From Stomatobaculum sp. F0698 (lineage in GTDB: Bacteria; Bacillota; Clostridia; Lachnospirales; Lachnospiraceae), in contig NZ_CP130060.1 of the NCBI RefSeq assembly GCF_030644385.1, forward strand, positions 2,087,432 to 2,151,431: DNA of 64,000 bases, in the 5' to 3' direction. A program made the position numbers and the translations under genes. The notes under the pieces were generated by a model. That model was not told the DNA's origin. It saw only the letters and a list, made by a program, of their open reading frames with translations, and ran no database searches. This document shows, piece by piece, positions 1 through 64,000 of this stretch (position 1 is its first letter; every line of letters starts with the position of its first letter).

Positions 1-30
1 AATCTTTGCTAACTTTTAGAGAGCAAATAA

Positions 31-63
31 GCAGAACTATGGTAGTATTATACCAAGTTCTGC
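31..63. repeat. Imperfect 33-bp dyad at the window start
   Basis: GCAGAACT at 31-38 pairs with AGTTCTGC at 56-63, and GGTA (41-44) pairs with TACC (51-54), leaving a 6-nt loop. The dyad contains a perfect TATAAT on the minus strand (49-54), so it could be an operator over a promoter reading out of the window to the left. No good -35 element accompanies it. It could equally be the stem of an upstream transcript. The role is unassigned. Confidence 0.35.
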
Positions 64-76
64 TGTACATGCTGAA

Positions 77-108
77 CGGCGGAATTGGAAAAATTCCGCC
101 GTTTTTTT
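77..108 (+). terminator. Rho-independent terminator
   Basis: A perfect 10-bp stem (CGGCGGAATT at 77-86 with AATTCCGCCG at 92-101) has a GGAAA loop and is followed by seven T residues. It closes a transcription unit that lies left of the window and insulates the surface-protein/sigma operon that follows. Confidence 0.9.
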
Positions 109-120
109 GTAAAAAAAATC

Positions 121-145
121 GAACCTTTTACTGCAAAAACCCGTC
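121..145 (+). promoter_or_regulatory. Candidate ECF sigma-factor promoter
   Basis: GAACC (121-125) is separated by 16 nt from CGTC (142-145). This spacing and these elements match the general ECF promoter pattern (a -35 containing GAAC or AAC and a -10 containing CGT). It lies about 60 nt upstream of an operon that encodes an ECF sigma factor, as expected for autoregulation. No good sigma-A hexamers were seen in this gap. This is pattern matching only. Confidence 0.5.
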
Positions 146-204
146 CTTATATAGGTGGAGTGACTTACGCTGAGGTGGCAACATACTTGGGGAGGGAACG
201 TGAC

Positions 205-2652
205 ATGACGACAGCAAAGGCAGATGCAAGCAGACGGTCTTCTCACATTGTAGTTCTGATTATAATGCTATGGCAGTGCATGCTTTGCTGCGGCACGGTG
301 TTGGCGGTCGATACCGTGTCAAACTTTAGCGTGGAACACATTCAAGCGGCTGGCGTATCGGATCGGGCGTTTGCGGAAGCGATTTTTGAGAGTATTTCGG
401 CTCATATCGAGGACGGCAGCTATACGGTAGCACCCGAAGAGAGCACGGAGAAAATTTTGCTGGAATACGGAACGACCACGGAGAATGCCGAAATTCGAGC
501 AAACGGGAGGAATATTCGAGAGATTGCAGGGATTCATCTGCTTCGGAATGCGACCTATATCGATCTTTCGGATAATCTGATTTCGGACTTGAGCCCTCTG
601 GCAGCGGATCCGGGAATCGTAGAACATTTAACGTATTTCGGGGCACGCGAATTGGACCTGCGCGGTAATCCCATCGCGCGTGTGCCGGAGAAACTGCGCG
701 GATTTGAAAACGGTCACTATCGTCTGGACAGCACCTTGATTCTCCCGCTTCCGTTTTACGACAGAAACGGAACAGTTGAGAGACGAATCGTTCTGCACAG
801 CACAGAGCAAGGGGAAAAGGCGGTCGTCGTTCGAACTTGCGGCGAGGCCGAGATTCTGCAAAGTGTGGAAAATGCATTTCAGCAGTCTTTGACTGCGGTG
901 ACAAGTTATCGGAGCAGTGCGACGGAGGAAGAGTCAATCGGTCTTCGCTGGTCGCTTCCGTTTGACTGTCGGCATGTGAGAGCGTTTCGGGATGAGTTAA
1001 GGCTTGAGACTGTGGGAGATGTGGAATTAATCGCGGTGACAACGGAGGGTGAACCGCTCTCCGGTATATGCTATCGTCTGATCTCTGAAAGCGGCAATTC
1101 GAATATGCGGATGCCGGAGCATACGGAGTTCTGTACCGATGCGGATGGCAAGTTGCTGATTTCAAACCTGCCGAGCGGAAGCTACCGGCTTGAGCAGCAG
1201 AATTTCCCGCCGGACTGTCACAGCTTACAGGATACGCTCCGTTTTATGGTAGCGGATGCCTCCGTATCGGCGCTTTCACTGAGCGGCCGCGATACGACAT
1301 CGGATCGTTTCGATGAGATCGGGCACAGCGAAGAAGTATGGCAGCTATATTTCTCGGCAAGCGGTCCCTTCCTCGGAATAGAATCGGAAGCCGTAAATTC
1401 CCATATGCGGAATGCGAATTTAGGTATTGCGCATGGATTCATAGCGGACGGCGATGAACTCGAGCAGTTAAAAGGGGAGATTTTGGAGCACGAAGGCTAT
1501 GTCCTGCTGCCGGAGAGCCGTGTACTGCTTTACGAAGATGAACGCTTATTGGCTGTCTACAGCAGTCCCGTTGAGGCGAGGCAGGCGCTCAATCGACGTC
1601 TGCGGGAAGGAAATCCGCAAGACGGCAGCCGGCGTATTCTTGTGACGGAGGAACTCTCTTGTCGGGAACGGACACAGCGCTTACGCGCGGTTTTTGTAAA
1701 ACAGACGGGGAGGAGCATAGAGCGCATCGTCGTAAAAAAGAGTTGGGGGGCGGACAGAACAGAGGAAGAAGCTTATTTTCGTCCGCTGCTCTTGCGTGAC
1801 GGAGAAGTGCTTGCGGTGCTCGGAGAAATCAAGGCAGTGAATACAAGCAACCATTGGGAGGCTGTCTGGGATTTTGAGGCAAGTTCTTCCGATGCGAGGA
1901 GAAGCCGAAGCGGCCGGGCAAGCGCAAGCAACGCCGAAGAGGCGGAGCTGTTTCGAGAAGATGCTCTCCTATTCTCCGGTGTCTTGCCGTATGGCTGCGT
2001 AATCGGCGTTGAGGAAATGAATATTCCGTTCGGTTGGATTCCGCAATATGAAGCGGTCCGCTACCAAGGAAGCGAGGCAGTGTTTCTGGTCTGCAATCAA
2101 CCGGAGCTTCCGTGGAAGGCCGAAACTGTCATGCTGACGCGGAGCATCACTCCGCCGATCGTCGGGAGGGAAATGAGGAAAGCCCGAAGGCGGCAGCCCG
2201 AGAGGCGCGAAAAAATACGGGAGAACGCAGCGGAGCGATTCCATATCGAAGCGGCGCGGCATGAGCCGGAAACGCGGGAAATGCATGTCGGAACGGATGG
2301 GACAAGAAGCGATGTAAGCTATGAGATAGAGGAAAACAGCGAGAAGCGGATGCTGCGCGAAAGGAAAAGGACAAAGCAGCAAGCGAGGACACCGCTTCCG
2401 CGGGCTAGGTTAGAGCATTGTAAAGTACACAGAGGACGCCCGGTGCATTCGTACCTTCGCGGAAAGAGGCTGCAAAGCGGGAAAGGTGCGAAAACAAAGC
2501 GCGTCGGGCAGAAGTTACCGCAAACGGGGGAAAGACGACAGGGCATTTGCCCGGATGAAACACTGCTTTTGGGTCTGTTGATGTCGCTGTTGCTATTGCA
2601 GTCGGTTTTGAAGCAGTGTTTGCATACAAACAGGGGGACTGACAGATGCTGA
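205..2652 (+). CDS. LPXTG-anchored surface protein with LRR and prealbumin-like (Cna-B) domains
   Basis: The start at 205 is chosen because GGGAGGGAACGTGAC precedes it and a signal peptide follows at once (about residues 1-34, hydrophobic core IVVLIIMLW). The protein is 815 residues. A short leucine-rich stretch at about 95-163 contains YIDLSDN and ELDLRGNP. A Cna-B/SpaA-like segment at about 270-345 has the TDADGK...GSYRLEQ pattern. A very basic Arg/Lys-rich region (about 655-765) leads to the sortase signal LPQTG (771-775), a hydrophobic stretch and a charged tail. It is therefore probably covalently attached to peptidoglycan. The next gene, an ECF sigma factor, overlaps its end by 7 nt, implying translational coupling and a shared role in envelope sensing. 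Ligand and exact function are unknown. Confidence 0.8.
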   Translation: MTTAKADASRRSSHIVVLIIMLWQCMLCCGTVLAVDTVSNFSVEHIQAAGVSDRAFAEAIFESISAHIEDGSYTVAPEESTEKILLEYGTTTENAEIRANGRNIREIAGIHLLRNATYIDLSDNLISDLSPLAADPGIVEHLTYFGARELDLRGNPIARVPEKLRGFENGHYRLDSTLILPLPFYDRNGTVERRIVLHSTEQGEKAVVVRTCGEAEILQSVENAFQQSLTAVTSYRSSATEEESIGLRWSLPFDCRHVRAFRDELRLETVGDVELIAVTTEGEPLSGICYRLISESGNSNMRMPEHTEFCTDADGKLLISNLPSGSYRLEQQNFPPDCHSLQDTLRFMVADASVSALSLSGRDTTSDRFDEIGHSEEVWQLYFSASGPFLGIESEAVNSHMRNANLGIAHGFIADGDELEQLKGEILEHEGYVLLPESRVLLYEDERLLAVYSSPVEARQALNRRLREGNPQDGSRRILVTEELSCRERTQRLRAVFVKQTGRSIERIVVKKSWGADRTEEEAYFRPLLLRDGEVLAVLGEIKAVNTSNHWEAVWDFEASSSDARRSRSGRASASNAEEAELFREDALLFSGVLPYGCVIGVEEMNIPFGWIPQYEAVRYQGSEAVFLVCNQPELPWKAETVMLTRSITPPIVGREMRKARRRQPERREKIRENAAERFHIEAARHEPETREMHVGTDGTRSDVSYEIEENSEKRMLRERKRTKQQARTPLPRARLEHCKVHRGRPVHSYLRGKRLQSGKGAKTKRVGQKLPQTGERRQGICPDETLLLGLLMSLLLLQSVLKQCLHTNRGTDRC

Positions 2653-3923
2653 GTTTACGGGAACAAAGGGTTGTGGAATTGGTCAGAGAATACCAGAAAG
2701 GCGATGTAAAGGCCTTTGACGGAATTTATTCCCTCTGCTATCAGCCGATTTATTATCTGATTTACAAGATGGTACGTGACAAGCATGAGGCAGAGGATCT
2801 CACACAGGAAGTGTTTTTACAAATATTCCATCGCATCGAAGATTTAACGGATCCGAAGAGTTTTAAGTGTTGGTCCAATCGGATTGCCTATCACAGCACT
2901 CTGGACTATATCACTTCCGTTCGTTATACAAGCACCAAGGGAGTTCCGCTGGAGGAAATGCTGGAATCGGAGCTGAGGGCGGATGTAATGTCGGACGGAG
3001 GGCTGTCCATTGAGCAGTTGGAACAGCGACATACCATTATGACGGCGGCGGATCAGTTATCCTGGCCTTTGCGAGCCACGCTCTTGCTCAAGTTCTTTTC
3101 GGAACTTAGGGAAAGAGATATCGCGGAAATTATGGATGTACCGATCGGAACGGTGAAAAGTCGGCTCTCCGAAGCAAAGAAAAAGATGAAGAAGTTGATC
3201 GGAAATAAACTCTTTTGCTTCAGTCCCTTCAGCTTTTATACCTTCTTTCTTCATTTGGAGTATCTGCAAACGGGCGGTCGGGCTGCCATGGCCTCTTCCG
3301 CTGTTTTCGGCAAAGCCGCGGCGGCAGTTCTCCTGTCTACGGGACTGGTCGGCAGCGTTGCGCTGCGTGGTGTCCGTATTTCTGCGGTGCAATATCGGGA
3401 TCCCGGCTGCTATGTCAATGAACAGCTGCTGCGCTTTCAAGTGACAAGCGGAGCACCGATTAAAAAGATAAGCCTGTCCGGAGAGAAAGAAATTCCCTTG
3501 CTCCGGAACGGAAAAGCGTATGAAGCAATCGTCGAAAAAAACGGAGTTTATACGATAGAGGCAATCGATATCGCAAATCATAGAGCCAAAAAGACCATTC
3601 GAATTTCAAACATAGATAGCGAAGCGCCGGTATACCTCGGATATCAAGAGCAGGGGGATTGGATGCACTTGCGCTTTTCCGATGAGGCGGCACAAATAGA
3701 CTGGGATACATTGTGTTGTGAACACGAGGAACAGACGGTAGAGAGTTTTTCGATTGACAGAGAAAACGGTGTTTTGCGGATACCGCAGGAACTGTTTCCG
3801 CTTCGGATTAAGATTCGAGACAGAGCGGGAAATCAGGCGGTCTATCTGTTTCGGAAGGGGGAGACGGCGAAACTTGAGCCGGAGACGACGGAGACGGAAG
3901 AAATCGCAGGCGAGACATACTGA
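2646..3923 (+). CDS. ECF sigma factor fused to a transmembrane segment and an extracytoplasmic domain
   Basis: Residues 1-185 form a sigma-70 family ECF factor: region 2 lies at about 20-90 (AEDLTQEVFLQIF is the typical -10 recognition helix area) and region 4 at about 135-182 with the helix-turn-helix IAEIMDVPIGTVKSRL. Ordinary ECF factors end here at about 180-200 residues, but this one has 425. A hydrophobic segment at about 218-240 (AAAAVLLSTGLVGSVAL) is followed by about 185 residues that look beta-rich and Ig-like (SDEAAQIDW, IRDRAGNQAV) and end in a Thr/Glu-rich tail. The predicted topology puts the sigma domains inside and the C-terminus outside, so the sigma factor would be tethered to the membrane. 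No separate anti-sigma gene is visible nearby. The gene overlaps the upstream wall-protein gene by 7 nt. Confidence 0.85.
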   Translation: MLSLREQRVVELVREYQKGDVKAFDGIYSLCYQPIYYLIYKMVRDKHEAEDLTQEVFLQIFHRIEDLTDPKSFKCWSNRIAYHSTLDYITSVRYTSTKGVPLEEMLESELRADVMSDGGLSIEQLEQRHTIMTAADQLSWPLRATLLLKFFSELRERDIAEIMDVPIGTVKSRLSEAKKKMKKLIGNKLFCFSPFSFYTFFLHLEYLQTGGRAAMASSAVFGKAAAAVLLSTGLVGSVALRGVRISAVQYRDPGCYVNEQLLRFQVTSGAPIKKISLSGEKEIPLLRNGKAYEAIVEKNGVYTIEAIDIANHRAKKTIRISNIDSEAPVYLGYQEQGDWMHLRFSDEAAQIDWDTLCCEHEEQTVESFSIDRENGVLRIPQELFPLRIKIRDRAGNQAVYLFRKGETAKLEPETTETEEIAGETY

Positions 3924-3952
3924 GCAAAGGATATTCATCTGAGGAGGACAAC

Positions 3953-4798
3953 ATGCGTCGACTTGCGGATAGAAGCTTGCATCTTGGAATCAGACTTTGT
4001 GTGTTCCTTGCACTCATCTTGTTCGGGGTTATGCTTTCCCTGCGAGAGGCAGAGGCGGGAACAGAACTGCGGATTTCTCCGGAGTTTTTTGTGGATGAGA
4101 CATCCGGTATTTTATTCCTCTGCGAACTGGAAAATGAGAGTGAACAGGAAATTCCGGAAGTACATCTTTCTCTTCGCTTGCCGGAGGGAAGTGCGGGTCA
4201 GGTATACCGCTTCTCGAATGCGGAATTCCTGCGAGAAGGAACGGAGGCCGTACCGTATGATGCCCTTTCTCATGGGGAGTCGCTGCAAATTTTTGTCCCT
4301 TCGCTAAAACCGGGAGAACAGTGTCTGTTGCAGGCAGAGGGAACGGTGGCATCCGCGGAAATGAGCGATGGCAGGCGAACGGAACTCGAAGTGGATGTGA
4401 GCCTGCGGCGTGGGGAGGAAGAACATAGGACAAGGAAGCGCTACGATCTTTCCGGACAAACGAAAGCGCTGTCGGCAGTCGGTGTCAGCTTGCACGGAGA
4501 ACGAGTCGGGACCGCAAGGATGCGGGATGTAAATCGACAGGCGGAATTGAAGAGACCGGAACTACCGGCAGGGCAGCTCGAACTTGATATTGCAAAGGAA
4601 GCTCCGCCGGCAAAGAGGCGAGGCCCGGCGAGCGGCCTTCCGGTCGCGGAGATTCTGGTCTGCAGTATGGCCCTCTGGATGCTGAGCATACTGCTAAAGC
4701 AGCTGGCCGTCTATTTTGAAGAGGGAAAGCGAAAGTTCGATCCGAAGCGGAAGCGCTCTCCGCGGAAGGACGCAGATGAGGATGAGAAAAGAGACTAA
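3953..4798 (+). CDS. Membrane-anchored surface protein of the sigma operon
   Basis: The protein is 281 residues, with GAGGAGG eight bases before the ATG. A signal peptide or N-terminal anchor is seen at about residues 10-33 (CVFLALILFGVMLSL). A beta-rich ectodomain resembles the Ig-like folds often found in bacterial surface proteins (LCELENESEQEIPEVHLSLRLPEG). A C-terminal transmembrane helix at about 226-248 precedes a strongly basic cytoplasmic tail. It has no sortase signal. It follows the tethered sigma gene by 29 nt and is the last gene before a terminator, so it is probably part of the same sensing unit, for example as an interaction partner of the outside domain of the sigma protein. 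No family was recognised. Confidence 0.7.
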   Translation: MRRLADRSLHLGIRLCVFLALILFGVMLSLREAEAGTELRISPEFFVDETSGILFLCELENESEQEIPEVHLSLRLPEGSAGQVYRFSNAEFLREGTEAVPYDALSHGESLQIFVPSLKPGEQCLLQAEGTVASAEMSDGRRTELEVDVSLRRGEEEHRTRKRYDLSGQTKALSAVGVSLHGERVGTARMRDVNRQAELKRPELPAGQLELDIAKEAPPAKRRGPASGLPVAEILVCSMALWMLSILLKQLAVYFEEGKRKFDPKRKRSPRKDADEDEKRD

Positions 4799-4829
4799 AG
4801 TGTTTTCGGTATAGGTAAATCATGGAATC

Positions 4830-4865
4830 AAAAAGGCAGCAAGCCCAAGGGATTGCTGCCTTTTT
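4830..4865. terminator. Bidirectional terminator
   Basis: A perfect 13-bp stem, AAAAAGGCAGCAA (4830-4842) with TTGCTGCCTTTTT (4853-4865), has a 10-nt loop. The A tract on one side and T tract on the other let it stop transcription from both directions, between the convergent surface-protein and yhaN-like genes. Confidence 0.9.
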
Positions 4866-4886
4866 AGTGCACAGAAGCGATGCGCC

Positions 4887-6737
4887 TCAAAGTTCCACGA
4901 GATGGAACGGGAGCATGGAGGCCGTGAGGAGCTGTGCCTCGCGAAGATGCGGAGTAAAGAGTAAAATCTGGCGGGGCGTATAACTCTCCGACAGCCAGTG
5001 AAGAACGGTGCGAAGCCGCTGTTCGTCATAGTTGGCAAAGCTGTCGTCCAGTAGGAGCGGCAGTGAGCTGTTGCCGAATTGCAACAAATCCGCGGCGGCG
5101 AGGCGCAGTGCAAAATACACCTGGTCCACGGTGCCGGCACCTGCCTGCTCAATCGGAATCAGCTTTCGCGAGGTGTTCAAAAAGATATTCAGATTCTGAT
5201 CGACCGAAAGGGAATCATAGACATTTCCGGTGATACCGGAGATGAGCTGTGAAGCGGACTGATTCAGGTAGCGGCCGAAGGAATCATGAATGGTCTCCGA
5301 GAGTCTGGCCAGCGTTTCCGTTGCGATGTTGATGGCCTCTATCTCGGTATTCAGGCGGTCGTTTTCGGCAACCACATTTTTCAAGGCGGCAGTCTCGTCT
5401 TTCAGAGCGGAGAGTTGCTGTAACTGCTGTTCCAGCAACCACTGACTCTTCTGCTGGTTTGCCAGGGATTGTTCGGTTTCCGCCTGCTGTGTCTTTAAGA
5501 GGCGCAGTTTCTCTTCAATATCGTAGACGGCGGACTCACAGCGCAAAATTTCATCCTGCAGAACCAGCAGTTCGGCCGTCTTGTCCTTGGCGCTCTCGGC
5601 GAGCGCATGCGGACGTTTTCTGAGTTCACTCTCCAGCAGAAGTTCGGGGAAATGTGCCCGAACAAGTTGTTGGATGTTGCGGGTCGATTTTCGCCTTCTC
5701 CGTCCCGCGAGCAAGACCGAGAAGATTAAACAGATTCCCAAGGCAACACAGCAGACAGCCGTGACGCAGAGCAGAGCCTGGAGTTTATTGGCACTGTCCG
5801 GAACCACACGCAACATCGTAAAATAGAGTAAGAGTGCCAGCGGAAACAAAAGAAAGGCGGCAATGCTCCGGGCCCGCAGTTGTGCCCGAGAGCGCAAGGC
5901 TTTGCGTTCGTTCTGCTGCTCGGAAAGTTGAGTCTGAAAGCGAAGCAGGGACTGTCGGTTTTGAAAACCGCGCTCTTCCATGGTCTGGCGCTTGGCGGCC
6001 AAGCTTTTTACAAGCTTTTCCTTTTCGCTCTGCAGGGTTTCCTGAACACTCTGACTGTCCTGCTTGGAAGCGCTCAGACTTTGCATGGTATTCCGGTAGC
6101 CGGGAACGGAAATCTGCTCCTCCAGTCTGCGAATTTCAGAGATATTTGCCGCATAGTGCTTGGCGGCATCCGGCACAATGCGCTGTTCAAAGGCTTTGCG
6201 CTGATCGCGAAGATAGGCGGTCGCACGGTCAATGTTCAGCGTATGTTCGCCGGTCGCATTCATGTTGGCAATGTAGTTCTTCAATTCCTGCGTCATGCCG
6301 GAATCGGTCGCGCTCCTCAGCTGCCGTATGCTGACCGTGTTCATATAGGCGGTTTGACTCAGGCCGCAGAGACAGCCGCGAAGAAAGGTCTCCGGATCTT
6401 CGATCGCAAGCCCGGCACTCTCATCGATGATGGTGAGGTCCAGCGGATTCTTTCGAAAATCACGTTCGATGCGGTACAACTTCCCATCCTCTTCGAAGCG
6501 CAGGCTTCCGCCGTAGGCGCCCTCCCCGAACCAGGGTTCATAGAGTGCATAGGCGTCCGTTTTCGAGGCACGGCCGCGCGCGCGCTCCAAACCGTAGAAC
6601 ATGGCGCGGAGAAAAAGGTGGAGCGTTGACTTTCCGGCCTCGTTTGCACCGTAGAGGATATTCAGGCGGTCGCCGAAAACAAAGCGTCGATTCTGCAGGG
6701 CACCGAATCCGCGGATATTGAGCTCACGGATAATCAT
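4887..6737 (-). CDS. yhaN: YhaN-like SMC/Rad50-type AAA ATPase
   Basis: The protein is 616 residues. The N-terminal half-site has Walker A GANEAGKST at about 30-38, and the C-terminal half-site has the LLLDDSF Walker B region. Between them are coiled coils rich in Gln/Glu/Leu. Two hydrophobic helices in the middle (about 292-312 and 320-341), flanked by Arg/Lys clusters, are a hallmark of the YhaN type and suggest membrane association at the apex of the coils. Its start shares one base with the stop of the upstream phosphoesterase (TAATG), the same pairing as yhaO-yhaN in bacilli and analogous to sbcD-sbcC. It probably powers DNA-end processing together with that nuclease; the substrate is unknown. 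Confidence 0.8.
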   Translation of the reverse strand: MIIRELNIRGFGALQNRRFVFGDRLNILYGANEAGKSTLHLFLRAMFYGLERARGRASKTDAYALYEPWFGEGAYGGSLRFEEDGKLYRIERDFRKNPLDLTIIDESAGLAIEDPETFLRGCLCGLSQTAYMNTVSIRQLRSATDSGMTQELKNYIANMNATGEHTLNIDRATAYLRDQRKAFEQRIVPDAAKHYAANISEIRRLEEQISVPGYRNTMQSLSASKQDSQSVQETLQSEKEKLVKSLAAKRQTMEERGFQNRQSLLRFQTQLSEQQNERKALRSRAQLRARSIAAFLLFPLALLLYFTMLRVVPDSANKLQALLCVTAVCCVALGICLIFSVLLAGRRRRKSTRNIQQLVRAHFPELLLESELRKRPHALAESAKDKTAELLVLQDEILRCESAVYDIEEKLRLLKTQQAETEQSLANQQKSQWLLEQQLQQLSALKDETAALKNVVAENDRLNTEIEAINIATETLARLSETIHDSFGRYLNQSASQLISGITGNVYDSLSVDQNLNIFLNTSRKLIPIEQAGAGTVDQVYFALRLAAADLLQFGNSSLPLLLDDSFANYDEQRLRTVLHWLSESYTPRQILLFTPHLREAQLLTASMLPFHLVEL

Positions 6738-7813
6738 TACTTTTGCCCCCTTTCCTCTGTCGTGTGGAGCAGCGCGCTCACACCGTAATAGAGTGCTTTT
6801 TTATCGAGCGGGCTCAGATTCGGCTTATCCAGTTCCCGGATGAAGAAACCTATCATATCGGAGGAATGCTCCGCAAACAGACGCGAAAAATCATACTTGG
6901 GTTCGGAATAGTCAAAGAGCTCTGCGATGCGGAAGCGCTGACGTAGGGCATCCAAATCAAAGACCACATCCGGATCCCGGAGTCCTTTGATTTGCAGGCG
7001 ATAAATATTTTGATTGCCGCGTCTTGCGAGCTCATCGCTCAGGGTCATCAGCAACTCCGCATTGGTAGAGTCCGGTGTGACGTGGACGATGAGGGAGGTG
7101 TACTGTGTTTTTGCAAGTCGCACAAAATCAAGTGAGGTGACCTGGCGGGTAATATCATTGATTTCGCCGAGGAAGTAGCCGTGCGGTCCTGTCTCCGTTA
7201 GGTCGAGCGGTTCGGGGGAACCGCACCAGGCGACTTTGCCGGGAACCGCAATCTCGGGTTTATGGATGTGTCCGAGCGCGCAATAGGAAAAGCCGGATTC
7301 CGAGAGCTCTTTGACATCGAGCGGCAGGTGTTTGGCATCTCCGCCGTGGCAGAGCAGAATGCGAATGCGCCCGTTTTCCGGGGCTTCCACACCCTCGAGG
7401 AGATTGTCTCGAATTTCCCGTGTGTGGTAGGAAAAGCCGTAGACTTCCGTGTTCAGGCGGCGGAGGTAGACCGAGCTCAAGGCCGACTCGGTGAAATAGT
7501 AGACATTTTTCGGCCAGGGAAACGAGAGCACCGCGGAGTTATCGCGAATGCGATCGTGATTGCCGGCGATGACGGCGACCGCCACATCCGGAATCGAGGC
7601 GAACAAGTAGCTGATTTCTTTGAGATCGCGCACAAGCGGCTGATGATGGAAGAGATCTCCCGCAATCAGGAGGAGATCCGCTTTTTCATCGCGCGCAGCC
7701 CGAACAATCGAAGCAAGCGCATCTTTGACAGCCTGCGCTCGCTCCGTGCTCCAAGGTTTTCCGATGTCCGGCTTCATGCCGTAATGGAGATCGCCTGTGT
7801 GGATAAACTTCAT
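6737..7813 (-). CDS. yhaO: YhaO-like DNA-repair metallophosphoesterase (Mre11/SbcD family)
   Basis: The protein is 358 residues and starts after AAGGAG. Metal-binding motifs run in the expected order: GDLHYG at about 7-12, AGDLFHH at about 50-56, GNHDR at about 83-87, CHGGD near 157, and GHIHKPE at about 180-186. These are the five calcineurin-like phosphoesterase motifs that bind two metal ions in Mre11-type nucleases. The C-terminal third is the less conserved capping region. The partner ATPase follows immediately with a one-base overlap, so the two products probably form a nuclease-ATPase complex. The window also carries canonical sbcDC at 38.2-42.1 kb, so this pair is a second, distinct system. 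Confidence 0.8.
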   Translation of the reverse strand: MKFIHTGDLHYGMKPDIGKPWSTERAQAVKDALASIVRAARDEKADLLLIAGDLFHHQPLVRDLKEISYLFASIPDVAVAVIAGNHDRIRDNSAVLSFPWPKNVYYFTESALSSVYLRRLNTEVYGFSYHTREIRDNLLEGVEAPENGRIRILLCHGGDAKHLPLDVKELSESGFSYCALGHIHKPEIAVPGKVAWCGSPEPLDLTETGPHGYFLGEINDITRQVTSLDFVRLAKTQYTSLIVHVTPDSTNAELLMTLSDELARRGNQNIYRLQIKGLRDPDVVFDLDALRQRFRIAELFDYSEPKYDFSRLFAEHSSDMIGFFIRELDKPNLSPLDKKALYYGVSALLHTTEERGQK

Positions 7814-7844
7814 GACCTAGCTCCTTGTTGAAAAAAGCCTATGC

Positions 7845-9236
7845 TTACAGCTCGCAGTTTCCGACGGTGCGCGGGAAGGGCAGCACGTCACGGATGTTCT
7901 GAATGCCGGTCAGATACATGACGCAGCGCTCAAAGCCGAGACCGTAGCCCGCATGGCGGCTGCTGCCGTACTTGCGGAGGTCCAGATAGAAGCGGTAAGC
8001 TTCCTCATCCATGTTGAGTTCTTTCATGCGCGTGAGCAACTTCTCGTAGTCGTCCTCACGCTGGCTGCCGCCGATAATTTCGCCGATGCCCGGGACGAGG
8101 CAGTCCATCGCTGCGACTGTCTTGCCGTCGGGATTTAACTTCATATAGAAGGCTTTGATGTCCTTCGGGTAATCGGTGACGAAGAGCGGGCGCTTGAAAA
8201 CCTGCTCGGTCAGGAAACGCTCGTGCTCGGTCTGAAGATCCGTACCCCAGGACACCTTGTAGTCAAAGTTGTCGTTGTTCTTCATCAGAATCTCGACCGC
8301 CTCCGTGTAGCTGATGTGACCGAATTCGGAATTCAGCACGTGGTTCAGGCGCTCAAGAAGGCCGGTGTCGACAAAGCGGTTCAAGAATGCCATCTCTTCC
8401 GGTGCATGCTCCAAGACATAGCGGATGATGTACTTCAGCATATCCTCTGCGAGTGCCATTGCATCGTTCAAATCCGCAAAGGAAATTTCCGGCTCTATCA
8501 TCCAGAACTCGGCCGCGTGGCGGGTGGTGTTGGAGTTCTCGGCGCGGAAGGTCGGCCCGAAGGTATAAATATCACGGAAGGCCTGGGCAAAGGCTTCCCC
8601 GTTCAGCTGGCCGCTGACCGTGAGATTGGTCTCCTTGCCGAAGAAATCCTCGCGGTAGTCGACCAGGCCATCCGGGGTGCGCGGAATCTCATTCGGGTCC
8701 AGCGTGGTCACGCGGAACATTTCGCCCGCGCCTTCCGCATCACTCGAAGTGATGAGCGGCGTGTGGACATAGACAAAGTTTCTCTCCTGGAAGAAACTGT
8801 GGATGGCAAAAGCGATGACCGAGCGCACGCGGAACGCCGCCTGGAACAGATTCGTGCGGGGGCGCAGGTGCAAAATGGTGCGCAAAAATTCCGGCGAGTG
8901 GCGCTTCTTCTGAAGCGGATAATCCGGTGCGGAGTCGCCTTCCACCGAGATTTCCGTCGCCTGAATTTCGAAGGGCTGCTTTGCGTCCGGCGTCGCGACA
9001 AGGGTGCCGCGGATGATGAGCGCCGCACCGACATTGATTTTTCGAATCACCTGAAAGTTGGAGAGACTGTCGTGATAGACAATCTGCAGGGGCTCAAAAA
9101 AGCTGCCGTCGCTGACGGTCAAAAAGCCGAAGGACTTTGAGTCGCGATTCGAACGCACCCAGCCGCCCAAATCGATTTCCCGATTCAAATACGCCTCTCG
9201 ATTTTCCCATATTTGTTTGACTGTTGTGAGCTTCAT
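7845..9236 (-). CDS. asnS: Asparagine--tRNA ligase
   Basis: The enzyme charges tRNA-Asn with asparagine in the cytoplasm. The start at 9236 is preceded by GAGAGGAG and gives a 463-residue protein of the usual family length; an upstream in-frame start would add 16 unrelated residues. The N-terminal OB fold contains [12 protein letters not shown] (about 21-32). The class II motifs follow: motif 2 with [11 protein letters not shown], and motif 3 with [15 protein letters not shown] near the C-terminus. Residues typical of AsnRS rather than AspRS, such as the SNT after FRAEN, support the assignment. The gene stands alone, 30 nt downstream of nothing on its own strand and just before yhaO. No T-box leader was found upstream. 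Confidence 0.95.
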
Positions 9237-9631
9237 TCGCTTACTCCTCTCAAAGATAATAACGAGGCAAACGGCTACCGCCAATACGCCTAGTTTATAA
9301 CTACTCTATTCTAACGCACTTTGTCGGAAAATAAAAGGCGGAGGCGGGGGAAATCCGCTAGGCTCGGGAAAAGGAGGCCGACGAAAGCCGGGGAAAAGCG
9401 CTGCGGTGCGGGGGCTTACAGGAGAGGACGAAGCCGAGCGAGAAGCTTTGCTTTCGTAAAAGAGGGCGTGCGGAAACGGCCGGGCGGGCCAAGCGGCGCC
9501 CCGCGCTTTTGTAAGACCTAACAAACAGTAAGGGTCGGGGAAATATGCCGAAGGATGGCAGAGACGGTCGGAAGCGGAAAGGCTCATTTCTGGATAGAAT
9601 CCTTAAAATTCTGATGAATTTTGGCTTGCTT
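9237..9631. other. Long non-coding stretch, purine-rich on the plus strand
   Basis: About 395 nt between the divergent asnS and glgC genes carry no recognised gene. From about 9325 to 9590 the plus strand is strikingly G/A-rich with few pyrimidine runs. This removes stop codons on the minus strand and makes spurious Ser/Pro/Arg-rich reading frames there. No conserved RNA-family core (RNase P, tmRNA, SRP or 6S) was recognised. A weak hairpin, GACC...GGTC, lies near 9516-9537. Confidence 0.4.
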
Positions 9632-9662
9632 TTGTACACGTTTTCGGAAATTATGATATACT
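9632..9662 (+). promoter_or_regulatory. Extended -10 promoter for glgC
   Basis: TGATATACT (9654-9662) is an extended -10 element (TGn plus TATACT). Upstream, TTGTAC (9632-9637) is a possible -35 at a long 19-nt spacing. Transcription would start near 9669 and produce a leader of about 150 nt before glgC. Confidence 0.5.
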
Positions 9663-9688
9663 GAAACTGGCAGCAGACTATCTATGGT

Positions 9689-9732
9689 GGCATAGCTGTC
9701 TGAAAACAGGGCTGTGCCTGCCCGCAGAGGCA
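9689..9732 (+). promoter_or_regulatory. Structured 5' leader of glgC with two competing hairpins
   Basis: GGCATAGC (9689-9696) pairs with GCTGTGCC (9711-9718) over 8 bp with one wobble. TGCCT (9715-9719) can instead pair with AGGCA (9728-9732). The two stems share bases 9715-9718 and cannot form together. The arrangement is compatible with a two-state regulatory leader, but no known riboswitch class was recognised and no terminator follows. Confidence 0.35.
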
Positions 9733-9818
9733 AGCGGACCGGTTTCAAAATTACATCATTGCCGTTTACATAATATAGGTTCATAAAGTAGAAATACACT
9801 TGACTGCGAGGTGAGAGC

Positions 9819-11093
9819 GTGATTAAAAAAGAAATGGTTGCCATGTTGCTGGCGGGTGGTCAGGGTAGCCGCTTAGGCGTCCTGACCCAGATGGTTGCAA
9901 AACCTGCGGTTTCATTCGGCGGAAAATATCGCATCATTGATTTCCCGCTGAGCAATTGTATCAATTCCGGTGTGGATACGGTGGGCGTATTGACCCAGTA
10001 CCAACCTCTCCGTCTCAATGCACATATCGGAATCGGTATCCCGTGGGATCTGGATCGCGCGGTCGGCGGCGTGACGCTGCTCGCGCCCTATGAGAGTGCA
10101 AAGGGCAGTGACTGGTATTCCGGCACGGCCAATGCAATCTACCAGAACATCGAGTACATCGACTCGTATCATCCGGATTACGTCCTGATTCTCTCCGGAG
10201 ACCACATCTACAAGATGGATTACGAGGTGATGCTCGATTTTCACAAGGCGAACCGCTCGGATTTAACGGTGGCGGTTATGCCCGTGCCAATCGAAGAAGC
10301 CAGCCGCTTTGGCGTCATGATCACGGACGAAACAAATCGGATTATTGATTTTGAGGAAAAGCCGAAGGAGCCCAAGAGCAATTTGGCGTCTATGGGCATC
10401 TATATTTTCTCCTGGCCGGTTTTGAAGGAAGCTCTGCTGCGACTTCGAGAGGTACCGGAGTTGGATTTTGGCAAGCACGTGATACCCTATTGCAGAGATA
10501 AGGGCAAGCGCATGTTTGCGTACGAATTTCACGGCTACTGGAAGGATGTGGGGACTCTCTCCTCTTACTGGGAAGCCAACATGGAGCTGGTGGATATTGT
10601 TCCGGAGTTCAACCTCTATGAGGAGTACTGGAGAATATTCACGAAGAGCGACTTTATTCCGCCGCAATACCTCGGTGAGCATGCGAAGATCGAGGCGAGT
10701 CTCATTGGCGAGGGCTGCGAGATTTACGGTGAAGTGCAACACTCCGTAATCGGCGCCGGTGTCGTGATTGAAGAAGGCGCAGTGGTCCGTGACTCTATCA
10801 TCATGCGCGAATCGGTGATTGGCGCAGGGGCAAAGATAACAAAGTCGATTTTGGCGGAACAAGTTGTTGTCGGCAAGAATAGCGAATTGGGGGTGGGAGA
10901 ATACCGGGAGAGCTGTTATGACCGGCGTGTCTACAACTCCGATCTCGTGACGGTCGGCGAGAAAACGGTGATCCCGAGTGACGTGAAAATCGGTAAGAAC
11001 ACGGCAATTTGGGGAGAGACCGTTGCGGCAGACTATCCGAACGGAATGCTGGAGAGCGGCGGCGCAATCATAAAGGCAGGTGGCTTAAAATGA
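9819..11093 (+). CDS. glgC: Glucose-1-phosphate adenylyltransferase
   Basis: The enzyme makes ADP-glucose from ATP and glucose-1-phosphate, the committed step of glycogen synthesis. The protein is 424 residues. The GTG start at 9819 fits GAGGTGA upstream and gives the family N-terminus before the nucleotide-binding loop [27 protein letters not shown] and [11 protein letters not shown] are the sugar-phosphate/nucleotide motifs, and the C-terminal 130 residues form the hexapeptide left-handed beta helix. The stop overlaps the start of glgD (ATGA), so the two are translationally coupled, as is usual in Firmicutes where GlgC and GlgD form a hetero-oligomer. A structured leader of about 150 nt precedes it. 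Confidence 0.95.
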
Positions 11094-12211
11094 GAGCAAT
11101 AGGAATCGTATTAGCGGGCGGAAATTCGAAGCGCATGAGGGAGTTGTCCAACAAAAGAGCCATCGCAGCGATGCCGATTGCAGGAAGCTACCGGAGTATT
11201 GATTTTGTATTGAGTAATATGTCGAATTCTCACATTCAGCGCGTAGCTGTCTTCACGCAGTACAACTCGCGCTCGCTGAATGAGCACCTCAGCTCCTCGA
11301 AATGGTGGGATTTCGGACGTAAGCAGGGCGGAATGTTTGTGTTCACGCCGACCATCACCGCGACTTCCAATGACTGGTATCGCGGCACGGCGGATGCCCT
11401 GTATCAGAACCTGCAGTTCCTGAAGAATTGCCACGAACCCTATGTGGTGATTGCCTCGGGCGACTGCGTGTACAAGTTGGATTACAACAAGGTGCTTGAG
11501 TATCACATCGAGAAGAAGGCAGACATCACTGTGGTCTGCAAAGAGGCATCGGCGCTGGAGGACATCACGAGATTCGGCGTTGTGGAGACGAACGGAGACA
11601 ATCGGATTACGCAATTTGATGAAAAGCCCATGGTTGCGGATTCCAGACTGATTTCCTGCGGTATTTACATTATCCGCAGAAGACAGTTGATTGAGTTCAT
11701 CGAGAGATGCGCGGCCGAGGATCGCTACGACTTTGTGCGTGACATCCTGGTTCGATATAAGAATTTGAAGCGCATCTATGCCTACAAAATGGATTCCTAT
11801 TGGAGTAATATCGCGAGCGTGGAGTCCTATTACAAGACAAATATGGACTTCCTGCGGCGGGATATCCGGGAGTACTTCTTCAGAAGCTATCCGGAGGTTT
11901 ACACCAAAGTTGACGATTTGCCGCCCGCAAAGTACAATCCGGGTGCGGAAGTTAAAAACTCGCTCGTTTCAAGCGGTTGCATCATCAACGGGCGCGTTGA
12001 GAATTCCGTATTGTTCCGGAAAGTGTTTGTCGGCCAGAATTGCGTGATTCGAAATTGCGTGATTTTGAACGACGTCTACATTGGAAATGACACAGTGATT
12101 GAAAATTGCATCGTAGAGAGTCGGGATACGCTCCGGGCAAATACGAGCCATATCGGAACACCGGAGGAGGTAAAAATCGTTATCGAAAAGAATGAGCGGT
12201 ATGTGATCTGA
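11090..12211 (+). CDS. glgD: GlgD, non-catalytic or regulatory subunit of ADP-glucose pyrophosphorylase
   Basis: The ATG at 11090 overlaps the glgC stop and gives 373 residues. It is a GlgC paralogue with a shorter and altered N-terminal loop ([16 protein letters not shown] in place of GGQGSRL), [11 protein letters not shown], and a C-terminal beta helix (about 280-365). In Firmicutes GlgD is known to raise GlgC activity in a heteromer while having little activity of its own. Neighbouring glycogen-related genes are limited to glgC and, 35 kb away, a GlgX-like protein; no glgA or glgB lies in this window. Confidence 0.9.
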
Positions 12212-12283
12212 GTTCAGTGTCAGGGGAGCCCGGGTTGATCACCCTATCGCCATCCATATCCATGCTGTATCGGAGGAGGCGCT

Positions 12284-12583
12284 ATGCAGATTACAGATGT
12301 TCGTATCAGAAAGATTCAGAAAGCCGGATCTATGAAGGCAGTGGCATCCATCACACTAGACAACGAGTTTGTGATTCACGACATCAAGGTGATACAGGGA
12401 GATCGGGGCCTATTCATTGCAATGCCGAGCCGTCTTTCGCGGGACGGCGGATACAGGGACATTGCGCATCCCATCAATTCGACAACGCGTGACAGAATGC
12501 AGAGAAAAATTCTGGAGCAGTACGAGACGCTTCCGGAAGACATGGTGGAGAGCGTTGAGATAATGGGCAGCGGAGAGTTTTAA
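12284..12583 (+). CDS. spoVG: SpoVG, septation/RNA-binding regulator
   Basis: The protein is 99 residues, matching the family length, with a GGAGGAGG ribosome-binding site. The conserved core includes ITDVRIRKI at the start, FVIHDIKVI and the signature GLFIAMPSR followed by DIAHPIN. SpoVG is a site-specific DNA/RNA-binding protein that affects septum formation, capsule and virulence genes in Firmicutes. It lies 72 nt after glgD and 3 nt before an exonuclease gene, so it is probably co-transcribed with the latter. The role in this organism cannot be read from the sequence. Confidence 0.95.
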
Positions 12584-12586
12584 TTC

Positions 12587-13582
12587 ATGGCAACAAGCTA
12601 CATCGTTTTTGACTTGGAATGGAATCAAAGTTATAGAGGGAAGGTCGGGAAGCTGCCTGACCTTCCCTTTGAGATTATAGAAGTGGGCGCAGTGAAGCTG
12701 AATGAGAACCTGGAGCCGGTCTCCGAGTTCTCTCGCTTCGTGCGCCCATTCGTCTATAAAACACTGGATTATCGCGTGCGTGCACTCACAAAGATTCAAG
12801 CGAAACAGCTTCGAAGCGAAGGGCAGGACTTTGCGACTGTCATGCGGGAGTTTTTCCGCTGGTGCGGCATGGAGAAAGAGGGGGAGGAGGTCGTGTTTTG
12901 CAGTTGGGGAGACACGGACCTTATGGAATTGCAGCGCAACCTGCAATTTTTCCGCGTGCGGAATCCGTTCCCCTATCCGCTCTTCTACTATGATGTGCAA
13001 AAGCTATACGGCAGGTGTTTTCCGGATGCGGAGAAGCGCGTCACGGCGCTTTCGAACGCGGTCGAAGCCCTGGGGCTCAAAGAACAGGGGGCCTTTCACC
13101 GGGCCATTGAGGATGCCCGCTATACGGCCGCGGTTCTGGCGGCGTTGCCTTTTGACAGCCTGAAGGTATACCGATCTCTCGACTACTACCGTTTGCCGGC
13201 AAATGAGGCGGAGGAGCTGTATCTTTGTTTTCCGGATTATGCGAAGTATGTCTCCCGGGTATTTCCGGACCGCGAGACTGCCATTCAGGATAAAACAGTC
13301 ACGGATATGCTCTGCTATCGCTGTAACCGCATGCTGAAAAAAAAGCTGCGCTGGTTTTCCGCAAACCAGCGCAACTATTATTGCCTTGCTCTTTGTCCGG
13401 AACACGGCTTTCTGCGCGGAAAGCTGCGTTTTCGAAAGACCGAAGGCACCAAGGTATATTGTATTAAGACAACCAAAATCGTAAATGCCGAGGCGACGGA
13501 GCGCCTCGGCAAGATGAAGCAGGTTCTCAGTGAAAAGCAGAGTCTGCAGAGACATCGGCAGCAGCTCCGCAAAAAAAGTTAA
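12587..13582 (+). CDS. DEDDh-type 3'-5' exonuclease with a Cys-rich C-terminal module
   Basis: The protein is 331 residues and begins 3 nt after spoVG. The exonuclease core occupies about residues 5-185: FDLEWN supplies the first Asp/Glu pair, SWGDTDLMEL the second Asp, and AFHRAIEDARYTA the His and final Asp of the DEDDh site. This resembles KapD/RNase T-like exonucleases. The last 100 residues contain CYRCNRML and, about 20 residues later, YYCLALCPEHG, four Cys arranged like a zinc ribbon, on a basic background ending in a Lys/Arg-rich tail. This suggests an added nucleic-acid-binding module. Its 3' end overlaps the convergent carboxypeptidase gene by 4 nt. The substrate is unknown. Confidence 0.75.
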   Translation: MATSYIVFDLEWNQSYRGKVGKLPDLPFEIIEVGAVKLNENLEPVSEFSRFVRPFVYKTLDYRVRALTKIQAKQLRSEGQDFATVMREFFRWCGMEKEGEEVVFCSWGDTDLMELQRNLQFFRVRNPFPYPLFYYDVQKLYGRCFPDAEKRVTALSNAVEALGLKEQGAFHRAIEDARYTAAVLAALPFDSLKVYRSLDYYRLPANEAEELYLCFPDYAKYVSRVFPDRETAIQDKTVTDMLCYRCNRMLKKKLRWFSANQRNYYCLALCPEHGFLRGKLRFRKTEGTKVYCIKTTKIVNAEATERLGKMKQVLSEKQSLQRHRQQLRKKS

Positions 13583-15057
13583 CGCCGTCTCGAGAAGAAA
13601 CGTGAGAAGAAGCCCTTTCTTCGACCGCGCCGCGAGAGGGAACTGTCTCCCAAATAGCGCTCCACCGAGGAGGGGCCGTTCGAAAGTTCCTTCGGCGCGT
13701 TGAAGGCCTCGCGCTCGGCGACACGATTCATGCTGCGCGAAAAGGCGAGTTCCGCCGCTCTCTGCCGCTTTCTGCGCCGATGCAGGAAGAACAGAAGAAG
13801 CAGGAAGATAAGGACGCCCGCGGCGATTGCCGCAATCAGTCTGCGCGGCAGGCTTGTGATGCGGTAGCGCAGTCTGCGCAGCGCCTTCGCATTGGAAGAG
13901 GTCGAAACCTGGTTGTTTGATTCCGGTGCCGCGGCACAGAGCCAAACCGAACCCACGGTGCGATCGCCGTAGAGATAGCGGATTTGGGCGACGGCATCTG
14001 CGGGGGCATCCGCCGGGAGCTCATAACTCAGGGTACTTGTGGTGTCCGAGAGCTGGGCCGTTCGCGGCAAGACGATGGTTTTGCCACCCGAGAGCGAAAG
14101 CAAGGTGTTGTGCCGTCCGACAAGGTCCAAATCCGTCTGCGGCTTTTCATAGCGATTGTCACTTCCCTCCGGGCTTACGGCTTTGAAATTGGAGAAGCCG
14201 AAGTCCAGGAGTTTTTTTGTGTCGCTGTAATGGGTCAGGTGACCGTTTAAGACAACGGTGATGAGGCGCAAATTGTCGCGCTCCGCACAGGTGACCAAGG
14301 TATTGCCGGCGGTCATGGTATAACCTGTCTTGCCGCCGATGATACCGGGATAATAGAGCCCCGAACTCTTCTTTAACATCTTGTGTCCGGCATAGATGGT
14401 AAAAGGCTCTGCGTTTGCGCTGTTCGGCGGAAGCTCATAGTAGGTGGTCGAGTCGAATTCCAAGAAAGTCGGATTCTTAAATGCTGCCATCGCAATCAGA
14501 GAATAATCATAGGCGGTGGTGTAGTGATTTTCGTCGTTCAGGCCCGAAGGATTGGTGAAGTGGGATTCCTTACAGCCGAGGGAAGCCGCTTTTTCGTTCA
14601 TGAGTGCGGCAAAGGCCTCTCTGCTCCCCGCGCAGTGTTCTGCGAGCGCATTGGCGACTTCGTTTGCGGAGCGAAGCAGGAGGGCGTAGAGGGCTTCGCG
14701 GACCGTAATCCGGTCGCCGACACCGTAGCCCGCACTTGTGGAACCGTTCTCGACATTGTGGACGGCATCATACGAAAAGGTGATGGTGTCGTCTAAATTG
14801 CAGCGCTCGATGACAATGAGCGCGGTCAGAATTTTGGTGATACTCGCGGGGTAATAGCGCTCGTGAATGTTTTTCCCATAGAGCACACAGCCGGAAGAGG
14901 CATCCACCAAGATACCGCCTTCCGCATCAATCAAAACATCCTGCGGCCAGGCCGGTGCGGCAAAACTCTCAAGCGTCGGGAGGGTGGAATAGAAAACGCA
15001 AAGTGCAAGAAGCAGCGCGACTGCGGTTTGTTTCGCGCGAACAAATAATCGATTCAA
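13579..15057 (-). CDS. D-alanyl-D-alanine carboxypeptidase (peptidase S11) with a C-terminal membrane anchor
   Basis: The enzyme trims the terminal D-Ala from peptidoglycan pentapeptides outside the cell. The protein is 492 residues. The TTG start at 15057 is supported by AGGAGG five bases upstream. A signal peptide covers about 1-33. The penicillin-binding motifs are SITK (about 72-75), SAN (about 130-132) and KTG (about 245-247), in correct order and spacing. The beta-rich PBP5-type domain follows, then a transmembrane helix at about 406-428 and a long Arg-rich cytoplasmic tail with Ser/Arg repeats. A C-terminal helix is common in clostridial DacF-type enzymes, but a basic tail of about 65 residues is longer than usual. 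Confidence 0.9.
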   Translation of the reverse strand: MNRLFVRAKQTAVALLLALCVFYSTLPTLESFAAPAWPQDVLIDAEGGILVDASSGCVLYGKNIHERYYPASITKILTALIVIERCNLDDTITFSYDAVHNVENGSTSAGYGVGDRITVREALYALLLRSANEVANALAEHCAGSREAFAALMNEKAASLGCKESHFTNPSGLNDENHYTTAYDYSLIAMAAFKNPTFLEFDSTTYYELPPNSANAEPFTIYAGHKMLKKSSGLYYPGIIGGKTGYTMTAGNTLVTCAERDNLRLITVVLNGHLTHYSDTKKLLDFGFSNFKAVSPEGSDNRYEKPQTDLDLVGRHNTLLSLSGGKTIVLPRTAQLSDTTSTLSYELPADAPADAVAQIRYLYGDRTVGSVWLCAAAPESNNQVSTSSNAKALRRLRYRITSLPRRLIAAIAAGVLIFLLLLFFLHRRRKRQRAAELAFSRSMNRVAEREAFNAPKELSNGPSSVERYLGDSSLSRRGRRKGFFSRFFSRRR

Positions 15058-15092
15058 TCAGACCTCCTCTCTGTTCGAAACAGGATGGTGGC

Positions 15093-15137
15093 AAAAAAGG
15101 AAAATGCCATCTCAGCGTTTGCGCGGGATGGCATTTT
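15093..15137 (-). terminator. Terminator after the SH3b protein gene
   Basis: On the minus strand AAAATGCCATC (15137-15127) pairs with GATGGCATTTT (15111-15101) over 11 bp, followed by a T-rich run (TTTTCCTTTTTT). It separates the SH3b gene from the downstream carboxypeptidase gene. Confidence 0.8.
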
Positions 15138-15154
15138 GAACATGCAAACTTGGC

Positions 15155-16144
15155 TCAGCGGGTGCTGCTCGTACTGCTTTTTGCGGAGCTGCTCTGCGCC
15201 TTTTGCGCGCTGGTTTCGTCTGCCGCGGTGGTTCCGGAGGCAGTGCTGCCGAGCGCGGGCTCGGTCTCTGCGGCATCGGTCTGCGAACTGCTTCTCGTCG
15301 CGGAGGCATTGCCGCGCTCAGCCGGATTCACTTCGGAAGCGGTCACGTACTGGGTTGCGACGTATGCCTGCGTGCCGTTATAGTTGATGATGGTCCACTG
15401 GTCGTTATAGGATCCGACATAATCGAGTACGGTTCCCGCGGGCAGCGTAGTGAGCAGCTTACCGCTCGTGGACGGGGTCTCACGTACGTTCAGGGAAGAA
15501 CTTGTGGTGTACACCGTAATCGCGGAAGGAGCGACCGCACTGGTCTCCGCCTCTGTCGTGAGCGCCGCTTCCGCACTGCTCTCGCTGCTCTCGACACTTG
15601 CGTTGACGGTTTGATCTGCCGCTTTGCGGTGGGAAGCAAAGCTGCGAACAAGGAAGATGAGGAGCAAGATGACGACGAGCGGAACTCCGATTTTTACATA
15701 GGGCGGCAGATTGTCCAGAGAGATACCGCCGGTGGCTCTTCTTCTGACCGGTCGCCTGGCGGCGGATCTGCGCCGCGCCGAGGACTGGTTTTCCAGCATC
15801 TGTCGATAGGCGTAGACGGCCTGACTCAACAGATCGTAGGATTCGCTCGCCAAGGCGGGATCGTTTTGTCCCTCGGACAGCGCGCGTTCACCGAGCATGG
15901 AAATCTTCAGAAAGCCCGCAAAGACTTCTTTGGAAATAACGCCTTCGCGGTAGAGATTATCGAGCATATCGGTGAGATCCCCGTCCGGGAGATTATTCCG
16001 TCTGCACAGACTCCGAACCAAAGTGTCGAGGGTCTTGCGTGAACATATCATTGCCTCCGCATAGTTGGCGTGAGAAAGCAGGCTCTCGGTGGTGCTGCGA
16101 CCTTCCTCTATGAGTTCTTGAATCGTTTTTCTCTCTGCTGCCAT
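15155..16144 (-). CDS. Single-pass membrane protein with extracytoplasmic SH3b domain
   Basis: The protein is 329 residues, starting after AGGAGG. The N-terminal 115 residues are helical and cytoplasmic (IQELIEEGRSTTESLL...ESYDLLSQAVYAYRQML), reminiscent of DUF4145-like helical domains. A basic linker (RRRSAARRPVRRR) precedes a transmembrane helix at about 153-173. Outside, a Ser/Ala/Thr/Glu-rich linker leads to one bacterial SH3 domain at about 205-265 (SLNVRETPSTSGK...LPAGTVLDYVG...YVATQYV), typically a cell-wall-binding module. The end is again low-complexity Ser/Thr/Ala. It stands next to a D,D-carboxypeptidase, consistent with a wall-related role. The function is unknown. Confidence 0.75.
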   Translation of the reverse strand: MAAERKTIQELIEEGRSTTESLLSHANYAEAMICSRKTLDTLVRSLCRRNNLPDGDLTDMLDNLYREGVISKEVFAGFLKISMLGERALSEGQNDPALASESYDLLSQAVYAYRQMLENQSSARRRSAARRPVRRRATGGISLDNLPPYVKIGVPLVVILLLIFLVRSFASHRKAADQTVNASVESSESSAEAALTTEAETSAVAPSAITVYTTSSSLNVRETPSTSGKLLTTLPAGTVLDYVGSYNDQWTIINYNGTQAYVATQYVTASEVNPAERGNASATRSSSQTDAAETEPALGSTASGTTAADETSAQKAQSSSAKSSTSSTR

Positions 16145-16172
16145 GACGGCCTCCTTTTATAGACTCTTTTAT

Positions 16173-16200
16173 ATTATACAGGAAAAACAAGAGCTTTGCA
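16173..16200 (-). promoter_or_regulatory. Promoter of the SH3b protein gene
   Basis: On the minus strand a perfect TATAAT (16178-16173) lies about 30 nt upstream of the ATG. The matching -35 region (TGCAAA at 16200-16195, spacing 16) is weak, so the call rests on the -10. Confidence 0.5.
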
Positions 16201-16279
16201 CCCTATTTGCGCGAGAGATGGTATGATAGAGAGCGAACAGGCTTTGTAAAAGCGTTTGCGAAAACAGAGGAGAATGAAG

Positions 16280-17587
16280 ATGAAGCGTGAAATCGAAGCG
16301 TTGTTGCAACTGATTCAGGAGAGCCCCACCGCATTTCAGGCGGTTGCGGTCCTTAAGAAGCGTCTCAAAGAGGCGGGGTATACGGAGCTGAGAGAGGCGG
16401 AGAGCTGGAAACTCAGTGCGGGCGGAAAGTACTTTACGACGAGAAACGACTCGGCCCTGATGGCCTTTCGTCTGCCGAAGGGGAAGACAGACAGCTTCCA
16501 GATTATTGCGAGCCACAGCGACTCCCCTTCCTTTAAAATCAAGGAAAATCCGGACATGGAGGTTGAGGGACACTATGTCAAGCTGAACGTGGAGCGCTAC
16601 GGAGGTATGCTCTGCGCGCCCTGGTTTGACCGTCCGCTCTCGGTTGCGGGACGTATCGCGGTGCGGCGCGGCGCGGAAATTCGGACCGAGCTCGTCTGCA
16701 TCGACCGCGATCTTTTGATGATTCCGAATCTCGCGATTCACATGAACCGGGAGGCAAACAAGGGCTATGAGTACAATGCGCAGCGCGATATGTTGCCGCT
16801 CTGGAGAGACGGAAATTCCGACAAGAAGTTCATGAGCTGCGTTGCCGAGGCGGCGGGCGTCCGGACGGAAGATATCGTCGGATCGGATCTCTTCCTCTAC
16901 AACCGCATGCCGGGCACGGTCTGGGGTGAGGGAGACTGCTACTTCTCCGCGCCGCGTCTTGACGATTTGGAGTGCGCCGCGGCCTCGCTGGAAGGCTTCC
17001 TTCAGGCGAAGGAGAGCAAGGGAACGCCGGTGTTTGCGCTCTTCGACAATGAGGAAGTGGGAAGCAGCACGAAGCAGGGAGCGGCATCTACCTTCCTCGC
17101 GGATGTGTTACAGCGCATCTTCCTCGAGCGGGGGGAGGATCGCGCGGCCTATCTCCGCGCAATTGCAAACAGTTTCATGATTTCCGCGGACAATGCGCAT
17201 GCGGTACATCCGAACTATGCGGATAAGAGCGATCCGAGCAATCGCGTCTACATGAACGGCGGGATTGTCGTGAAGCACAGCGCAAACCAGCTTTACACGA
17301 CGGATGCGCTCAGCGATGCGGTGTTCCGCTATCTCGCGTCCGAGGCCGGCGTGAAGTTGCAGCACTTCCACAACCGCTCGGATGTCACCGGCGGTTCCAC
17401 GCTCGGAAATCTCTCGGGCAACCAGGTAGCTCTGTCCACGGTCGACATCGGCCTCGCGCAACTTGCGATGCACTCGCCCTATGAGACGGCGGGCTGCTCG
17501 GACTATCTGGATTTCATCCGGCTCGCAACGCGCTTCTACGGCTTGCGCACCGAGGCGAGAGACGGAGGCTTTGCCTTCTCAGACTAA
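16280..17587 (+). CDS. M18 family aspartyl aminopeptidase
   Basis: The enzyme is a cytosolic metallo-aminopeptidase that removes N-terminal acidic residues. The start at 16280 has AGAGGAG seven bases upstream; the resulting 435 residues fit the family. Metal-ligand regions are IIASHSDSPSFKIK (about 81-94), RLDDLECAAASLEGF (about 228-242), LFDNEEVGSSTKQGA (about 257-271) and the C-terminal MHSPYETAG (near 405), all hallmarks of M18 dodecamers. The gene is followed 20 nt later by trmB. Nothing is missing from the active site. Confidence 0.9.
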   Translation: MKREIEALLQLIQESPTAFQAVAVLKKRLKEAGYTELREAESWKLSAGGKYFTTRNDSALMAFRLPKGKTDSFQIIASHSDSPSFKIKENPDMEVEGHYVKLNVERYGGMLCAPWFDRPLSVAGRIAVRRGAEIRTELVCIDRDLLMIPNLAIHMNREANKGYEYNAQRDMLPLWRDGNSDKKFMSCVAEAAGVRTEDIVGSDLFLYNRMPGTVWGEGDCYFSAPRLDDLECAAASLEGFLQAKESKGTPVFALFDNEEVGSSTKQGAASTFLADVLQRIFLERGEDRAAYLRAIANSFMISADNAHAVHPNYADKSDPSNRVYMNGGIVVKHSANQLYTTDALSDAVFRYLASEAGVKLQHFHNRSDVTGGSTLGNLSGNQVALSTVDIGLAQLAMHSPYETAGCSDYLDFIRLATRFYGLRTEARDGGFAFSD

Positions 17588-17607
17588 ATAGATTGGAGAT
17601 AGAATCA

Positions 17608-18273
17608 ATGCGGCTTAGACATATACCGGGCAGCGAGGATTTTGTGCGCCGGGCAAGCGCAACGGTCAACGAACCGGAGCGTTACCGCGGCAAGTGGAGC
17701 GCGTTCTTTCAAGAGGACGCGCCGCTTGCGCTGGAAATCGGCATGGGCAAGGGACGCTTTTTGCGTGAACTCTCGGCGCGGGAGCCCGGGTGGAATTTTC
17801 TCGGTTTGGAGCGCTATGCCTCGGTCCTGCAAAAGGCCATCGAGCGGAAAGAGCGAGAGGAGCGGGAACAGGGAAAGAAGGAAAGAGAAAATCTCTTTTT
17901 TCTCTGGGAGGATGCCAAGCGCCTCACCGAAATTTTTGCACCCGGAGAAGTGGCACGCATCTACCTAAATTTCTCGGATCCCTGGCCGAAGGCGGGACAC
18001 GCAATGCGCCGTCTGACCTCCCGGGAGTTCCTGAAGCTCTACGATGCGGTCTTGGCACCCAAGGGCGAGATTTGGTTTAAGACAGACAACGACGGGCTCT
18101 TTGCGTGGTCGCTTGAGGAGATACCGGCGGCAGGCTGGACCCTGGAGGCCGTCACCCGGGATTTACACGGGGAAGTGGGGCCCGAGGACAATGTGATGAC
18201 CGAGTATGAGCAGAAGTTTTCTTCGCGCGGACAGAAGATTTCCCGTCTGATTGCAACGCGAAAAAAATTATAA
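17608..18273 (+). CDS. trmB: tRNA (guanine-N7-)-methyltransferase
   Basis: The enzyme methylates G46 of tRNAs using S-adenosylmethionine. The ATG at 17608 has GGAGAT upstream; the product is 221 residues. The SAM-binding motif LALEIGMGKGRFL and FLGLERY are followed by the family signature ARIYLNFSDPWPK with its catalytic Asp, then RLTSREFLKLYD and FKTDNDGLFAWS. It sits just upstream of a tRNA-Lys gene that has its own promoter. Confidence 0.95.
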   Translation: MRLRHIPGSEDFVRRASATVNEPERYRGKWSAFFQEDAPLALEIGMGKGRFLRELSAREPGWNFLGLERYASVLQKAIERKEREEREQGKKERENLFFLWEDAKRLTEIFAPGEVARIYLNFSDPWPKAGHAMRRLTSREFLKLYDAVLAPKGEIWFKTDNDGLFAWSLEEIPAAGWTLEAVTRDLHGEVGPEDNVMTEYEQKFSSRGQKISRLIATRKKL

Positions 18274-18280
18274 TTTTTTG

Positions 18281-18309
18281 TTGACAGGAATCATAAGAAC
18301 GGGTAGAAT
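18281..18309 (+). promoter_or_regulatory. Strong sigma-A promoter for tRNA-Lys
   Basis: A perfect TTGACA (18281-18286) is separated by 17 nt from TAGAAT (18304-18309). It lies 35 nt before the mature tRNA and just after the trmB stop. Confidence 0.9.
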
Positions 18310-18312
18310 ACT

Positions 18313-18340
18313 GTTTGTGTCACGGAGACGAGACACAAAC
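18313..18340 (+). repeat. 9-bp inverted repeat in the tRNA 5' leader
   Basis: GTTTGTGTC (18313-18321) is perfectly complementary to GACACAAAC (18332-18340), ending 3 nt before the tRNA. It would form a leader stem in the precursor that abuts the RNase P cleavage site. Confidence 0.6.
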
Positions 18341-18343
18341 AAA

Positions 18344-18416
18344 GCGCCTTTAGCTCAGTTGGTAGAGCAGTAGACTCTTAATCTATTTGTCCAGGGTTCG
18401 AGTCCCTGAAGGCGCA
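18344..18416 (+). tRNA. tRNA-Lys (anticodon CTT)
   Basis: The 73-nt cloverleaf has acceptor GCGCCTT/AAGGCGC, D arm GCTC...GAGC, anticodon stem GTAGA/TCTAT with loop CTCTTAA (anticodon CTT), a 5-nt variable loop, and T arm CAGGG TTCGAGT CCCTG. The discriminator is A, and CCA is not encoded. Anticodon CTT reads AAG, the Lys codon favoured in this GC-rich genome. The gene is solitary. Confidence 0.97.
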
Positions 18417-18532
18417 CTTGAAGTCCTGACTTGGCAGACTGCGAGCTGCTGGGATGGGGCTTTTTTGTTTGCGTTTTTTCAGAGAGTGACTTACGCTTTG
18501 GGTGACAGTCGCGGTTTTACTACGAGAACAAT

Positions 18533-18567
18533 AGAGAGGCGAGGTGCTTGGAGCACTTCGCCTCTCT
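18533..18567. terminator. Strong hairpin between tRNA-Lys and the convergent DUF4259 gene
   Basis: A 16-bp stem (AGAGAGGCGAGGTGCT at 18533-18548 with AGCACTTCGCCTCTCT at 18552-18567, one G-T pair) has a 3-nt loop. Flanking T runs are modest, so its efficiency as a terminator is uncertain, but the position between convergent units fits. A T-rich run at 18463-18475 closer to the tRNA may be the main tRNA stop. Confidence 0.6.
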
Positions 18568-18599
18568 TCTATGATTCTCTCTCTTTGCCGCCCTGCCGC

Positions 18600-19085
18600 T
18601 CATGCCTCTGCCGCGGAACAGGCAGCCTTCTCTTTTGCGATGGCTTCGACCGTGCGATCCACATAGCTGATCCAGTCGTAGTAGTCTGCTGCCTCAAGCC
18701 AAAATGCCGCATAACTGCGCTCGCAGCTGTCGATGTCATCCTGAATTTCCTGCAGGCGTCTGTAAAGATAGCCGAGGCTCTCCGGATCGCCCTTGATCTC
18801 CTCGAGCTCTTCCAGCCCGCGCAGCGCGTGGCGGCTGTTCTTCAGTGCGAGCGGATTTTTTTCGCCCTGCATTCTGTTGTAAAACTCCGAGAGCGCGAGC
18901 ACCGCGAGGTCATAGTCTTCGGTATTCGTCGCAGCTTCCGACTCAAGCAGTTTTTCGCTGCGGAGCAGCGACACGATATCCGCGAGCTTAAGACTCTTCT
19001 TTCCCGCGGCGAGTTTTTCGCCGATGCAATCCAAGAGCAGCAGTCCTTCATCCGACTCCAATGCGTGAAATCCCCAACAAGCCAT
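18600..19085 (-). CDS. DUF4259-like protein
   Basis: The protein is 161 residues, starting at 19085 behind GAGGAAG. The N-terminus MACWGFHALESDEGLLLLD resembles DUF4259 proteins, which usually begin MGAWG followed by an acidic patch. The rest is alpha-helical, with an acidic middle (LEELEEIKGDPESLGYLYRRLQEIQDDID) and WLEAADYYDWISYVD near the end. There are no signal peptide, membrane segments or catalytic motifs. It is transcribed divergently from the AAA+ ATPase gene, with the two promoters overlapping. The function is unknown. Confidence 0.6.
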   Translation of the reverse strand: MACWGFHALESDEGLLLLDCIGEKLAAGKKSLKLADIVSLLRSEKLLESEAATNTEDYDLAVLALSEFYNRMQGEKNPLALKNSRHALRGLEELEEIKGDPESLGYLYRRLQEIQDDIDSCERSYAAFWLEAADYYDWISYVDRTVEAIAKEKAACSAAEA

Positions 19086-19153
19086 GTTTCTTCCTCTTTC
19101 TTCCTTTTTTCGTACTGTGCACGGCACAGCAAAGTTTACACGTTCTCTCCACT

Positions 19154-19181
19154 ATTATACACGGCCCCGCGCTCTTTCCAA
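19154..19181 (-). promoter_or_regulatory. Promoter of the DUF4259 gene
   Basis: On the minus strand TTGGAA (19181-19176) and a perfect TATAAT (19159-19154) are separated by 16 nt. The -35 overlaps the -35 of the divergent promoter, so the two may compete for RNA polymerase. Confidence 0.65.
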
Positions 19182-19203
19182 GGAAAAGTTTCGGCGGTAT
19201 ACT
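19175..19203 (+). promoter_or_regulatory. Promoter of the AAA+ ATPase gene
   Basis: TTTCCA (19175-19180) and TATACT (19198-19203) are separated by 17 nt, 24 nt before the start codon. It overlaps the minus-strand promoter at 19175-19181. Confidence 0.6.
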
Positions 19204-19226
19204 GGCAAAGTTAAAGGAGGATCGCA

Positions 19227-20528
19227 ATGGACGAATTGATCTCGAATTTACTGATGTACGGTAAGACCGCGGAACACAGCGTGCTCGCAACCCTTGCCGA
19301 ACTGGAAGACGCGCGGAAGCGCGGAATGCCGCTGCGCGCGGCAGAGCGGAAACGCGCCTATCGCGCGGTGCGGGAACTCTTGGAGCTCGCGACCGAGTAC
19401 GGCTTCAATGATAACCTGTGGCAGAATTATCTGAGCTTTCTGCTCATGATGGACGAAAATCCCTTTACGCTGACGGCGGAGAAGGTCGGGGCCGGAGAAG
19501 GCAGCGTGAACCGCTTTGTGGAGCGGGATTTTCATATTTTTCGCGCCCTCTTCCGCTATGATTTCGGCGCGCTGGAAAGGGCGCTCGGCACGGATTGCTT
19601 CTCGGTGTTGACCGATTACCGGGCCTTGCCGAAACCCGCGGTGCGCTGCTACCGCGCGGTCAGCGAAAAGGTGAGGGCGCTGAGCCTTTCGCTTGCGTCT
19701 GCCGAGAGTGACGAGGCCTTTTTCCGTACCATGAGCGAGTTTTATAGGGCTTACGGCGTGGGTAAGTTCGGACTGAATGCAGCCTTCCGTCTGGAGGACG
19801 ATGAGAAGAAGGGCGTGCTCTTAAAGCCCATACGCAATATGGATGCGGTCAAGTTCTCGGATCTCATCGGCTATGAGAGCCAGAAGGAGGAGCTCCGGAA
19901 GAATACAGAGGCCTTTCTCCGCGGGCAGAGGGCCAACAATGTGTTGCTCTACGGTGACAGCGGAACCGGAAAGTCCACGAGCATTAAGGCCGTGGTGAAT
20001 GAGTACTACAAAGACGGACTTCGCATGATAGAAATCTACAAGTACCAGTTCCGACGGCTCTCCGAAGTACTCGCGGAAATCAAGAACCGAAACTACCGCT
20101 TCATCATCTATATGGACGATCTTTCCTTTGAGGAAAACGAGTCCGAGTACAAATTCCTGAAGGCAGTGATTGAGGGCGGTGTCGAGACGCGTCCCGAAAA
20201 TGTCCTGATCTACGCGACTTCGAACCGGCGTCATTTGATACGGGAGATCTGGAGAGATCGGAACGATGCGGAGCAGGATGCGGACATCCACCATTCCGAC
20301 ACCATGGAGGAGAAACTCTCGCTCGCGAATCGCTTCGGTCTGTCCATCGGCTACTATAAGCCGGCGCGGCAGGCCTACCACGAGATTGTGACAGCGCTTG
20401 CCGAGCGCCACGGCATCACCCTGGAACGCGAAGAACTGCTGCGCCGTGCGGATCGCTTCGAACTGCGCCACGGCGGCGTTTCGGGGCGAACCGCCCAGCA
20501 GTTTATCAATGCGGAACTTGGGAGCTGA
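19227..20528 (+). CDS. AAA+ ATPase, DUF815 family
   Basis: The protein is 433 residues with AAAGGAGG upstream. The N-terminal 200 residues are helical and family-specific. The ATPase core has FSDLIGYESQKEEL, Walker A GDSGTGKST (243-251), Walker B FIIYMDDLSFE (about 295-305) and a sensor 1 region YATSNRRHL. The later ETVEE-like stretch around SDTMEEKLSLANRFGL is typical of DUF815 proteins. Function is unknown across the family; it is soluble and not fused to other domains. It is followed 46 nt later by thiW, so it may share a transcript with the thiamine-salvage genes. Confidence 0.8.
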   Translation: MDELISNLLMYGKTAEHSVLATLAELEDARKRGMPLRAAERKRAYRAVRELLELATEYGFNDNLWQNYLSFLLMMDENPFTLTAEKVGAGEGSVNRFVERDFHIFRALFRYDFGALERALGTDCFSVLTDYRALPKPAVRCYRAVSEKVRALSLSLASAESDEAFFRTMSEFYRAYGVGKFGLNAAFRLEDDEKKGVLLKPIRNMDAVKFSDLIGYESQKEELRKNTEAFLRGQRANNVLLYGDSGTGKSTSIKAVVNEYYKDGLRMIEIYKYQFRRLSEVLAEIKNRNYRFIIYMDDLSFEENESEYKFLKAVIEGGVETRPENVLIYATSNRRHLIREIWRDRNDAEQDADIHHSDTMEEKLSLANRFGLSIGYYKPARQAYHEIVTALAERHGITLEREELLRRADRFELRHGGVSGRTAQQFINAELGS

Positions 20529-20574
20529 GGAAGCGAAAGACAGGTTTTTACTTAAAATCCGGGAGGACAGTGAA

Positions 20575-21114
20575 ATGCAACAGCAGCAGAAAACTTTGCT
20601 TCGCCTGATTTTTATGGGAATTATGATTGCGCTCGGCGTGGTGATCTCGCCCTTACTTCGCGTGGAGGGCATGTGCCCCATGGCACATCTCATCAACATT
20701 TGCTGTGCGGTGCTCCTCGGGCCCGCGGATGCCCTGCTCTGCGCCTTTCTGATCGGCGTCATACGCATGGTGCTGATGGGTATACCGCCGCTCGCGCTGA
20801 CAGGTGCGGTTTTTGGCGCCTTTCTTTCGGGGCTTTTATACCGGGCTTCGGGTGGAAAACTCGTTGCAGCCTTTCTCGGTGAAGTGTTCGGAACCGGTGT
20901 CATCGGCGCGCTGGTCTCCTATCCGGTGATGACCTATCTCTGGGGACGGGGCGGACTTACCCTCTTTTTCTATCTTCCTTCTTTCTTTATGGGAACCATC
21001 ATCGGCGGCAGTCTTGCGATGCTCTTACTTGTCAGCTTACAGCGCGCCAATGTGCTTTGGAAGATGCAGGAGGCGCTCGGTACACGGCGTCCCCTGCGTG
21101 AGGCAAAGCTTTGA
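20575..21114 (+). CDS. thiW: ThiW-like S component of an energy-coupling-factor transporter
   Basis: The start at 20575 follows GGGAGGA; the protein is 179 residues. Five to six hydrophobic helices dominate the sequence (LIFMGIMIALGVVISPLL, AHLINICCAVLLGP, FGAFLSGLLYRASGG, FYLPSFFMGTIIGG). MGIMIALGVVISPL and CPMAHLIN are typical of ThiW, which binds hydroxyethylthiazole for uptake with a shared ECF module. Its stop overlaps the start of thiM (TTGA), which makes the assignment firm. No ecfA/ecfT genes and no TPP riboswitch were found in the neighbourhood. Confidence 0.85.
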   Translation: MQQQQKTLLRLIFMGIMIALGVVISPLLRVEGMCPMAHLINICCAVLLGPADALLCAFLIGVIRMVLMGIPPLALTGAVFGAFLSGLLYRASGGKLVAAFLGEVFGTGVIGALVSYPVMTYLWGRGGLTLFFYLPSFFMGTIIGGSLAMLLLVSLQRANVLWKMQEALGTRRPLREAKL

Positions 21115-21974
21115 ACGGCGCGGAAGCGCTGCTTCGGGAAGCGTTGCCGCGGCTCGATGCCCTGCGGGAAACGGCACCTCTGGTTCACTGCATGACAGGC
21201 GCGGTCTCGGTCAACTTCTGTGCGAACACGGTGCTTGCCCTCGGTGCGCGTCCGATTTGTGCCGAGCACCCGGCAGAAAGCGCAGAGATTGCGGCGCAGG
21301 CGGCAGCCCTTTCTTTAAGTCTCGCGAACATCACGGAGGTAAGGGATTGCGCCATGCGCCTTGCGGCCGGCGCCGCAAAAGCGGCGGATATTCCGATGGC
21401 CTTCGATGCGGTCGGTGTCGGGGCGAGTATGTACCGGCGGGAACTGGTGAAATGCTATCTCGCGGAAAAGCCATGGCTCATCAAGGGCAATGCGAGTGAA
21501 ATCAGGGCCCTGCTCCTTGAGACCGGGCGCAGCGGCGCCGGGGTGGATGTCGGCGCGGAGGACCGCGCGGAACGCGGCGAGGAAGAAAAGATTCTGGCGC
21601 TTGCTTGCGATGCGGCCGCTCTCGCAAGGCGGGAGGATACGGTGGTGCTTCTCAGCGGTGCGGTGGACCTTTTGACCGACGGCGAGCGCTGCTTTGCCCT
21701 GCAAAACGGCGTCCCCCTGCTCGGAAAAATTTGCGGGAGCGGTTGCGCGCTCAATTGTCTGGCTGCGAGCTTCCTTGCGCTTAAGGCGGGCAGAGACAAA
21801 AAAAGAGAAGCGCTCCTAAGTGCGCTTCTCGCAGTGACGGTATGGAATGTTTCGGCAGAGACAGCGGAAGCAAGAGGTCCCGGCAGTCTTGCGGTCGAAC
21901 TTTTGGATCGACTCGGCCGAATCGGCGGCGCGGAACTCAGCCTGCGTTTCTCAGGCGAGGAAGTCCGGATCTAA
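21111..21974 (+). CDS. thiM: Hydroxyethylthiazole kinase
   Basis: The enzyme phosphorylates 4-methyl-5-(hydroxyethyl)thiazole in thiamine salvage. The product is 287 residues. The start is TTG, sharing bases with the thiW stop. Motifs include PLVHCMTGAVSVNFCANTVL near the N-terminus, LIKGNASEIRAL (about 124-135), TVVLLSGAVDLLTDG, and the catalytic GSGCALNCLAASFLA (about 207-221), where the Cys is conserved in ThiM. The 3' end overlaps the convergent Crp/Fnr gene by 24 nt. Confidence 0.93.
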   Translation: MNGAEALLREALPRLDALRETAPLVHCMTGAVSVNFCANTVLALGARPICAEHPAESAEIAAQAAALSLSLANITEVRDCAMRLAAGAAKAADIPMAFDAVGVGASMYRRELVKCYLAEKPWLIKGNASEIRALLLETGRSGAGVDVGAEDRAERGEEEKILALACDAAALARREDTVVLLSGAVDLLTDGERCFALQNGVPLLGKICGSGCALNCLAASFLALKAGRDKKREALLSALLAVTVWNVSAETAEARGPGSLAVELLDRLGRIGGAELSLRFSGEEVRI

Positions 21975-22625
21975 GATTACAATTTCCTTGCCTTCCATGG
22001 AAATAATACCCTCTTCCTGCATGCGGGACAGCTCCCTCGAGAGTGCACTCCGGTCTGCGTAGAGGAAGGAGGCAAGTTCGGTCTTTGAGAGCGGGAGTTT
22101 TCGAACCCCGCTCTTTTGTTTTGGCAGCGTGTTGAAGTAGAGCTTTAATTTGTCCCGCAGCTTTTTTTGTCCCAGGATGCGTATCTTTTGGGTGAGCAAA
22201 AGGGAGCGCTTCGCAAAGTAGCCGAGCAAGTTGGCGGCGAGACGGGTCTCGGCGTGACTTTGGCGCTCTGTGTTTTGCAAGAGGCGCGAAAAGTCCAAAA
22301 AAAGCAGCGTGCAGTCCGAAATGGCGCGAAGATGCATGGCGCTGTCCGTCACATTGGCGCAGAGCATCATGGCGCCGAAAACATTGCCGCTCTCGATTCG
22401 AGTCACGCTGACCGGGGATGCATTTTCGTCGTAGAAGGCGACCTCCAAGGTACCGGAGAGCACCAGACCGGCGCGCTTTCCCGGGTCTCCGATTTGGATG
22501 ACGGTGTCATGTTTCGGAAAATAGTCTTCTTTTGCCGAGAGTGCCGAGAGCAGCGTCTCATAGTCGCTTTCGGCGATGCCCGCAAAGAGCGGGCAGGTTT
22601 TCATGACGGGAAAGGCCTTTTTCAC
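21951..22625 (-). CDS. Crp/Fnr family transcriptional regulator
   Basis: The protein is 224 residues. The best start is GTG at 22625, with GGGGG upstream; an internal ATG seven codons later is possible. Residues 10-125 form a cyclic-nucleotide-binding-type beta roll (GDPGKRAGLVLSGTLEVAFYD, GNVFGAMML). Residues 150-220 are the winged helix (LPLSKTELASFLYADRSALSRELSRMQEEGII). There is no Fnr-type Cys cluster and the cAMP-binding Arg/Ser pattern is not intact, so it probably senses something other than cAMP. It is co-oriented 3 nt downstream of the CPBP protease gene. Confidence 0.88.
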   Translation of the reverse strand: MKKAFPVMKTCPLFAGIAESDYETLLSALSAKEDYFPKHDTVIQIGDPGKRAGLVLSGTLEVAFYDENASPVSVTRIESGNVFGAMMLCANVTDSAMHLRAISDCTLLFLDFSRLLQNTERQSHAETRLAANLLGYFAKRSLLLTQKIRILGQKKLRDKLKLYFNTLPKQKSGVRKLPLSKTELASFLYADRSALSRELSRMQEEGIISMEGKEIVILDPDFLA

Positions 22626-22628
22626 GAC

Positions 22629-23333
22629 TTATACCCCCGTAGCGGTTTTCAGGACCAGAAGAAGAATCACGGCAATGCTGTTATTTAAGAAATGGAGCGC
22701 AATCGGGAAGGCCATGCTCTTTCTTGTCGCATAGAGGCGGCAGAGAAAGAAGGAAAGCGGAACATAGCTTAAGATTGCGATAAAGTCCTGCGGCTTGCCG
22801 CCCCGAAGCGCCGCGGCCCCGTGGAGCATGGAGAAGCTCAAAATAGAGATGATATAGGCGAGTACCGGGCTCTTCCCGTAGATGCGGTTAAACAGAATGT
22901 TTCGGAATACAAGCTCTTCGACGACGGGAGCAAAGAACAGGGCGAGAAACACGAGAAACCAGAGATAGCCGCCCTCCGCGAGGCCTCCCAGCGTATTCTG
23001 ATTCTGATTATGAATGCCGAAGTGCAACAGAACCAGATTAATCGGAATATTCAAGAGAAAGATGAGGAGCTGGGCGAGAATCACCACGCGGCAGTTTTTG
23101 CCGAGCCGTTCGCGGAATTTTGCAAAGTCCTCACGAAGCGTCTTCCGCTTCACCCCGTAGAAAATGAGGAGGGTAATCAAGCCCGCGAGCCCGTAGAAGG
23201 CCATACTGTTCTTCTGAAAGAAAGTACTGCTCTCCGCGGCAAAAGCAAGCAGAACGGGAACCAGTAAGAGATAGAGAAGAAAATAGACCGCAAGGAGAAT
23301 AAGGTCGGTTTTTCGAGAGTTGTGTAGTTTCAT
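22629..23333 (-). CDS. CPBP family intramembrane metalloprotease
   Basis: The start at 23333 has AGGAGG six bases upstream; the protein is 234 residues with six to eight membrane helices. The Abi/CPBP motifs are EELVFRN (about 139-145), FSMLHG (about 168-173) and a final helix with HFLNNSIAV, supplying the Glu, Arg and His residues that bind zinc. Family members act in type II CAAX-like processing, bacteriocin self-immunity or membrane proteostasis. It is transcribed with the Crp/Fnr regulator from a promoter that contains a perfect palindrome. The substrate is unknown. Confidence 0.85.
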   Translation of the reverse strand: MKLHNSRKTDLILLAVYFLLYLLLVPVLLAFAAESSTFFQKNSMAFYGLAGLITLLIFYGVKRKTLREDFAKFRERLGKNCRVVILAQLLIFLLNIPINLVLLHFGIHNQNQNTLGGLAEGGYLWFLVFLALFFAPVVEELVFRNILFNRIYGKSPVLAYIISILSFSMLHGAAALRGGKPQDFIAILSYVPLSFFLCRLYATRKSMAFPIALHFLNNSIAVILLLVLKTATGV

Positions 23334-23352
23334 GGCACCTCCTGACAAAATG

Positions 23353-23391
23353 GTTTGTACAAACTATACTGGATGCGGAGAGAAAGCACAA
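23353..23391 (-). promoter_or_regulatory. CPBP-crp promoter with a 12-bp palindrome
   Basis: On the minus strand TTGTGC (23391-23386) and TATAGT (23368-23363) are separated by 17 nt. Directly downstream, covering the likely start site, lies the perfect palindrome GTTTGTACAAAC (23353-23364). This is a plausible operator, perhaps for the Crp/Fnr protein of the same operon. Confidence 0.6.
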
Positions 23392-23543
23392 GGGAGAGTT
23401 CCGGAAAGACTGCTCGGCTCGAAGGCAGAGTAGACGCTGCGTGAACGAAGCGGTAAGGGCGTGACCGGCAGCGGAAAAGGCTAAGGGAAAACAGGGGCGA
23501 GCGGAAACGGGAATAGGTGCCGAAGGAAGAAGTTCAAATAACC

Positions 23544-23572
23544 TTGTAAAACAGTAGGAAATATGTAATACT
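23544..23572 (+). promoter_or_regulatory. Promoter of the cupin gene
   Basis: TTGTAA (23544-23549) and AATACT (23567-23572) are separated by 17 nt, with TG one base upstream of the -10. It ends 24 nt before the start codon. The 150 nt before it (about 23392-23540) are purine-rich and carry no recognised feature. Confidence 0.6.
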
Positions 23573-23596
23573 GGGGAAGAAAGGAGGAGACTTTTC

Positions 23597-24256
23597 ATGG
23601 AGAGAAAGTTTTCGCTTTCTAAGGAACATGCGCCCAAAGCCGGGCTTACGATTTCCACACGGGAGACCGAGAGCGGAAGCGTCGGCGTGACGTATTTTTC
23701 GCTCGGGAAAGACACGGACATCAGCGCGGAGCGCTACCCCGAGGATGTGCTCTATCTCGGCAATTTCGGCAGCGGAGAGTTTCGCCTTCGGAAAGCGGTT
23801 GAGGACAAGGAGCAGTTGCGGGGACTCGCGGCGGGCGAGGCCATCATGGTAAAGAAGAACACACTCTGCGGTGTCAGGACGGCAGAGGGCTTTATCTACA
23901 CGGAAGTGATTCCGGGAAAGGATATCAATATGAACGAACAGGTCAAGGCAGGAGAGGTATTTCAGCTTGCAAATTTACTTCCCTATGAGAAGGGAAGCGT
24001 TGTCAATATGGACGTTGCGTCCAACCCGAACATGAAGCTTGTTCTGATGGCCTTCGATGCCGGAACGGGCCTCTCGGAACACAGCGCGCCGGGCGATGCG
24101 TTGATTTTCGCGCTGGAGGGCGAGGTTGAACTGGTCTATGAGGGGACGCCGCACAAGGTAAAGGCGGGCGAGCAGTTCCGCATGGCAAAGGGCGGTCGCC
24201 ACAGTCTGAAGGCAGAGGGACGGTTCAAGATGGCACTTCTGCTCACACTGGCATAA
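23597..24256 (+). CDS. Bicupin domain protein
   Basis: The protein is 219 residues, preceded by AAAGGAGGAG. It holds two tandem beta-barrel halves. The N-terminal half (about 20-105) has the AAGEAIMVKKNTL turn but lacks the usual His cluster. The C-terminal half (about 140-215) has the better cupin pattern: GLSEHSAPGDALIFALEGEVEL and MAKGGRHSLKAEG, giving two His and a Glu as potential metal ligands. Such bicupins occur widely in clostridia and have unknown or sugar/oxidative-stress-related roles. It is monocistronic, between its own promoter and a terminator. Confidence 0.8.
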   Translation: MERKFSLSKEHAPKAGLTISTRETESGSVGVTYFSLGKDTDISAERYPEDVLYLGNFGSGEFRLRKAVEDKEQLRGLAAGEAIMVKKNTLCGVRTAEGFIYTEVIPGKDINMNEQVKAGEVFQLANLLPYEKGSVVNMDVASNPNMKLVLMAFDAGTGLSEHSAPGDALIFALEGEVELVYEGTPHKVKAGEQFRMAKGGRHSLKAEGRFKMALLLTLA

Positions 24257-24272
24257 AAGCGGTTTCGAGAAG

Positions 24273-24315
24273 AAGAGGCGGAGCTCCGGAAGGGGCTCCG
24301 CCTCTTGACTTTTTC
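24273..24315 (+). terminator. Terminator of the cupin gene
   Basis: AAGAGGCGGAGC (24273-24284) pairs perfectly with GCTCCGCCTCTT (24295-24306), followed by GACTTTTTC. Confidence 0.85.
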
Positions 24316-24374
24316 GCAAGCTTTCTTTTACCATGACAATATAAGACAGAAAACAGTTTGCAACAGGGGGGAAT

Positions 24375-25676
24375 ATGAGTCGAGAGAAAGAGTTTCTGGA
24401 GTATGTATTATCCAGTGTGCTCGCCATGGTGGGACAGTCGATTTATATTTTGGCAGACACGTATTTTGTTGCGCGGGGACTCGGCGCAAACGGTTTGGCA
24501 GCGCTGAATCTTGCGATTCCGATTTATAATTTTATCAACGGTGTCGGACTTATGCTCGGTATCGGCGGCGCGGCTCGTTTTATCGTGGCCCGCACGGTCG
24601 GTGATAAGAAGCGGTCACGGCAAATTTACACGACGGCAGCGGCCTGCGGTCTGCTTGCGGGCTTTGGCTTTGCGCTGCTCGGCATCTTTTTCGTGAATCC
24701 GATTGCGACGCTGCTCGGTGCCAAAGCGGAGACGTATGAGATGACCAAAACCTATCTTCGCATGGTGCTGCTCTTTGCGCCGGCATTTATCTCCAATTCC
24801 ATTTTTTCGGCCTTTGTCAAGAACGACGGCGGTCCCAAGTTGGCCATGCTCGGTATGCTTGCCGGCAGCTTGTTTAATACCATCTTTGACTATATTTTTA
24901 TTTTTCCGCTCGGACTCGGTATTTTCGGTGCGGTGTTGGCAACCGTCTTCTCGCCGATTATGGGAATTGCGGTGCTCTCCTTGCACTTAATTCGGAAAAA
25001 GAGCAGCTTTTATCCGGTCAAAGGGGGCTTCCGACTTGCGGAACTGAGACGGGTGCTCTCGCTGGGACTTTCTTCGCTGATCAGCGAGATTACCAACGGC
25101 ATGGTGATGATTGTGTTTAACATTATCATCCTGAAACTCGCGGGCAATGCGGGTGTTGCGGCCTACGGTGTCCTTGCCAACATCATCCTTGTTGTGATTG
25201 CGGTTTACAACGGCATTGCACAGGGCGTTCAGCCGCTGTTCGGACGTTTCTTTGCGACCAATGAGCGCGAGAAGTTGCGTCTCAGTTATCGCGATGCACT
25301 GATTGCCGTGGGGCTGGCCTCTGCCCTCTTCTATTTCGTGACCATGGGCTTTCCGGCACAGATTACGTCACTCTTTAACCATGAGAACAATGCGGAAATG
25401 CAGCGGCTTGCCGTGGAGGGCTTCCGACTTTACTTCTCGAGTTGTTTCTTCCTCGGCTTCAACCTGCTGAACATCATGTACTTTGTTTCGACCGCGCAGG
25501 ACACACGCTCGCAGATTTTGTCTCTGCTCCGCGGTATTGTGCTGGTGCTGCCGTTTTTACTCCTGTTCTCGACGCTCTTCGGCATGACGGGCGTATGGCT
25601 CGCGATGCCGGTATCGGAGATTGCCGTCTCGCTGCTCGGCGTCAAAATGTTGACGGCAAAAAAGAAACAGGCGTAA
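24375..25676 (+). CDS. MATE family efflux transporter
   Basis: The protein is 433 residues with twelve predicted helices in two homologous halves, and AGGGGGGAAT before the ATG. The N-terminal stretch SVLAMVGQSIYILADTYFVARGLGANGLAALNLAIPI is the usual MATE opening. GIGGAARFIVARTVGDKKRS and AYGVLANIILVVIAVYNGIAQGVQPLFGRF are the paired loop motifs. The clostridial branch exports cationic drugs or metabolites in exchange for Na+ or H+. The substrate cannot be deduced. It is preceded by a terminator and has no obvious operon partner. Confidence 0.9.
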   Translation: MSREKEFLEYVLSSVLAMVGQSIYILADTYFVARGLGANGLAALNLAIPIYNFINGVGLMLGIGGAARFIVARTVGDKKRSRQIYTTAAACGLLAGFGFALLGIFFVNPIATLLGAKAETYEMTKTYLRMVLLFAPAFISNSIFSAFVKNDGGPKLAMLGMLAGSLFNTIFDYIFIFPLGLGIFGAVLATVFSPIMGIAVLSLHLIRKKSSFYPVKGGFRLAELRRVLSLGLSSLISEITNGMVMIVFNIIILKLAGNAGVAAYGVLANIILVVIAVYNGIAQGVQPLFGRFFATNEREKLRLSYRDALIAVGLASALFYFVTMGFPAQITSLFNHENNAEMQRLAVEGFRLYFSSCFFLGFNLLNIMYFVSTAQDTRSQILSLLRGIVLVLPFLLLFSTLFGMTGVWLAMPVSEIAVSLLGVKMLTAKKKQA

Positions 25677-25724
25677 GGTGTTTCGGAACAGAGCCGGAAA
25701 GCGGAATTCACGAAAAATTCATGG

Positions 25725-25751
25725 TATTTTGCGGGGAAACGTAGCAAAATA
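25725..25751. repeat. 8-bp inverted repeat upstream of the YcxB-like gene
   Basis: TATTTTGC (25725-25732) and GCAAAATA (25744-25751) are perfect inverted copies around an 11-nt spacer, 31 nt before the next start codon. There is no T run, so an operator or a weak terminator of the MATE gene are both possible. Confidence 0.4.
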
Positions 25752-25781
25752 AGAGCAGTAAACGACAAGAGGAAATAAAGT

Positions 25782-26339
25782 ATGGAAGAGATGAAAGTGG
25801 GCAACGTGCGCTACGAGACGGAAACGGTATTTACGGAAGACGCAGTGCGGGGCTTATTTCGCGCACAATTTCTTTTGTTCGAACAGCTGCGAATCTGGAG
25901 TCGAGTTCTGGTCGGAGCACTTTTGACCGGTTTTGCCTTCAGCTCCGTGCTCGGGACACCGCAGCGTGTTCTTTGCATTGCCGCGGGCGTCTGGCTCCTG
26001 ATCGGATGGAATACCGTCGCAAAGGCGCGGGCGGACGCTGTCTTAAAGCAGCGCGGTGACTCCGAGGGACGGGTCATTTACCGTTTCGCGGAGGAGGAGA
26101 TTCAAATTGAAGACAGCGGGTCCTGGCGCTATGACGAGCTCATGAAGCTCGCGCAGGACGAACAGCGTTATTATCTGTTTCACAATCCGCAGACGGCAAT
26201 CGTGGTCGATATGAAGGCCTTGAAACCGGCGGACGCGGCGGGCTTTGCGAGCTGGATCGAAGCACAAAGCGGAAAGAAAATCCGGAAGCTCGGTGCGGGC
26301 TTGCCGTTTTTCTGGACGCGGAAGAAAAAGGATGCTTGA
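25782..26339 (+). CDS. YcxB-like membrane protein
   Basis: The protein is 185 residues, with GAGGAAA before the start. Two transmembrane helices at about 38-78 (VLVGALLTGFAFSSVLG, VLCIAAGVWLLIGW) are followed by a soluble domain of the YcxB type (YRFAEEEIQIEDSGSWRYDELMKLAQDEQRYYLFHNPQTAIVVD). This resembles a PH-like fold. The function is unknown. It is followed 21 nt later by a nitroreductase gene, so they may share a transcript. Confidence 0.7.
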   Translation: MEEMKVGNVRYETETVFTEDAVRGLFRAQFLLFEQLRIWSRVLVGALLTGFAFSSVLGTPQRVLCIAAGVWLLIGWNTVAKARADAVLKQRGDSEGRVIYRFAEEEIQIEDSGSWRYDELMKLAQDEQRYYLFHNPQTAIVVDMKALKPADAAGFASWIEAQSGKKIRKLGAGLPFFWTRKKKDA

Positions 26340-26360
26340 AGCTTGAAGAAAGGGAGAACG

Positions 26361-26873
26361 ATGGACTTTTTAGAACTTGCGCGTGCGCGCTATTCCTGCA
26401 GAAAGCTGACGAATGCGCCGGTGGCGGCGGAGAAGCTGGAGCGCATTTTGGAGGCGGCCAGAGTGGCGCCGACAGCAAAAAACTTACAGCCATACCGCCT
26501 GTTTTTACTGGAGAGCCCGGAGGCGGTGGCTAAGGTCCATGAAATTACACCCTGTATTTTCGGTGCGGACTGTTTTCTGATGGTGGCGGCCGTTCCGAGC
26601 GAGGGCTGGGTGCGGGAATTCGACCGAAAGAATTTTGCGGAGATCGATGCGGCCATTGTGGCGACGCATATCATGCTTGCGATTGAGGCAGAGGGGCTCG
26701 GCTCTACCTGGGTGGGGCATTTTGATGCCCCCCGCGCGAAGGAGCTCTTCCCCGAGATGGCAGCTTACGAGTTGATTGCACTCTTCCCGATCGGGGAAAA
26801 GGCGGCCGAGGCGCACCCGGCGCACCTCCACGAGAAGCGAGTTCCGATTTCGGAGCGCTTGGAGCAGCTCTGA
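26361..26873 (+). CDS. Nitroreductase-family flavoprotein
   Basis: The start at 26361 has GGGAG eight bases upstream; 170 residues is a typical single-domain length. FMN-binding features are ARYSCRKLTNAPV (about 8-20), RVAPTAKNLQPYRLFLL (about 34-50) and the C-terminal EAEGLGSTWVGHFDA with FPIGEKAA. Members reduce quinones, flavins or nitro compounds using NAD(P)H. The stop is followed one base later by the ATG of the nitrilase-family gene, so they are coupled. Confidence 0.85.
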   Translation: MDFLELARARYSCRKLTNAPVAAEKLERILEAARVAPTAKNLQPYRLFLLESPEAVAKVHEITPCIFGADCFLMVAAVPSEGWVREFDRKNFAEIDAAIVATHIMLAIEAEGLGSTWVGHFDAPRAKELFPEMAAYELIALFPIGEKAAEAHPAHLHEKRVPISERLEQL

Positions 26874-26874
26874 G

Positions 26875-27690
26875 ATGAGGGAACAGGCAACTTTCGCTCT
26901 TGCCCAGATGACGGTGGCGGAGCAACCGGAACTGAATTTAAAAAAAATGGAGGAGCAGATGCGGGAGGCGCGGGAGCGCTTTCGGGCAGAGCTCATTCTC
27001 TTTCCAGAAACCTGTATGGCGGAGTTTTCGCGCGGTATGACCCGGGAAGACCGCTATGCACTTGCCGAGACAAGGGACGGAAACTTTGTGCGTGCCGTTC
27101 GTGAACTCGCGGCGCGCCACTCGATTTGGACCGTCTTCGGCTTTTATGAGCGCGCGGAAACGCAGGACAGCGAGAACCGCAGTTACAACAGTGTGCTCGT
27201 TTTGGATGATGCGGGTGAGGTTCGCGCGCACTACCGAAAGACCCATCTCTATGATGCCTTCGGCTATCGGGAGTCGGATGACTACCTGCGGGGGGACCGC
27301 CTGTTTGCGCCGATTGAGACACCGTTCGGCAAGCTGGGGCTCTTTGTCTGCTACGAACTGCGGTTTCCCGAGGTCGCCAGAGCGGAACGGGCGGCGGGCG
27401 CCGAAATTTTGCTCATGCCCTCCGCCTGGGTGAAGGGAGATTTAAAGAGCGAGCACTTTGGGACCCTGCTAAAAGCACGTGCTATTGAGAACACCTGCTA
27501 CTTGCTCGCGGCAAACCAGTACAGCAAGATTCGCATGGGCGAAAGTGCGGCCGTGGACCCGATGGGCGTTGTGATTGCGAATGCAGGTGAGGGGGAACGC
27601 GTGATTCCGGTCTATTTGGAAGCGGCGCGTCTTAGGGAAGTCCGCAAGAAGCTCCCGAGTTTTGAGGACAGGCGGGGAGAACTTTATTGA
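26875..27690 (+). CDS. Carbon-nitrogen hydrolase (nitrilase superfamily)
   Basis: The protein is 271 residues and starts one base after the nitroreductase stop. The catalytic triad is in place: Glu in ILFPETCM (about 44), Lys in HYRKTHLYD (about 123) and Cys in FVCYELRFPE (about 160). It resembles the Nit/omega-amidase branch, which hydrolyses alpha-ketoglutaramate or deaminated glutathione as metabolite repair, but similar proteins act on other amides. Neighbours are two nitroreductases, so a small redox or detoxification unit is plausible. Confidence 0.87.
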   Translation: MREQATFALAQMTVAEQPELNLKKMEEQMREARERFRAELILFPETCMAEFSRGMTREDRYALAETRDGNFVRAVRELAARHSIWTVFGFYERAETQDSENRSYNSVLVLDDAGEVRAHYRKTHLYDAFGYRESDDYLRGDRLFAPIETPFGKLGLFVCYELRFPEVARAERAAGAEILLMPSAWVKGDLKSEHFGTLLKARAIENTCYLLAANQYSKIRMGESAAVDPMGVVIANAGEGERVIPVYLEAARLREVRKKLPSFEDRRGELY

Positions 27691-27718
27691 GAGTCACAGC
27701 AGAAGTGAGGACAGGACG

Positions 27719-28387
27719 ATGACGATATGGGAAGCAATGGAAGAACGACACACCGTGCGGCATTTTACGGATGAGGCGGTGGAGGAAGAGGCGCTCTCGG
27801 CACTCTCGGCGCGGATTGATGCACTGAATGTGCAGTTCGGCCTGGACATGAGTCTGCATGTCGACGAGGAGTTACAGCTCTGGCCCGGTATGACCCTGTT
27901 TTATTCGAGCGGGGTCAACAACTTTATCGCACTTGCGGGTCCCCACGGCAGTGAGGGCGCCGAACACATAGGCTATTGCGGTGCCGATTTACTGCTGCTC
28001 GCACAGCAGCTCGGCGTCAATACCTGGTGGATCGGCGGCACCTACAATATGGAGAAGGCGAGCGAGGGAACCAAGGGTGAGCTCTACGGCGTGATTGCCT
28101 TCGGTTACGGCAAAGAAGAGGGAAAGCCGCACAAATCCAAGGATGCGGCGCGTGTGAGCCGCTACGAGGGGACAGCGCCGAGCTGGTTTGAGAAGGGAGT
28201 AGAGGCGGCACTCCTTGCGCCGACCGCGATGGACAAACAGGCCTTCATGATTACGGGCCGGGGCGATGAGGTGCGGATTTCTTATAAAGCGGGCGCGTTT
28301 TCCGAGGTGGATTGCGGTATCATCAAGTATTTCTTTGAGCAGGGGGCGGGCAAAGAGAACTTCCGCTTTGTGAACGGCAACAAGTGA
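27719..28387 (+). CDS. Putative nitroreductase (TM1586-like)
   Basis: The protein is 222 residues, with the start at 27719 after GAGGACAGG. TIWEAMEERHTVRHFTDEAV is the N-terminal flavin-binding stretch and ALLAPTAMDKQAF the internal substitute for the usual second motif. The central LLLAQQLGVNTWWIGG matches the nitroreductase core. The length and order match the two-repeat nitroreductase variant that is common in clostridia. It is the last gene of a run with the first nitroreductase and the amidase-like hydrolase; no terminator is visible. The substrate is unknown. Confidence 0.8.
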   Translation: MTIWEAMEERHTVRHFTDEAVEEEALSALSARIDALNVQFGLDMSLHVDEELQLWPGMTLFYSSGVNNFIALAGPHGSEGAEHIGYCGADLLLLAQQLGVNTWWIGGTYNMEKASEGTKGELYGVIAFGYGKEEGKPHKSKDAARVSRYEGTAPSWFEKGVEAALLAPTAMDKQAFMITGRGDEVRISYKAGAFSEVDCGIIKYFFEQGAGKENFRFVNGNK

Positions 28388-28395
28388 AAAGATAC

Positions 28396-28440
28396 TTAAC
28401 AAAAATGTAACTGTTTTGTAACGCCTCTCTGTCGTATAAT
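28396..28440 (+). promoter_or_regulatory. Promoter with three 11-bp direct repeats (PhoB/OmpR-type box)
   Basis: TTAAC at 28396-28400 and GTAAC at 28407-28411 and 28418-28422 recur exactly every 11 bp. The last repeat ends 12 nt before a perfect TATAAT (28435-28440), and no good -35 is present. This matches promoters activated by PhoB/OmpR-family response regulators, where the box replaces the -35. It would control the M14 peptidase gene. Confidence 0.6.
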
Positions 28441-28491
28441 AAGATGGATTGCAAATTCGCGCAGCAATGCGCTTTTACGACGGAGGTGGAT

Positions 28492-29751
28492 ATGAAGAGA
28501 GAACGGCGTATGCGACTGTGCGCAGCAGCACTCTCGCTTTGCATGGCAGCAGGCATGGCACAACCCGCGATGGCCGGTGTTGTGAAAAAGGGTGCGACGC
28601 AGGTGAGCGGCGGCAGCGAGAGCGGCGCGGCGACAACGGGAACGGCGACCGCGACGCAGACGGAGTTTTATTTTTCCGGTCAGGAGATGTATACCTACCA
28701 GCGCATGGAAGCGGATATTCAGCTTTTGAAGGCGAGATACGAGGGGGTTACGGTTGACTCCATCGGCACCACGGTGGACGGCAGAAATATGTACCGCATT
28801 GTGATCGGAAATCCGAATGCGGATAAAAAGATGCTGGTACTCGCCTCGATTCACGCGCGCGAGTACATTACGACGCCTCTGGTCATGCGTCAGATTCAGG
28901 AGATGCTGGACCGCAAGGCCAACGGAGAGACGGCGCTGAATGAAGTATGCATTCAGTTTGTGCCGATGGCAAATCCGGACGGTGTAGAGATTTCCCAGCG
29001 CGCACTGAACGGGCTCACGAAGGACAGTTCCAAGCAGAGCGTGCGGCGCATCATCGAGAGCTGGTCCGACTGGGGCCTGCTTGAAAATCAGGACAAGTAC
29101 AACTGGTATCTGAACAAGTGGAAGAACAATGTCAACGGCGTTGACTTAAATCACAACTTCCCGACGCCGGGCTGGGCGCAGTTAAACGATAACCGCGGCA
29201 AGGCTTCCTCCGAGTTCTACAAGGGACCGTCGGCGGCTTCGGAGCCGGAGACCCAGGCCATCATCAAGCTGGTCAACGAGCAGAAGTTCAGTCAGGTGCT
29301 GAACTACCACGCACAGGGTCAGATTATTTACTGGTCGCAGATGCACGCGGCAAAGGAGGTTCTCGAGAAGGACAAGGCGATGGGACTCATTGCGGCACGG
29401 CGCACCGGTTATGCCTTGGTAGATCCCTCTGCCGACGGTTCCCGCTACGGCGCGGGCTTTAAGGATTGGCTCGACTGGGAAAAGGGCATCCCGAACATCA
29501 CACTCGAGGTAGGCCTCGGCGTTTCGCCGGTGCCGGAGAATCAGATTGAGAAAATCTGGCAGCAAAACAAGGGCCTGCTCCCGGAGCTTGTAAACTACTT
29601 GCTCGGACGCAGCGGCGAGAGCATTTCGAGCGGAAATGCGAAGAGTGAGTCCAAGGCAAACGGCGCGGCGAAGGATGACGGCGTACGCTATGTTTCGCCG
29701 AAGGGCAGCGGAGACGCGGACGAGAGTCTCACACCGCCCGGTGCCGAGTGA
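28492..29751 (+). CDS. Secreted M14 zinc carboxypeptidase, probable peptidoglycan peptidase
   Basis: The protein is 419 residues, with GGAGGTGG just before the start. A signal peptide covers about 1-28 (LCAAALSLCMAAGMAQPAMA). Zinc ligands are His and Glu in SIHAREY (about 124-130) and His in NYHAQGQ (about 272-278); the general base is Glu in ITLEVGLG (about 338-345). The motif GVDLNHNFP has His where pancreatic carboxypeptidases have Arg, as I recall for gamma-D-glutamyl-diaminopimelate peptidases. The C-terminal 40 residues are polar and disordered. It is monocistronic, between a likely response-regulator-dependent promoter and a strong terminator. Confidence 0.85.
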   Translation: MKRERRMRLCAAALSLCMAAGMAQPAMAGVVKKGATQVSGGSESGAATTGTATATQTEFYFSGQEMYTYQRMEADIQLLKARYEGVTVDSIGTTVDGRNMYRIVIGNPNADKKMLVLASIHAREYITTPLVMRQIQEMLDRKANGETALNEVCIQFVPMANPDGVEISQRALNGLTKDSSKQSVRRIIESWSDWGLLENQDKYNWYLNKWKNNVNGVDLNHNFPTPGWAQLNDNRGKASSEFYKGPSAASEPETQAIIKLVNEQKFSQVLNYHAQGQIIYWSQMHAAKEVLEKDKAMGLIAARRTGYALVDPSADGSRYGAGFKDWLDWEKGIPNITLEVGLGVSPVPENQIEKIWQQNKGLLPELVNYLLGRSGESISSGNAKSESKANGAAKDDGVRYVSPKGSGDADESLTPPGAE

Positions 29752-29787
29752 TATCGGAAAGATAAATGACGTATCACAGTGAAAAGA

Positions 29788-29842
29788 CACCCCGTTTTCC
29801 GAACAGTTCTGTTAAACTGTTCGGAAACGGGGTGCTTTTTTT
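29788..29842 (+). terminator. Terminator of the M14 peptidase gene
   Basis: A stem of about 20 bp (CACCCCG...ACAGTT at 29788-29808 with AACTGT...GGGGTG at 29815-29834, one bulged T) has a 6-nt loop and a run of seven T. Confidence 0.95.
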
Positions 29843-29847
29843 CGCGC

Positions 29848-29875
29848 TTGTCTCTTTTGGACAAAGCATTATAAT
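29848..29875 (+). promoter_or_regulatory. Promoter of yitT-like gene
   Basis: TTGTCT (29848-29853) and a perfect TATAAT (29870-29875) are separated by 16 nt, 38 nt before the start codon. Confidence 0.75.
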
Positions 29876-29913
29876 AAAGAAGCACGAAAAATGAAGAACA
29901 GGACGGTTTTTTT

Positions 29914-30798
29914 ATGGAAAAATTGCGGAAAATGCTGGGGGGAATGGAATATAAGGAGAAATTAATCGGTCTCCTGCAAATCATTGTAGGCAATGTAGGC
30001 TATGCGCTTGTCGTACAGCTTTTTATTTTGCCCATGGATCTCCTCACCAGCGGAACAACGGGTATTTCCCTCGTGTTACACAAGATTACGGGACTTCCGG
30101 TGCCGCCGCTCCTGCTCGCACTGAACATATTTACTTTGTTGCTCGGCTTCATCTTCATCGGCAAGGGCTTCGGTATGTCGACGATACTCAGTTCCTTCAT
30201 CAGCCCGATTGCGCTGGAGTTCTGGAGCCATGCGTTGAAAGGTGTGGTGCTCACCCAGGATCTCATGCTGAATGCGATTTTTGCGGGACTCGGCACCGGA
30301 CTCACGCTCGGCATTGTGCTGCGCGCCGGATCTTCGACCGGCGGTATGGATGTAATCCCGATTATGGCAAAGAAGTATCTGAGCTTGCCGCTCGGTGCGG
30401 GCTTTATTATCACGGATATGATTACGCTGCTCTCGCAGGGACTTCTCTTCTCCTGGGAACGCGTGCTCTTCGGTCTGATTTGTGTCATTGTGACTTCCAT
30501 CTCGATCGATAAGATGACGCTGATCGGAACCACACGCACCGAAGTCAAGATTATCAGTGAGAAGCCGGAGGAAGTGAAGAACGCCATACTCAAGGAGATG
30601 GGACGCGGCGTGACCATGCTGCACGCGGATCGCGGCTACACGAAGCGGCCCACCCAGGTGGTGCTCTCGGTCATCTACAACCGCGAGTTGCCGCAGATTA
30701 TTCGCATTGCGCATGAGATCGATCCGGCCTGCTTCCTGATTGTCGGACGTATTTCGGAAGTGCACGGTGAGGGCTTTAGCCGCGGGGTAAAGGCATGA
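29914..30798 (+). CDS. YitT family membrane protein with DUF2179 domain
   Basis: The protein is 294 residues. Five or six helices span about 20-200 (QIIVGNVGYALVVQLFILP, LLLALNIFTLLLGFIFIG, AIFAGLGTGLTLGIVLRAGSSTGGMDVIP, VLFGLICVIVTSISID). The motif RAGSSTGGMDV is the family signature. A cytoplasmic DUF2179 domain follows at about 210-285 (VKIISEKPEEVKNAI...GYTKRPTQVVLSVI...DPACFLIVGRISEVHGEGF). The molecular function of the family is not established. It is coupled to the TRIC gene by an ATGA overlap. Confidence 0.88.
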   Translation: MEKLRKMLGGMEYKEKLIGLLQIIVGNVGYALVVQLFILPMDLLTSGTTGISLVLHKITGLPVPPLLLALNIFTLLLGFIFIGKGFGMSTILSSFISPIALEFWSHALKGVVLTQDLMLNAIFAGLGTGLTLGIVLRAGSSTGGMDVIPIMAKKYLSLPLGAGFIITDMITLLSQGLLFSWERVLFGLICVIVTSISIDKMTLIGTTRTEVKIISEKPEEVKNAILKEMGRGVTMLHADRGYTKRPTQVVLSVIYNRELPQIIRIAHEIDPACFLIVGRISEVHGEGFSRGVKA

Positions 30799-31445
30799 TT
30801 TTTTCTGTCATCGGTTTTATGGATTTGCTCGGCACCATAGCGTTTGCGATTTCGGGTGCGCTGGTCGGTGTCAAGCGGGATATGGATATTTTCGGAATCA
30901 ACATCCTCGCGGTTATCACGGCCTGCGGCGGCGGTATGACGCGTGATGTGGTGATCGGCAAGGAGCCGCCGGTCATGTTTGTGAACCCGATTTACGTGCT
31001 GATTGCGGTCATTACGGCGAACATCGTCTTCTTGTATCTCTACACGAATCGGCGCCTTCCGGGTTCCAAGAAGACCTTAAACGCACTCTTCTTCTGGTGC
31101 GACACCCTGGGCCTCGCGGCCTTCACGGTGGACGGCGTGTTTGCGGGCATCAATATCGGCATGGACCGCCTCTTTCTCTGCACCTTCCTCGGAACGGTGA
31201 CGGGAGTCGGCGGCGGTGCGATTCGTGATATCTTTGCGAATCAGATGCCGGAGATTTTCCAGAAAAACATCTATGCGATGGCCTGTGTTCCGGGTGCCAT
31301 CTTAACGGTTCTTGTCTGGAGACATTTCGGTTCGGAAAATACGGCGGCGCTAATCGGCAGCGTTTGCGTGATATTGGTGCGCTGTGTGGCGGTGCACTAC
31401 AATTGGAATTTGCCTCGCGTGCCGAGACAGGAAGCAAAAGGGTAA
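30795..31445 (+). CDS. TRIC/UPF0126 family membrane protein
   Basis: The protein is 216 residues with seven predicted helices in two repeats, each with the glycine-rich signature of trimeric intracellular cation channels: ITACGGGMTRDVVIG (about 42-56) and VTGVGGGAIRDIFANQMP (about 136-153). Bacterial relatives form K+-permeable trimers; some are linked to glycine transport. Its start overlaps the yitT stop (ATGA), so the two membrane proteins are co-expressed. A palindromic bidirectional terminator follows. Confidence 0.88.
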   Translation: MIFSVIGFMDLLGTIAFAISGALVGVKRDMDIFGINILAVITACGGGMTRDVVIGKEPPVMFVNPIYVLIAVITANIVFLYLYTNRRLPGSKKTLNALFFWCDTLGLAAFTVDGVFAGINIGMDRLFLCTFLGTVTGVGGGAIRDIFANQMPEIFQKNIYAMACVPGAILTVLVWRHFGSENTAALIGSVCVILVRCVAVHYNWNLPRVPRQEAKG

Positions 31446-31453
31446 GGCAAATA

Positions 31454-31479
31454 AAAAAGACCCCCGCGGGGGTCTTTTT
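31454..31479. terminator. Bidirectional terminator
   Basis: AAAAAGACCCCC (31454-31465) pairs with GGGGGTCTTTTT (31468-31479); the core is fully palindromic. It lies between the convergent TRIC and ilvN genes. Confidence 0.9.
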
Positions 31480-31487
31480 GCTTGCGC

Positions 31488-31961
31488 TCAATCCTTGCTG
31501 ACACAGATGCTGCCGGTCCTCTGGATTTCCAGAATGCCGTAGTTCCGAACAAGCTCAATGAAGTTCAGAATGGCCTCGGGTTCGGCGGTCAGCTGGATGA
31601 CCATGGTCTTCTGCGAAAAGTGGACCACTTTGGCATCGGTCACGGAGCAGAGCTCTATGATGGAAGCACGGGTGCTCACGGAGTGCGCAACCTTGATTAA
31701 CATCATCTCCTTTAAGATGGAGGCGTGTTCCTCGAGACGGCGCACCTTGATGACATCGATTTTCTTGTTGAGGTGTTTCTCGACCTGGTCTAAGGTGCGG
31801 CTGTCACCGCTCGAGACTATGGTCATACTGGATACATCGTGCTGTTCGGTCTCGCCGACGGCGAGACTGTCAATGTTGAAGCCGCGACGCGCAAAGAGTC
31901 CCGCGATTTGCGAGAGCACGCCGTCTCGGTTCTCGACCAGCACAGAAAAAATTCCTTTCAT
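31488..31961 (-). CDS. ilvN: Acetolactate synthase small (regulatory) subunit
   Basis: The protein is 157 residues, starting at 31961 after AGGAGG. The N-terminal ACT domain has FSVLVENRDGVLSQIAGLFARRGFNIDSL, the valine-binding region of IlvN. The C-terminal half (IKVAHSVSTRASIIEL...FIELVRNYGILEIQRTG) matches the family. It follows ilvB with an 11-nt gap, forming a two-gene ilvBN unit. The product confers feedback control on branched-chain amino acid synthesis. Confidence 0.95.
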   Translation of the reverse strand: MKGIFSVLVENRDGVLSQIAGLFARRGFNIDSLAVGETEQHDVSSMTIVSSGDSRTLDQVEKHLNKKIDVIKVRRLEEHASILKEMMLIKVAHSVSTRASIIELCSVTDAKVVHFSQKTMVIQLTAEPEAILNFIELVRNYGILEIQRTGSICVSKD

Positions 31962-31972
31962 AGCGTCCCTCC

Positions 31973-33595
31973 TCACTGGGTGTTGTTTTCGCTGTCCACT
32001 TCGCAGACCATGAGAGCGGCGCTGTCGCAGGCGAGGAAGGCATCCAGCGCAGAGTCGAGGCTCTCATTGCTTTCGCAGTGGAAGTAGGCCATGTCGTAAG
32101 CGGCCGCGATGTTCTCGTAGCGGGGATAGTCAAAGAGCTCCACCGCCTCGTAACGGCGCTCGTAGTTCTTTGCCTGATATTCTCTCACCAGTCCGAGGAA
32201 GCGATTTTTCATGATTAAAATTTTGACCGGGAGTTTCTGCACCGCAATGGTGCCGAGCTCATACATGGACATCTGGAAGGAGCCGTCGCCGCAGACCGCG
32301 ACCACCTGACGCTCCGGTGCGGCAAACTTTGCGCCTATGGCCGCGGGAATCGAATAGCCCATGGTGCCCATGCCGCCGCTCGTCAGAAAACGGCCGCGCT
32401 TCATCACATAGTTGTCGGCGGACCAGAGCTGATTCTGACCGACATCGGCGACATAGATGGCGTCCTCTTCCATCTTCTCGGAGAGCCGCTTTACCAGCTC
32501 GACCGGGTTCACGAGTTTGTCGCTGAAGCGGCGCAAATCCACGGTGCTGCGCTTCTTCTCGTCCAGTTCCCGGAGCCAAGCGCTCGTATCGATTGCGATG
32601 GGGGCCTCGGCGAGGGCGGAGAAAACGGTTTTCACATCGCCGACCAGCGGAATCGTGGGGCCTAAGTTCTTGCCGATTTCCGCGGTGTCAATGTCAATGT
32701 GAATGATGTTGACACGCTGCTCTAAATTTTCCGGCCGCGGCACGGCGCGGTCCGCGATGCGCGCGCCGACAATGATCAGAAGATCGCTCGCAGCGACCGC
32801 GCGGTTGGAATAGGGTTTTCCGTTGTTGCCGAGCATGCCGAAGTAGAGCGGATGATTTTTCGGGAGCACGCCTATGCCCATCATGGTGTGGACCAGCGGG
32901 ACCTGATACTTCTCACAGAAGGCGCGAACTTCCGTTTCGCCCTGCCCGAGGATTACGCCGCCGCCCGCACAGACCAGGGGTTTCTTGGCCTTCTGGATGG
33001 CCGCAATCACGCGGGACAGCTGGAGGCTGTTGCCCTTGACACTCGGCTTATAGCCGCGCATATTGAGGGTCTCCGGATAGACAAAGTTCTTCTTGAGGAG
33101 CTGCTGCTGAACATCGATCGGGATATCGATGAGCACCGGTCCCTTGCGGCCGGAGTCCGCGATGTAGAAGGCCTCTTTGAAGACATGGGGAAGCTCGTCC
33201 GCGCTGCGGACCAGGTAGGAATATTTGACAAAAGACTCGGTTGCGCCGCGCATATCCGCTTCCTGGAAAACATCGCGCCCGAGGAGGGAGGAATTGACCT
33301 GCCCCGTAATCGCAATGAGCGGAATGGAGTCCGCATAGGCGGTCGCGAGCGCCGTGATTAAATTGGTCGCGCCGGGACCGGAAGAGCTCACGCAGACCGC
33401 CGGGCGGCCGGTGACGCGCGCATAACCGCTCGCCGCGTGGCCCGCGGCCTGCTCCTGGCGTACCAGTATATGTTCTATCGATGCGTCTTGGTTCAGCGCA
33501 TCCAAAAAGGGTGAAATTGCAACACCGGGGTAACCGAAGATGCGGGTAATACCTTCCGCAGCCAGGCATTTTACCATTGCCTCTGCACCGTTCAT
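31973..33595 (-). CDS. ilvB: Acetolactate synthase large (catalytic) subunit
   Basis: The start at 33595 follows GGAGG, giving 540 residues. It is a thiamine-diphosphate enzyme that condenses pyruvate with pyruvate or 2-ketobutyrate. The catalytic Glu lies in the PYR domain (RQEQAAGHAASGYARVTG, about 45-62), preceded by IFGYPGVAISPFLDAL. The central FAD/Rossmann-like domain follows, and the PP domain has GDGSFQMSMYELGT with the metal-binding Asn downstream (LIMKNRFLGLVREYQ). There is no T-box or leader peptide in the short upstream gap, so control by branched-chain amino acids is not evident. Confidence 0.95.
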   Translation of the reverse strand: MNGAEAMVKCLAAEGITRIFGYPGVAISPFLDALNQDASIEHILVRQEQAAGHAASGYARVTGRPAVCVSSSGPGATNLITALATAYADSIPLIAITGQVNSSLLGRDVFQEADMRGATESFVKYSYLVRSADELPHVFKEAFYIADSGRKGPVLIDIPIDVQQQLLKKNFVYPETLNMRGYKPSVKGNSLQLSRVIAAIQKAKKPLVCAGGGVILGQGETEVRAFCEKYQVPLVHTMMGIGVLPKNHPLYFGMLGNNGKPYSNRAVAASDLLIIVGARIADRAVPRPENLEQRVNIIHIDIDTAEIGKNLGPTIPLVGDVKTVFSALAEAPIAIDTSAWLRELDEKKRSTVDLRRFSDKLVNPVELVKRLSEKMEEDAIYVADVGQNQLWSADNYVMKRGRFLTSGGMGTMGYSIPAAIGAKFAAPERQVVAVCGDGSFQMSMYELGTIAVQKLPVKILIMKNRFLGLVREYQAKNYERRYEAVELFDYPRYENIAAAYDMAYFHCESNESLDSALDAFLACDSAALMVCEVDSENNTQ

Positions 33596-33643
33596 CAGTT
33601 CGCCTCCTTCTCTTCGTTTCTGTTGAAAATGAAAGTAGAAAGT

Positions 33644-33652
33644 ATGATAGCA
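33644..33652 (-). promoter_or_regulatory. Possible extended -10 of ilvBN
   Basis: On the minus strand TGCTATCAT (33652-33644) is an extended -10 element about 50 nt upstream of the ilvB start. The -35 region is poor. Confidence 0.35.
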
Positions 33653-33712
33653 TAAAGAGAAGGCGAAAGAAAGTCGGGAAGCACGAGGAAGAGAAAGGTA
33701 AAACTGAAGAAA

Positions 33713-34450
33713 ATGAGACAAGGAACCGAGAAGAAGACAGAGAAAAAGACAGAAAAAAAGAAGGGAACGCGCGGCGCCGCGGCTGCTTTGAACGCGCGAC
33801 GTGCCCTCACAAAAGAAGTGATAGAGCGCTTGAAAGCCCTGTACCCGGACACCAAATGCACCTTGAATTATCGGGATGCCTGGCAGCTCTTAATCTCGGT
33901 GCGTTTGGCGGCACAGTGCACGGATCTCCGTGTGGATCAGGTGACGCCGAGGCTCTACGAGCGCTTCCCGACGGTGCGAGCGCTTGCGGAGGCACCGGTC
34001 GAGGCCATCGAGGAAATTGTGCGCCCCTGCGGGCTCGGGAACTCGAAGGCGCGGGACATTCAGAAGTGTATGCGCATTCTGCACGAGGAGTATCGGGATG
34101 AGGTGCCGCGCGATTTTAAGGCCCTGCTCGCATTGCCGGGCGTCGGCAGAAAGAGCGCCAATTTAATCATGGGTGATATCTTCGGGGAGCCCGCGATTGT
34201 CACGGACACCCACTGCATACGGCTGGTGAACCGCATCGGCCTCGTGGATGATGTGAAAGAACCTGCAAAGGTAGAAAAACTCTTGTGGGAATTGGTGCCG
34301 CCGGAGGAGAGCAATCAATTTTGTCACCGCCTTGTGGATCACGGGAGGGCGGTTTGCATGGCGCGGAAGCCGGACTGCGGGCGCTGTGTGCTGAATGACT
34401 TATGTCGCTACGCAAAAGAAGAGCAGCCCTTCGGGCTCGGAGAGGTTTGA
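33713..34450 (+). CDS. nth: Endonuclease III (DNA glycosylase/AP lyase)
   Basis: The protein is 245 residues, about 30 more than usual because of a Lys/Glu/Thr-repeat N-terminal tail (EKKTEKKTEKKKG). The helix-hairpin-helix LPGVGRKSANLIMG supplies the catalytic Lys (about 145), and TDTHCIRL the catalytic Asp. The 4Fe-4S loop C-x6-C-x2-C-x5-C is complete (CMARKPDCGRCVLNDLC). It removes oxidised pyrimidines and cuts the backbone in base excision repair. It is divergent from ilvB and followed 11 nt later by the DUF4317 gene. Confidence 0.95.
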   Translation: MRQGTEKKTEKKTEKKKGTRGAAAALNARRALTKEVIERLKALYPDTKCTLNYRDAWQLLISVRLAAQCTDLRVDQVTPRLYERFPTVRALAEAPVEAIEEIVRPCGLGNSKARDIQKCMRILHEEYRDEVPRDFKALLALPGVGRKSANLIMGDIFGEPAIVTDTHCIRLVNRIGLVDDVKEPAKVEKLLWELVPPEESNQFCHRLVDHGRAVCMARKPDCGRCVLNDLCRYAKEEQPFGLGEV

Positions 34451-34461
34451 GGAGGAGAAGA

Positions 34462-35613
34462 ATGGACAGAAAAGCAGTGCTCGAGGTGAGAAAATTATTC
34501 GATAAGAACGACTGCCGCATCGATCGCATGCGCGGCTGCTATGTGAACGGCGAGAAGCAGATACTCGCGGAGATTCAAGATAGTTTTTACAGCTTTGAGG
34601 ACGAGGAGCTCTTCCAGTACTGCGAGCTCTTTAAGAAGGCGGTCTCCGGCAGAATCGGGCGCACCCTCTTTAACATTGAATTTCCGCTCGCGGAGGAGAA
34701 GGAAGGCGGTGCGCAGGAGAAGCTGTATCGGCTCTTAAAGAGTGAGTTAAAGGATGAAGCGCTCTTACAGGCGTTCTTTCAAGAGATTATCGAGAACTTT
34801 TCCTTTGCCGGGAATTATCTGATTCTCCTGGTGCACGGCGTCTACGATATCCCGGGACGAACCAAGGACCGCGTGGGTTTAAGCGACGGCTCGGAATATG
34901 TGTACCCCTTCCTGGAACTCTCGATTTGTCCGGTTGAACTGCTTCGTGAGGGGCTCTGCTATGACGCCGAGGCCAAGTCCTTCCTGAGCCGCATGGAGAA
35001 CTGGAGCGTGAAGAAGCCGGATATCGGTCTCCTTTATCCGGCCTTCAATGAGAGAAATACGGATCTGCACGGCGCGCTCTGGTATGCGCGGAGCGAAAAG
35101 ACGCGCCACGAGGAGCTCGCTACCGTGCTGCTCGGAACGGAGCTTCCCCGTGGCGAAAGCGCGGAGAAGGATGCCTTTCGGGAGATTGTCGAGCGCACTC
35201 TCGGGGAGGACTGTAACTTTACCTTGGTGCAGAGCCTGCAGGAGGCGGTGAATCGCTTTGCGGAAGAGGCCGGAGACAGTGAAATCACGGAGCCGCCGGT
35301 GTTATCGAAGGGGGAGTTTAAGCGCCTGCTCGACGAGTGCGGCGCGGAAGAAGAGGCGCTTTCGCGCCTCGATGAAGTCTATGAAGAGGTGCTCGGAGAG
35401 GATAAGGAAGCTCTGCTGGTCGAAAATTTGAGTGCGCCGAAGACACTCACGGTCGCGACGGATTCACTGCAACTAAAACTGCAGAGCGACGCGAGTGAGC
35501 TCCTCAGTACCCGCGTCATCGACGGCCGGGAGTATTTCCTGATTCCGGTCTCCGAGGATGTCACGGTCAACGGGATACGTCTTCGGACAAAAACGGGCGA
35601 AGCAGCGGAATAA
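34462..35613 (+). CDS. DUF4317 family protein
   Basis: The start at 34462 is preceded by GAGGAGG; the protein is 383 residues. It opens MDRKAVLEVRKLFDKNDCRIDRMRGCYVNGEK, the usual start of DUF4317 proteins of Lachnospiraceae and related clostridia. The body is mixed alpha/beta with an acidic C-terminal third (ECGAEEEALSRLDEVYEEVLGED). There is no signal peptide, membrane helix or recognisable catalytic motif. Its last 47 nt overlap the convergent aroK gene. The function is unknown. Confidence 0.8.
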   Translation: MDRKAVLEVRKLFDKNDCRIDRMRGCYVNGEKQILAEIQDSFYSFEDEELFQYCELFKKAVSGRIGRTLFNIEFPLAEEKEGGAQEKLYRLLKSELKDEALLQAFFQEIIENFSFAGNYLILLVHGVYDIPGRTKDRVGLSDGSEYVYPFLELSICPVELLREGLCYDAEAKSFLSRMENWSVKKPDIGLLYPAFNERNTDLHGALWYARSEKTRHEELATVLLGTELPRGESAEKDAFREIVERTLGEDCNFTLVQSLQEAVNRFAEEAGDSEITEPPVLSKGEFKRLLDECGAEEEALSRLDEVYEEVLGEDKEALLVENLSAPKTLTVATDSLQLKLQSDASELLSTRVIDGREYFLIPVSEDVTVNGIRLRTKTGEAAE

Positions 35614-36139
35614 GCTCTGAAACGATTTCTTCGGGACTGAGACCGTCGGTTGCGATTCGAATCGTGGCAGCGTCTTCGTAGGATGCGGCGCGCGCATCCA
35701 TAAGCGCGGCAATGTCCGTGATGCTCTTTTTGCCGGCGAGCAGCGGACGCGTGGTGTCCGCCGCGAGACGGGCAAAAACGGTGTCCGGTGTTGCGGTGAG
35801 ATAGATGACGTCGCCGAGTTCCCGCATGAGGGCGCGGTTTTCGCTGCGGAGTGCCATGCCGCCGCCGCAGGAAATCAGGCAGGGCTCGCTCGCTTGCAGG
35901 CTTTTTAAGAAGGCGGTCTCGCGCTCGCGAAAGGCCTCCTCTCCCGCGCGGGCAAAGAAGCTCGCGATGCTCTCGCCGAGGGCCTCGGAGATACAAGCAT
36001 CGCTGTCCAGCAAGGGGAGGGAGAGAGCCTCGGAGAGCGCGGCCGCGACGGTCGATTTGCCGCTCCCCATGAAACCGATCAGAAAAAGATGGCGTGTCAG
36101 AGCGGGGACAGCATTGCGGGAAACATTGGGCTTTGACAT
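35567..36139 (-). CDS. aroK: Shikimate kinase
   Basis: The enzyme phosphorylates shikimate, step five of the chorismate pathway. The start at 36139 is preceded by AGGAG; the product is 190 residues. Motifs are Walker A GFMGSGKST (about 23-31), LLDSDACI supplying the shikimate-binding Asp, the EAFRERE stretch with substrate-binding Arg, CGGG (about 91-94), and the lid TTRPLLAGK. The gene is monocistronic and its 3' end overlaps DUF4317 by 47 nt. Apart from aroD at 53 kb, other aro genes are absent from the window. Confidence 0.93.
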   Translation of the reverse strand: MSKPNVSRNAVPALTRHLFLIGFMGSGKSTVAAALSEALSLPLLDSDACISEALGESIASFFARAGEEAFRERETAFLKSLQASEPCLISCGGGMALRSENRALMRELGDVIYLTATPDTVFARLAADTTRPLLAGKKSITDIAALMDARAASYEDAATIRIATDGLSPEEIVSELIPLLRPFLSEDVSR

Positions 36140-36179
36140 GACAGACTCCTTTTTGAATATGACTGCGATTTTCGGAGAC

Positions 36180-36209
36180 AGTGTAACACAGGGGCGCGGG
36201 GCTTTACAA
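36180..36209 (-). promoter_or_regulatory. Promoter of aroK
   Basis: On the minus strand TTGTAA (36209-36204) and TACACT (36185-36180) are separated by 18 nt, about 40 nt upstream of the start codon. Confidence 0.6.
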
Positions 36210-36289
36210 ACGAGCGCGTTTTTCTCGCGAAATTGTGATAAAATGAGACAGGAAAAGTGACCGCGGAGCGCGGTGTGAGGAGGAAAAAT

Positions 36290-37645
36290 ATGGGCTGCAT
36301 TCAATTAGACCTGAGAGGTGCACTTTCATTTTTGAGCGAGCGTGAGCTCCGGCAGATGGAGCTTGCGGCAGAGACGGCGAAGGGAGAATTGGTCGAGCAC
36401 ACGGGTGCGGGCAATGATTTCCACGGCTGGGTGGATCTGCCGGAGGCCTATGACCGCGAGGAGTTTGCGCGCATTCAAAAAGCTGCCGCAAAGATTCAGG
36501 CGGAATCCGAGATTCTGGTGGTTGCCGGCATAGGCGGCTCTTACCTCGGCGCGCGCGCGGCAATCGACTTCCTGCGCCACGGCTTCTACAACCAGCTTCC
36601 GAAGGAAGTGCGGAAGACGCCGGAGATTTATTTTGTCGGCAACAACATGAGCGGACAGTATATGAATGCGCTGATCGATGTAATCGGTGAGCGCGACTTC
36701 TCGCTGAATGTCATCTCGAAGTCCGGTACGACGACGGAGACCGCGATCAGCTTCCGCGTCTTTAAGAGCCTGCTCGAAAAAAAGTACGGCAAGGAGGGCG
36801 CGGCATCTCGCATCTATGCGACGACGGATAAGCAGCGCGGTGCCTTAAAGCAGCTCGCTGACCGCGAGGGTTATGAGTGCTTCGTGATTCCGGACGATGT
36901 GGGCGGACGTTTCTCGGTGCTGACCGCAGTGGGTCTCCTGCCGATTGCCGTTTCGGGTGCGGACATCTCCCGCCTGATGGAAGGTGCGGCTGAGGAGAGA
37001 AAGTCTCTGCTCACGACTCCCTATGCGGAGAATGATGCCATGCGCTATGCGGTCGCGAGAACCGTTTTAAACCGCAAGGGCAAGGAGGTCGAGGTACTCG
37101 CAAACTACGAGCCGAGCCTCGCGATGATTTCCGAGTGGTGGAAGCAGCTCTACGGTGAGAGTGAGGGCAAGGATCAAAAGGGCATACTCCCGCACTCGGT
37201 CAACCTGACGACCGATCTCCACTCGATGGGCCAGTACATCCAGGACGGCAGACGTATCCTGATGGAGACGGTCTTAAATGTGGAGCAGCCGAAGAATGAA
37301 CTTGTGATCGAGGAAGAGGCGGGCGATCCGGACGGCCTCAACTATCTTGCGGGCAAGAACATGGACTTTGTCTCGAAGAACGCAATGCGCGGCACGAAGC
37401 TTGCCCACATTGACGGCGGCGTGCCGGTCATGCAGCTCAACATTCCTTCGCAGGATGAGTACTCGCTCGGCGCACTCTTCTACTTCTTTGAGTTCGCGGT
37501 CGGCGTGAGCGGCTATCTGCTCGGCGTGAACCCCTTTGATCAGCCGGGTGTCGAGAGCTACAAGCGCAACATGTTCGCACTGCTCGGCAAGCCGGGCTAT
37601 GAGAAGGAGAGAGAGGCTCTCCTTGCACGGGAGGCACAGGAATGA
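36290..37645 (+). CDS. pgi: Glucose-6-phosphate isomerase
   Basis: The enzyme interconverts glucose-6-phosphate and fructose-6-phosphate in glycolysis. The start at 36290 has GAGGAGG upstream; 451 residues fits the short bacterial Pgi type. The sugar-phosphate-binding SIS region has [17 protein letters not shown] (about 78-94) and [16 protein letters not shown] (about 141-156). The catalytic Glu lies in [13 protein letters not shown] (about 291-303) and the C-terminal signature is [29 protein letters not shown]. The stop overlaps rpiB (ATGA), coupling two sugar-phosphate isomerases. Confidence 0.96.
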
Positions 37646-38100
37646 AATTGGTGATTGCAAACGACCACGCGGCGGTCGACTTAAAGTTTGCGATTCTCGA
37701 ACATTTAAAAGAGCGCGGCATCGAAGTCGTGAACATCGGCACGGATACGAAGGAGCGCTATCAGTACCCGCTCGCGGGTTACCGCGCAGCCAAGATGGTC
37801 GCAAGCGGAGAGGCGGACGGCGGCGTGCTGATTTGCGGCACGGGCATCGGCATAAGCCTCGCGGCGAATAAGGTAAAGGGCATACGCGCGGCGGTCTGCT
37901 CGGAGCCCTACAGCGCAAAGATGGCGCGGGAGCACAACAATGCGAATATGATTGCTTTCGGCGCGCGCGTGGTCGGTGAGGATCTCGCAAAGATGATTGT
38001 GGACAGCTGGCTGGATGCGAAATTCCAGGGCGGCCGTCACGCAGAGCGAGTCGCGCTGATTGACGAGATCGAGGAGACGGGAGAACTCTCCTGCGAGTGA
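37642..38100 (+). CDS. rpiB: Ribose-5-phosphate isomerase B
   Basis: The protein is 152 residues, with a start overlapping the pgi stop. The RpiB/LacAB fold is recognised by [14 protein letters not shown] (Asp/His near 7-9), [24 protein letters not shown] with the catalytic Cys (about 66-69), [21 protein letters not shown] and GGRHAERV. It interconverts ribose- and ribulose-5-phosphate. A very clear terminator follows before sbcD. Confidence 0.93.
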
Positions 38101-38114
38101 CAAAAGTTTGGAGG

Positions 38115-38155
38115 CCGGGTCGGAGCGCGGTATGCAGCCCCGACCCGGTTTTTTT
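38115..38155 (+). terminator. Terminator of pgi-rpiB
   Basis: CCGGGTCGG (38115-38123) pairs with CCGACCCGG (38140-38148), followed by seven T residues. It lies directly before the sbcD ribosome-binding site. Confidence 0.92.
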
Positions 38156-38169
38156 GTGGAGGAGATAGT

Positions 38170-39324
38170 ATGCGATTGTTTCATCTCTCGGACCTGCATC
38201 TCGGGAAGCGTCTGCACGAGTACTCGCTTTTGGAGGATCAGCGCGATATCCTGGAGAAGATTTTGCAGGCTGTCCGGCAAGAGAGGCCGGATGCCGTGTT
38301 GCTGTCTGGCGATTTGTACGATAAGACGATGCCGAGCGCCGAGAGCGTACAGCTCTTGAATTTATTCTTGGAAGCGCTCGCGGCAGAGCACTGCCCGGTG
38401 CTTGCGATTTACGGCAATCACGACTCTCCGGAGCGCACAGCCTACGGCGGCGGTCTCTTCTGGAAAGCACGGATTTATGTGTCACCGGTCTTTGACGGCA
38501 TTGTGCGCTATGTGACACTTTCGGACAGCTTCGGCGCGGTGGATTTTTATCTGCTTCCCTTTTTAAAGCCTGCAAGCGTGCGGAGCTTTTTTCCGGAGGC
38601 CGAAATCGAGAGTTATACCGATGCTGTTCGAACGGTCTTAGAGGCGACGCGCCGTACCGCGGATCCGACACACAGAAAAGTGCTGCTCGCGCACCAGTTC
38701 GTGACGGGGGCCGCGCGCTCGGACTCCGAGGAGACGGTGGTCGGCGGGCTCGACAATGTGGACGCAGCGGTCTTTGAAGGCTTCGACTATGTGGCGCTCG
38801 GTCACATCCATAAGCCGCAGAACATAGGGAGCGAGCGGATTCGTTACTCGGGATCGCCGCTCAAATACTCCTTTTCCGAGGCGGCGCAAGAAAAGAGTAT
38901 CAGCCTCGTGACGCTCGGTGAAAAGCAGGCGGACGGGATGGCGGCGCTCAAGGTGGAAGAACTGGCGCTCACGCCGCTTCACGAACTTCGCTGCCTTCGC
39001 GGGAGCTACGAGGAAGTCACGGCGCGGTCTTTCTACGAGGATCTCCCAAAGGAGGATTACTATCGCATCACCTTGACCGACGAGAGCGATGTCCCGGCGG
39101 CGATGCAGCGGCTCAGAACCATATATCACAACTTGATGGAACTCGCGTACGACAACCGGAGGACCAAGAACAGCGCGGAACTTGAGCTTCGGCGCGCGGC
39201 GGATGCCCGCACACCGGAGGAGCTTTTTACGGATTTTTTCCGTAGCCGGAACGGGCGGGAAATGAATGCGCTCGAACGGGAGCTCCTCACAGAGGCGTTG
39301 CGCAGGCAGGAGGTGGAAGCATGA
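38170..39324 (+). CDS. sbcD: Exonuclease SbcD (Mre11-type nuclease subunit)
   Basis: The protein is 384 residues, with GGAGGAG upstream. Metal-binding phosphoesterase motifs appear in order: SDLHLGK (about 7-13), SGDLYDK (about 46-52), GNHDS (about 82-86), AHQF (near 174) and GHIHKPQ (about 215-221), followed by the SGSPLKYSFSE stretch typical of SbcD. With SbcC it forms an ATP-dependent nuclease that opens hairpins and trims DNA ends. The stop overlaps the start of sbcC (ATGA). Confidence 0.95.
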   Translation: MRLFHLSDLHLGKRLHEYSLLEDQRDILEKILQAVRQERPDAVLLSGDLYDKTMPSAESVQLLNLFLEALAAEHCPVLAIYGNHDSPERTAYGGGLFWKARIYVSPVFDGIVRYVTLSDSFGAVDFYLLPFLKPASVRSFFPEAEIESYTDAVRTVLEATRRTADPTHRKVLLAHQFVTGAARSDSEETVVGGLDNVDAAVFEGFDYVALGHIHKPQNIGSERIRYSGSPLKYSFSEAAQEKSISLVTLGEKQADGMAALKVEELALTPLHELRCLRGSYEEVTARSFYEDLPKEDYYRITLTDESDVPAAMQRLRTIYHNLMELAYDNRRTKNSAELELRRAADARTPEELFTDFFRSRNGREMNALERELLTEALRRQEVEA

Positions 39325-42086
39325 AGCCCTTGCAATTGACACTCAGAGCGTTCGGCCCCTACGCGGGGGAGACTCTGATAGATTTTGAGCGCTTCGGCGG
39401 CGCGGGGCTCTATTTAATCACCGGAGACACCGGTGCGGGCAAGACCACCCTCTTTGACGCGCTGAGCTTTGCCCTCTACGGGGAAGGGAGCGGCGCCTTC
39501 CGTAAGCCCGAAATGCTGCGATCGAAGTACGCCTCCCCGGAGCAAAAAACAGAGGTTCTGCTTCGTTTCGAGGACAAGGGGGAGGTCTATGAGGTGAGGC
39601 GTACGCCGAGCTATCTGCGCCCGGCGAAGCGCGGTAAGGGCGAGACCCAGCAGCTCGCGGAAGCGGAACTATGGCTTCCGGACGGGAGCGTCAAGACCAA
39701 GGTAAAAGAGGTCAATGAAAAGCTCGAGGACATACTCGGGTTAAACCGCGAGCAATTTTTGCAGACTGCGATGATTTCGCAGGGAGAGTTTTTGAAGCTG
39801 CTGCTCGCGAGTACGGAAGAACGGCAGAAAATCTTCCGAAAAATTTTCCATACCGAGCGCTTTGCGGGCCTGCAGGAGCTCTTAAAGGCCGAGAGCAATG
39901 CCTGTGAGCGGGAATTTGAGCTGCTCGAACAAAAGCAGCGGAGCTGTCTGGAGCGCCTGCAGCCGGAAGGCGAGGCGGAAGCGCTCAGGCAAGCCGTGCT
40001 GCGGCGGGAGAGCCCGGCAGAGGAACTTCTGTCTCTTCTGCCCGCTTCGCTTGCTGCGCTTGAACTGGAACGAAACGAGGTCGCGGCGCTTCGGGAGGCA
40101 AAAAACGAGGAAATTTCGGAGCTCTCGGCGGCAATCGTGAGAGCGGAGGCCGCGGAACAGCGCGCGCGCCTTCGAAGGGAGAAGGAAGCCGAGATCCTCC
40201 GGGGGCGGACGGCGCTCACGGAACAGCGGGAGGCGCTGACACGCATCCGGCGGGAAATCGAGGAAAAGACGGCGCGCTGGGAAGAGCTGCCGGCCTACCG
40301 AGCCCTCCTGCCGAAGTACGAAGAGCTGGCGCGCGCAAGCGCCGCGCGCGCGGCGCAGGAACTGCGTGTCAAAGAGGAGGAAAAAGCCTTACGGCGCGCG
40401 GCGGAGCGCGCACTCGCGGCGGCGGAGCTGCTCAACAAAAGTCGGGAGGAGAGCCGAGAACTCGCCGATGCGGGCGAGGCGCTCGCGCGCTGTGAGGCAA
40501 AGGCGAGTGAGCTGAAAGAGCGCAGTCTCCTGCTTTCCTCCGTGCAGCGGAAAATCAAGGACTATGCGGATTGTTTTCACGAGGGAAAACAGGCGCAGGA
40601 CGTATTCCTGAAAGCGCGTGAGGCTTATGAGCAGGCAGAGCGGGATTACGGGACGGCCTATCGACTCTTTCTCGCGGGACAGGCGGGGCTGCTCGCGGAG
40701 GAACTGGAGACGGGAAGCCCCTGTCCGGTTTGCGGCAGCACAGAGCACCCGAGGCCCGCGGAAAAACCCCGCGAGACCCCGAGCGAGGCGGAATTAAAGC
40801 GACTCGAAGAGGCGCGGAAGCTGGGCCAAGAGAGGGCGGAGCGCGCGGCGAAGCAGCACAGCGCCCTGAGGGAGAGACTCAGTCAGCAGAAGCAACAGCT
40901 GAGCGAGCAGGCTGCGCGGCTCTTTCCGGAGGCGGAATTCCGGGATCTGGACCGCAGCGCAAAGGCCGAACAGGAGCGCTTAACGCGAGCGACTGCCGAG
41001 AACGAGGCGCTGCGCACGCAATGCGAGCGGCGAGAGGCACGCCGGAGAGAACTGGCGGAAGCCCTGCCCGGTTTCGAACAGGCCGCGGCCGAGCGACTCT
41101 CGGAGCAGGGCGCCGCAAACGAGGCCCTTGCGGCGGCAAGGCAGAGCCTGGAAGGCTTAGTTGCCGCGGAGGCGGCGGAGCGAAAGCAGCTTCCGGCGGA
41201 GGATATCGAAGTCCTGCGGGAGAGAATACGGCTCCTTGAGAACGAGCAGCGGCGCGCGCGCGAGGCAGAGCAGAGACTTGCGGAGGAAGCGACCGCGGCC
41301 GAGCAGGCCCTTAGCCGTGCGGAGGGCGAGCATAAGGCCCTTGTCGCGGAGGAAGACAAGGAAGAAAGTGCGGTGACGGCAGCGGAACTCAGAGAGAAGA
41401 AACTTGCCGCCGAGGCAGCGCGCGCCGCGCTTTCCGAACGCACGGAAGTCCTGGGGGCGCGGCTCAGCAATAATCGAGAGACCCTGGAGCGGCTCCGGGC
41501 GCTCGAACAAGAGCGCGTCGTGCTGCTTCGACGTTTGCAGGCGGCAAAGAGTCTCGCAGACACCGCAAGCGGCCAACTTTCCGGACAGGATAAAATCATG
41601 TTGGAAACCTACGTGCAGCTCGATTATTTTGAGCGCATGTTGCTCCGCGCGAACATACGCCTCATGGAGATGACGGAGGGGCGCTATGAATTGGTGCGGA
41701 GTAAGGAGGCCGAGAACAAGAGGTCGCAGTCCGGTCTCTCGCTCGATGTTGTGGATCATTACAGCGGCAGTGAGCGCAGTGTGAAGAGTCTTTCCGGCGG
41801 CGAATCCTTTCAGGCCTCGCTTGCCCTGGCGCTCGGTCTCTCGGACACGGTGCAGGAGGAGGCGGGCGGCATACGCCTCGATGCGATGTTTATCGACGAG
41901 GGCTTCGGCACCTTGAGCGAGGGAGCGCTCCGCGCAGCCCTGAATACCCTCTTGGAACTCGCGGCGGGACAGCGCCTGGTCGGAGTCATCTCGCATGTTC
42001 CGGAATTGAAGGAAAAAATCGAGCGTCAGATTCGAATTCGGAAGCAGGCGGACGGCGGCAGCACGGCGGAAATCATACTGCCCTAG
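39321..42086 (+). CDS. sbcC: Exonuclease SbcC (Rad50-type ATPase subunit)
   Basis: The protein is 921 residues. Walker A is GDTGAGKTT (35-43); two very long Ala/Glu/Arg-rich coiled coils (about 180-460 and 490-780) flank the zinc hook CPVCGS (about 467-472). The signature SLSGGESFQASLALALGL and Walker B MFIDEGFGTL lie near 825-862. The coiled coils are unusually rich in Glu, Ala and Arg because of the GC-rich codon use. It is coupled to sbcD. Confidence 0.95.
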   Translation: MKPLQLTLRAFGPYAGETLIDFERFGGAGLYLITGDTGAGKTTLFDALSFALYGEGSGAFRKPEMLRSKYASPEQKTEVLLRFEDKGEVYEVRRTPSYLRPAKRGKGETQQLAEAELWLPDGSVKTKVKEVNEKLEDILGLNREQFLQTAMISQGEFLKLLLASTEERQKIFRKIFHTERFAGLQELLKAESNACEREFELLEQKQRSCLERLQPEGEAEALRQAVLRRESPAEELLSLLPASLAALELERNEVAALREAKNEEISELSAAIVRAEAAEQRARLRREKEAEILRGRTALTEQREALTRIRREIEEKTARWEELPAYRALLPKYEELARASAARAAQELRVKEEEKALRRAAERALAAAELLNKSREESRELADAGEALARCEAKASELKERSLLLSSVQRKIKDYADCFHEGKQAQDVFLKAREAYEQAERDYGTAYRLFLAGQAGLLAEELETGSPCPVCGSTEHPRPAEKPRETPSEAELKRLEEARKLGQERAERAAKQHSALRERLSQQKQQLSEQAARLFPEAEFRDLDRSAKAEQERLTRATAENEALRTQCERREARRRELAEALPGFEQAAAERLSEQGAANEALAAARQSLEGLVAAEAAERKQLPAEDIEVLRERIRLLENEQRRAREAEQRLAEEATAAEQALSRAEGEHKALVAEEDKEESAVTAAELREKKLAAEAARAALSERTEVLGARLSNNRETLERLRALEQERVVLLRRLQAAKSLADTASGQLSGQDKIMLETYVQLDYFERMLLRANIRLMEMTEGRYELVRSKEAENKRSQSGLSLDVVDHYSGSERSVKSLSGGESFQASLALALGLSDTVQEEAGGIRLDAMFIDEGFGTLSEGALRAALNTLLELAAGQRLVGVISHVPELKEKIERQIRIRKQADGGSTAEIILP

Positions 42087-42186
42087 TCCGAAATCGGGAA
42101 AAGAAGCTGTCGCGGGCACTTTCCTATGTTATACTTGCCTTGCTATTGCACCGAGGCTTGTCAGAGAAAGTAGAGTGTCTGCAGAA

Positions 42187-42945
42187 ATGAAAATCCGTTT
42201 TATCGGACATTCCGGGTTTTACGTGGAACTGGAAGAGATGAATTTGCTCTTCGACTATTACCGGGGAGAACTTCCCGAAATCGACCGGAGCAAACCGCTC
42301 TTCGTGTTTGTGAGCCATGCGCATCCGGATCATTTTCAGAGAGATATCTTTTCGCTCGCCGAAAAGGCGGACAATGTCGTCTATTTTCTCTCGGACGACA
42401 TACGCCGCTCCGCGCTCCCGCTTCAGATACAGGAGTGCGTGCGCCTCCTGGCGCCCGAGACCGAGACGGAAATTTGCCGCCTCGTGCAGGACGAGACGGG
42501 GAGGGAACTCAGGCAGGAGGTCTTTTTGACCGTCAATACCTATCGCTCGACCGATGAGGGCGTCGCCTTTTTGATTGATTGCGATGAGGCGCGCATTTAC
42601 CATGCGGGCGATTTGAACGATTGGCACTGGGAAGAGAACACCGAGGCCGAGAACAATGTCCAGAGAACGCTGTATCTCGAGGAACTCCGGGAACTTCGGG
42701 CGGAGGTCGAGCGGAGCGGGCGTGTGCCCGACATCGCCTTCGTGCCGGTGGATTCCAGGCTCGGGGAGGGCTATTGGCGCGGTGCGGACGCCTATATGCG
42801 GGAGGTCGGCGCGCGCTATCTGATTCCCATGCATCTCTACGGCGATACAACGGTAATTCGGAAACTCCGGGAGCGCAGCGAAGCGCGCGACTATCGGGAT
42901 CAAATACTTGGTACAGGAGAGGAAGGCGAGGTGTTTTCGCTATGA
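42187..42945 (+). CDS. Metallo-beta-lactamase-fold hydrolase
   Basis: The ATG at 42187 gives MKIRFIGHSGF, the usual opening for this family; a GTG at 42175 is an alternative, since the ribosome-binding site is weak for both. The protein is 252 residues. Metal ligands include SHAHPDHF (about 43-50) and the HAGDLNDWHW stretch, with MHLYGDT (about 218-224) near the end. This places it in the UlaG/YtnP-like soluble branch. It heads a nine-gene run and its stop overlaps pyrC (ATGA). The substrate is unknown. Confidence 0.8.
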   Translation: MKIRFIGHSGFYVELEEMNLLFDYYRGELPEIDRSKPLFVFVSHAHPDHFQRDIFSLAEKADNVVYFLSDDIRRSALPLQIQECVRLLAPETETEICRLVQDETGRELRQEVFLTVNTYRSTDEGVAFLIDCDEARIYHAGDLNDWHWEENTEAENNVQRTLYLEELRELRAEVERSGRVPDIAFVPVDSRLGEGYWRGADAYMREVGARYLIPMHLYGDTTVIRKLRERSEARDYRDQILGTGEEGEVFSL

Positions 42946-44288
42946 TTATGTTGCAGGGCGTGCGGCTCCTGGATCCGTCGACGAGGACGGACGGGATACG
43001 CGACATTTTGATTGCAGAGGGCAAGATTATCCGTGTCGGCGAGGATCTCTGGTTGGATGCCTCCCTGATCGCGCGGGCCAAGGGCGAGGTGCTCGAGGTC
43101 TTTGACTGCGCGGGTCTCTGCGCGGCACCGGGCTTTGTGGACGGTCATGTCCATTTCCGGGACCCGGGACAGACGCATAAGGAAGATATTCTGAGCGGTG
43201 CGCGTGCGGCGGCTGCCGGCGGCTTTACTTCGGTTGTCTGCATGGCGAACACGACGCCGCCCATCGACAGCGAGGCATTGATGGTCGAAAATATCCGAAA
43301 GGGCAGAAATGCGGCCATCCGTGTGTACAGTGCCTCAACCATAAGCCAAGGCATGAAGGGCGAGGCCTTGGTCGATATGAAACTCATGAAAGAGAGCGGC
43401 GCGGTCGCCTTCACCGATGACGGCAGACCGCTGACAAACGAGGAGCTGATTAAGGAGGCCATGCAGAAGGCACGGCGCTTAAAGCTGCCGCTCTCCTTCC
43501 ACGAGGAGGATCCGCGCTTTGTGAAAGAGCCGGGCGTGAACAGCGGCCCCGCCGCGGAGCGTCTCGGCTTAACGGGAGCGGACCGACAGGCGGAGATTGT
43601 GATGGTCGAGCGGGACTGCCGCCTAGCGCGGGAACTCGGCGCGGCAATCGTAATCCAGCACATCAGCGCGAAGGAGTCCGTGGAGCTGGTGCGCCGCGCG
43701 AAGCAAAACGGCGCGCGGGTTTATGCGGAGGCAACCCCGCACCACTTCTCTCTGACCGATGAGGCCGTGAGCCTCTACGGCACCAATGCGAAGATGAACC
43801 CGCCGCTCCGGAGCGAAGAAGACCGAATGGCCATTGTCCGCGGACTTCAGGACGGCACGATTGATATGATTGCGACGGACCACGCGCCGCATGCAAAGGC
43901 GGAGAAGGACAGACCCTTTACCGAGGCGCCGAGCGGCATCATAGGTCTCGAGACCGCATTTGCGCTCGGCTGTATGAATCTCGTGGAGCCCGGACACTTA
44001 ACGCTCCTGCAGCTTGTGCAGCGCATGAGCACCGAGGCCGCAAAGCTCTATCAGCTGGACGCGGGCAGCATCAAAGAGGATAAGCCGGCGGACCTTACGA
44101 TTTTCGATCCGGCGCAGAGCTGGGCCTATCTCGTGCCGGAATCCAAGTCCACCAATTCGCCCTGGCTCGGAAAAACGCTGCGGGGCAAGGTGCTCTTGAC
44201 CATATGCGCGGGGCGCATTGTCTACGAGGACGAGCGTCTCTTTGCGGGAAGAAAGCTGCCGATCGGCAGCAAGAAAAAAGAACTGTGA
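42942..44288 (+). CDS. pyrC: Dihydroorotase
   Basis: The enzyme is the third of pyrimidine synthesis and converts carbamoyl-aspartate to dihydroorotate. The protein is 448 residues. Motifs are GFVDGHVHFRDPGQTHKED (His pair, about 62-80), the metal-bridging FTDDGRPL, IQHISAKES, TPHHFSLTDE and IATDHAPH (about 309-316). It is a class I type as in bacilli. Other pyr genes are not nearby, although a uracil permease lies 12 kb away. It is translationally coupled to the preceding MBL-fold gene. Confidence 0.92.
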   Translation: MIMLQGVRLLDPSTRTDGIRDILIAEGKIIRVGEDLWLDASLIARAKGEVLEVFDCAGLCAAPGFVDGHVHFRDPGQTHKEDILSGARAAAAGGFTSVVCMANTTPPIDSEALMVENIRKGRNAAIRVYSASTISQGMKGEALVDMKLMKESGAVAFTDDGRPLTNEELIKEAMQKARRLKLPLSFHEEDPRFVKEPGVNSGPAAERLGLTGADRQAEIVMVERDCRLARELGAAIVIQHISAKESVELVRRAKQNGARVYAEATPHHFSLTDEAVSLYGTNAKMNPPLRSEEDRMAIVRGLQDGTIDMIATDHAPHAKAEKDRPFTEAPSGIIGLETAFALGCMNLVEPGHLTLLQLVQRMSTEAAKLYQLDAGSIKEDKPADLTIFDPAQSWAYLVPESKSTNSPWLGKTLRGKVLLTICAGRIVYEDERLFAGRKLPIGSKKKEL

Positions 44289-44306
44289 GATGAAAGGAAA
44301 GAAGCT

Positions 44307-45944
44307 ATGATCAGTGCAAACGGAATTACCTTCCGCGTCGGAAAGAAGGCGCTCTTTGAGGATGTGAACATCCAGTTTACCGAGGGAAATTGTTACGGCC
44401 TCATCGGCGCAAACGGAACGGGAAAATCCACTTTCCTGAAGATACTCTCGGGACAGCTGGAGCCCACCAACGGAAACATTGCGATTACGCCGGGACAGCG
44501 TCTCTCCTTCCTCGAGCAGAACCACTTTAAGTACGATGAGTTCACGGTACTGGATACCGTCATCATGGGCAATCAGCGCCTCTACGATATTATGCAGGAG
44601 AAGGATGCGCTCTACGCGAAGGAGGACTTCACGGATGAGGACGGCATCAAGGCGGCGGAGCTTGAGAACGAGTTCGCAAATATGAACGGCTGGGATGCGG
44701 AGAGCGATGCCGCAAACCTCTTAAACGGCCTCGGTGTGGAGACGGACTACCACTACTCGCCGATGAAGGATTTGCCGGGTGCCTTAAAGGTCAAGGTGTT
44801 GCTTGCGCGCGCCCTCTTCGGTAACCCGGACATACTCCTGCTGGATGAGCCGACGAACCACCTGGACCTCGAGGCCATCGGTTGGCTCGAGGAATTCTTG
44901 ATTAACTTCGAAAACACCGTCATTGTCGTCTCGCATGACCGCTACTTCTTAAACAAGGTCTGCACCATGATTGCGGATATCGACTACGGTAAGATTCAGC
45001 TCTACACCGGTAACTACGACTTCTGGTATGAGTCCAGTCAGCTCATTGTTCGCCAGATGAAGGAGGCGAACCGGAAGAAGGAGGAGAAGATCAAGGAGCT
45101 CAAGGAGTTCATTCAGCGCTTCTCCGCAAACGCTTCGAAGAGTAAGCAGGCGACTTCCAGAAAGCGCGCTCTCGAGAAGATTGAGCTCGACGAGATGAAG
45201 CCCTCGAGCCGAAAGTACCCGTTTATCGACTTCCGCCCGAACCGCGAAATCGGAAACGAGGTGCTTACGGTCACGAACCTCAGTAAGACCATTGAGGGTG
45301 TGAAGGTGCTCGACAACATCAGCTTTACTTTAAACCGCACGGACAAGGTTGCGCTGGTCGGACCGAACGAGCGCGCAAAGACGGTGCTCTTCCAGATTCT
45401 CTCCGGGCAGATGGAGCCGGATTCCGGCGACTATAAGTGGGGCATCACGACGACCACGGCCTACTTCCCGAAGGACAACACGAAGGACTTTGCCGGCGAC
45501 GAGACCATCGTCGAGTGGCTCACCCAGTATTCGGAGAACAAGGACGCGACCTATGTGCGCGGTTTCCTCGGGCGTATGCTCTTTGCGGGCGATGACGGTG
45601 TGAAGAAGGTCTCTGTGCTCTCGGGCGGTGAGAAGGTGCGTGTCATGCTCTCGAAGCTCATGATTACCGGTGCGAATGTCCTGCTCCTCGACGAGCCGAC
45701 GGACCACCTGGACATGGAGTCGATCACGGCGCTGAACAACGGTCTCATCAAGTTCCCGGGCGTCCTGATCTTCTCCTCGCGAGATCACCAGATTGTCGAG
45801 ACGACCGCAAACCGCATCATGGAGATTATCAACGGCAAGCTGGTCGATAAGATTACGACCTACGATGCTTACCTTGACAGCGATGAGATGGCGAGAAAGC
45901 GCTTTACCTATACGGTCAGCGATTCCGACGCGACGGATGACTGA
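44307..45944 (+). CDS. ABC-F family ATPase (YkpA/YbiT type) with altered motifs
   Basis: The protein is 545 residues with two ABC domains and no membrane segment, as in ribosome-associated ABC-F proteins. Domain 1 has an intact Walker A GANGTGKST, Walker B LLLDEPTNHLD and switch VVSHDRYF, but its signature reads LPGAL (156-160), where LSGGQ is usual. Domain 2 has Walker A GPNERAKTV (352-360), a relaxed form known from this subfamily. Its signature LSGGEKVR is normal, but DEPTDHLD (462-469) has Asp for Asn, and SSRDHQ (490-495) has Arg where the switch His normally stands. The linker KQATSRKRALEKIELDEMKPSSRKYPFI is typical. It may act in translation, but ATP hydrolysis could be modified. Confidence 0.85.
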   Translation: MISANGITFRVGKKALFEDVNIQFTEGNCYGLIGANGTGKSTFLKILSGQLEPTNGNIAITPGQRLSFLEQNHFKYDEFTVLDTVIMGNQRLYDIMQEKDALYAKEDFTDEDGIKAAELENEFANMNGWDAESDAANLLNGLGVETDYHYSPMKDLPGALKVKVLLARALFGNPDILLLDEPTNHLDLEAIGWLEEFLINFENTVIVVSHDRYFLNKVCTMIADIDYGKIQLYTGNYDFWYESSQLIVRQMKEANRKKEEKIKELKEFIQRFSANASKSKQATSRKRALEKIELDEMKPSSRKYPFIDFRPNREIGNEVLTVTNLSKTIEGVKVLDNISFTLNRTDKVALVGPNERAKTVLFQILSGQMEPDSGDYKWGITTTTAYFPKDNTKDFAGDETIVEWLTQYSENKDATYVRGFLGRMLFAGDDGVKKVSVLSGGEKVRVMLSKLMITGANVLLLDEPTDHLDMESITALNNGLIKFPGVLIFSSRDHQIVETTANRIMEIINGKLVDKITTYDAYLDSDEMARKRFTYTVSDSDATDD

Positions 45945-45952
45945 GGAGAGCC

Positions 45953-46717
45953 ATGAGCGTAAAGAAAATGATTTCCTGGAACGTGAACGGTCTTCGCGCG
46001 GCGGCCGGCAAGACCTTTTTTGACGCGTTCCACGATTTGGATGCGGATATCTTTTGTATTCAGGAGTCGAAGCTACAGGAGGGACAGATAGAACTGGACC
46101 TCCCGGGCTACTATGACTACTGGAATTATGCGGAGAAGAAGGGCTACTCCGGCGTTGCCATGTTCACGAAGGAGAAGCCGATTGAGGTGTACTACGGGCT
46201 CGGCATTCCGGAGCACGACAAGGAGGGGCGTGTGATTACCCTCGAATTTCCGGACTACTATGTGCTGACCTGCTATACCCCGAATTCGCAGAATGAGTTA
46301 AAGCGCCTCGACTACCGCATGGAGTGGGAGGATGCCTTCTTTGCCTATGTAAAGGGGCTGGATGAAAAGAAGCCGCTCATCTACTGCGGCGATTTAAACG
46401 TCGCGCATCAAGAAATTGACTTAAAGAACCCGGCGACCAACCGGAAGAATGCGGGTTTTACCGATGAAGAGCGCGCGAAGATGAGTCGCATTTTGGAAAA
46501 CGGCTTCACGGACAGTTTCCGTTACCTCCACCCGGAGGAGAAAGACGCCTACTCCTGGTGGTCCTACCGGATGAAGGCGAGGGAGCGAAATGTCGGTTGG
46601 CGCATCGACTACTTTATCGTGTCTGACCGCCTGCGCGAGAAGATACGCGGGGCCTCGATTCACAGCGAAATTTTGGGCAGCGATCACTGCCCGGTGGAAT
46701 TGACCATCGATCTTTGA
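45953..46717 (+). CDS. exoA: Exodeoxyribonuclease III (AP endonuclease)
   Basis: The protein is 254 residues, 8 nt after the ABC-F gene, with GAGGAG upstream. The EEP-fold residues are in place: SWNVNGLRA (about 8-16), IQESKLQ (Glu near 38), CYTPNSQ, YCGDLNVAH (about 146-154), TDSFRYLHP, SWWSYR, GWRIDYF and the final SDHCPV (about 244-249). It cuts at abasic sites and has 3'-5' exonuclease activity, complementing the endonuclease III gene at 33.7 kb. Confidence 0.95.
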   Translation: MSVKKMISWNVNGLRAAAGKTFFDAFHDLDADIFCIQESKLQEGQIELDLPGYYDYWNYAEKKGYSGVAMFTKEKPIEVYYGLGIPEHDKEGRVITLEFPDYYVLTCYTPNSQNELKRLDYRMEWEDAFFAYVKGLDEKKPLIYCGDLNVAHQEIDLKNPATNRKNAGFTDEERAKMSRILENGFTDSFRYLHPEEKDAYSWWSYRMKARERNVGWRIDYFIVSDRLREKIRGASIHSEILGSDHCPVELTIDL

Positions 46718-46731
46718 GGAGGAGAAAAGCC

Positions 46732-50630
<3,899 letters not shown>

Positions 50631-50634
<4 letters not shown>

Positions 50635-52073
50635 GACAGAGAGAAGAGAGCGTCGCAGGGGGACTGTTCTGGAAATTGCTTGAGCTCCTCGGCGCGCAGG
50701 GCATTCAATTTGTCGTAGCGCTGCTCCTTGCGCGGCTCATGACGCCGGCGGAGTACGGCACCATAGGGCTGATTATGATCTTCATCACCCTCGCAAATGT
50801 CTTCGTGCAATCGGGCTTTGCGACCGCCCTGATTCAGGCGGAGCGGGTGGAGGAGGCGGATTTCAGCTCGGTCTTTTGGATCAGCCTCGCGGTTTCCGTG
50901 CCGGTCTACGGCCTCCTTGTTCTGGCGGCCCCCTTCATTGCCGCTTATTACGAGACCCCGGTCTTACAGCCCCTGCTCACCGCGATGGGACTGGTGCTGT
51001 TTCCGGGCGCCGTAATCTCGGTGCAGACTGCCTATGTGGCGCGCAACTTACAGTTCCGCAAACTCTTTGAGGCGACTATGGTTGCGGTCATTCTCTCCGG
51101 TGCGGTCGCGATTGTCATGGCACAGCGCGGTTACGGCGTGTTTGCGATGGCGGCGCAGCAGTTGGTCTACCATGTCGCGCTGATGTTGGGACTCTTTGTT
51201 GCGGTCTCCTTCCGGCCGCGCGGCGGCATCGCCTTAAACCGGGTGGAGCGGCTCTTTTCCTTTGGGTGGAAAATACTGCTCTCCGGTCTTCTTGATACAC
51301 TCTGGAATAATCTCTACGGCCTTTTGATCGGAAAGTACTATTCCAAAACGGCACTCGGCGGTTACAACCGCGCGGAACAGTTTCCGAAGCTCATCACCTC
51401 GAATCTCTCGGCCGCGATGCAGTCCGTGTTGCTGCCGACCTACGCGAGACACCAGGGCGAGAAGGAAAGCTTAAGAGAGCTCCTCTCCCGTAGCCTGAGG
51501 CTCTCCGCCTTTGTGATTTTTCCGATGATGGCGGGCATGGCGGCGGTCGGGACAAGCCTAATCCGGACCCTTCTCACCGAGGATTGGCTCTTCTCCGTGC
51601 CCTACCTCAGAATCCTCTGTCTCTGCTATGCTTTCTGGCCGCTGCATGTCAGCAATTTGCAGATGGTCACGGCGCTCGGACGCAGCGACTGGTTTCTGAA
51701 ACTCGAGTGCATGAAGAAGTTGCTCGGCGCCGTGCTCCTCGCACTGAGCCTCCGCTACGGCATGATGGGATTGCTTGTTTTTAAGGCGGTCGATGAGGCG
51801 CTCTGCACGGCCTTAAACGCCTATCCGGTCGGCAAGTTACTCGGCTACGGGCCGCTTACACAGTACCGTGAGCTCGCTCCGGCGGCGCTCTCTTCTATCC
51901 TGATGGGGATTGCGGTTTACCGGATGGAGGGCCTACCGCTTCGCGCACCGCTGCTGTTGCTTAGCCAGCTCGCTGCGGGCGTGCTGCTCTACGGGATATT
52001 CTCGCTCGTCTTTCAGCGCGACACCCTCGGGGAACTTCGGGACTTTATAAGGACAAGAAGGGAAAAAGCATGA
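50631..52073 (+). CDS. Oligosaccharide flippase (Wzx/PST family)
   Basis: The protein is 480 residues with twelve to fourteen helices; the start overlaps the previous stop. The N-terminal GGLFWKLLELLGAQGIQFVVALLLARLMTPAEYG is the typical opening of lipopolysaccharide/teichuronic-type exporters, and PFLQALFSFGWKILLSGLLDTLWNN-like text and RAEQFPKLITSNLSAAMQSVLLPTYAR match the family core. It would move lipid-linked glycan units across the membrane. It is coupled to glycosyltransferases on both sides. Confidence 0.87.
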
Positions 52074-53065
52074 GTACAACAAAAAAGCGCCCGCTCGTCA
52101 GCGTTTGCGCGGTCTGCTATAACCACGCAAAGTACCTGGAGCAGGCGTTAAAGGGCTTTCTCGCCCAGCGCGGGGCGTTTGAGATTGAAATTCTGATTCA
52201 CGACGATGCCTCGACCGACGGTTCCGCGGATATCATACGGCGCTACGCCGCACGCTACCCGGACAAAATCTTCCCGATTTTACAGGAGGAGAATCAGTAC
52301 AGCCGGGGGCGGCAAAACATCTCGGGAATCTTTAACTTTCCGCGGGCGCGCGGCAAGTATATCGCCTTGATGGACTGCGACGATTACTGGTGCAATCCGG
52401 ATAAACTGGAGCGGCAAGTGCGTTACTTGGAGACTCATCCGGACTGCTCGATGACGGTGCACGCGGCGGCGGTGCAAAACGACCGCGGCGAACTCGTGAA
52501 CCGGAATCTCATGCGCCCTTACCGCGGGGACCGCGATTTGAGCCCGACGGAACTGGTGAATAAGGCGGGCAGCTTCCCCTTCGGCGCCATGCTTCTGCGC
52601 CGAGAGGTGGTGGAAAAGCTGCCGGAGTGGTACTTCCGCTGCCCGGTCGGGGACAGGCCGCTGGAACTCCTCTCCGCCCTCAAGGGCTACTGCCACTATG
52701 CGGACCGCTTCGACAGCGTGTACCGCTTCCACGGCTCCGGCTCCTGGACCGAGGAGATGAAGAGCGGCGACTTCAAAAAGAAGCAGGACCGCTATGCCCG
52801 TGCGATGCGGGAGCTCTACCGCGCCTTTGACCGGGAGAGCGGCGGTCGCTATCACCGCGAGGCGGTCTCGGCTGCGCGGCGTGTCTACTTTTTGACGCGG
52901 GTTAATCTAAGGGATTACGGGGAGATCTTTTCGCCGCGAAACCGGCGCTACTACCGGGAACTGCCCCTGCGGGACCGCTTTTTCATACGCGCGGAGCGGG
53001 AACTGCCCTTCTTATTTGCGGGGCTCCGTCGCGTCCGGGACAGGATATTCGGACAAGAGCGATAA
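52070..53065 (+). CDS. Glycosyltransferase family 2
   Basis: The protein is 331 residues, with ATGA coupling to the flippase. GT-A motifs are VSVCAVCYNHAKYLEQALKGFL (about 10-31), ILIHDDASTDGSADI (about 43-57) and LMDCDDYWCNPDKLERQ (about 102-118), with a later FPFGAMLLRREVVEK stretch. The C-terminal 70 residues are Arg-rich. It closes the glycan cassette; its last 54 nt overlap the convergent aroD gene. No polymerase, chain-length or sugar-nucleotide gene lies beside it, so the cassette is incomplete here. Confidence 0.88.
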   Translation: MSTTKKRPLVSVCAVCYNHAKYLEQALKGFLAQRGAFEIEILIHDDASTDGSADIIRRYAARYPDKIFPILQEENQYSRGRQNISGIFNFPRARGKYIALMDCDDYWCNPDKLERQVRYLETHPDCSMTVHAAAVQNDRGELVNRNLMRPYRGDRDLSPTELVNKAGSFPFGAMLLRREVVEKLPEWYFRCPVGDRPLELLSALKGYCHYADRFDSVYRFHGSGSWTEEMKSGDFKKKQDRYARAMRELYRAFDRESGGRYHREAVSAARRVYFLTRVNLRDYGEIFSPRNRRYYRELPLRDRFFIRAERELPFLFAGLRRVRDRIFGQER

Positions 53066-53797
53066 GATTCGCTTTAATTCCCGGGCGGGAAGTTGGCCGG
53101 GGGCAGAGCTCTCTCGGAGCGCACCGAAGCTCAGGCAGGAGCCGAATTCGGCACTCGAAATGCGACTCAGCACGCCGTGCGGTCCCATGCCGATCAGGAC
53201 AAAGGGGCGATCGGCATTGCGCCTCCATTCGGCGGAAAACGCGAGGAGCGTGAGGAGGTCTTCCGTGCTCTTTGTCATGACCGCGAGTTTCGGGATGTCG
53301 GCGCCGCTATCCCGGAGTGCGGTCAAGGTTTCGCGGAGCACTTCCGCGGGCGGCGTCTCCGAAAAAAAGTGCCGGGAGGCAATGACGGGAATTCCGTGTG
53401 CCTTGAGCGCGGCAATGTGGGATGCGGGCTCTTTGAGCCCCGAAAAAAGTTCCACGTCCAGTAAGTCAGGGATCTTTTCTTCCGCAAGCCGAAGCTGAAG
53501 CCCGGCATAGTTGACAGCATCGAGCGGGAGTTTTCCGCCCTCCGATGAGCTACGGAAGGTGATGAGGAGAGGAAGCGTTCCGAGTTCGCGCTTTACTTCC
53601 CGCGCGAGGGCAAGAAACTCTGTTTCCGTGGGGAAGGGCGAGAGGCAGTCAATGCGCCATTCGATGAGATCCGCCGAGGCGTCGGGCAGCAGGCGCAGTT
53701 CGGCAAAGAGTTCTTCCCGGTTTTTTCCGAGCAGCGGAACCGCGACTTTGACGGGACCGCTTCCGAGTGTCAAATGGTTTCGTGTAACTTCGCGCAT
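53012..53797 (-). CDS. aroD: 3-dehydroquinate dehydratase, type I
   Basis: The protein is 261 residues, with GGGAGG before the ATG. The TIM-barrel residues are IEWRIDCL (Glu/Arg, about 45-52), LLITFRSSSEGG (about 76-87), SRHFF with the catalytic His (about 138-142), KLAVMTKS with the Schiff-base Lys (about 164-171) and the C-terminal SFG...SAPGQL with substrate-binding Ser/Gln. It dehydrates 3-dehydroquinate in the chorismate pathway. It is monocistronic and its 3' end overlaps the convergent glycosyltransferase by 54 nt. Confidence 0.95.
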   Translation of the reverse strand: MREVTRNHLTLGSGPVKVAVPLLGKNREELFAELRLLPDASADLIEWRIDCLSPFPTETEFLALAREVKRELGTLPLLITFRSSSEGGKLPLDAVNYAGLQLRLAEEKIPDLLDVELFSGLKEPASHIAALKAHGIPVIASRHFFSETPPAEVLRETLTALRDSGADIPKLAVMTKSTEDLLTLLAFSAEWRRNADRPFVLIGMGPHGVLSRISSAEFGSCLSFGALRESSAPGQLPARELKRILSLLSEYPVPDATEPRK

Positions 53798-53806
53798 GGC
53801 TATCCT

Positions 53807-53855
53807 CCCTAATATGAATTAGGGCTAGTTTAGCGGAGCGGACTCAGAAACGCAA
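53807..53855 (-). promoter_or_regulatory. aroD promoter and hairpin over its ribosome-binding site
   Basis: On the minus strand TTGCGT (53855-53850) and TAAACT (53832-53827) are separated by 17 nt. Next comes a 7-bp dyad, CCCTAAT and ATTAGGG (53807-53824, loop of 4), whose 3' arm contains the first Gs of the GGGAGG ribosome-binding site. As DNA it could be an operator at the start site; as RNA it would partly hide the ribosome-binding site. Confidence 0.5.
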
Positions 53856-53873
53856 GCGAAGAGAAAAGAGGCA

Positions 53874-54500
53874 ATGATGGCAGAGACGAGTATTTACGGC
53901 AAGTTTACGGAGACCCTGCTCGAGCTGAAAAAGAGGCTGGAGCTTGAAATCCTATCCTGGAACGAGGAGGCGGTGCGGGAGGGAAAGCACAAGTGCTTTG
54001 AGCATCTGACCAGCCGCTTAAAGACCGAGGCCAGCATGCGGGAAAAGTTAAAGCGCAGGGGGCTCGCGGAGACTACGGAAAACGCACTCTATCAGATGAA
54101 GGATGCAATCGGACTCCGGATAGTGACGCGCTTTGTCGACGACATCTACCGCGTGAAGGCAAAGCTTGCGGCGCTGCCCGGTGTGGCAATCGATGAGGAA
54201 AAGGATTATATTCAGAATGTAAAGCCGAGCGGCTACCGGAGTTTACATTTGATTTTGCGCTGCGAAATCGAGACCGCGGATTTGTACGGTCGCATTCCGG
54301 GGCTTTTCTTTGCCGAGGTGCAGATACGCACCATTGCCATGGACTCCTGGGCGAGCCTTGAGCATGAGATGCACTATAAGCGGGAGGGCGAGAACCGCGC
54401 GCTGATTGCCGCCGAGTTAAAGCGCTGCGCGGACGATCTGGCCTCCTGCGATCTTTCGATGCAGACCATACGAAACCTGATACGGAAGGAGGAAGTATGA
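53874..54500 (+). CDS. relQ: Small alarmone synthetase (RelQ/YjbM-like)
   Basis: The protein is 208 residues, about the size of RelQ, and has no hydrolase, TGS or ACT domain. Synthetase motifs are HLTSRLKTEASMREKLKRRG (about 43-62, with substrate-binding Arg/Lys/Ser), MKDAIGLRIVTRFVDDIY (catalytic Asp, about 75-92), YIQNVKPSGYRSLHLIL (about 112-128) and AEVQIRTIAMDSWASLEHEMHYK (about 148-170). All key residues are present, so (p)ppGpp synthesis from GTP or GDP and ATP is expected. It is coupled by ATGA overlap to a response-regulator gene, which suggests joint stress control. Confidence 0.88.
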   Translation: MMAETSIYGKFTETLLELKKRLELEILSWNEEAVREGKHKCFEHLTSRLKTEASMREKLKRRGLAETTENALYQMKDAIGLRIVTRFVDDIYRVKAKLAALPGVAIDEEKDYIQNVKPSGYRSLHLILRCEIETADLYGRIPGLFFAEVQIRTIAMDSWASLEHEMHYKREGENRALIAAELKRCADDLASCDLSMQTIRNLIRKEEV

Positions 54501-55168
54501 AGTTTTTGTTTGCCGAGGACGAGGTGGAGCTTTCGCGCGCGGTTTGCGCCGTGCTCCGTCATCAGGGAGACGAGGCGGATCCCGCCTACGACGGCGAAGA
54601 GGCGCTCAGGAAGGCGCGCGCCGGGAGTTATGACTGCATGGTCTTCGACGTGATGATGCCGCGGATGGACGGAATTTCCGTCGTGCGGGCCCTCCGTGCG
54701 GACGGGGACAGAACCCCCATGATTATCCTGACCGCAAAGACGCAGATAGAGGACAAAATCACGGGACTCGATGCCGGTGCGGATGATTACATCACCAAGC
54801 CTTTTGCGATGCGGGAACTGCTTGCGCGCATTCGGAGTGTCGCGCGGCGCTCCGGCTATCAGGTCGAGAAGCTGGAGCTCGGCAATGTGACCCTGGACAC
54901 CGGAGAACAGGAGCTGATCGCAAAGAACTGTATGCGCCTCGGCAGCAAGGAGGCAAGGCTCATGGAGCTCTTTATGCGTAACCCGGGCAAGGTGCTCGGC
55001 GGGAGCGAACTCTTCCGAAAGGTCTGGGGCGAGAGCGAGGAAAGAGGGGACGACACACTTTATCTCTACATCTCCTACCTCAGACAGAAGCTGAATGCGA
55101 TTCAGGCAGACCTCTTAATCGAAGGGGAACTCGGCGGCAGCTATGTGCTCAGGCAGCGGGATGCCTGA
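54497..55168 (+). CDS. OmpR/PhoB-family response regulator
   Basis: The protein is 223 residues. The receiver domain (about 1-115) has the acidic pair in FAEDEV, the phosphorylation site FDVMMPRMDG (Asp near 51), TAKTQIEDK and the Lys in YITKPF. The winged helix (about 128-220) has LTLDTG-like strands, LGSKEARLMELFMRNPGKVLGGSELFRKVWG and LYLYISYLRQKL. Such regulators bind paired 11-bp direct repeats; a candidate site of this type lies upstream of the M14 peptidase at 28.4 kb. The gene lies between the alarmone synthetase and its cognate kinase. Confidence 0.93.
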   Translation: MKFLFAEDEVELSRAVCAVLRHQGDEADPAYDGEEALRKARAGSYDCMVFDVMMPRMDGISVVRALRADGDRTPMIILTAKTQIEDKITGLDAGADDYITKPFAMRELLARIRSVARRSGYQVEKLELGNVTLDTGEQELIAKNCMRLGSKEARLMELFMRNPGKVLGGSELFRKVWGESEERGDDTLYLYISYLRQKLNAIQADLLIEGELGGSYVLRQRDA

Positions 55169-55189
55169 GCTGCGGAAGGTGAGAGGGCA

Positions 55190-56404
55190 ATGGCGGAACG
55201 ATTGAAACGGCAATTTGTCCTGGTCGCGACCAGCGCGGTGTTTGCGGTTCTGGTTCTGGTGCTGATGCTCGTGAACCGCATGAACTATCTCTCTCTGTAT
55301 GAGAGCAGTATGGATACGCTGGAACTCATCAGCTACTACGGCGGCGCCCTGCCGGGGCGCATCGGCAACACCGAGGAGGAGGGAGAACTGCCGCGCGGGG
55401 TGCGCTATTTTTCGGTGAATTGCGACAGCGCGAGCGGGGAAATGACGCCGGTTCTCAGTCTGGACGGCATGTCGACCGAGACGGTGTACGAGCTCTCCAT
55501 GCTTGCGCTGCATGCGCAGAAGGATAAGGGCGTGCTGCGCACGGACGGGAGACCGTTTTTCTATTCCCGCAGGAGCGGGGAAGACAAGATTTTGCTCTGT
55601 TTTCTCGATGCGAACAAGGACTTTAAGGAGCTCGCGCGCAATGCGCGGGACAGCACCTTGGTCGGCGCGGCGGTCTTACTCTTTTTCGGCATTATCATGC
55701 TCTTCCTCTCTTCGCGGGCGGTTGAGCCCGTGGTCAAAAACATTGAGAGCCAGAAGCGCTTTATCACGAATGCGAGCCATGAACTGAAGACACCGATTGC
55801 GGTGATTTCCGCGAATACGGAGCTCCTCGAGATGATGAACGGGAGCTCGGAGTGGACGGACAGCATCATGCACCAGGTTAAGCGATTAAGCCGCCTTGTG
55901 GACGACTTAATCGTGTTGACCCGCGTTGAGGAGGGCATTCAGAAGGAGTTGAGCCGGCAGAGCTTCTCGGCGGCTGTGCGGCAGGGTACCGAAGCCTTCC
56001 GCTCGGTCGCGGAACAGCAGGGCAAGCATCTCACGGAGGAGGTTGCGGACGGGGTCACGGCAATCGCGACCGAACGAGAGCTCCCGGAGCTCGTGAATAT
56101 TCTGCTCGACAATGCGGTCAAGTACTGCGATAAGGGAGGAACCGTCCGGGTTAAGCTCACGCGGCGCAGAAGCAGGCGCGGCAGCGAACTCACGATTTCT
56201 AACGACTACGCGGAGGGCGCGGAGGTCGATTGCAGTCGCTTCTTTGACCGCTTCTATCGGGAGGACAAGTCCCACAACTGTAAGAAAGAGGGCTACGGCA
56301 TCGGGCTTTCGATGGCCGAGGGCATTGTCCGCATGTACAAGGGACAGATACGGGCTCTCTGGCGGGACAAGGTCATGTATTTTATTGTGCAACTGCCAAG
56401 TTGA
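55190..56404 (+). CDS. Sensor histidine kinase
   Basis: The protein is 404 residues. Two membrane helices (about 9-29 and 161-180) enclose an extracytoplasmic sensor domain of about 130 residues with no recognised fold. The dimerisation and phosphoacceptor helix has FITNASHELKTPIAV (His near 203). The ATPase domain has N box LLDNAVKYC, F box FDRFYRED and G box GYGIGLSMAEGI. There is no HAMP or PAS domain. It is the partner of the response regulator 21 nt upstream, and the uracil permease gene follows 18 nt downstream. Confidence 0.93.
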   Translation: MAERLKRQFVLVATSAVFAVLVLVLMLVNRMNYLSLYESSMDTLELISYYGGALPGRIGNTEEEGELPRGVRYFSVNCDSASGEMTPVLSLDGMSTETVYELSMLALHAQKDKGVLRTDGRPFFYSRRSGEDKILLCFLDANKDFKELARNARDSTLVGAAVLLFFGIIMLFLSSRAVEPVVKNIESQKRFITNASHELKTPIAVISANTELLEMMNGSSEWTDSIMHQVKRLSRLVDDLIVLTRVEEGIQKELSRQSFSAAVRQGTEAFRSVAEQQGKHLTEEVADGVTAIATERELPELVNILLDNAVKYCDKGGTVRVKLTRRRSRRGSELTISNDYAEGAEVDCSRFFDRFYREDKSHNCKKEGYGIGLSMAEGIVRMYKGQIRALWRDKVMYFIVQLPS

Positions 56405-56422
56405 TAGAAGGAGAAACAGGCA

Positions 56423-57802
56423 ATGGAGAATCAGAATCAAAAGAAAGCGGATGCAATTTACGACGCGAGGGAGCTTGGGCGAGGTCGCATGCTGCTCCTC
56501 GGCCTGCAACACATGTTTGCGATGTTCGGCGCCACCGTATTGGTGCCCATACTCGTAAACAGTTATTTTCACGGGGAGGGCCTTTCCGTTCAGGTGACGC
56601 TTTTCATGGCGGGCGCCGGAACCCTCTTTTTCCACCTCTGCTCCAAGTTTAAGGTCCCGGCCTTCCTCGGCTCTTCCTTTGCTTTTCTCGGCGGCTTTGC
56701 GACGGTGGCGGAGTTGAACACGGGGATATACGCAAACATGAGCTACGGCGAAAAACTGCCCTATGCCTGCGGCGGCATTGTAGTCGCGGGACTTTTGTAC
56801 CTGGTGCTCGCGGCGATTATCAAATTGATCGGCGTGAAGCGGGTCATGCGCTTTCTTCCGCCGGTCGTGACCGGCCCCATTATCATCTGCATCGGCCTTG
56901 CGCTCGCGGGAACGGCCATCTCCTCGGCGGAGAAAAACTGGCTGCTCGCGCTGATTGCACTCTGCACCATCGTGGTCTTTAACATCTGGGGCAAGGGCAT
57001 ATTCCGCATCATTCCGATTCTGATGGGTGTTCTGATTTCTTATGCGGCGGCGCTGGTCTTTGTCGCACTCGGCATGAAGAATGCGGACGGTTCGGCCATC
57101 ATCGATTTTGCGGGCATTGCAAGCAGCAAACTGGTCGGTCTGCCGCCGTTTCAGCTCTGCAAGTTCGATCTAACTGCGATACTCGTGATGGCCCCGATTG
57201 CGATTGCAACCATGATGGAGCACATCGGAGATCTCTCGGCCATTTCCGCGACTGTCGGAGAAAACTTCATCGAGGACCCGGGTCTGCACCGAACCTTGGT
57301 CGGCGACGGCCTGGCGACGGCACTGTCCGCCTTTTTCGGAGGCCCGGCGAACACGACCTACGGTGAGAACACCGGTGTGCTGGAACTCTCGAAGGTCTAC
57401 GACCCGCGGGTCATACGTCTCGCGGCGGTCTACGCGATTCTGATTTCCTTTGTGCCGCGCTTTGCGGCGGTCATCGCCTCGCTGCCGACGGCCATTATCG
57501 GCGGCATCAGCTTTATCCTCTACGGTATGATTTCGGCCATCGGTGTCCGTAACGTGGTCGAGAACCGCGTAGACTTCTCGAATAGCCGTAACCTCATCAT
57601 TGCCGCGGTCATCCTGGTCTCGGGTCTCGGTTTCTCGAAGGGCCTTAGCTTTACGGTTTTCGGTACCCCGATTACGCTGACCGCACTTGCCATCGCTTCG
57701 ATTGCGGGTGTGCTTCTGAATGCAATCCTGCCCGGAAACGACTACCACTTCGGCGAGAACAAGCGCGGCGATGCAATGCGCGGCGTCTCGCTGAAGAAGT
57801 AA
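56423..57802 (+). CDS. uraA: Uracil permease-like nucleobase transporter (NCS2 family)
   Basis: The protein is 459 residues with about fourteen helices. The opening LLLGLQHMFAMFGATVLVPIL is the NCS2 entry motif, and MMEHIGDLSAISATVGENF supplies the conserved Glu that binds the nucleobase. GDGLATALSAFFGGPANTTYGENTGVLELSKVYDPRV is the family signature and is closest to UraA-type uracil carriers. It is probably co-transcribed with the alarmone synthetase and two-component genes. There is no PyrR-type leader in the 18-nt gap. Confidence 0.87.
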   Translation: MENQNQKKADAIYDARELGRGRMLLLGLQHMFAMFGATVLVPILVNSYFHGEGLSVQVTLFMAGAGTLFFHLCSKFKVPAFLGSSFAFLGGFATVAELNTGIYANMSYGEKLPYACGGIVVAGLLYLVLAAIIKLIGVKRVMRFLPPVVTGPIIICIGLALAGTAISSAEKNWLLALIALCTIVVFNIWGKGIFRIIPILMGVLISYAAALVFVALGMKNADGSAIIDFAGIASSKLVGLPPFQLCKFDLTAILVMAPIAIATMMEHIGDLSAISATVGENFIEDPGLHRTLVGDGLATALSAFFGGPANTTYGENTGVLELSKVYDPRVIRLAAVYAILISFVPRFAAVIASLPTAIIGGISFILYGMISAIGVRNVVENRVDFSNSRNLIIAAVILVSGLGFSKGLSFTVFGTPITLTALAIASIAGVLLNAILPGNDYHFGENKRGDAMRGVSLKK

Positions 57803-57820
57803 GCGCTGTTGCCGGAGCAC

Positions 57821-57850
57821 TTGCGGTACCTGTGACAGCTGTGGTAGAAT
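57821..57850 (+). promoter_or_regulatory. Promoter of the DUF1858 gene
   Basis: TTGCGG (57821-57826) and TAGAAT (57845-57850) are separated by 18 nt, about 70 nt before the start codon. Confidence 0.6.
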
Positions 57851-57922
57851 CAATCTGAATCCAAATCGTCAAGAATGCCGCGGCCGCTTTGTGCGCCGCC
57901 TGAGGCATAGAAGGAGCAAAAC

Positions 57923-58171
57923 ATGGCAGATGAGAAGAAGGTTTATGTAACAAAGGATATGGTGGTCGGAGAAATCATCAGCAAGTACCCGGATGCGGCA
58001 TTTGCGCTCATGCAGTGCGGCATGGGCTGCATCAGCTGCCCGGCTTCGCAGGCAGAGTCTCTGCAGGATGCGAGCATGGTGCACGGCATGAATGCGGATG
58101 AGGTTGTCGACTATGTGAACGAGTACCTGCAGTTCCAGGAAAGCCAGAAGGAAGCCGGCAAGGCGGAGTAA
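57923..58171 (+). CDS. DUF1858 small redox-disulfide protein
   Basis: The protein is 82 residues. VTKDMVVGEIISKYPDAAFALMQCGMGCISCPASQAESLQ matches DUF1858, the domain found in hybrid-cluster-protein-associated redox disulfide proteins. Three Cys (about 32, 36 and 39) in CGMGCISC could form a disulfide or bind metal. It is cytosolic and acidic. It has its own promoter and terminator, and a rubredoxin gene lies 1 kb downstream, so a role in anaerobic redox chemistry is plausible but unproven. Confidence 0.85.
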   Translation: MADEKKVYVTKDMVVGEIISKYPDAAFALMQCGMGCISCPASQAESLQDASMVHGMNADEVVDYVNEYLQFQESQKEAGKAE

Positions 58172-58179
58172 GTGCTTTG

Positions 58180-58215
58180 AAGCCCGCACAGGGAAGACCT
58201 TCGCGGGCTTTTTTT
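58180..58215 (+). terminator. Terminator of the DUF1858 gene
   Basis: AAGCCCGC (58180-58187) pairs with GCGGGCTT (58203-58210), followed by T residues to 58215. It ends 30 nt before the next start codon. Confidence 0.88.
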
Positions 58216-58245
58216 GTATGCCGCATTGCGGCGGAAGGGGGAGGC

Positions 58246-59049
58246 ATGAGTCTTTATCAGGCGCTCTGGTATTTCTGTATCTACGCGTTTCTCGGCTGGG
58301 TGGTCGAGGTTGCATTTCACGCCCTGAAACTCGGGAAAATCATAAACCGCGGGTTTTTAAACGGCCCGGTCTGTCCGATTTACGGCTTCGGCATGCTTGC
58401 CATCTGTCTACTCATGAACCGACTGGCACCGGGGCAGGAAGAGACGGTCGGTCTGCCCGGGCTTCTGGCAGTGGGCATGGCGTTTGCGACAACAATCGAA
58501 TTGATCGGGGGCTGGCTCTTGAATACCTTTTTTCACGCGCGCTGGTGGGATTACAGCGAGGAACCCTTTCAGTTTCACGGTTACATTTGCCTGCGTTTCA
58601 GCGTGCTCTGGGGTCTCGGGACCGTGTTTATGATACGCATTGTGCACCCGATAGTGCGCGGCTATGTGGGGCTCATCCCCTTTGTCTTGGGGCGCTGGGT
58701 ACTGGTCTTTTTGTACCTGACGCTTCTTGTCGACTTTGTGTCCTCCGTTATGACGGCGCATAAGCTCAGCCGGGAGCTGGGAGAACTCGGAAAAATCAGC
58801 GAGCGCATACGCGCGGTCTCGGATCTCCTCAGTCAGCGCATCGGCGAGGACAGCATACGCGCGAGCGAAGAACTGACCCGACAGCGCGCGGCGGCCGAGC
58901 AGCGCTTTGCGCGTTTACAGAAGCGGGCGGGACATACAAAGTTCTTCGGAACCGGACGCCTCTTAAACGCCTTCCCCTCCCTGCGTCCGAACGGTCATGC
59001 CGAGCTTTTGGAGGAACTCAGAGAGCGTCTGAAGGGAAAAAACCACTAA
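58246..59049 (+). CDS. CmpB-type putative ABC transporter permease
   Basis: The start at 58246 follows GGGGGAGG; the protein is 267 residues. Five or six hydrophobic helices occupy about 5-180, with FLGWVVEV, NRGFLNGPVCPIYGFGM and the highly conserved WWDYSEEPFQFHGYICLRFSVLWGLG characteristic of the family named putative ABC transporter permease (ABC_trans_CmpB). The C-terminal 85 residues are a charged helical tail (LGKISERIRAVSDLLSQRI). No ATP-binding partner is nearby, and the transport role of the family is unproven. Confidence 0.8.
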   Translation: MSLYQALWYFCIYAFLGWVVEVAFHALKLGKIINRGFLNGPVCPIYGFGMLAICLLMNRLAPGQEETVGLPGLLAVGMAFATTIELIGGWLLNTFFHARWWDYSEEPFQFHGYICLRFSVLWGLGTVFMIRIVHPIVRGYVGLIPFVLGRWVLVFLYLTLLVDFVSSVMTAHKLSRELGELGKISERIRAVSDLLSQRIGEDSIRASEELTRQRAAAEQRFARLQKRAGHTKFFGTGRLLNAFPSLRPNGHAELLEELRERLKGKNH

Positions 59050-59100
59050 ATGCAGTAAAATGTGGAGAAAAGGTGTCGTATTTCCGTGAGTTCTGACAAC

Positions 59101-59129
59101 TTGCGGAGCGGAAGCGCATAGAGTACAAT
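59101..59129 (+). promoter_or_regulatory. Promoter of the rubredoxin gene
   Basis: TTGCGG (59101-59106) and TACAAT (59124-59129) are separated by 17 nt, 45 nt before the start codon. Confidence 0.65.
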
Positions 59130-59174
59130 CAGCTACACAAGCGCCGGTGGGCGCATTCAGAAAGGAGATTTGAG

Positions 59175-59333
59175 ATGAAGTACGTTTGCAATGTTTGCGG
59201 TTATGTTTACGACGAGACGACCGGTGATCCGGACAACGGAATTGAGGCAGGAACCCTTTGGGCAGATGTTCCGGAGGATTTTGTATGTCCGCTCTGCGGC
59301 GTCGGCAAGGAGGACTTCTCGGAGGAGAACTAA
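59175..59333 (+). CDS. Rubredoxin
   Basis: This 52-residue protein opens [20 protein letters not shown] and contains [14 protein letters not shown], so the two C-x2-C knuckles that bind a single iron (Cys at about 5, 8, 38 and 41) are complete. [15 protein letters not shown] is the usual link between them. AAAGGAG precedes the ATG. Rubredoxins pass electrons in anaerobes, often to oxygen- or superoxide-reducing enzymes; none of those partners is in this window. It is monocistronic, between its own promoter and terminator. Confidence 0.97.
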
Positions 59334-59362
59334 TCCCTCAGAGTAACTGACAAGAGAGATCG

Positions 59363-59393
59363 GGGGCTTTGCGCTTGCAAGGCCCCTGTTTTC
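59363..59393 (+). terminator. Terminator of the rubredoxin gene
   Basis: GGGGCTTTGC (59363-59372) pairs with GCAAGGCCCC (59377-59386), one wobble, followed by TGTTTTC. Confidence 0.75.
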
Positions 59394-59413
59394 GCTGTCC
59401 GGAAGGAGGAACT

Positions 59414-59989
59414 ATGTACATCATCGCGGGGCTCGGAAATCCCGGGCGGGAATATGAGAAGACCAGACACAATGCGGGCTTTGAGGTAATCGATCGCCTC
59501 GCGGAGCGCCTGCAGGTTTTGAGTTGGGAAAAAAAGCATAAGGCGCTCGCCGGGAAAGCCGTTTATGCGGGAGAAAAGCTGCTGCTTTTAAAACCGCAGA
59601 CCTATATGAATCTATCGGGAGAGAGTCTTTTAAGCGCGGCCTCTTTTTATCGCGTGACCCCGGATCATATCCTCGTGATTTCGGATGACATTGACCTCGC
59701 GGAGGGCAGACTGCGGATTCGAAAGAGCGGCAGTGCGGGCGGTCACAACGGCTTGAAATCCATCATCTCCAATCTGGGCTCGGCGGATTTTGTCCGCATT
59801 CGCGTCGGTGTGGGCAGTAAGCCCGCAGGCTGGGATCTTGCGGACTATGTGCTGGGGCGCGCAAAGGGAGAGGACGCCGAAAAGATGGAAGAAGCCTATG
59901 CGGATGCGGTCGAGGCAGTGCTCACGGTTCTCGAATCCGGGGTTGACAAGGCAATGAACGAAGTGAATCGGAAAGAGAAGAAGGGATGA
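59414..59989 (+). CDS. pth: Peptidyl-tRNA hydrolase
   Basis: The enzyme frees stalled peptidyl-tRNAs. The start at 59414 has GGAAGGAGGA upstream; the product is 191 residues. Motifs are IIAGLGNPGREYEKTRHNAGF (catalytic His near 20), LLLKPQTYMNLSGES (Asn near 68), ISDDIDL (Asp near 93) and GSAGGHNGLKSII (about 109-121). The stop overlaps mfd (ATGA), the conserved Firmicutes arrangement. Confidence 0.96.
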   Translation: MYIIAGLGNPGREYEKTRHNAGFEVIDRLAERLQVLSWEKKHKALAGKAVYAGEKLLLLKPQTYMNLSGESLLSAASFYRVTPDHILVISDDIDLAEGRLRIRKSGSAGGHNGLKSIISNLGSADFVRIRVGVGSKPAGWDLADYVLGRAKGEDAEKMEEAYADAVEAVLTVLESGVDKAMNEVNRKEKKG

Positions 59990-62900
59990 GCGGTTTTCGG
60001 AATCCGCTGGACGGGCTGGATGTCTACCGGGCGCTCGAAGAGAAACTCAAGAAGCGGGGCGGCCCTGTTCTGGTCACTGGGCTTGCGGACGCCGCAAAGG
60101 GACAGTTTGCGGAAGCCGTACTCGCGGCAGAGCGCCCGCTCAAGCTCTATGTGACCTATGATGAGCTGCGCGCCCGCGAGCTCTATGAGGATCTCTTAAG
60201 CTTCGGCGCGGATGCCATGTTCTATCCGGCGAAAGACCTACTCTTTTTTGCGGCGGATGTGCGCAGCAACGAACTGAGCGCCGTCCGCATCGATGTGAGA
60301 CGCCGCATTGCGGAGTGCGGGAGCGGCTTCGTCGTGACGACCATAGATGCGCTCATGGATAAGCTTGAAACGCCGGAGCGCTTTTTGCGCCGTTGTCTCC
60401 GAATCCATGCGAGCGATCGTCTCGACCTCGGCGAGACCGCGAAGCAACTTGCGGCGCTCGGCTACGAGCGGAGCGCGGAAGTGGACGGACGCGGGCAGTT
60501 TTCGGTGCGGGGCGGCATTTTGGATGTCTTTCCGGTCACGGAGGAGACCCCGGTACGCATTGAGCTCTGGGACGATGAAATCGATTCCATGCGCCGCTTC
60601 GACCCGGAGAGTCAGCGTTCCACCGAGGGCTTGGAGAGCGTACACATTTACCCTGCGCGGGAAGAACTGCTCGGCGGCAGCGACTCCTTTTTGCGCTATT
60701 TTTCCGGGGACAAGTCACTCCTCATACTCGATGAGCCGGCACGTCTTCTCGAGCGTGCGCGCGAGGTGGAGCGGGAATATCTCGCGAGCGCCGAAGGCAG
60801 GGCCGAGGGCGAAAAGACAGCGGAGGCCATTGTCTCGGCCGCCCTCCTTTGGGAAGACCTTCAGAGCAGTGCGACCCTCTGCCTGGCGGGCCTCGACAGC
60901 CGCATTCCGGAGTTCACGATACGCGCGGAATTTTCAATTGCGGCGAAGGCCGTTGCGAGCTTCCCGGGTAACTTTGAACTCTTGATCGAAGACCTGAGGC
61001 GCTACCGGAGAGAGCGCTGGTCTGTCATTTTGATGACGCCTTCGCGCACCCGTGCGCGCAGACTCGCGGAAGCGTTTCAAAACTATGAGCTCTCGGCCTT
61101 TTGTCCGGACGAGACGGAGGAGCAGCTGCCGGTCGCTGAGCCGGGATCCATTATGCTGCTCAGCGGCAAGCTGCACCGAGGCTTTGAATATCCTTTGATT
61201 CGCTTTGCGCTCCTTGCGGAGAGCGATCTCTTCGGGCGGCGAAAAGAAAAGAAAAAGCGGAGAAAGCAAAGCGAGCAGGCGGGCAGTCATATCTCGGCGC
61301 TCTCGGAACTCTCGGTCGGCGACTATGTGGTGCACGAGGAGAACGGCCTCGGCATCTACCGCGGGGTCGAGAAGATAGAGACCGACGGTGTCGCGCGGGA
61401 TTACATCAAAATCGAATACAAGGACGGCGATAACTTCTATGTCCCGGCGACCCGCCTCGACGCGATTCAGAAGTACGCGTCGGCGGAGGCAGCGGTACCG
61501 CGTCTAAACCGCCTCGGGAGTCCGGAGTGGGGCAAGACCAAGACGCGGGTTAAGCGCGCCGTCCGTGAAATCGCAAAGGAATTGGTGACCCTCTACGCGA
61601 CGCGGCTCAAGGAGAAAGGGCATCGCTACGGGCCGGATACGGTGTGGCAGACCGAGTTCGAAGAGCTCTTCCCCTACGCGGAGACCGGGGACCAGCTGCA
61701 GGCGATTGCGGATGTCAAGGCGGACCTCGAAGAGGGACGAATCATGGACCGCCTGATTTGCGGCGACGTGGGCTACGGCAAGACCGAAATTGCGCTCCGC
61801 GCGGCCTTTAAGGTGGTGCAGGAGGGCTATCAGGTCATCTTCCTCGTGCCGACCACCATACTCGCTCAGCAGCACTACAACAATTTCTCGCAGCGGCTCA
61901 AAGACTTTCCGCTGCGCATCGACCTCCTCTGCCGCTTCCGGAGCGCCGCCGAGCAAAAAAAGACCCTTGCGGATTTCGAGCGGGGCACGGTCGATATCCT
62001 GGTGGGCACGCACCGCGTGCTCTCAAAGGACATCAAACCCCATAAGCTGGGACTCTTGATCATCGACGAGGAGCAGCGCTTCGGGGTCGCGCACAAGGAG
62101 AAGGTGAAGCAGCTGCGGAAGGATGTCAATGTGTTGACGCTGACGGCCACGCCGATTCCGCGCACCCTGCACATGAGTCTTGCGGGCATACGAGAGCTCT
62201 CCGTACTCTCCGAGCCGCCCAGGGACCGTCAGCCGGTCCAGACCTATGTGATGGAGCACAGCGACGCCATCGTGCGGGAGGCCGTGCAGCGCGAGCTGAA
62301 CCGGGGCGGTCAGGTCTACTATGTCTGCAATAAAATAAGCCGGCTGCCCGAAATTGCGGCGCGGCTTGCGGCGGAACTGCCGGAGGCGGAGGTCGCCTAC
62401 GCGCACGGGAAGATGCAGGAGAAGGAGTTAGAGCGCATCATGCTCGACTTTATGAACGGTGAGATCGATGTATTGGTCACGACGACCATAGTCGAGACCG
62501 GTCTGGACATTCCGAATGTCAACACCATCATTATCGAGCAGGCAGATCACTTCGGCCTCTCGCAGCTCTATCAACTCCGGGGGCGTGTCGGGCGCTCCTC
62601 TCGCATCGGCTATGCCTTTTTGCTCTACCAGCGCGGCAGGCTGCTCCGCGAAGAGGCGGAAAAGCGACTTCGCGCAATCCGCGAGTTCACGGAGCTCGGC
62701 AGCGGTATACGAATCGCCATGCGGGATCTGGAGATTCGCGGCGCGGGCAATGTGCTCGGCGCCGAGCAGCACGGCCATATGCAGGCAGTCGGTTACGACC
62801 TCTACTGCAAACTTCTGAATCAGGCGGTGCGCCGCTTGACCGGCAGAGAAGAGGAGGAAGAGGAGCACCTGAGCGCCTCGGTCGAGGCGGAGGCGAGCGC

Positions 62901-63384
62901 CTACATTTCGGATAGCTATGTGAAGAGCGAGGAACAGAAGCTGGATCTCTACCAGAGAATCGCACTGATTCAAACGGAGGAGGATGAGCGGGAAATGCAG
63001 GACGAGCTGATAGACCGCTTCGGCGATATGCCGATCGAGGTCACGAATCTTTTGCTCATCGCACGGATACGCGCTTCGGCCGAACGTGTCAGGGCCGCCG
63101 AAGTGCGCATCAAGCGGGAGAGCACCCGGGTCATCATGCGGGAAGACGCGGTGCTTGACACGGAAAAACTGCCCGCCCTGCTCTCCGAATACGCCGGACA
63201 TCTTTCGGTGCGTCCCCAGAGGCCGGTCGAGTTTTTGCTCACGAAACAGGGGACAAGTCTTGCCGAAGACGCAATGCTGCGCGAAACTTTGGCTCTTTTC
63301 GCGCATTTTGAGGCGCTTTTACCCGAAAAAGGGCGCTTGGATATTGACAAGGCGGGAGAGCCTCGCTATAAAAGTAAAGAGTAA
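59986..63384 (+). CDS. mfd: Transcription-repair coupling factor Mfd
   Basis: The protein is 1132 residues. The UvrB-homology domains occupy about 10-350. The RNA-polymerase-interacting domain begins at [20 protein letters not shown] (about 441-460). The RecG-like motor has Walker [17 protein letters not shown] (about 593-608), the DEEQ box [11 protein letters not shown] (about 691-701) and [19 protein letters not shown]. The C-terminal TRCF domain closes the protein. It releases polymerase stalled at lesions and recruits UvrA. It is coupled to pth. Confidence 0.97.
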
Positions 63385-63412
63385 TCGAAAGATATCACAG
63401 GAGGATTCAAGA

Positions 63413-63688
63413 ATGAATAAGACCGAGTTGGTTGCTGCGATCGCAGAGAAGGCAGAGATTTCCAAGAAGGACGCCGAGGCTGCTCTGAAGGCATTCACGG
63501 AGACTGTCGAACAGGAGCTTGTGAAGGGAGAGAAAATCCAGCTTGTCGGTTTCGGAACGTTCGAGATTTCCGAGAGACCTGCACGCGAGGGCAGAAACCC
63601 GAGAACCGGTGAGAGCATGAAGATCGCCGCTGCGAAGGCTCCGAAGTTTAAGGCAGGAAAGGCTCTCAAGGACGCAGTCAACGCCTAA
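63413..63688 (+). CDS. hup: DNA-binding protein HU
   Basis: The protein is 91 residues after [26 protein letters not shown] is the helical dimerisation start, and [22 protein letters not shown] is the DNA-binding arm signature, followed by [18 protein letters not shown]. It is a nucleoid protein that bends DNA. It lies 28 nt after mfd and one base before rqcP. Codon use is less GC-biased than its neighbours, as expected for a highly expressed gene. Confidence 0.96.
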
Positions 63689-63689
63689 A

Positions 63690-63929
63690 ATGAGGATTGA
63701 CAAGTTTCTGAAAGTCTCTCGGCTGATTAAGCGCCGCACGGTTGCGAATGAGGCCTGCGATGCGGGTCGTGTGCTCGTGAACGGAAAGGCAGTCAAGGCA
63801 TCCTACGAAGTGAAAAAGGGAGATGTTCTTGAGTTGCTCTTCGGACAGCGCACCGTCAAGGCAGAGGTCCTGGACCTCGCGGAGACCACCAAGAAAGAAG
63901 AAGCAAAAGAATTGTTTCGTTATCTGTGA
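63690..63929 (+). CDS. rqcP: RqcP, S4-domain ribosome quality-control factor
   Basis: The protein is 79 residues. MRIDKFLKVSRLIKRRTVANEACDAGRVLVNGKAVKASYEVKKGD is the S4 RNA-binding fold, and the tail LAETTKKEEAKELF matches YabO/RqcP of bacilli. RqcP holds the P-site tRNA during RqcH-driven alanine tailing on split 50S subunits. It follows HU by one base, and the order pth-mfd-...-rqcP is the known Firmicutes synteny. Confidence 0.93.
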   Translation: MRIDKFLKVSRLIKRRTVANEACDAGRVLVNGKAVKASYEVKKGDVLELLFGQRTVKAEVLDLAETTKKEEAKELFRYL

Positions 63930-63951
63930 GCCCGTGCTCACGGCAAAAGCA

Positions 63952-63983
63952 GCGTCGCCTGTCACACAGGCGGCGCATTTTTA
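63952..63983 (+). terminator. Terminator after rqcP
   Basis: GCGTCGCCTG (63952-63961) pairs with CAGGCGGCGC (63967-63976), one wobble, followed by ATTTTTA. It closes the pth-mfd-hup-rqcP run. Confidence 0.88.
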
Positions 63984-64000
63984 TGTCCGTGCGGAAATTG

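Follow-up and report, generated by a model that had tools for sequence, protein, structure and literature searches.

The stretch of DNA analysed here (the window, 64 kb) carries near its start a cassette of three genes on the forward strand, and the ORF coordinates and sequence confirm both the genes and the layout described in the first-pass annotation. Gene A (205..2652, +) encodes a secreted LPXTG surface protein of 815 amino acids; gene B (2646..3923, +), which overlaps gene A by 7 nt, encodes a 425-amino-acid ECF sigma factor with a probable C-terminal membrane helix and an ectodomain; and gene C (3953..4798, +) encodes a predicted single-pass surface protein. Gene A starts at the ATG at 205, preceded by GGAGGG; a longer frame from a TTG at 85, which would run through the promoter, is unlikely. 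An intrinsic terminator at 74..104 (+; a 13-bp stem and a T run; −20.3 kcal/mol, z −4.9) belongs to the gene preceding the cassette, outside the window, and a terminator at 4830..4865 (+; −22.1 kcal/mol, z −5.0) closes it, in agreement with the earlier picture of overlapping or closely spaced genes between terminators. An Rfam scan of window positions 1–8000 gave no match.

Gene A has the makings of a sortase-anchored protein: a signal segment, an LRR stretch, a SpaA domain, an LPXTG motif and a hydrophobic segment. Specifically, a SpaA prealbumin-like domain lies at 1021..1260 (+; residues 273–352; PF17802, E 3.9e-6, above cut-off) and the sorting motif LPQTG at 2515..2529 (+); in the alignment, four of the five gene A homologues have [LI]PxTG and the fifth (L032) has VPEMG. 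An N-cap and a short internalin-like LRR stretch at 325..684 (+; residues about 41–160) are weak in Pfam (LRR_4, E 0.12, below cut-off) and supported by the structure model, in which residues 41–130 form strands spaced 22 residues apart (block pLDDT 78–92); the AlphaFold model is poor overall (pLDDT 51) and its N-terminal part alone was used. Its Foldseek matches include internalin chains (E 1.4e-3 to 7.6e-3) as well as chains of the pilin/Cna-B kind (E 6.6e-5 to 5e-3). The genome encodes one sortase-like protein, with a best match to class B that is below both curated cut-offs, and whose sortase residues, picked by eye, are presumed. The wall-anchored LRR and prealbumin-like protein first read from the sequence is thus borne out, its LRR by the model.

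In gene B, sigma region 2 to region 4 spans 2727..3188 (+), with residues 28–91 matching Sigma70_r2 (PF04542, E 1e-11) and residues 130–181 matching Sigma70_r4_2 (PF08281, E 4.6e-11). Regions 1 and 3 gave no Pfam match at E up to 10, and this combination places the protein among the ECF sigma factors; its sigma part matches SigW (5wuq, E 8e-8) and RpoE in Foldseek. Just after sigma4 lies the motif KLFCFSPFSF (3207..3236, +; residues 188–197), similar in form to a motif in other TM-extended ECFs, followed by a probable transmembrane helix (3318..3374, +; residues 225–243). The helix is predicted from hydropathy: a moderate peak (1.42–1.82, as a 19-residue Kyte-Doolittle mean) follows sigma4 in all five homologues, one of which (L033) has two further peaks at a 1.2 threshold. 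The candidate helix is Ala/Gly-rich and AlphaFold has no confidence there. Beyond it, the predicted ectodomain (3375..3860, +; residues 244–405) is modelled as two Ig-like beta-sandwich domains that match tandem Ig folds in Foldseek, and it contains residues invariant across the five cassettes. Together these features make up a fused membrane extension of ~240 amino acids, its topology being predicted, so the earlier proposal of an ECF sigma factor with its own membrane helix and outside domain stands, with the helix as probable. A zinc-finger anti-sigma domain of the ECF52/ECF53 type was not found by sequence (Pfam beyond the sigma regions, E up to 10), and the NCBIfam matches listed for gene B (25 of 85 families) are all sigma. 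Likewise, family matches and the neighbours in the five cassettes, read by eye, revealed no recognisable anti-sigma gene beside gene B, as originally claimed.

Gene C runs from an N-terminal hydrophobic segment through an ectodomain to a C-terminal hydrophobic segment, probably transmembrane, and a short basic tail that would be cytoplasmic, which fits the second single-pass surface protein noted before. It has no Pfam or NCBIfam match, nor does its L032 homologue match a family, and we therefore rejected it as a classical anti-sigma factor. It follows gene B in all five cassettes, with an identity among homologues of 22–38%.

The three-gene order is present in five of the seven genomes of the genus, the window's included, and is retained though sigma identity drops to 27% and gene C identity to 22%; homologues of the sigma gene are therefore not always found without surface-gene neighbours. 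In G004, where a sigma-profile search gave weak matches only, the assembly has 140 contigs and 6% contamination; in G005, where no cassette was detected, the genome is 82% complete. An ECF gene in G005 with a separate neighbour of 327 amino acids (L035) looks, by eye, like a different system. We take the genus name to apply to G001–G006; the names ParA, ParB, DUF4446, SbcC, SbcD and ACC2 are likewise presumptive.

Upstream of gene A is an ECF-type promoter, GAACC-N16-CGTC (121..145, +), predicted to be autoregulatory, and GAACC-N16/17-CGTC is found upstream of all five cassettes. Positions 121–145 are the top-scoring position of the 64-kb window under a PWM to which they themselves contributed. 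In a search restricted to the 16-nt spacing, the window's genome (G000) has one other strong copy, which precedes cpaF, the gene with which a Tad pilus locus distant from the cassette begins. The same motif lies upstream of cpaF in six of the seven genus genomes, where a PWM built solely from the five cassette promoters gives scores of 19.5–28.6; among 255,866 combinations of position, strand and spacing in the window, the cassette promoter alone reaches this range. In G003, a paralogous second cpaF has no site (score 4.6), and the cpaF of G005 has no good site (12.5, a score reached by six window combinations). The locus behind cpaF qualifies by sequence as a Tad (type IVc) pilus locus, with several models below threshold: T2SSE (best NCBIfam model TadA family, below its cut-off), T2SSF twice (one clear, one weak and TadC-like, E 0.012, below cut-off), DUF5702, a prepilin peptidase and a TadE-like protein just under cut-off (E 3e-4); the small Flp pilin was not identified there. 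With this promoter also ahead of the distant Tad locus, the earlier description of the operon as self-contained does not hold; the cassette appears instead to be the part of a pilus regulon that does the sensing.

How far this regulon extends was gauged with a strict search of G000 and G002 (at most three mismatches to GAACCTTTT-N12-CGTCCTTA, spacing 16 only) and a loose one. The strict search found two sites with 0–1 mismatches in each genome, those of the cassette and cpaF; the remaining sites, five in G000 and three in G002, have 2–3 mismatches, and the totals (7 and 5) are not above the controls (13 and 13). A further G000 match at 962087 (spacing 17) is inside a coding sequence. With the loose pattern GAACC-N16/17-CGTC, counts stay close to control in G000 (43 vs 40), G001 (38 vs 38) and G002 (38 vs 28), so a large regulon in the window's genome was dropped. 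Counts are above control in G003 (64 vs 45) and G006 (62 vs 23), and the regulon may therefore be larger there; this excess was traced with the stricter patterns, and sites were itemised singly for 10 of the 43 in G000 and for none in G006. In G001, G003 and G006, extra sites precede a gene with weak similarity to PFOR domain II (E 5e-4 to 0.04, below cut-off); others in G001 and G003 precede a DUF4064/DUF4870-like gene (below cut-off). Both sets were left aside in the interpretation.

The GAAC/CGTC shape is common among ECF promoters, and another ECF sigma factor, for example that at 393414 in G000, might read these sites in a general envelope-stress response, with gene B merely a target and its tether incidental. 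We consider this unlikely. It would fit the presence of at least one more ECF-like region-4 match in G000 (393414) and of several in G002, the cpaF promoter of G004, a genome in which the cassette was not detected, and the excess of loose sites in G003 and G006. However, G003 and G006 have both the cassette and cpaF sites, although in each the cassette sigma is the sole match over the Pfam cut-off, counted with one model (Sigma70_r4_2) and except for a borderline 119-amino-acid frame in G006; moreover, two strong 16-spaced sites each in G000 and G002 are few for a stress regulon.

The origin of the gene B ectodomain is illuminated by its homologues within the family. In nine genomes from eight other genera, Ig domains homologous to it form part of a membrane protein whose coding sequence adjoins that of an ECF sigma within a type IV pilus operon, as separate genes at eight loci and as a truncated fusion at one; the gene B ectodomain aligns with this partner at an hhalign probability of 97.9 (E 4e-13). 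These nine were among 18 homologue loci from other genera, comprising the 17 best-scoring matches from outside the genus and G219, chosen for its adjoining sigma while the higher-ranked G137 was skipped, and thus not a blind sample. Genes for PilC, PilT and a transglutaminase lipoprotein are present at the same nine, whereas neither sigma nor pil genes occur at the remaining nine within the stretch examined. A site similar to GAACC/CGTC lies ~108–156 nt before the start of a giant surface protein at all seven loci that show one (shuffle p 0 to 0.015), with -10 elements that mostly deviate from CGTC, and seven of the nine pil operons have no site facing the operon. The separate partner is most likely an anti-sigma factor. 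By this ectodomain homology, gene B looks like a sigma factor fused to its membrane partner, although no counterpart of the partner proteins' cytoplasmic N-terminal part can be recognised in it. The two-gene systems thus resemble gene B in their ectodomain, in their related sigma and in having a comparable promoter ahead of an adjacent surface-protein gene; they differ in that a PilC/PilT-type operon is present in cis, whereas the single gene B is paired with a distant Tad locus, and in their surface protein, which has Big_2/InlB repeats (two tested) rather than the LRR/SpaA architecture of the Stomatobaculum cassette.

This homology also bears on whether the true anti-sigma factor is gene C, or some unlinked protein, with the Ig part of gene B merely positioning the sigma at the membrane. 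The gene for an anti-sigma factor is usually found close to that for its sigma (PMC8103513), and the invariable position of gene C after gene B would suit such a role; its low conservation, short tail and lack of a family match do not, and the homology to the sigma partner of the pilus operons lies in the gene B ectodomain, not in gene C. We regard this explanation as somewhat less likely again.

Our preferred reading, which we hold to be probable on balance, sees in gene B a one-component, membrane-tethered ECF sigma factor that couples surface proteins to pilus expression; the promoter motifs and the ectodomain homology behind it are well supported. Its N-terminal half would be an ordinary sigma2–sigma4 pair in the cytoplasm, and its C-terminal half a membrane helix and an Ig-like sensor that is a separate partner in related genera. 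At rest, the tether and the KLFCFSPF segment beside sigma4 would withhold the sigma from RNA polymerase. The Ig domains would sense a change outside, most likely in surface proteins A and C of the same operon, and the sigma domain would be freed through proteolysis or a conformational change. Once free, it would transcribe from GAACC-N16/17-CGTC promoters both its own operon, giving more adhesin and more sensor, and the cpaF Tad locus.

Fusions of a sigma factor to a membrane regulatory domain have precedents in IutY (ECF243), SCO4117 and its relatives (ECF48/52/53) and ECF36; for IutY, release by regulated proteolysis has been demonstrated (PMC8999054). Like these, gene B unites a sigma with a transmembrane regulatory part in a single polypeptide. 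By their description in that source, however, the ECF48/52/53 extensions have a zinc-finger domain, SCO4117 has a carbohydrate-binding domain and a region rich in proline, and the ECF36 extensions are N-terminal (PMC8999054). Gene B has no recognisable anti-sigma domain and carries the KLFCFSPF segment and two Ig-like ectodomains. Also similar in form are ten TM-extended Lachnospiraceae ECFs with a KLYSxAPF-type motif, which share with gene B the order sigma2–sigma4, a KL(Y/H/F)(S/G/A) motif, a linker, a TM segment and a large C-terminal part. In SigW/RsiW and RpoE/RseA, which work by regulated proteolysis, the anti-sigma is a separate protein, although the sigma part of gene B matches the SigW structure. 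The first-pass annotation knew of no characterised system of this kind, and our literature search (titles and opening abstracts) upholds this for the exact composition, with no description found of Tad or type IV pili in Lachnospiraceae being under the control of a tethered ECF sigma; it does not hold for membrane-fused sigma factors as such. The role proposed for gene B has a parallel in P. aeruginosa SigX, an ECF sigma that influences the Flp/tad genes (PMC3832394); expression of their regulator, PprB, was altered too, and the effect may therefore be indirect. Within the fused architecture, gene B could instead be constantly active at the membrane, with control at transcription only and a structural ectodomain. 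The predicted autoregulation and the lack of a recognisable anti-sigma domain would allow this, but a two-domain ectodomain with residues invariant in five of five cassettes and the proteolytic activation of IutY speak for regulation, and we judge constant activity improbable, more so than an anti-sigma role for gene C. That the cpaF match is a coincidence and the cassette self-contained with no other target is very hard to credit: in G000 the loose motif is about as frequent as expected by chance, but the site recurs at the same place in six of seven genomes and the hold-out PWM ranks the cpaF site above all other window positions.

We know of no tether in P. aeruginosa SigX and, to our knowledge, little has been learned of how commensal Gram-positive bacteria time the building of adhesive pili. 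If gene B acts as a tethered sigma factor, a discrete system of one protein and two promoters would tie wall-anchored adhesins to the production of Tad pili, and the two-gene relatives in other Lachnospiraceae would carry the idea over to type IV pili. More tentatively, there may be a surface-contact circuit throughout the family, in which an Ig-domain membrane sensor, either a protein of its own or joined to an ECF sigma, reads a large adhesin and induces both the adhesin and a type IV-family pilus (PilC/PilT in the other genera examined, Tad in Stomatobaculum), Stomatobaculum having the fused, single-polypeptide form. The promoter motif offers a handle for following pilus control across the family, and the signal and release of the tethered sigma become testable questions.

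The genome of Stomatobaculum sp. F0698 (G000) is one contig of 2.15 Mb, and the window is its final 64 kb. The three reading frames described in the first-pass annotation (genes A, B and C; + strand, 205-2652, 2646-3923 and 3953-4798), the A-B overlap and the two flanking terminators were all borne out when the window was re-examined. Gene A encodes a signal segment, an LPQTG motif and a SpaA domain that exceeds the Pfam cut-off; its N-terminal part is modelled as a helical cap and then a short LRR (block pLDDT 78-92, residues 41-130). Gene B contains sigma regions 2 and 4, a segment of moderate hydrophobicity (residues 225-243) and an ectodomain of two Ig-like domains, and the single-pass product of gene C has no family match. 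The Pfam sortase model has a single match in this genome (G000:C1:1898943-1899224); although gene A has an LPXTG signal, this sortase-like protein is closest to class B (TIGR03064, E 5e-40, slightly under the cut-off).

In a search of seven genus genomes (G000-G006), gene B is matched in six at E 0.001 or better, and G005 yields unrelated ECF and Ig hits only. Genes A, B and C occur in identical order in five (G000, G001, G002, G003 and G006); no cassette was found in the two draft genomes, G004 in 140 contigs and G005 at 82% completeness. Identities to the window in the four other cassettes are 60, 39, 38 and 27% for the sigma factor, 43, 28, 25 and 24% for gene A, and 38, 22, 25 and 24% for gene C. 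Of the named relatives found, Lachnospiraceae bacterium ACC2, which we take to be a Stomatobaculum, is the nearest; its sigma factor (locus L003) is 60% identical to gene B. The genomic place is also kept, with neighbor genes named by eye: all five cassettes are preceded by the same small membrane protein gene, a ParB-like gene lies near four (the sequence of the other, L032, begins too late to show one), and SbcCD-like genes lie downstream of four. At L032 a two-component pair (552-2568) separates the small membrane protein gene from the cassette, and an additional gene of 145-146 amino acids ahead of gene A heads the cassette operon at L032 (2812-3252) and L033 (10312-10749).

Ahead of the first gene, all five cassettes also share an ECF-type promoter motif, GAACC-N16/17-CGTC. 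Its copy in the window is at 121-145 on the + strand, and transcription is therefore expected to start near 150, giving a leader of ~50 nt. Loosely defined, the motif occurs about as often as chance predicts in G000 (43 sites versus 40 in the control) and above control in G003 (64 versus 45) and G006 (62 versus 23). Stricter forms revealed a second target shared by six of the seven genomes, the gene for a CpaF/TadA-like ATPase at the head of a distant Tad pilus locus, with sites at G000 1983159 and on contigs C14 of G001, C5 of G002, C10 of G003, C23 of G006 and C66 of G004. The cpaF gene is present in all seven genomes, and the site before it is absent from G005. With a PWM trained on the five cassette promoters alone, these six sites score 19.5 to 28.6; the window's cassette promoter scores 28.6 (17.4 in the other spacing), every other window position at most 13.8, the G005 cpaF region 12.5, and the additional cpaF in G003 4.6. 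When a form with 17 fixed bases was searched at spacing 16 only, tolerating up to three mismatches, the totals in G000 and G002 (7 and 5) were not above controls (13 and 13), and the sites with 0-1 mismatch were exactly two in each genome, cassette and cpaF; the remaining five and three sites have 2-3 mismatches. The stricter form has one more G000 match (962087, spacing 17), within coding sequence.

Behind cpaF in G000 lie matches to T2SSE, DUF5702, DUF6382, prepilin peptidase and, twice, T2SSF (one clear, the other E 0.012), with a TadE-like protein slightly under the cut-off (E 3e-4); the TadA family model TIGR03819 gives E 3e-85, yet under its cut-off, and a small pilin gene was not identified in this locus. 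Promoter matches also precede a weakly PFOR-like gene in G001, G003 and G006 (L099, L098, L112) and one for a small DUF4064/DUF4870-like membrane protein in G001 and G003 (L091, L094). G006 has two further near-identical TGAACC-(A/G)AATTC...CGTC sites (L102, L105), one preceding a 144-aa gene of unknown function and the other without a same-strand gene directly downstream.

Which sigma factor reads this promoter was approached by counting ECFs as Sigma70_r4_2 matches above the Pfam cut-off. The cassette sigma is the sole such match in G003 and is joined in G006 by a borderline 119-aa frame; G000 has others at 393414 and in a 94-aa frame, and G002 has several. By this one-model count the motif is kept in genomes with no clear ECF besides the cassette sigma, which favors gene B as the reader without proving it. 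We consider it likely that gene B drives the Tad locus as well as the operon in which it lies.

The origin of the tether is suggested by other genera. A profile of the C-terminal half of gene B matched 82 of 397 family genomes, and many of the weaker matches fall in far longer frames. Searching proteins with that half gave 17 matches, all already in the full-length search. We fetched 18 non-genus loci, the 17 best-scoring plus G219, picked for its adjoining sigma (the higher-ranked G137 was left out). The Ig protein adjoins a sigma sequence in nine of them (L159, L161, L166, L167, L170, L171, L173, L174 and L175), from nine genomes and eight genera, and in eight the two are separate genes. All nine have a transglutaminase lipoprotein gene alongside PilC and PilT, and eight have a GGDEF gene. 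In the eight two-gene loci, sigma and partner sit inside the PilC/PilT operon, in seven of them together with the GGDEF gene; the other nine of the 18 have neither sigma nor pil genes within the 7-14 kb examined. By eye, the separate partner consists of a cytoplasmic N-terminus of its own, a hydrophobic segment and an ectodomain. Membrane anti-sigma factors share this layout, which suggests that function, and the partner's ectodomain matches that of gene B with an hhalign probability of 97.9. Given this layout and match, gene B looks like a fusion that retained the transmembrane segment and ectodomain. In L173 a 335-aa frame (6076-7077) fuses a sigma2-like start to the partner; it is truncated and has no recognizable sigma4, its locus contains the other pil genes, and it may represent either a separate fusion event or a sigma in decay. 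Orphan relatives of the ectodomain, with a transmembrane segment, Ig-like domains and a low-complexity tail and without sigma, occur at G000:C1:1962123-1962563 (L002 1096-2451), L036 4613-5983 and L042 3664-4923. A partner-like Ig protein at L176 (5952-6689) has no adjoining sigma, with an ECF match ~15 kb off; judged by eye, its neighbors resemble genes for a signal peptidase and for a protein of the TasA/camelysin type.

Seven of the nine pilus loci carry a giant reading frame of at least 800-1700 aa that runs off the sequence end, oriented away from the operon; among the two-gene loci this divergent surface protein is seen in all but L159 (7/8). Two were scanned: that of L171 has Big_2 and Listeria-Bacteroides repeats, that of L175 an InlB-type repeat. 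A promoter-like site lies about 108-156 nt ahead of the giant-frame start in all seven (shuffle p 0 to 0.015), and a site facing the pilus operon reaches p 0.01 or less in two of nine (L175 and L167). Because the PWM derives from cassette and cpaF sites, shuffling kept nothing beyond base composition, and the -10 element departs from CGTC in several cases, these sites count as supporting evidence. The promoter-like site before the giant protein parallels the cassette, whose promoter precedes the LRR/SpaA protein.

Among 18 ECF frames from 18 other-genus loci (L014-L031), ten are extended with a hydrophobic TM-like segment. By eye, all ten have KL(Y/H/F)(S/G/A) followed by hydrophobic residues and a proline directly after sigma4 (the pattern as searched caught seven), and the motif is absent from the seven short ECFs and from one extended frame without a transmembrane segment. 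Gene B has KLFCFSPF; its distant homologues at L032, L033 and L034 have G(M/V/F)YS then proline, without KL. Our guess is that this motif helps hold the sigma. The ten Lachnospiraceae frames that combine the KLYSxAPF-type motif with a TM-like segment and a long C-terminal portion (L014, L015, L016, L018, L019, L020, L024, L025, L027, L028) may belong to a broader class of tethered sigmas.

Fusions of a sigma factor to a membrane regulatory part are already known (PMC8999054). A literature search covering few subscription papers found no described tethered sigma that combines Ig-like ectodomains with an LRR/SpaA adhesin operon and a Tad target. It is plausible, and we lean slightly toward it, that the tether holds the sigma inactive until a signal arrives. 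That signal might be the condition of the surface proteins A and C, and release would occur by proteolysis, as for IutY, or by conformational change.
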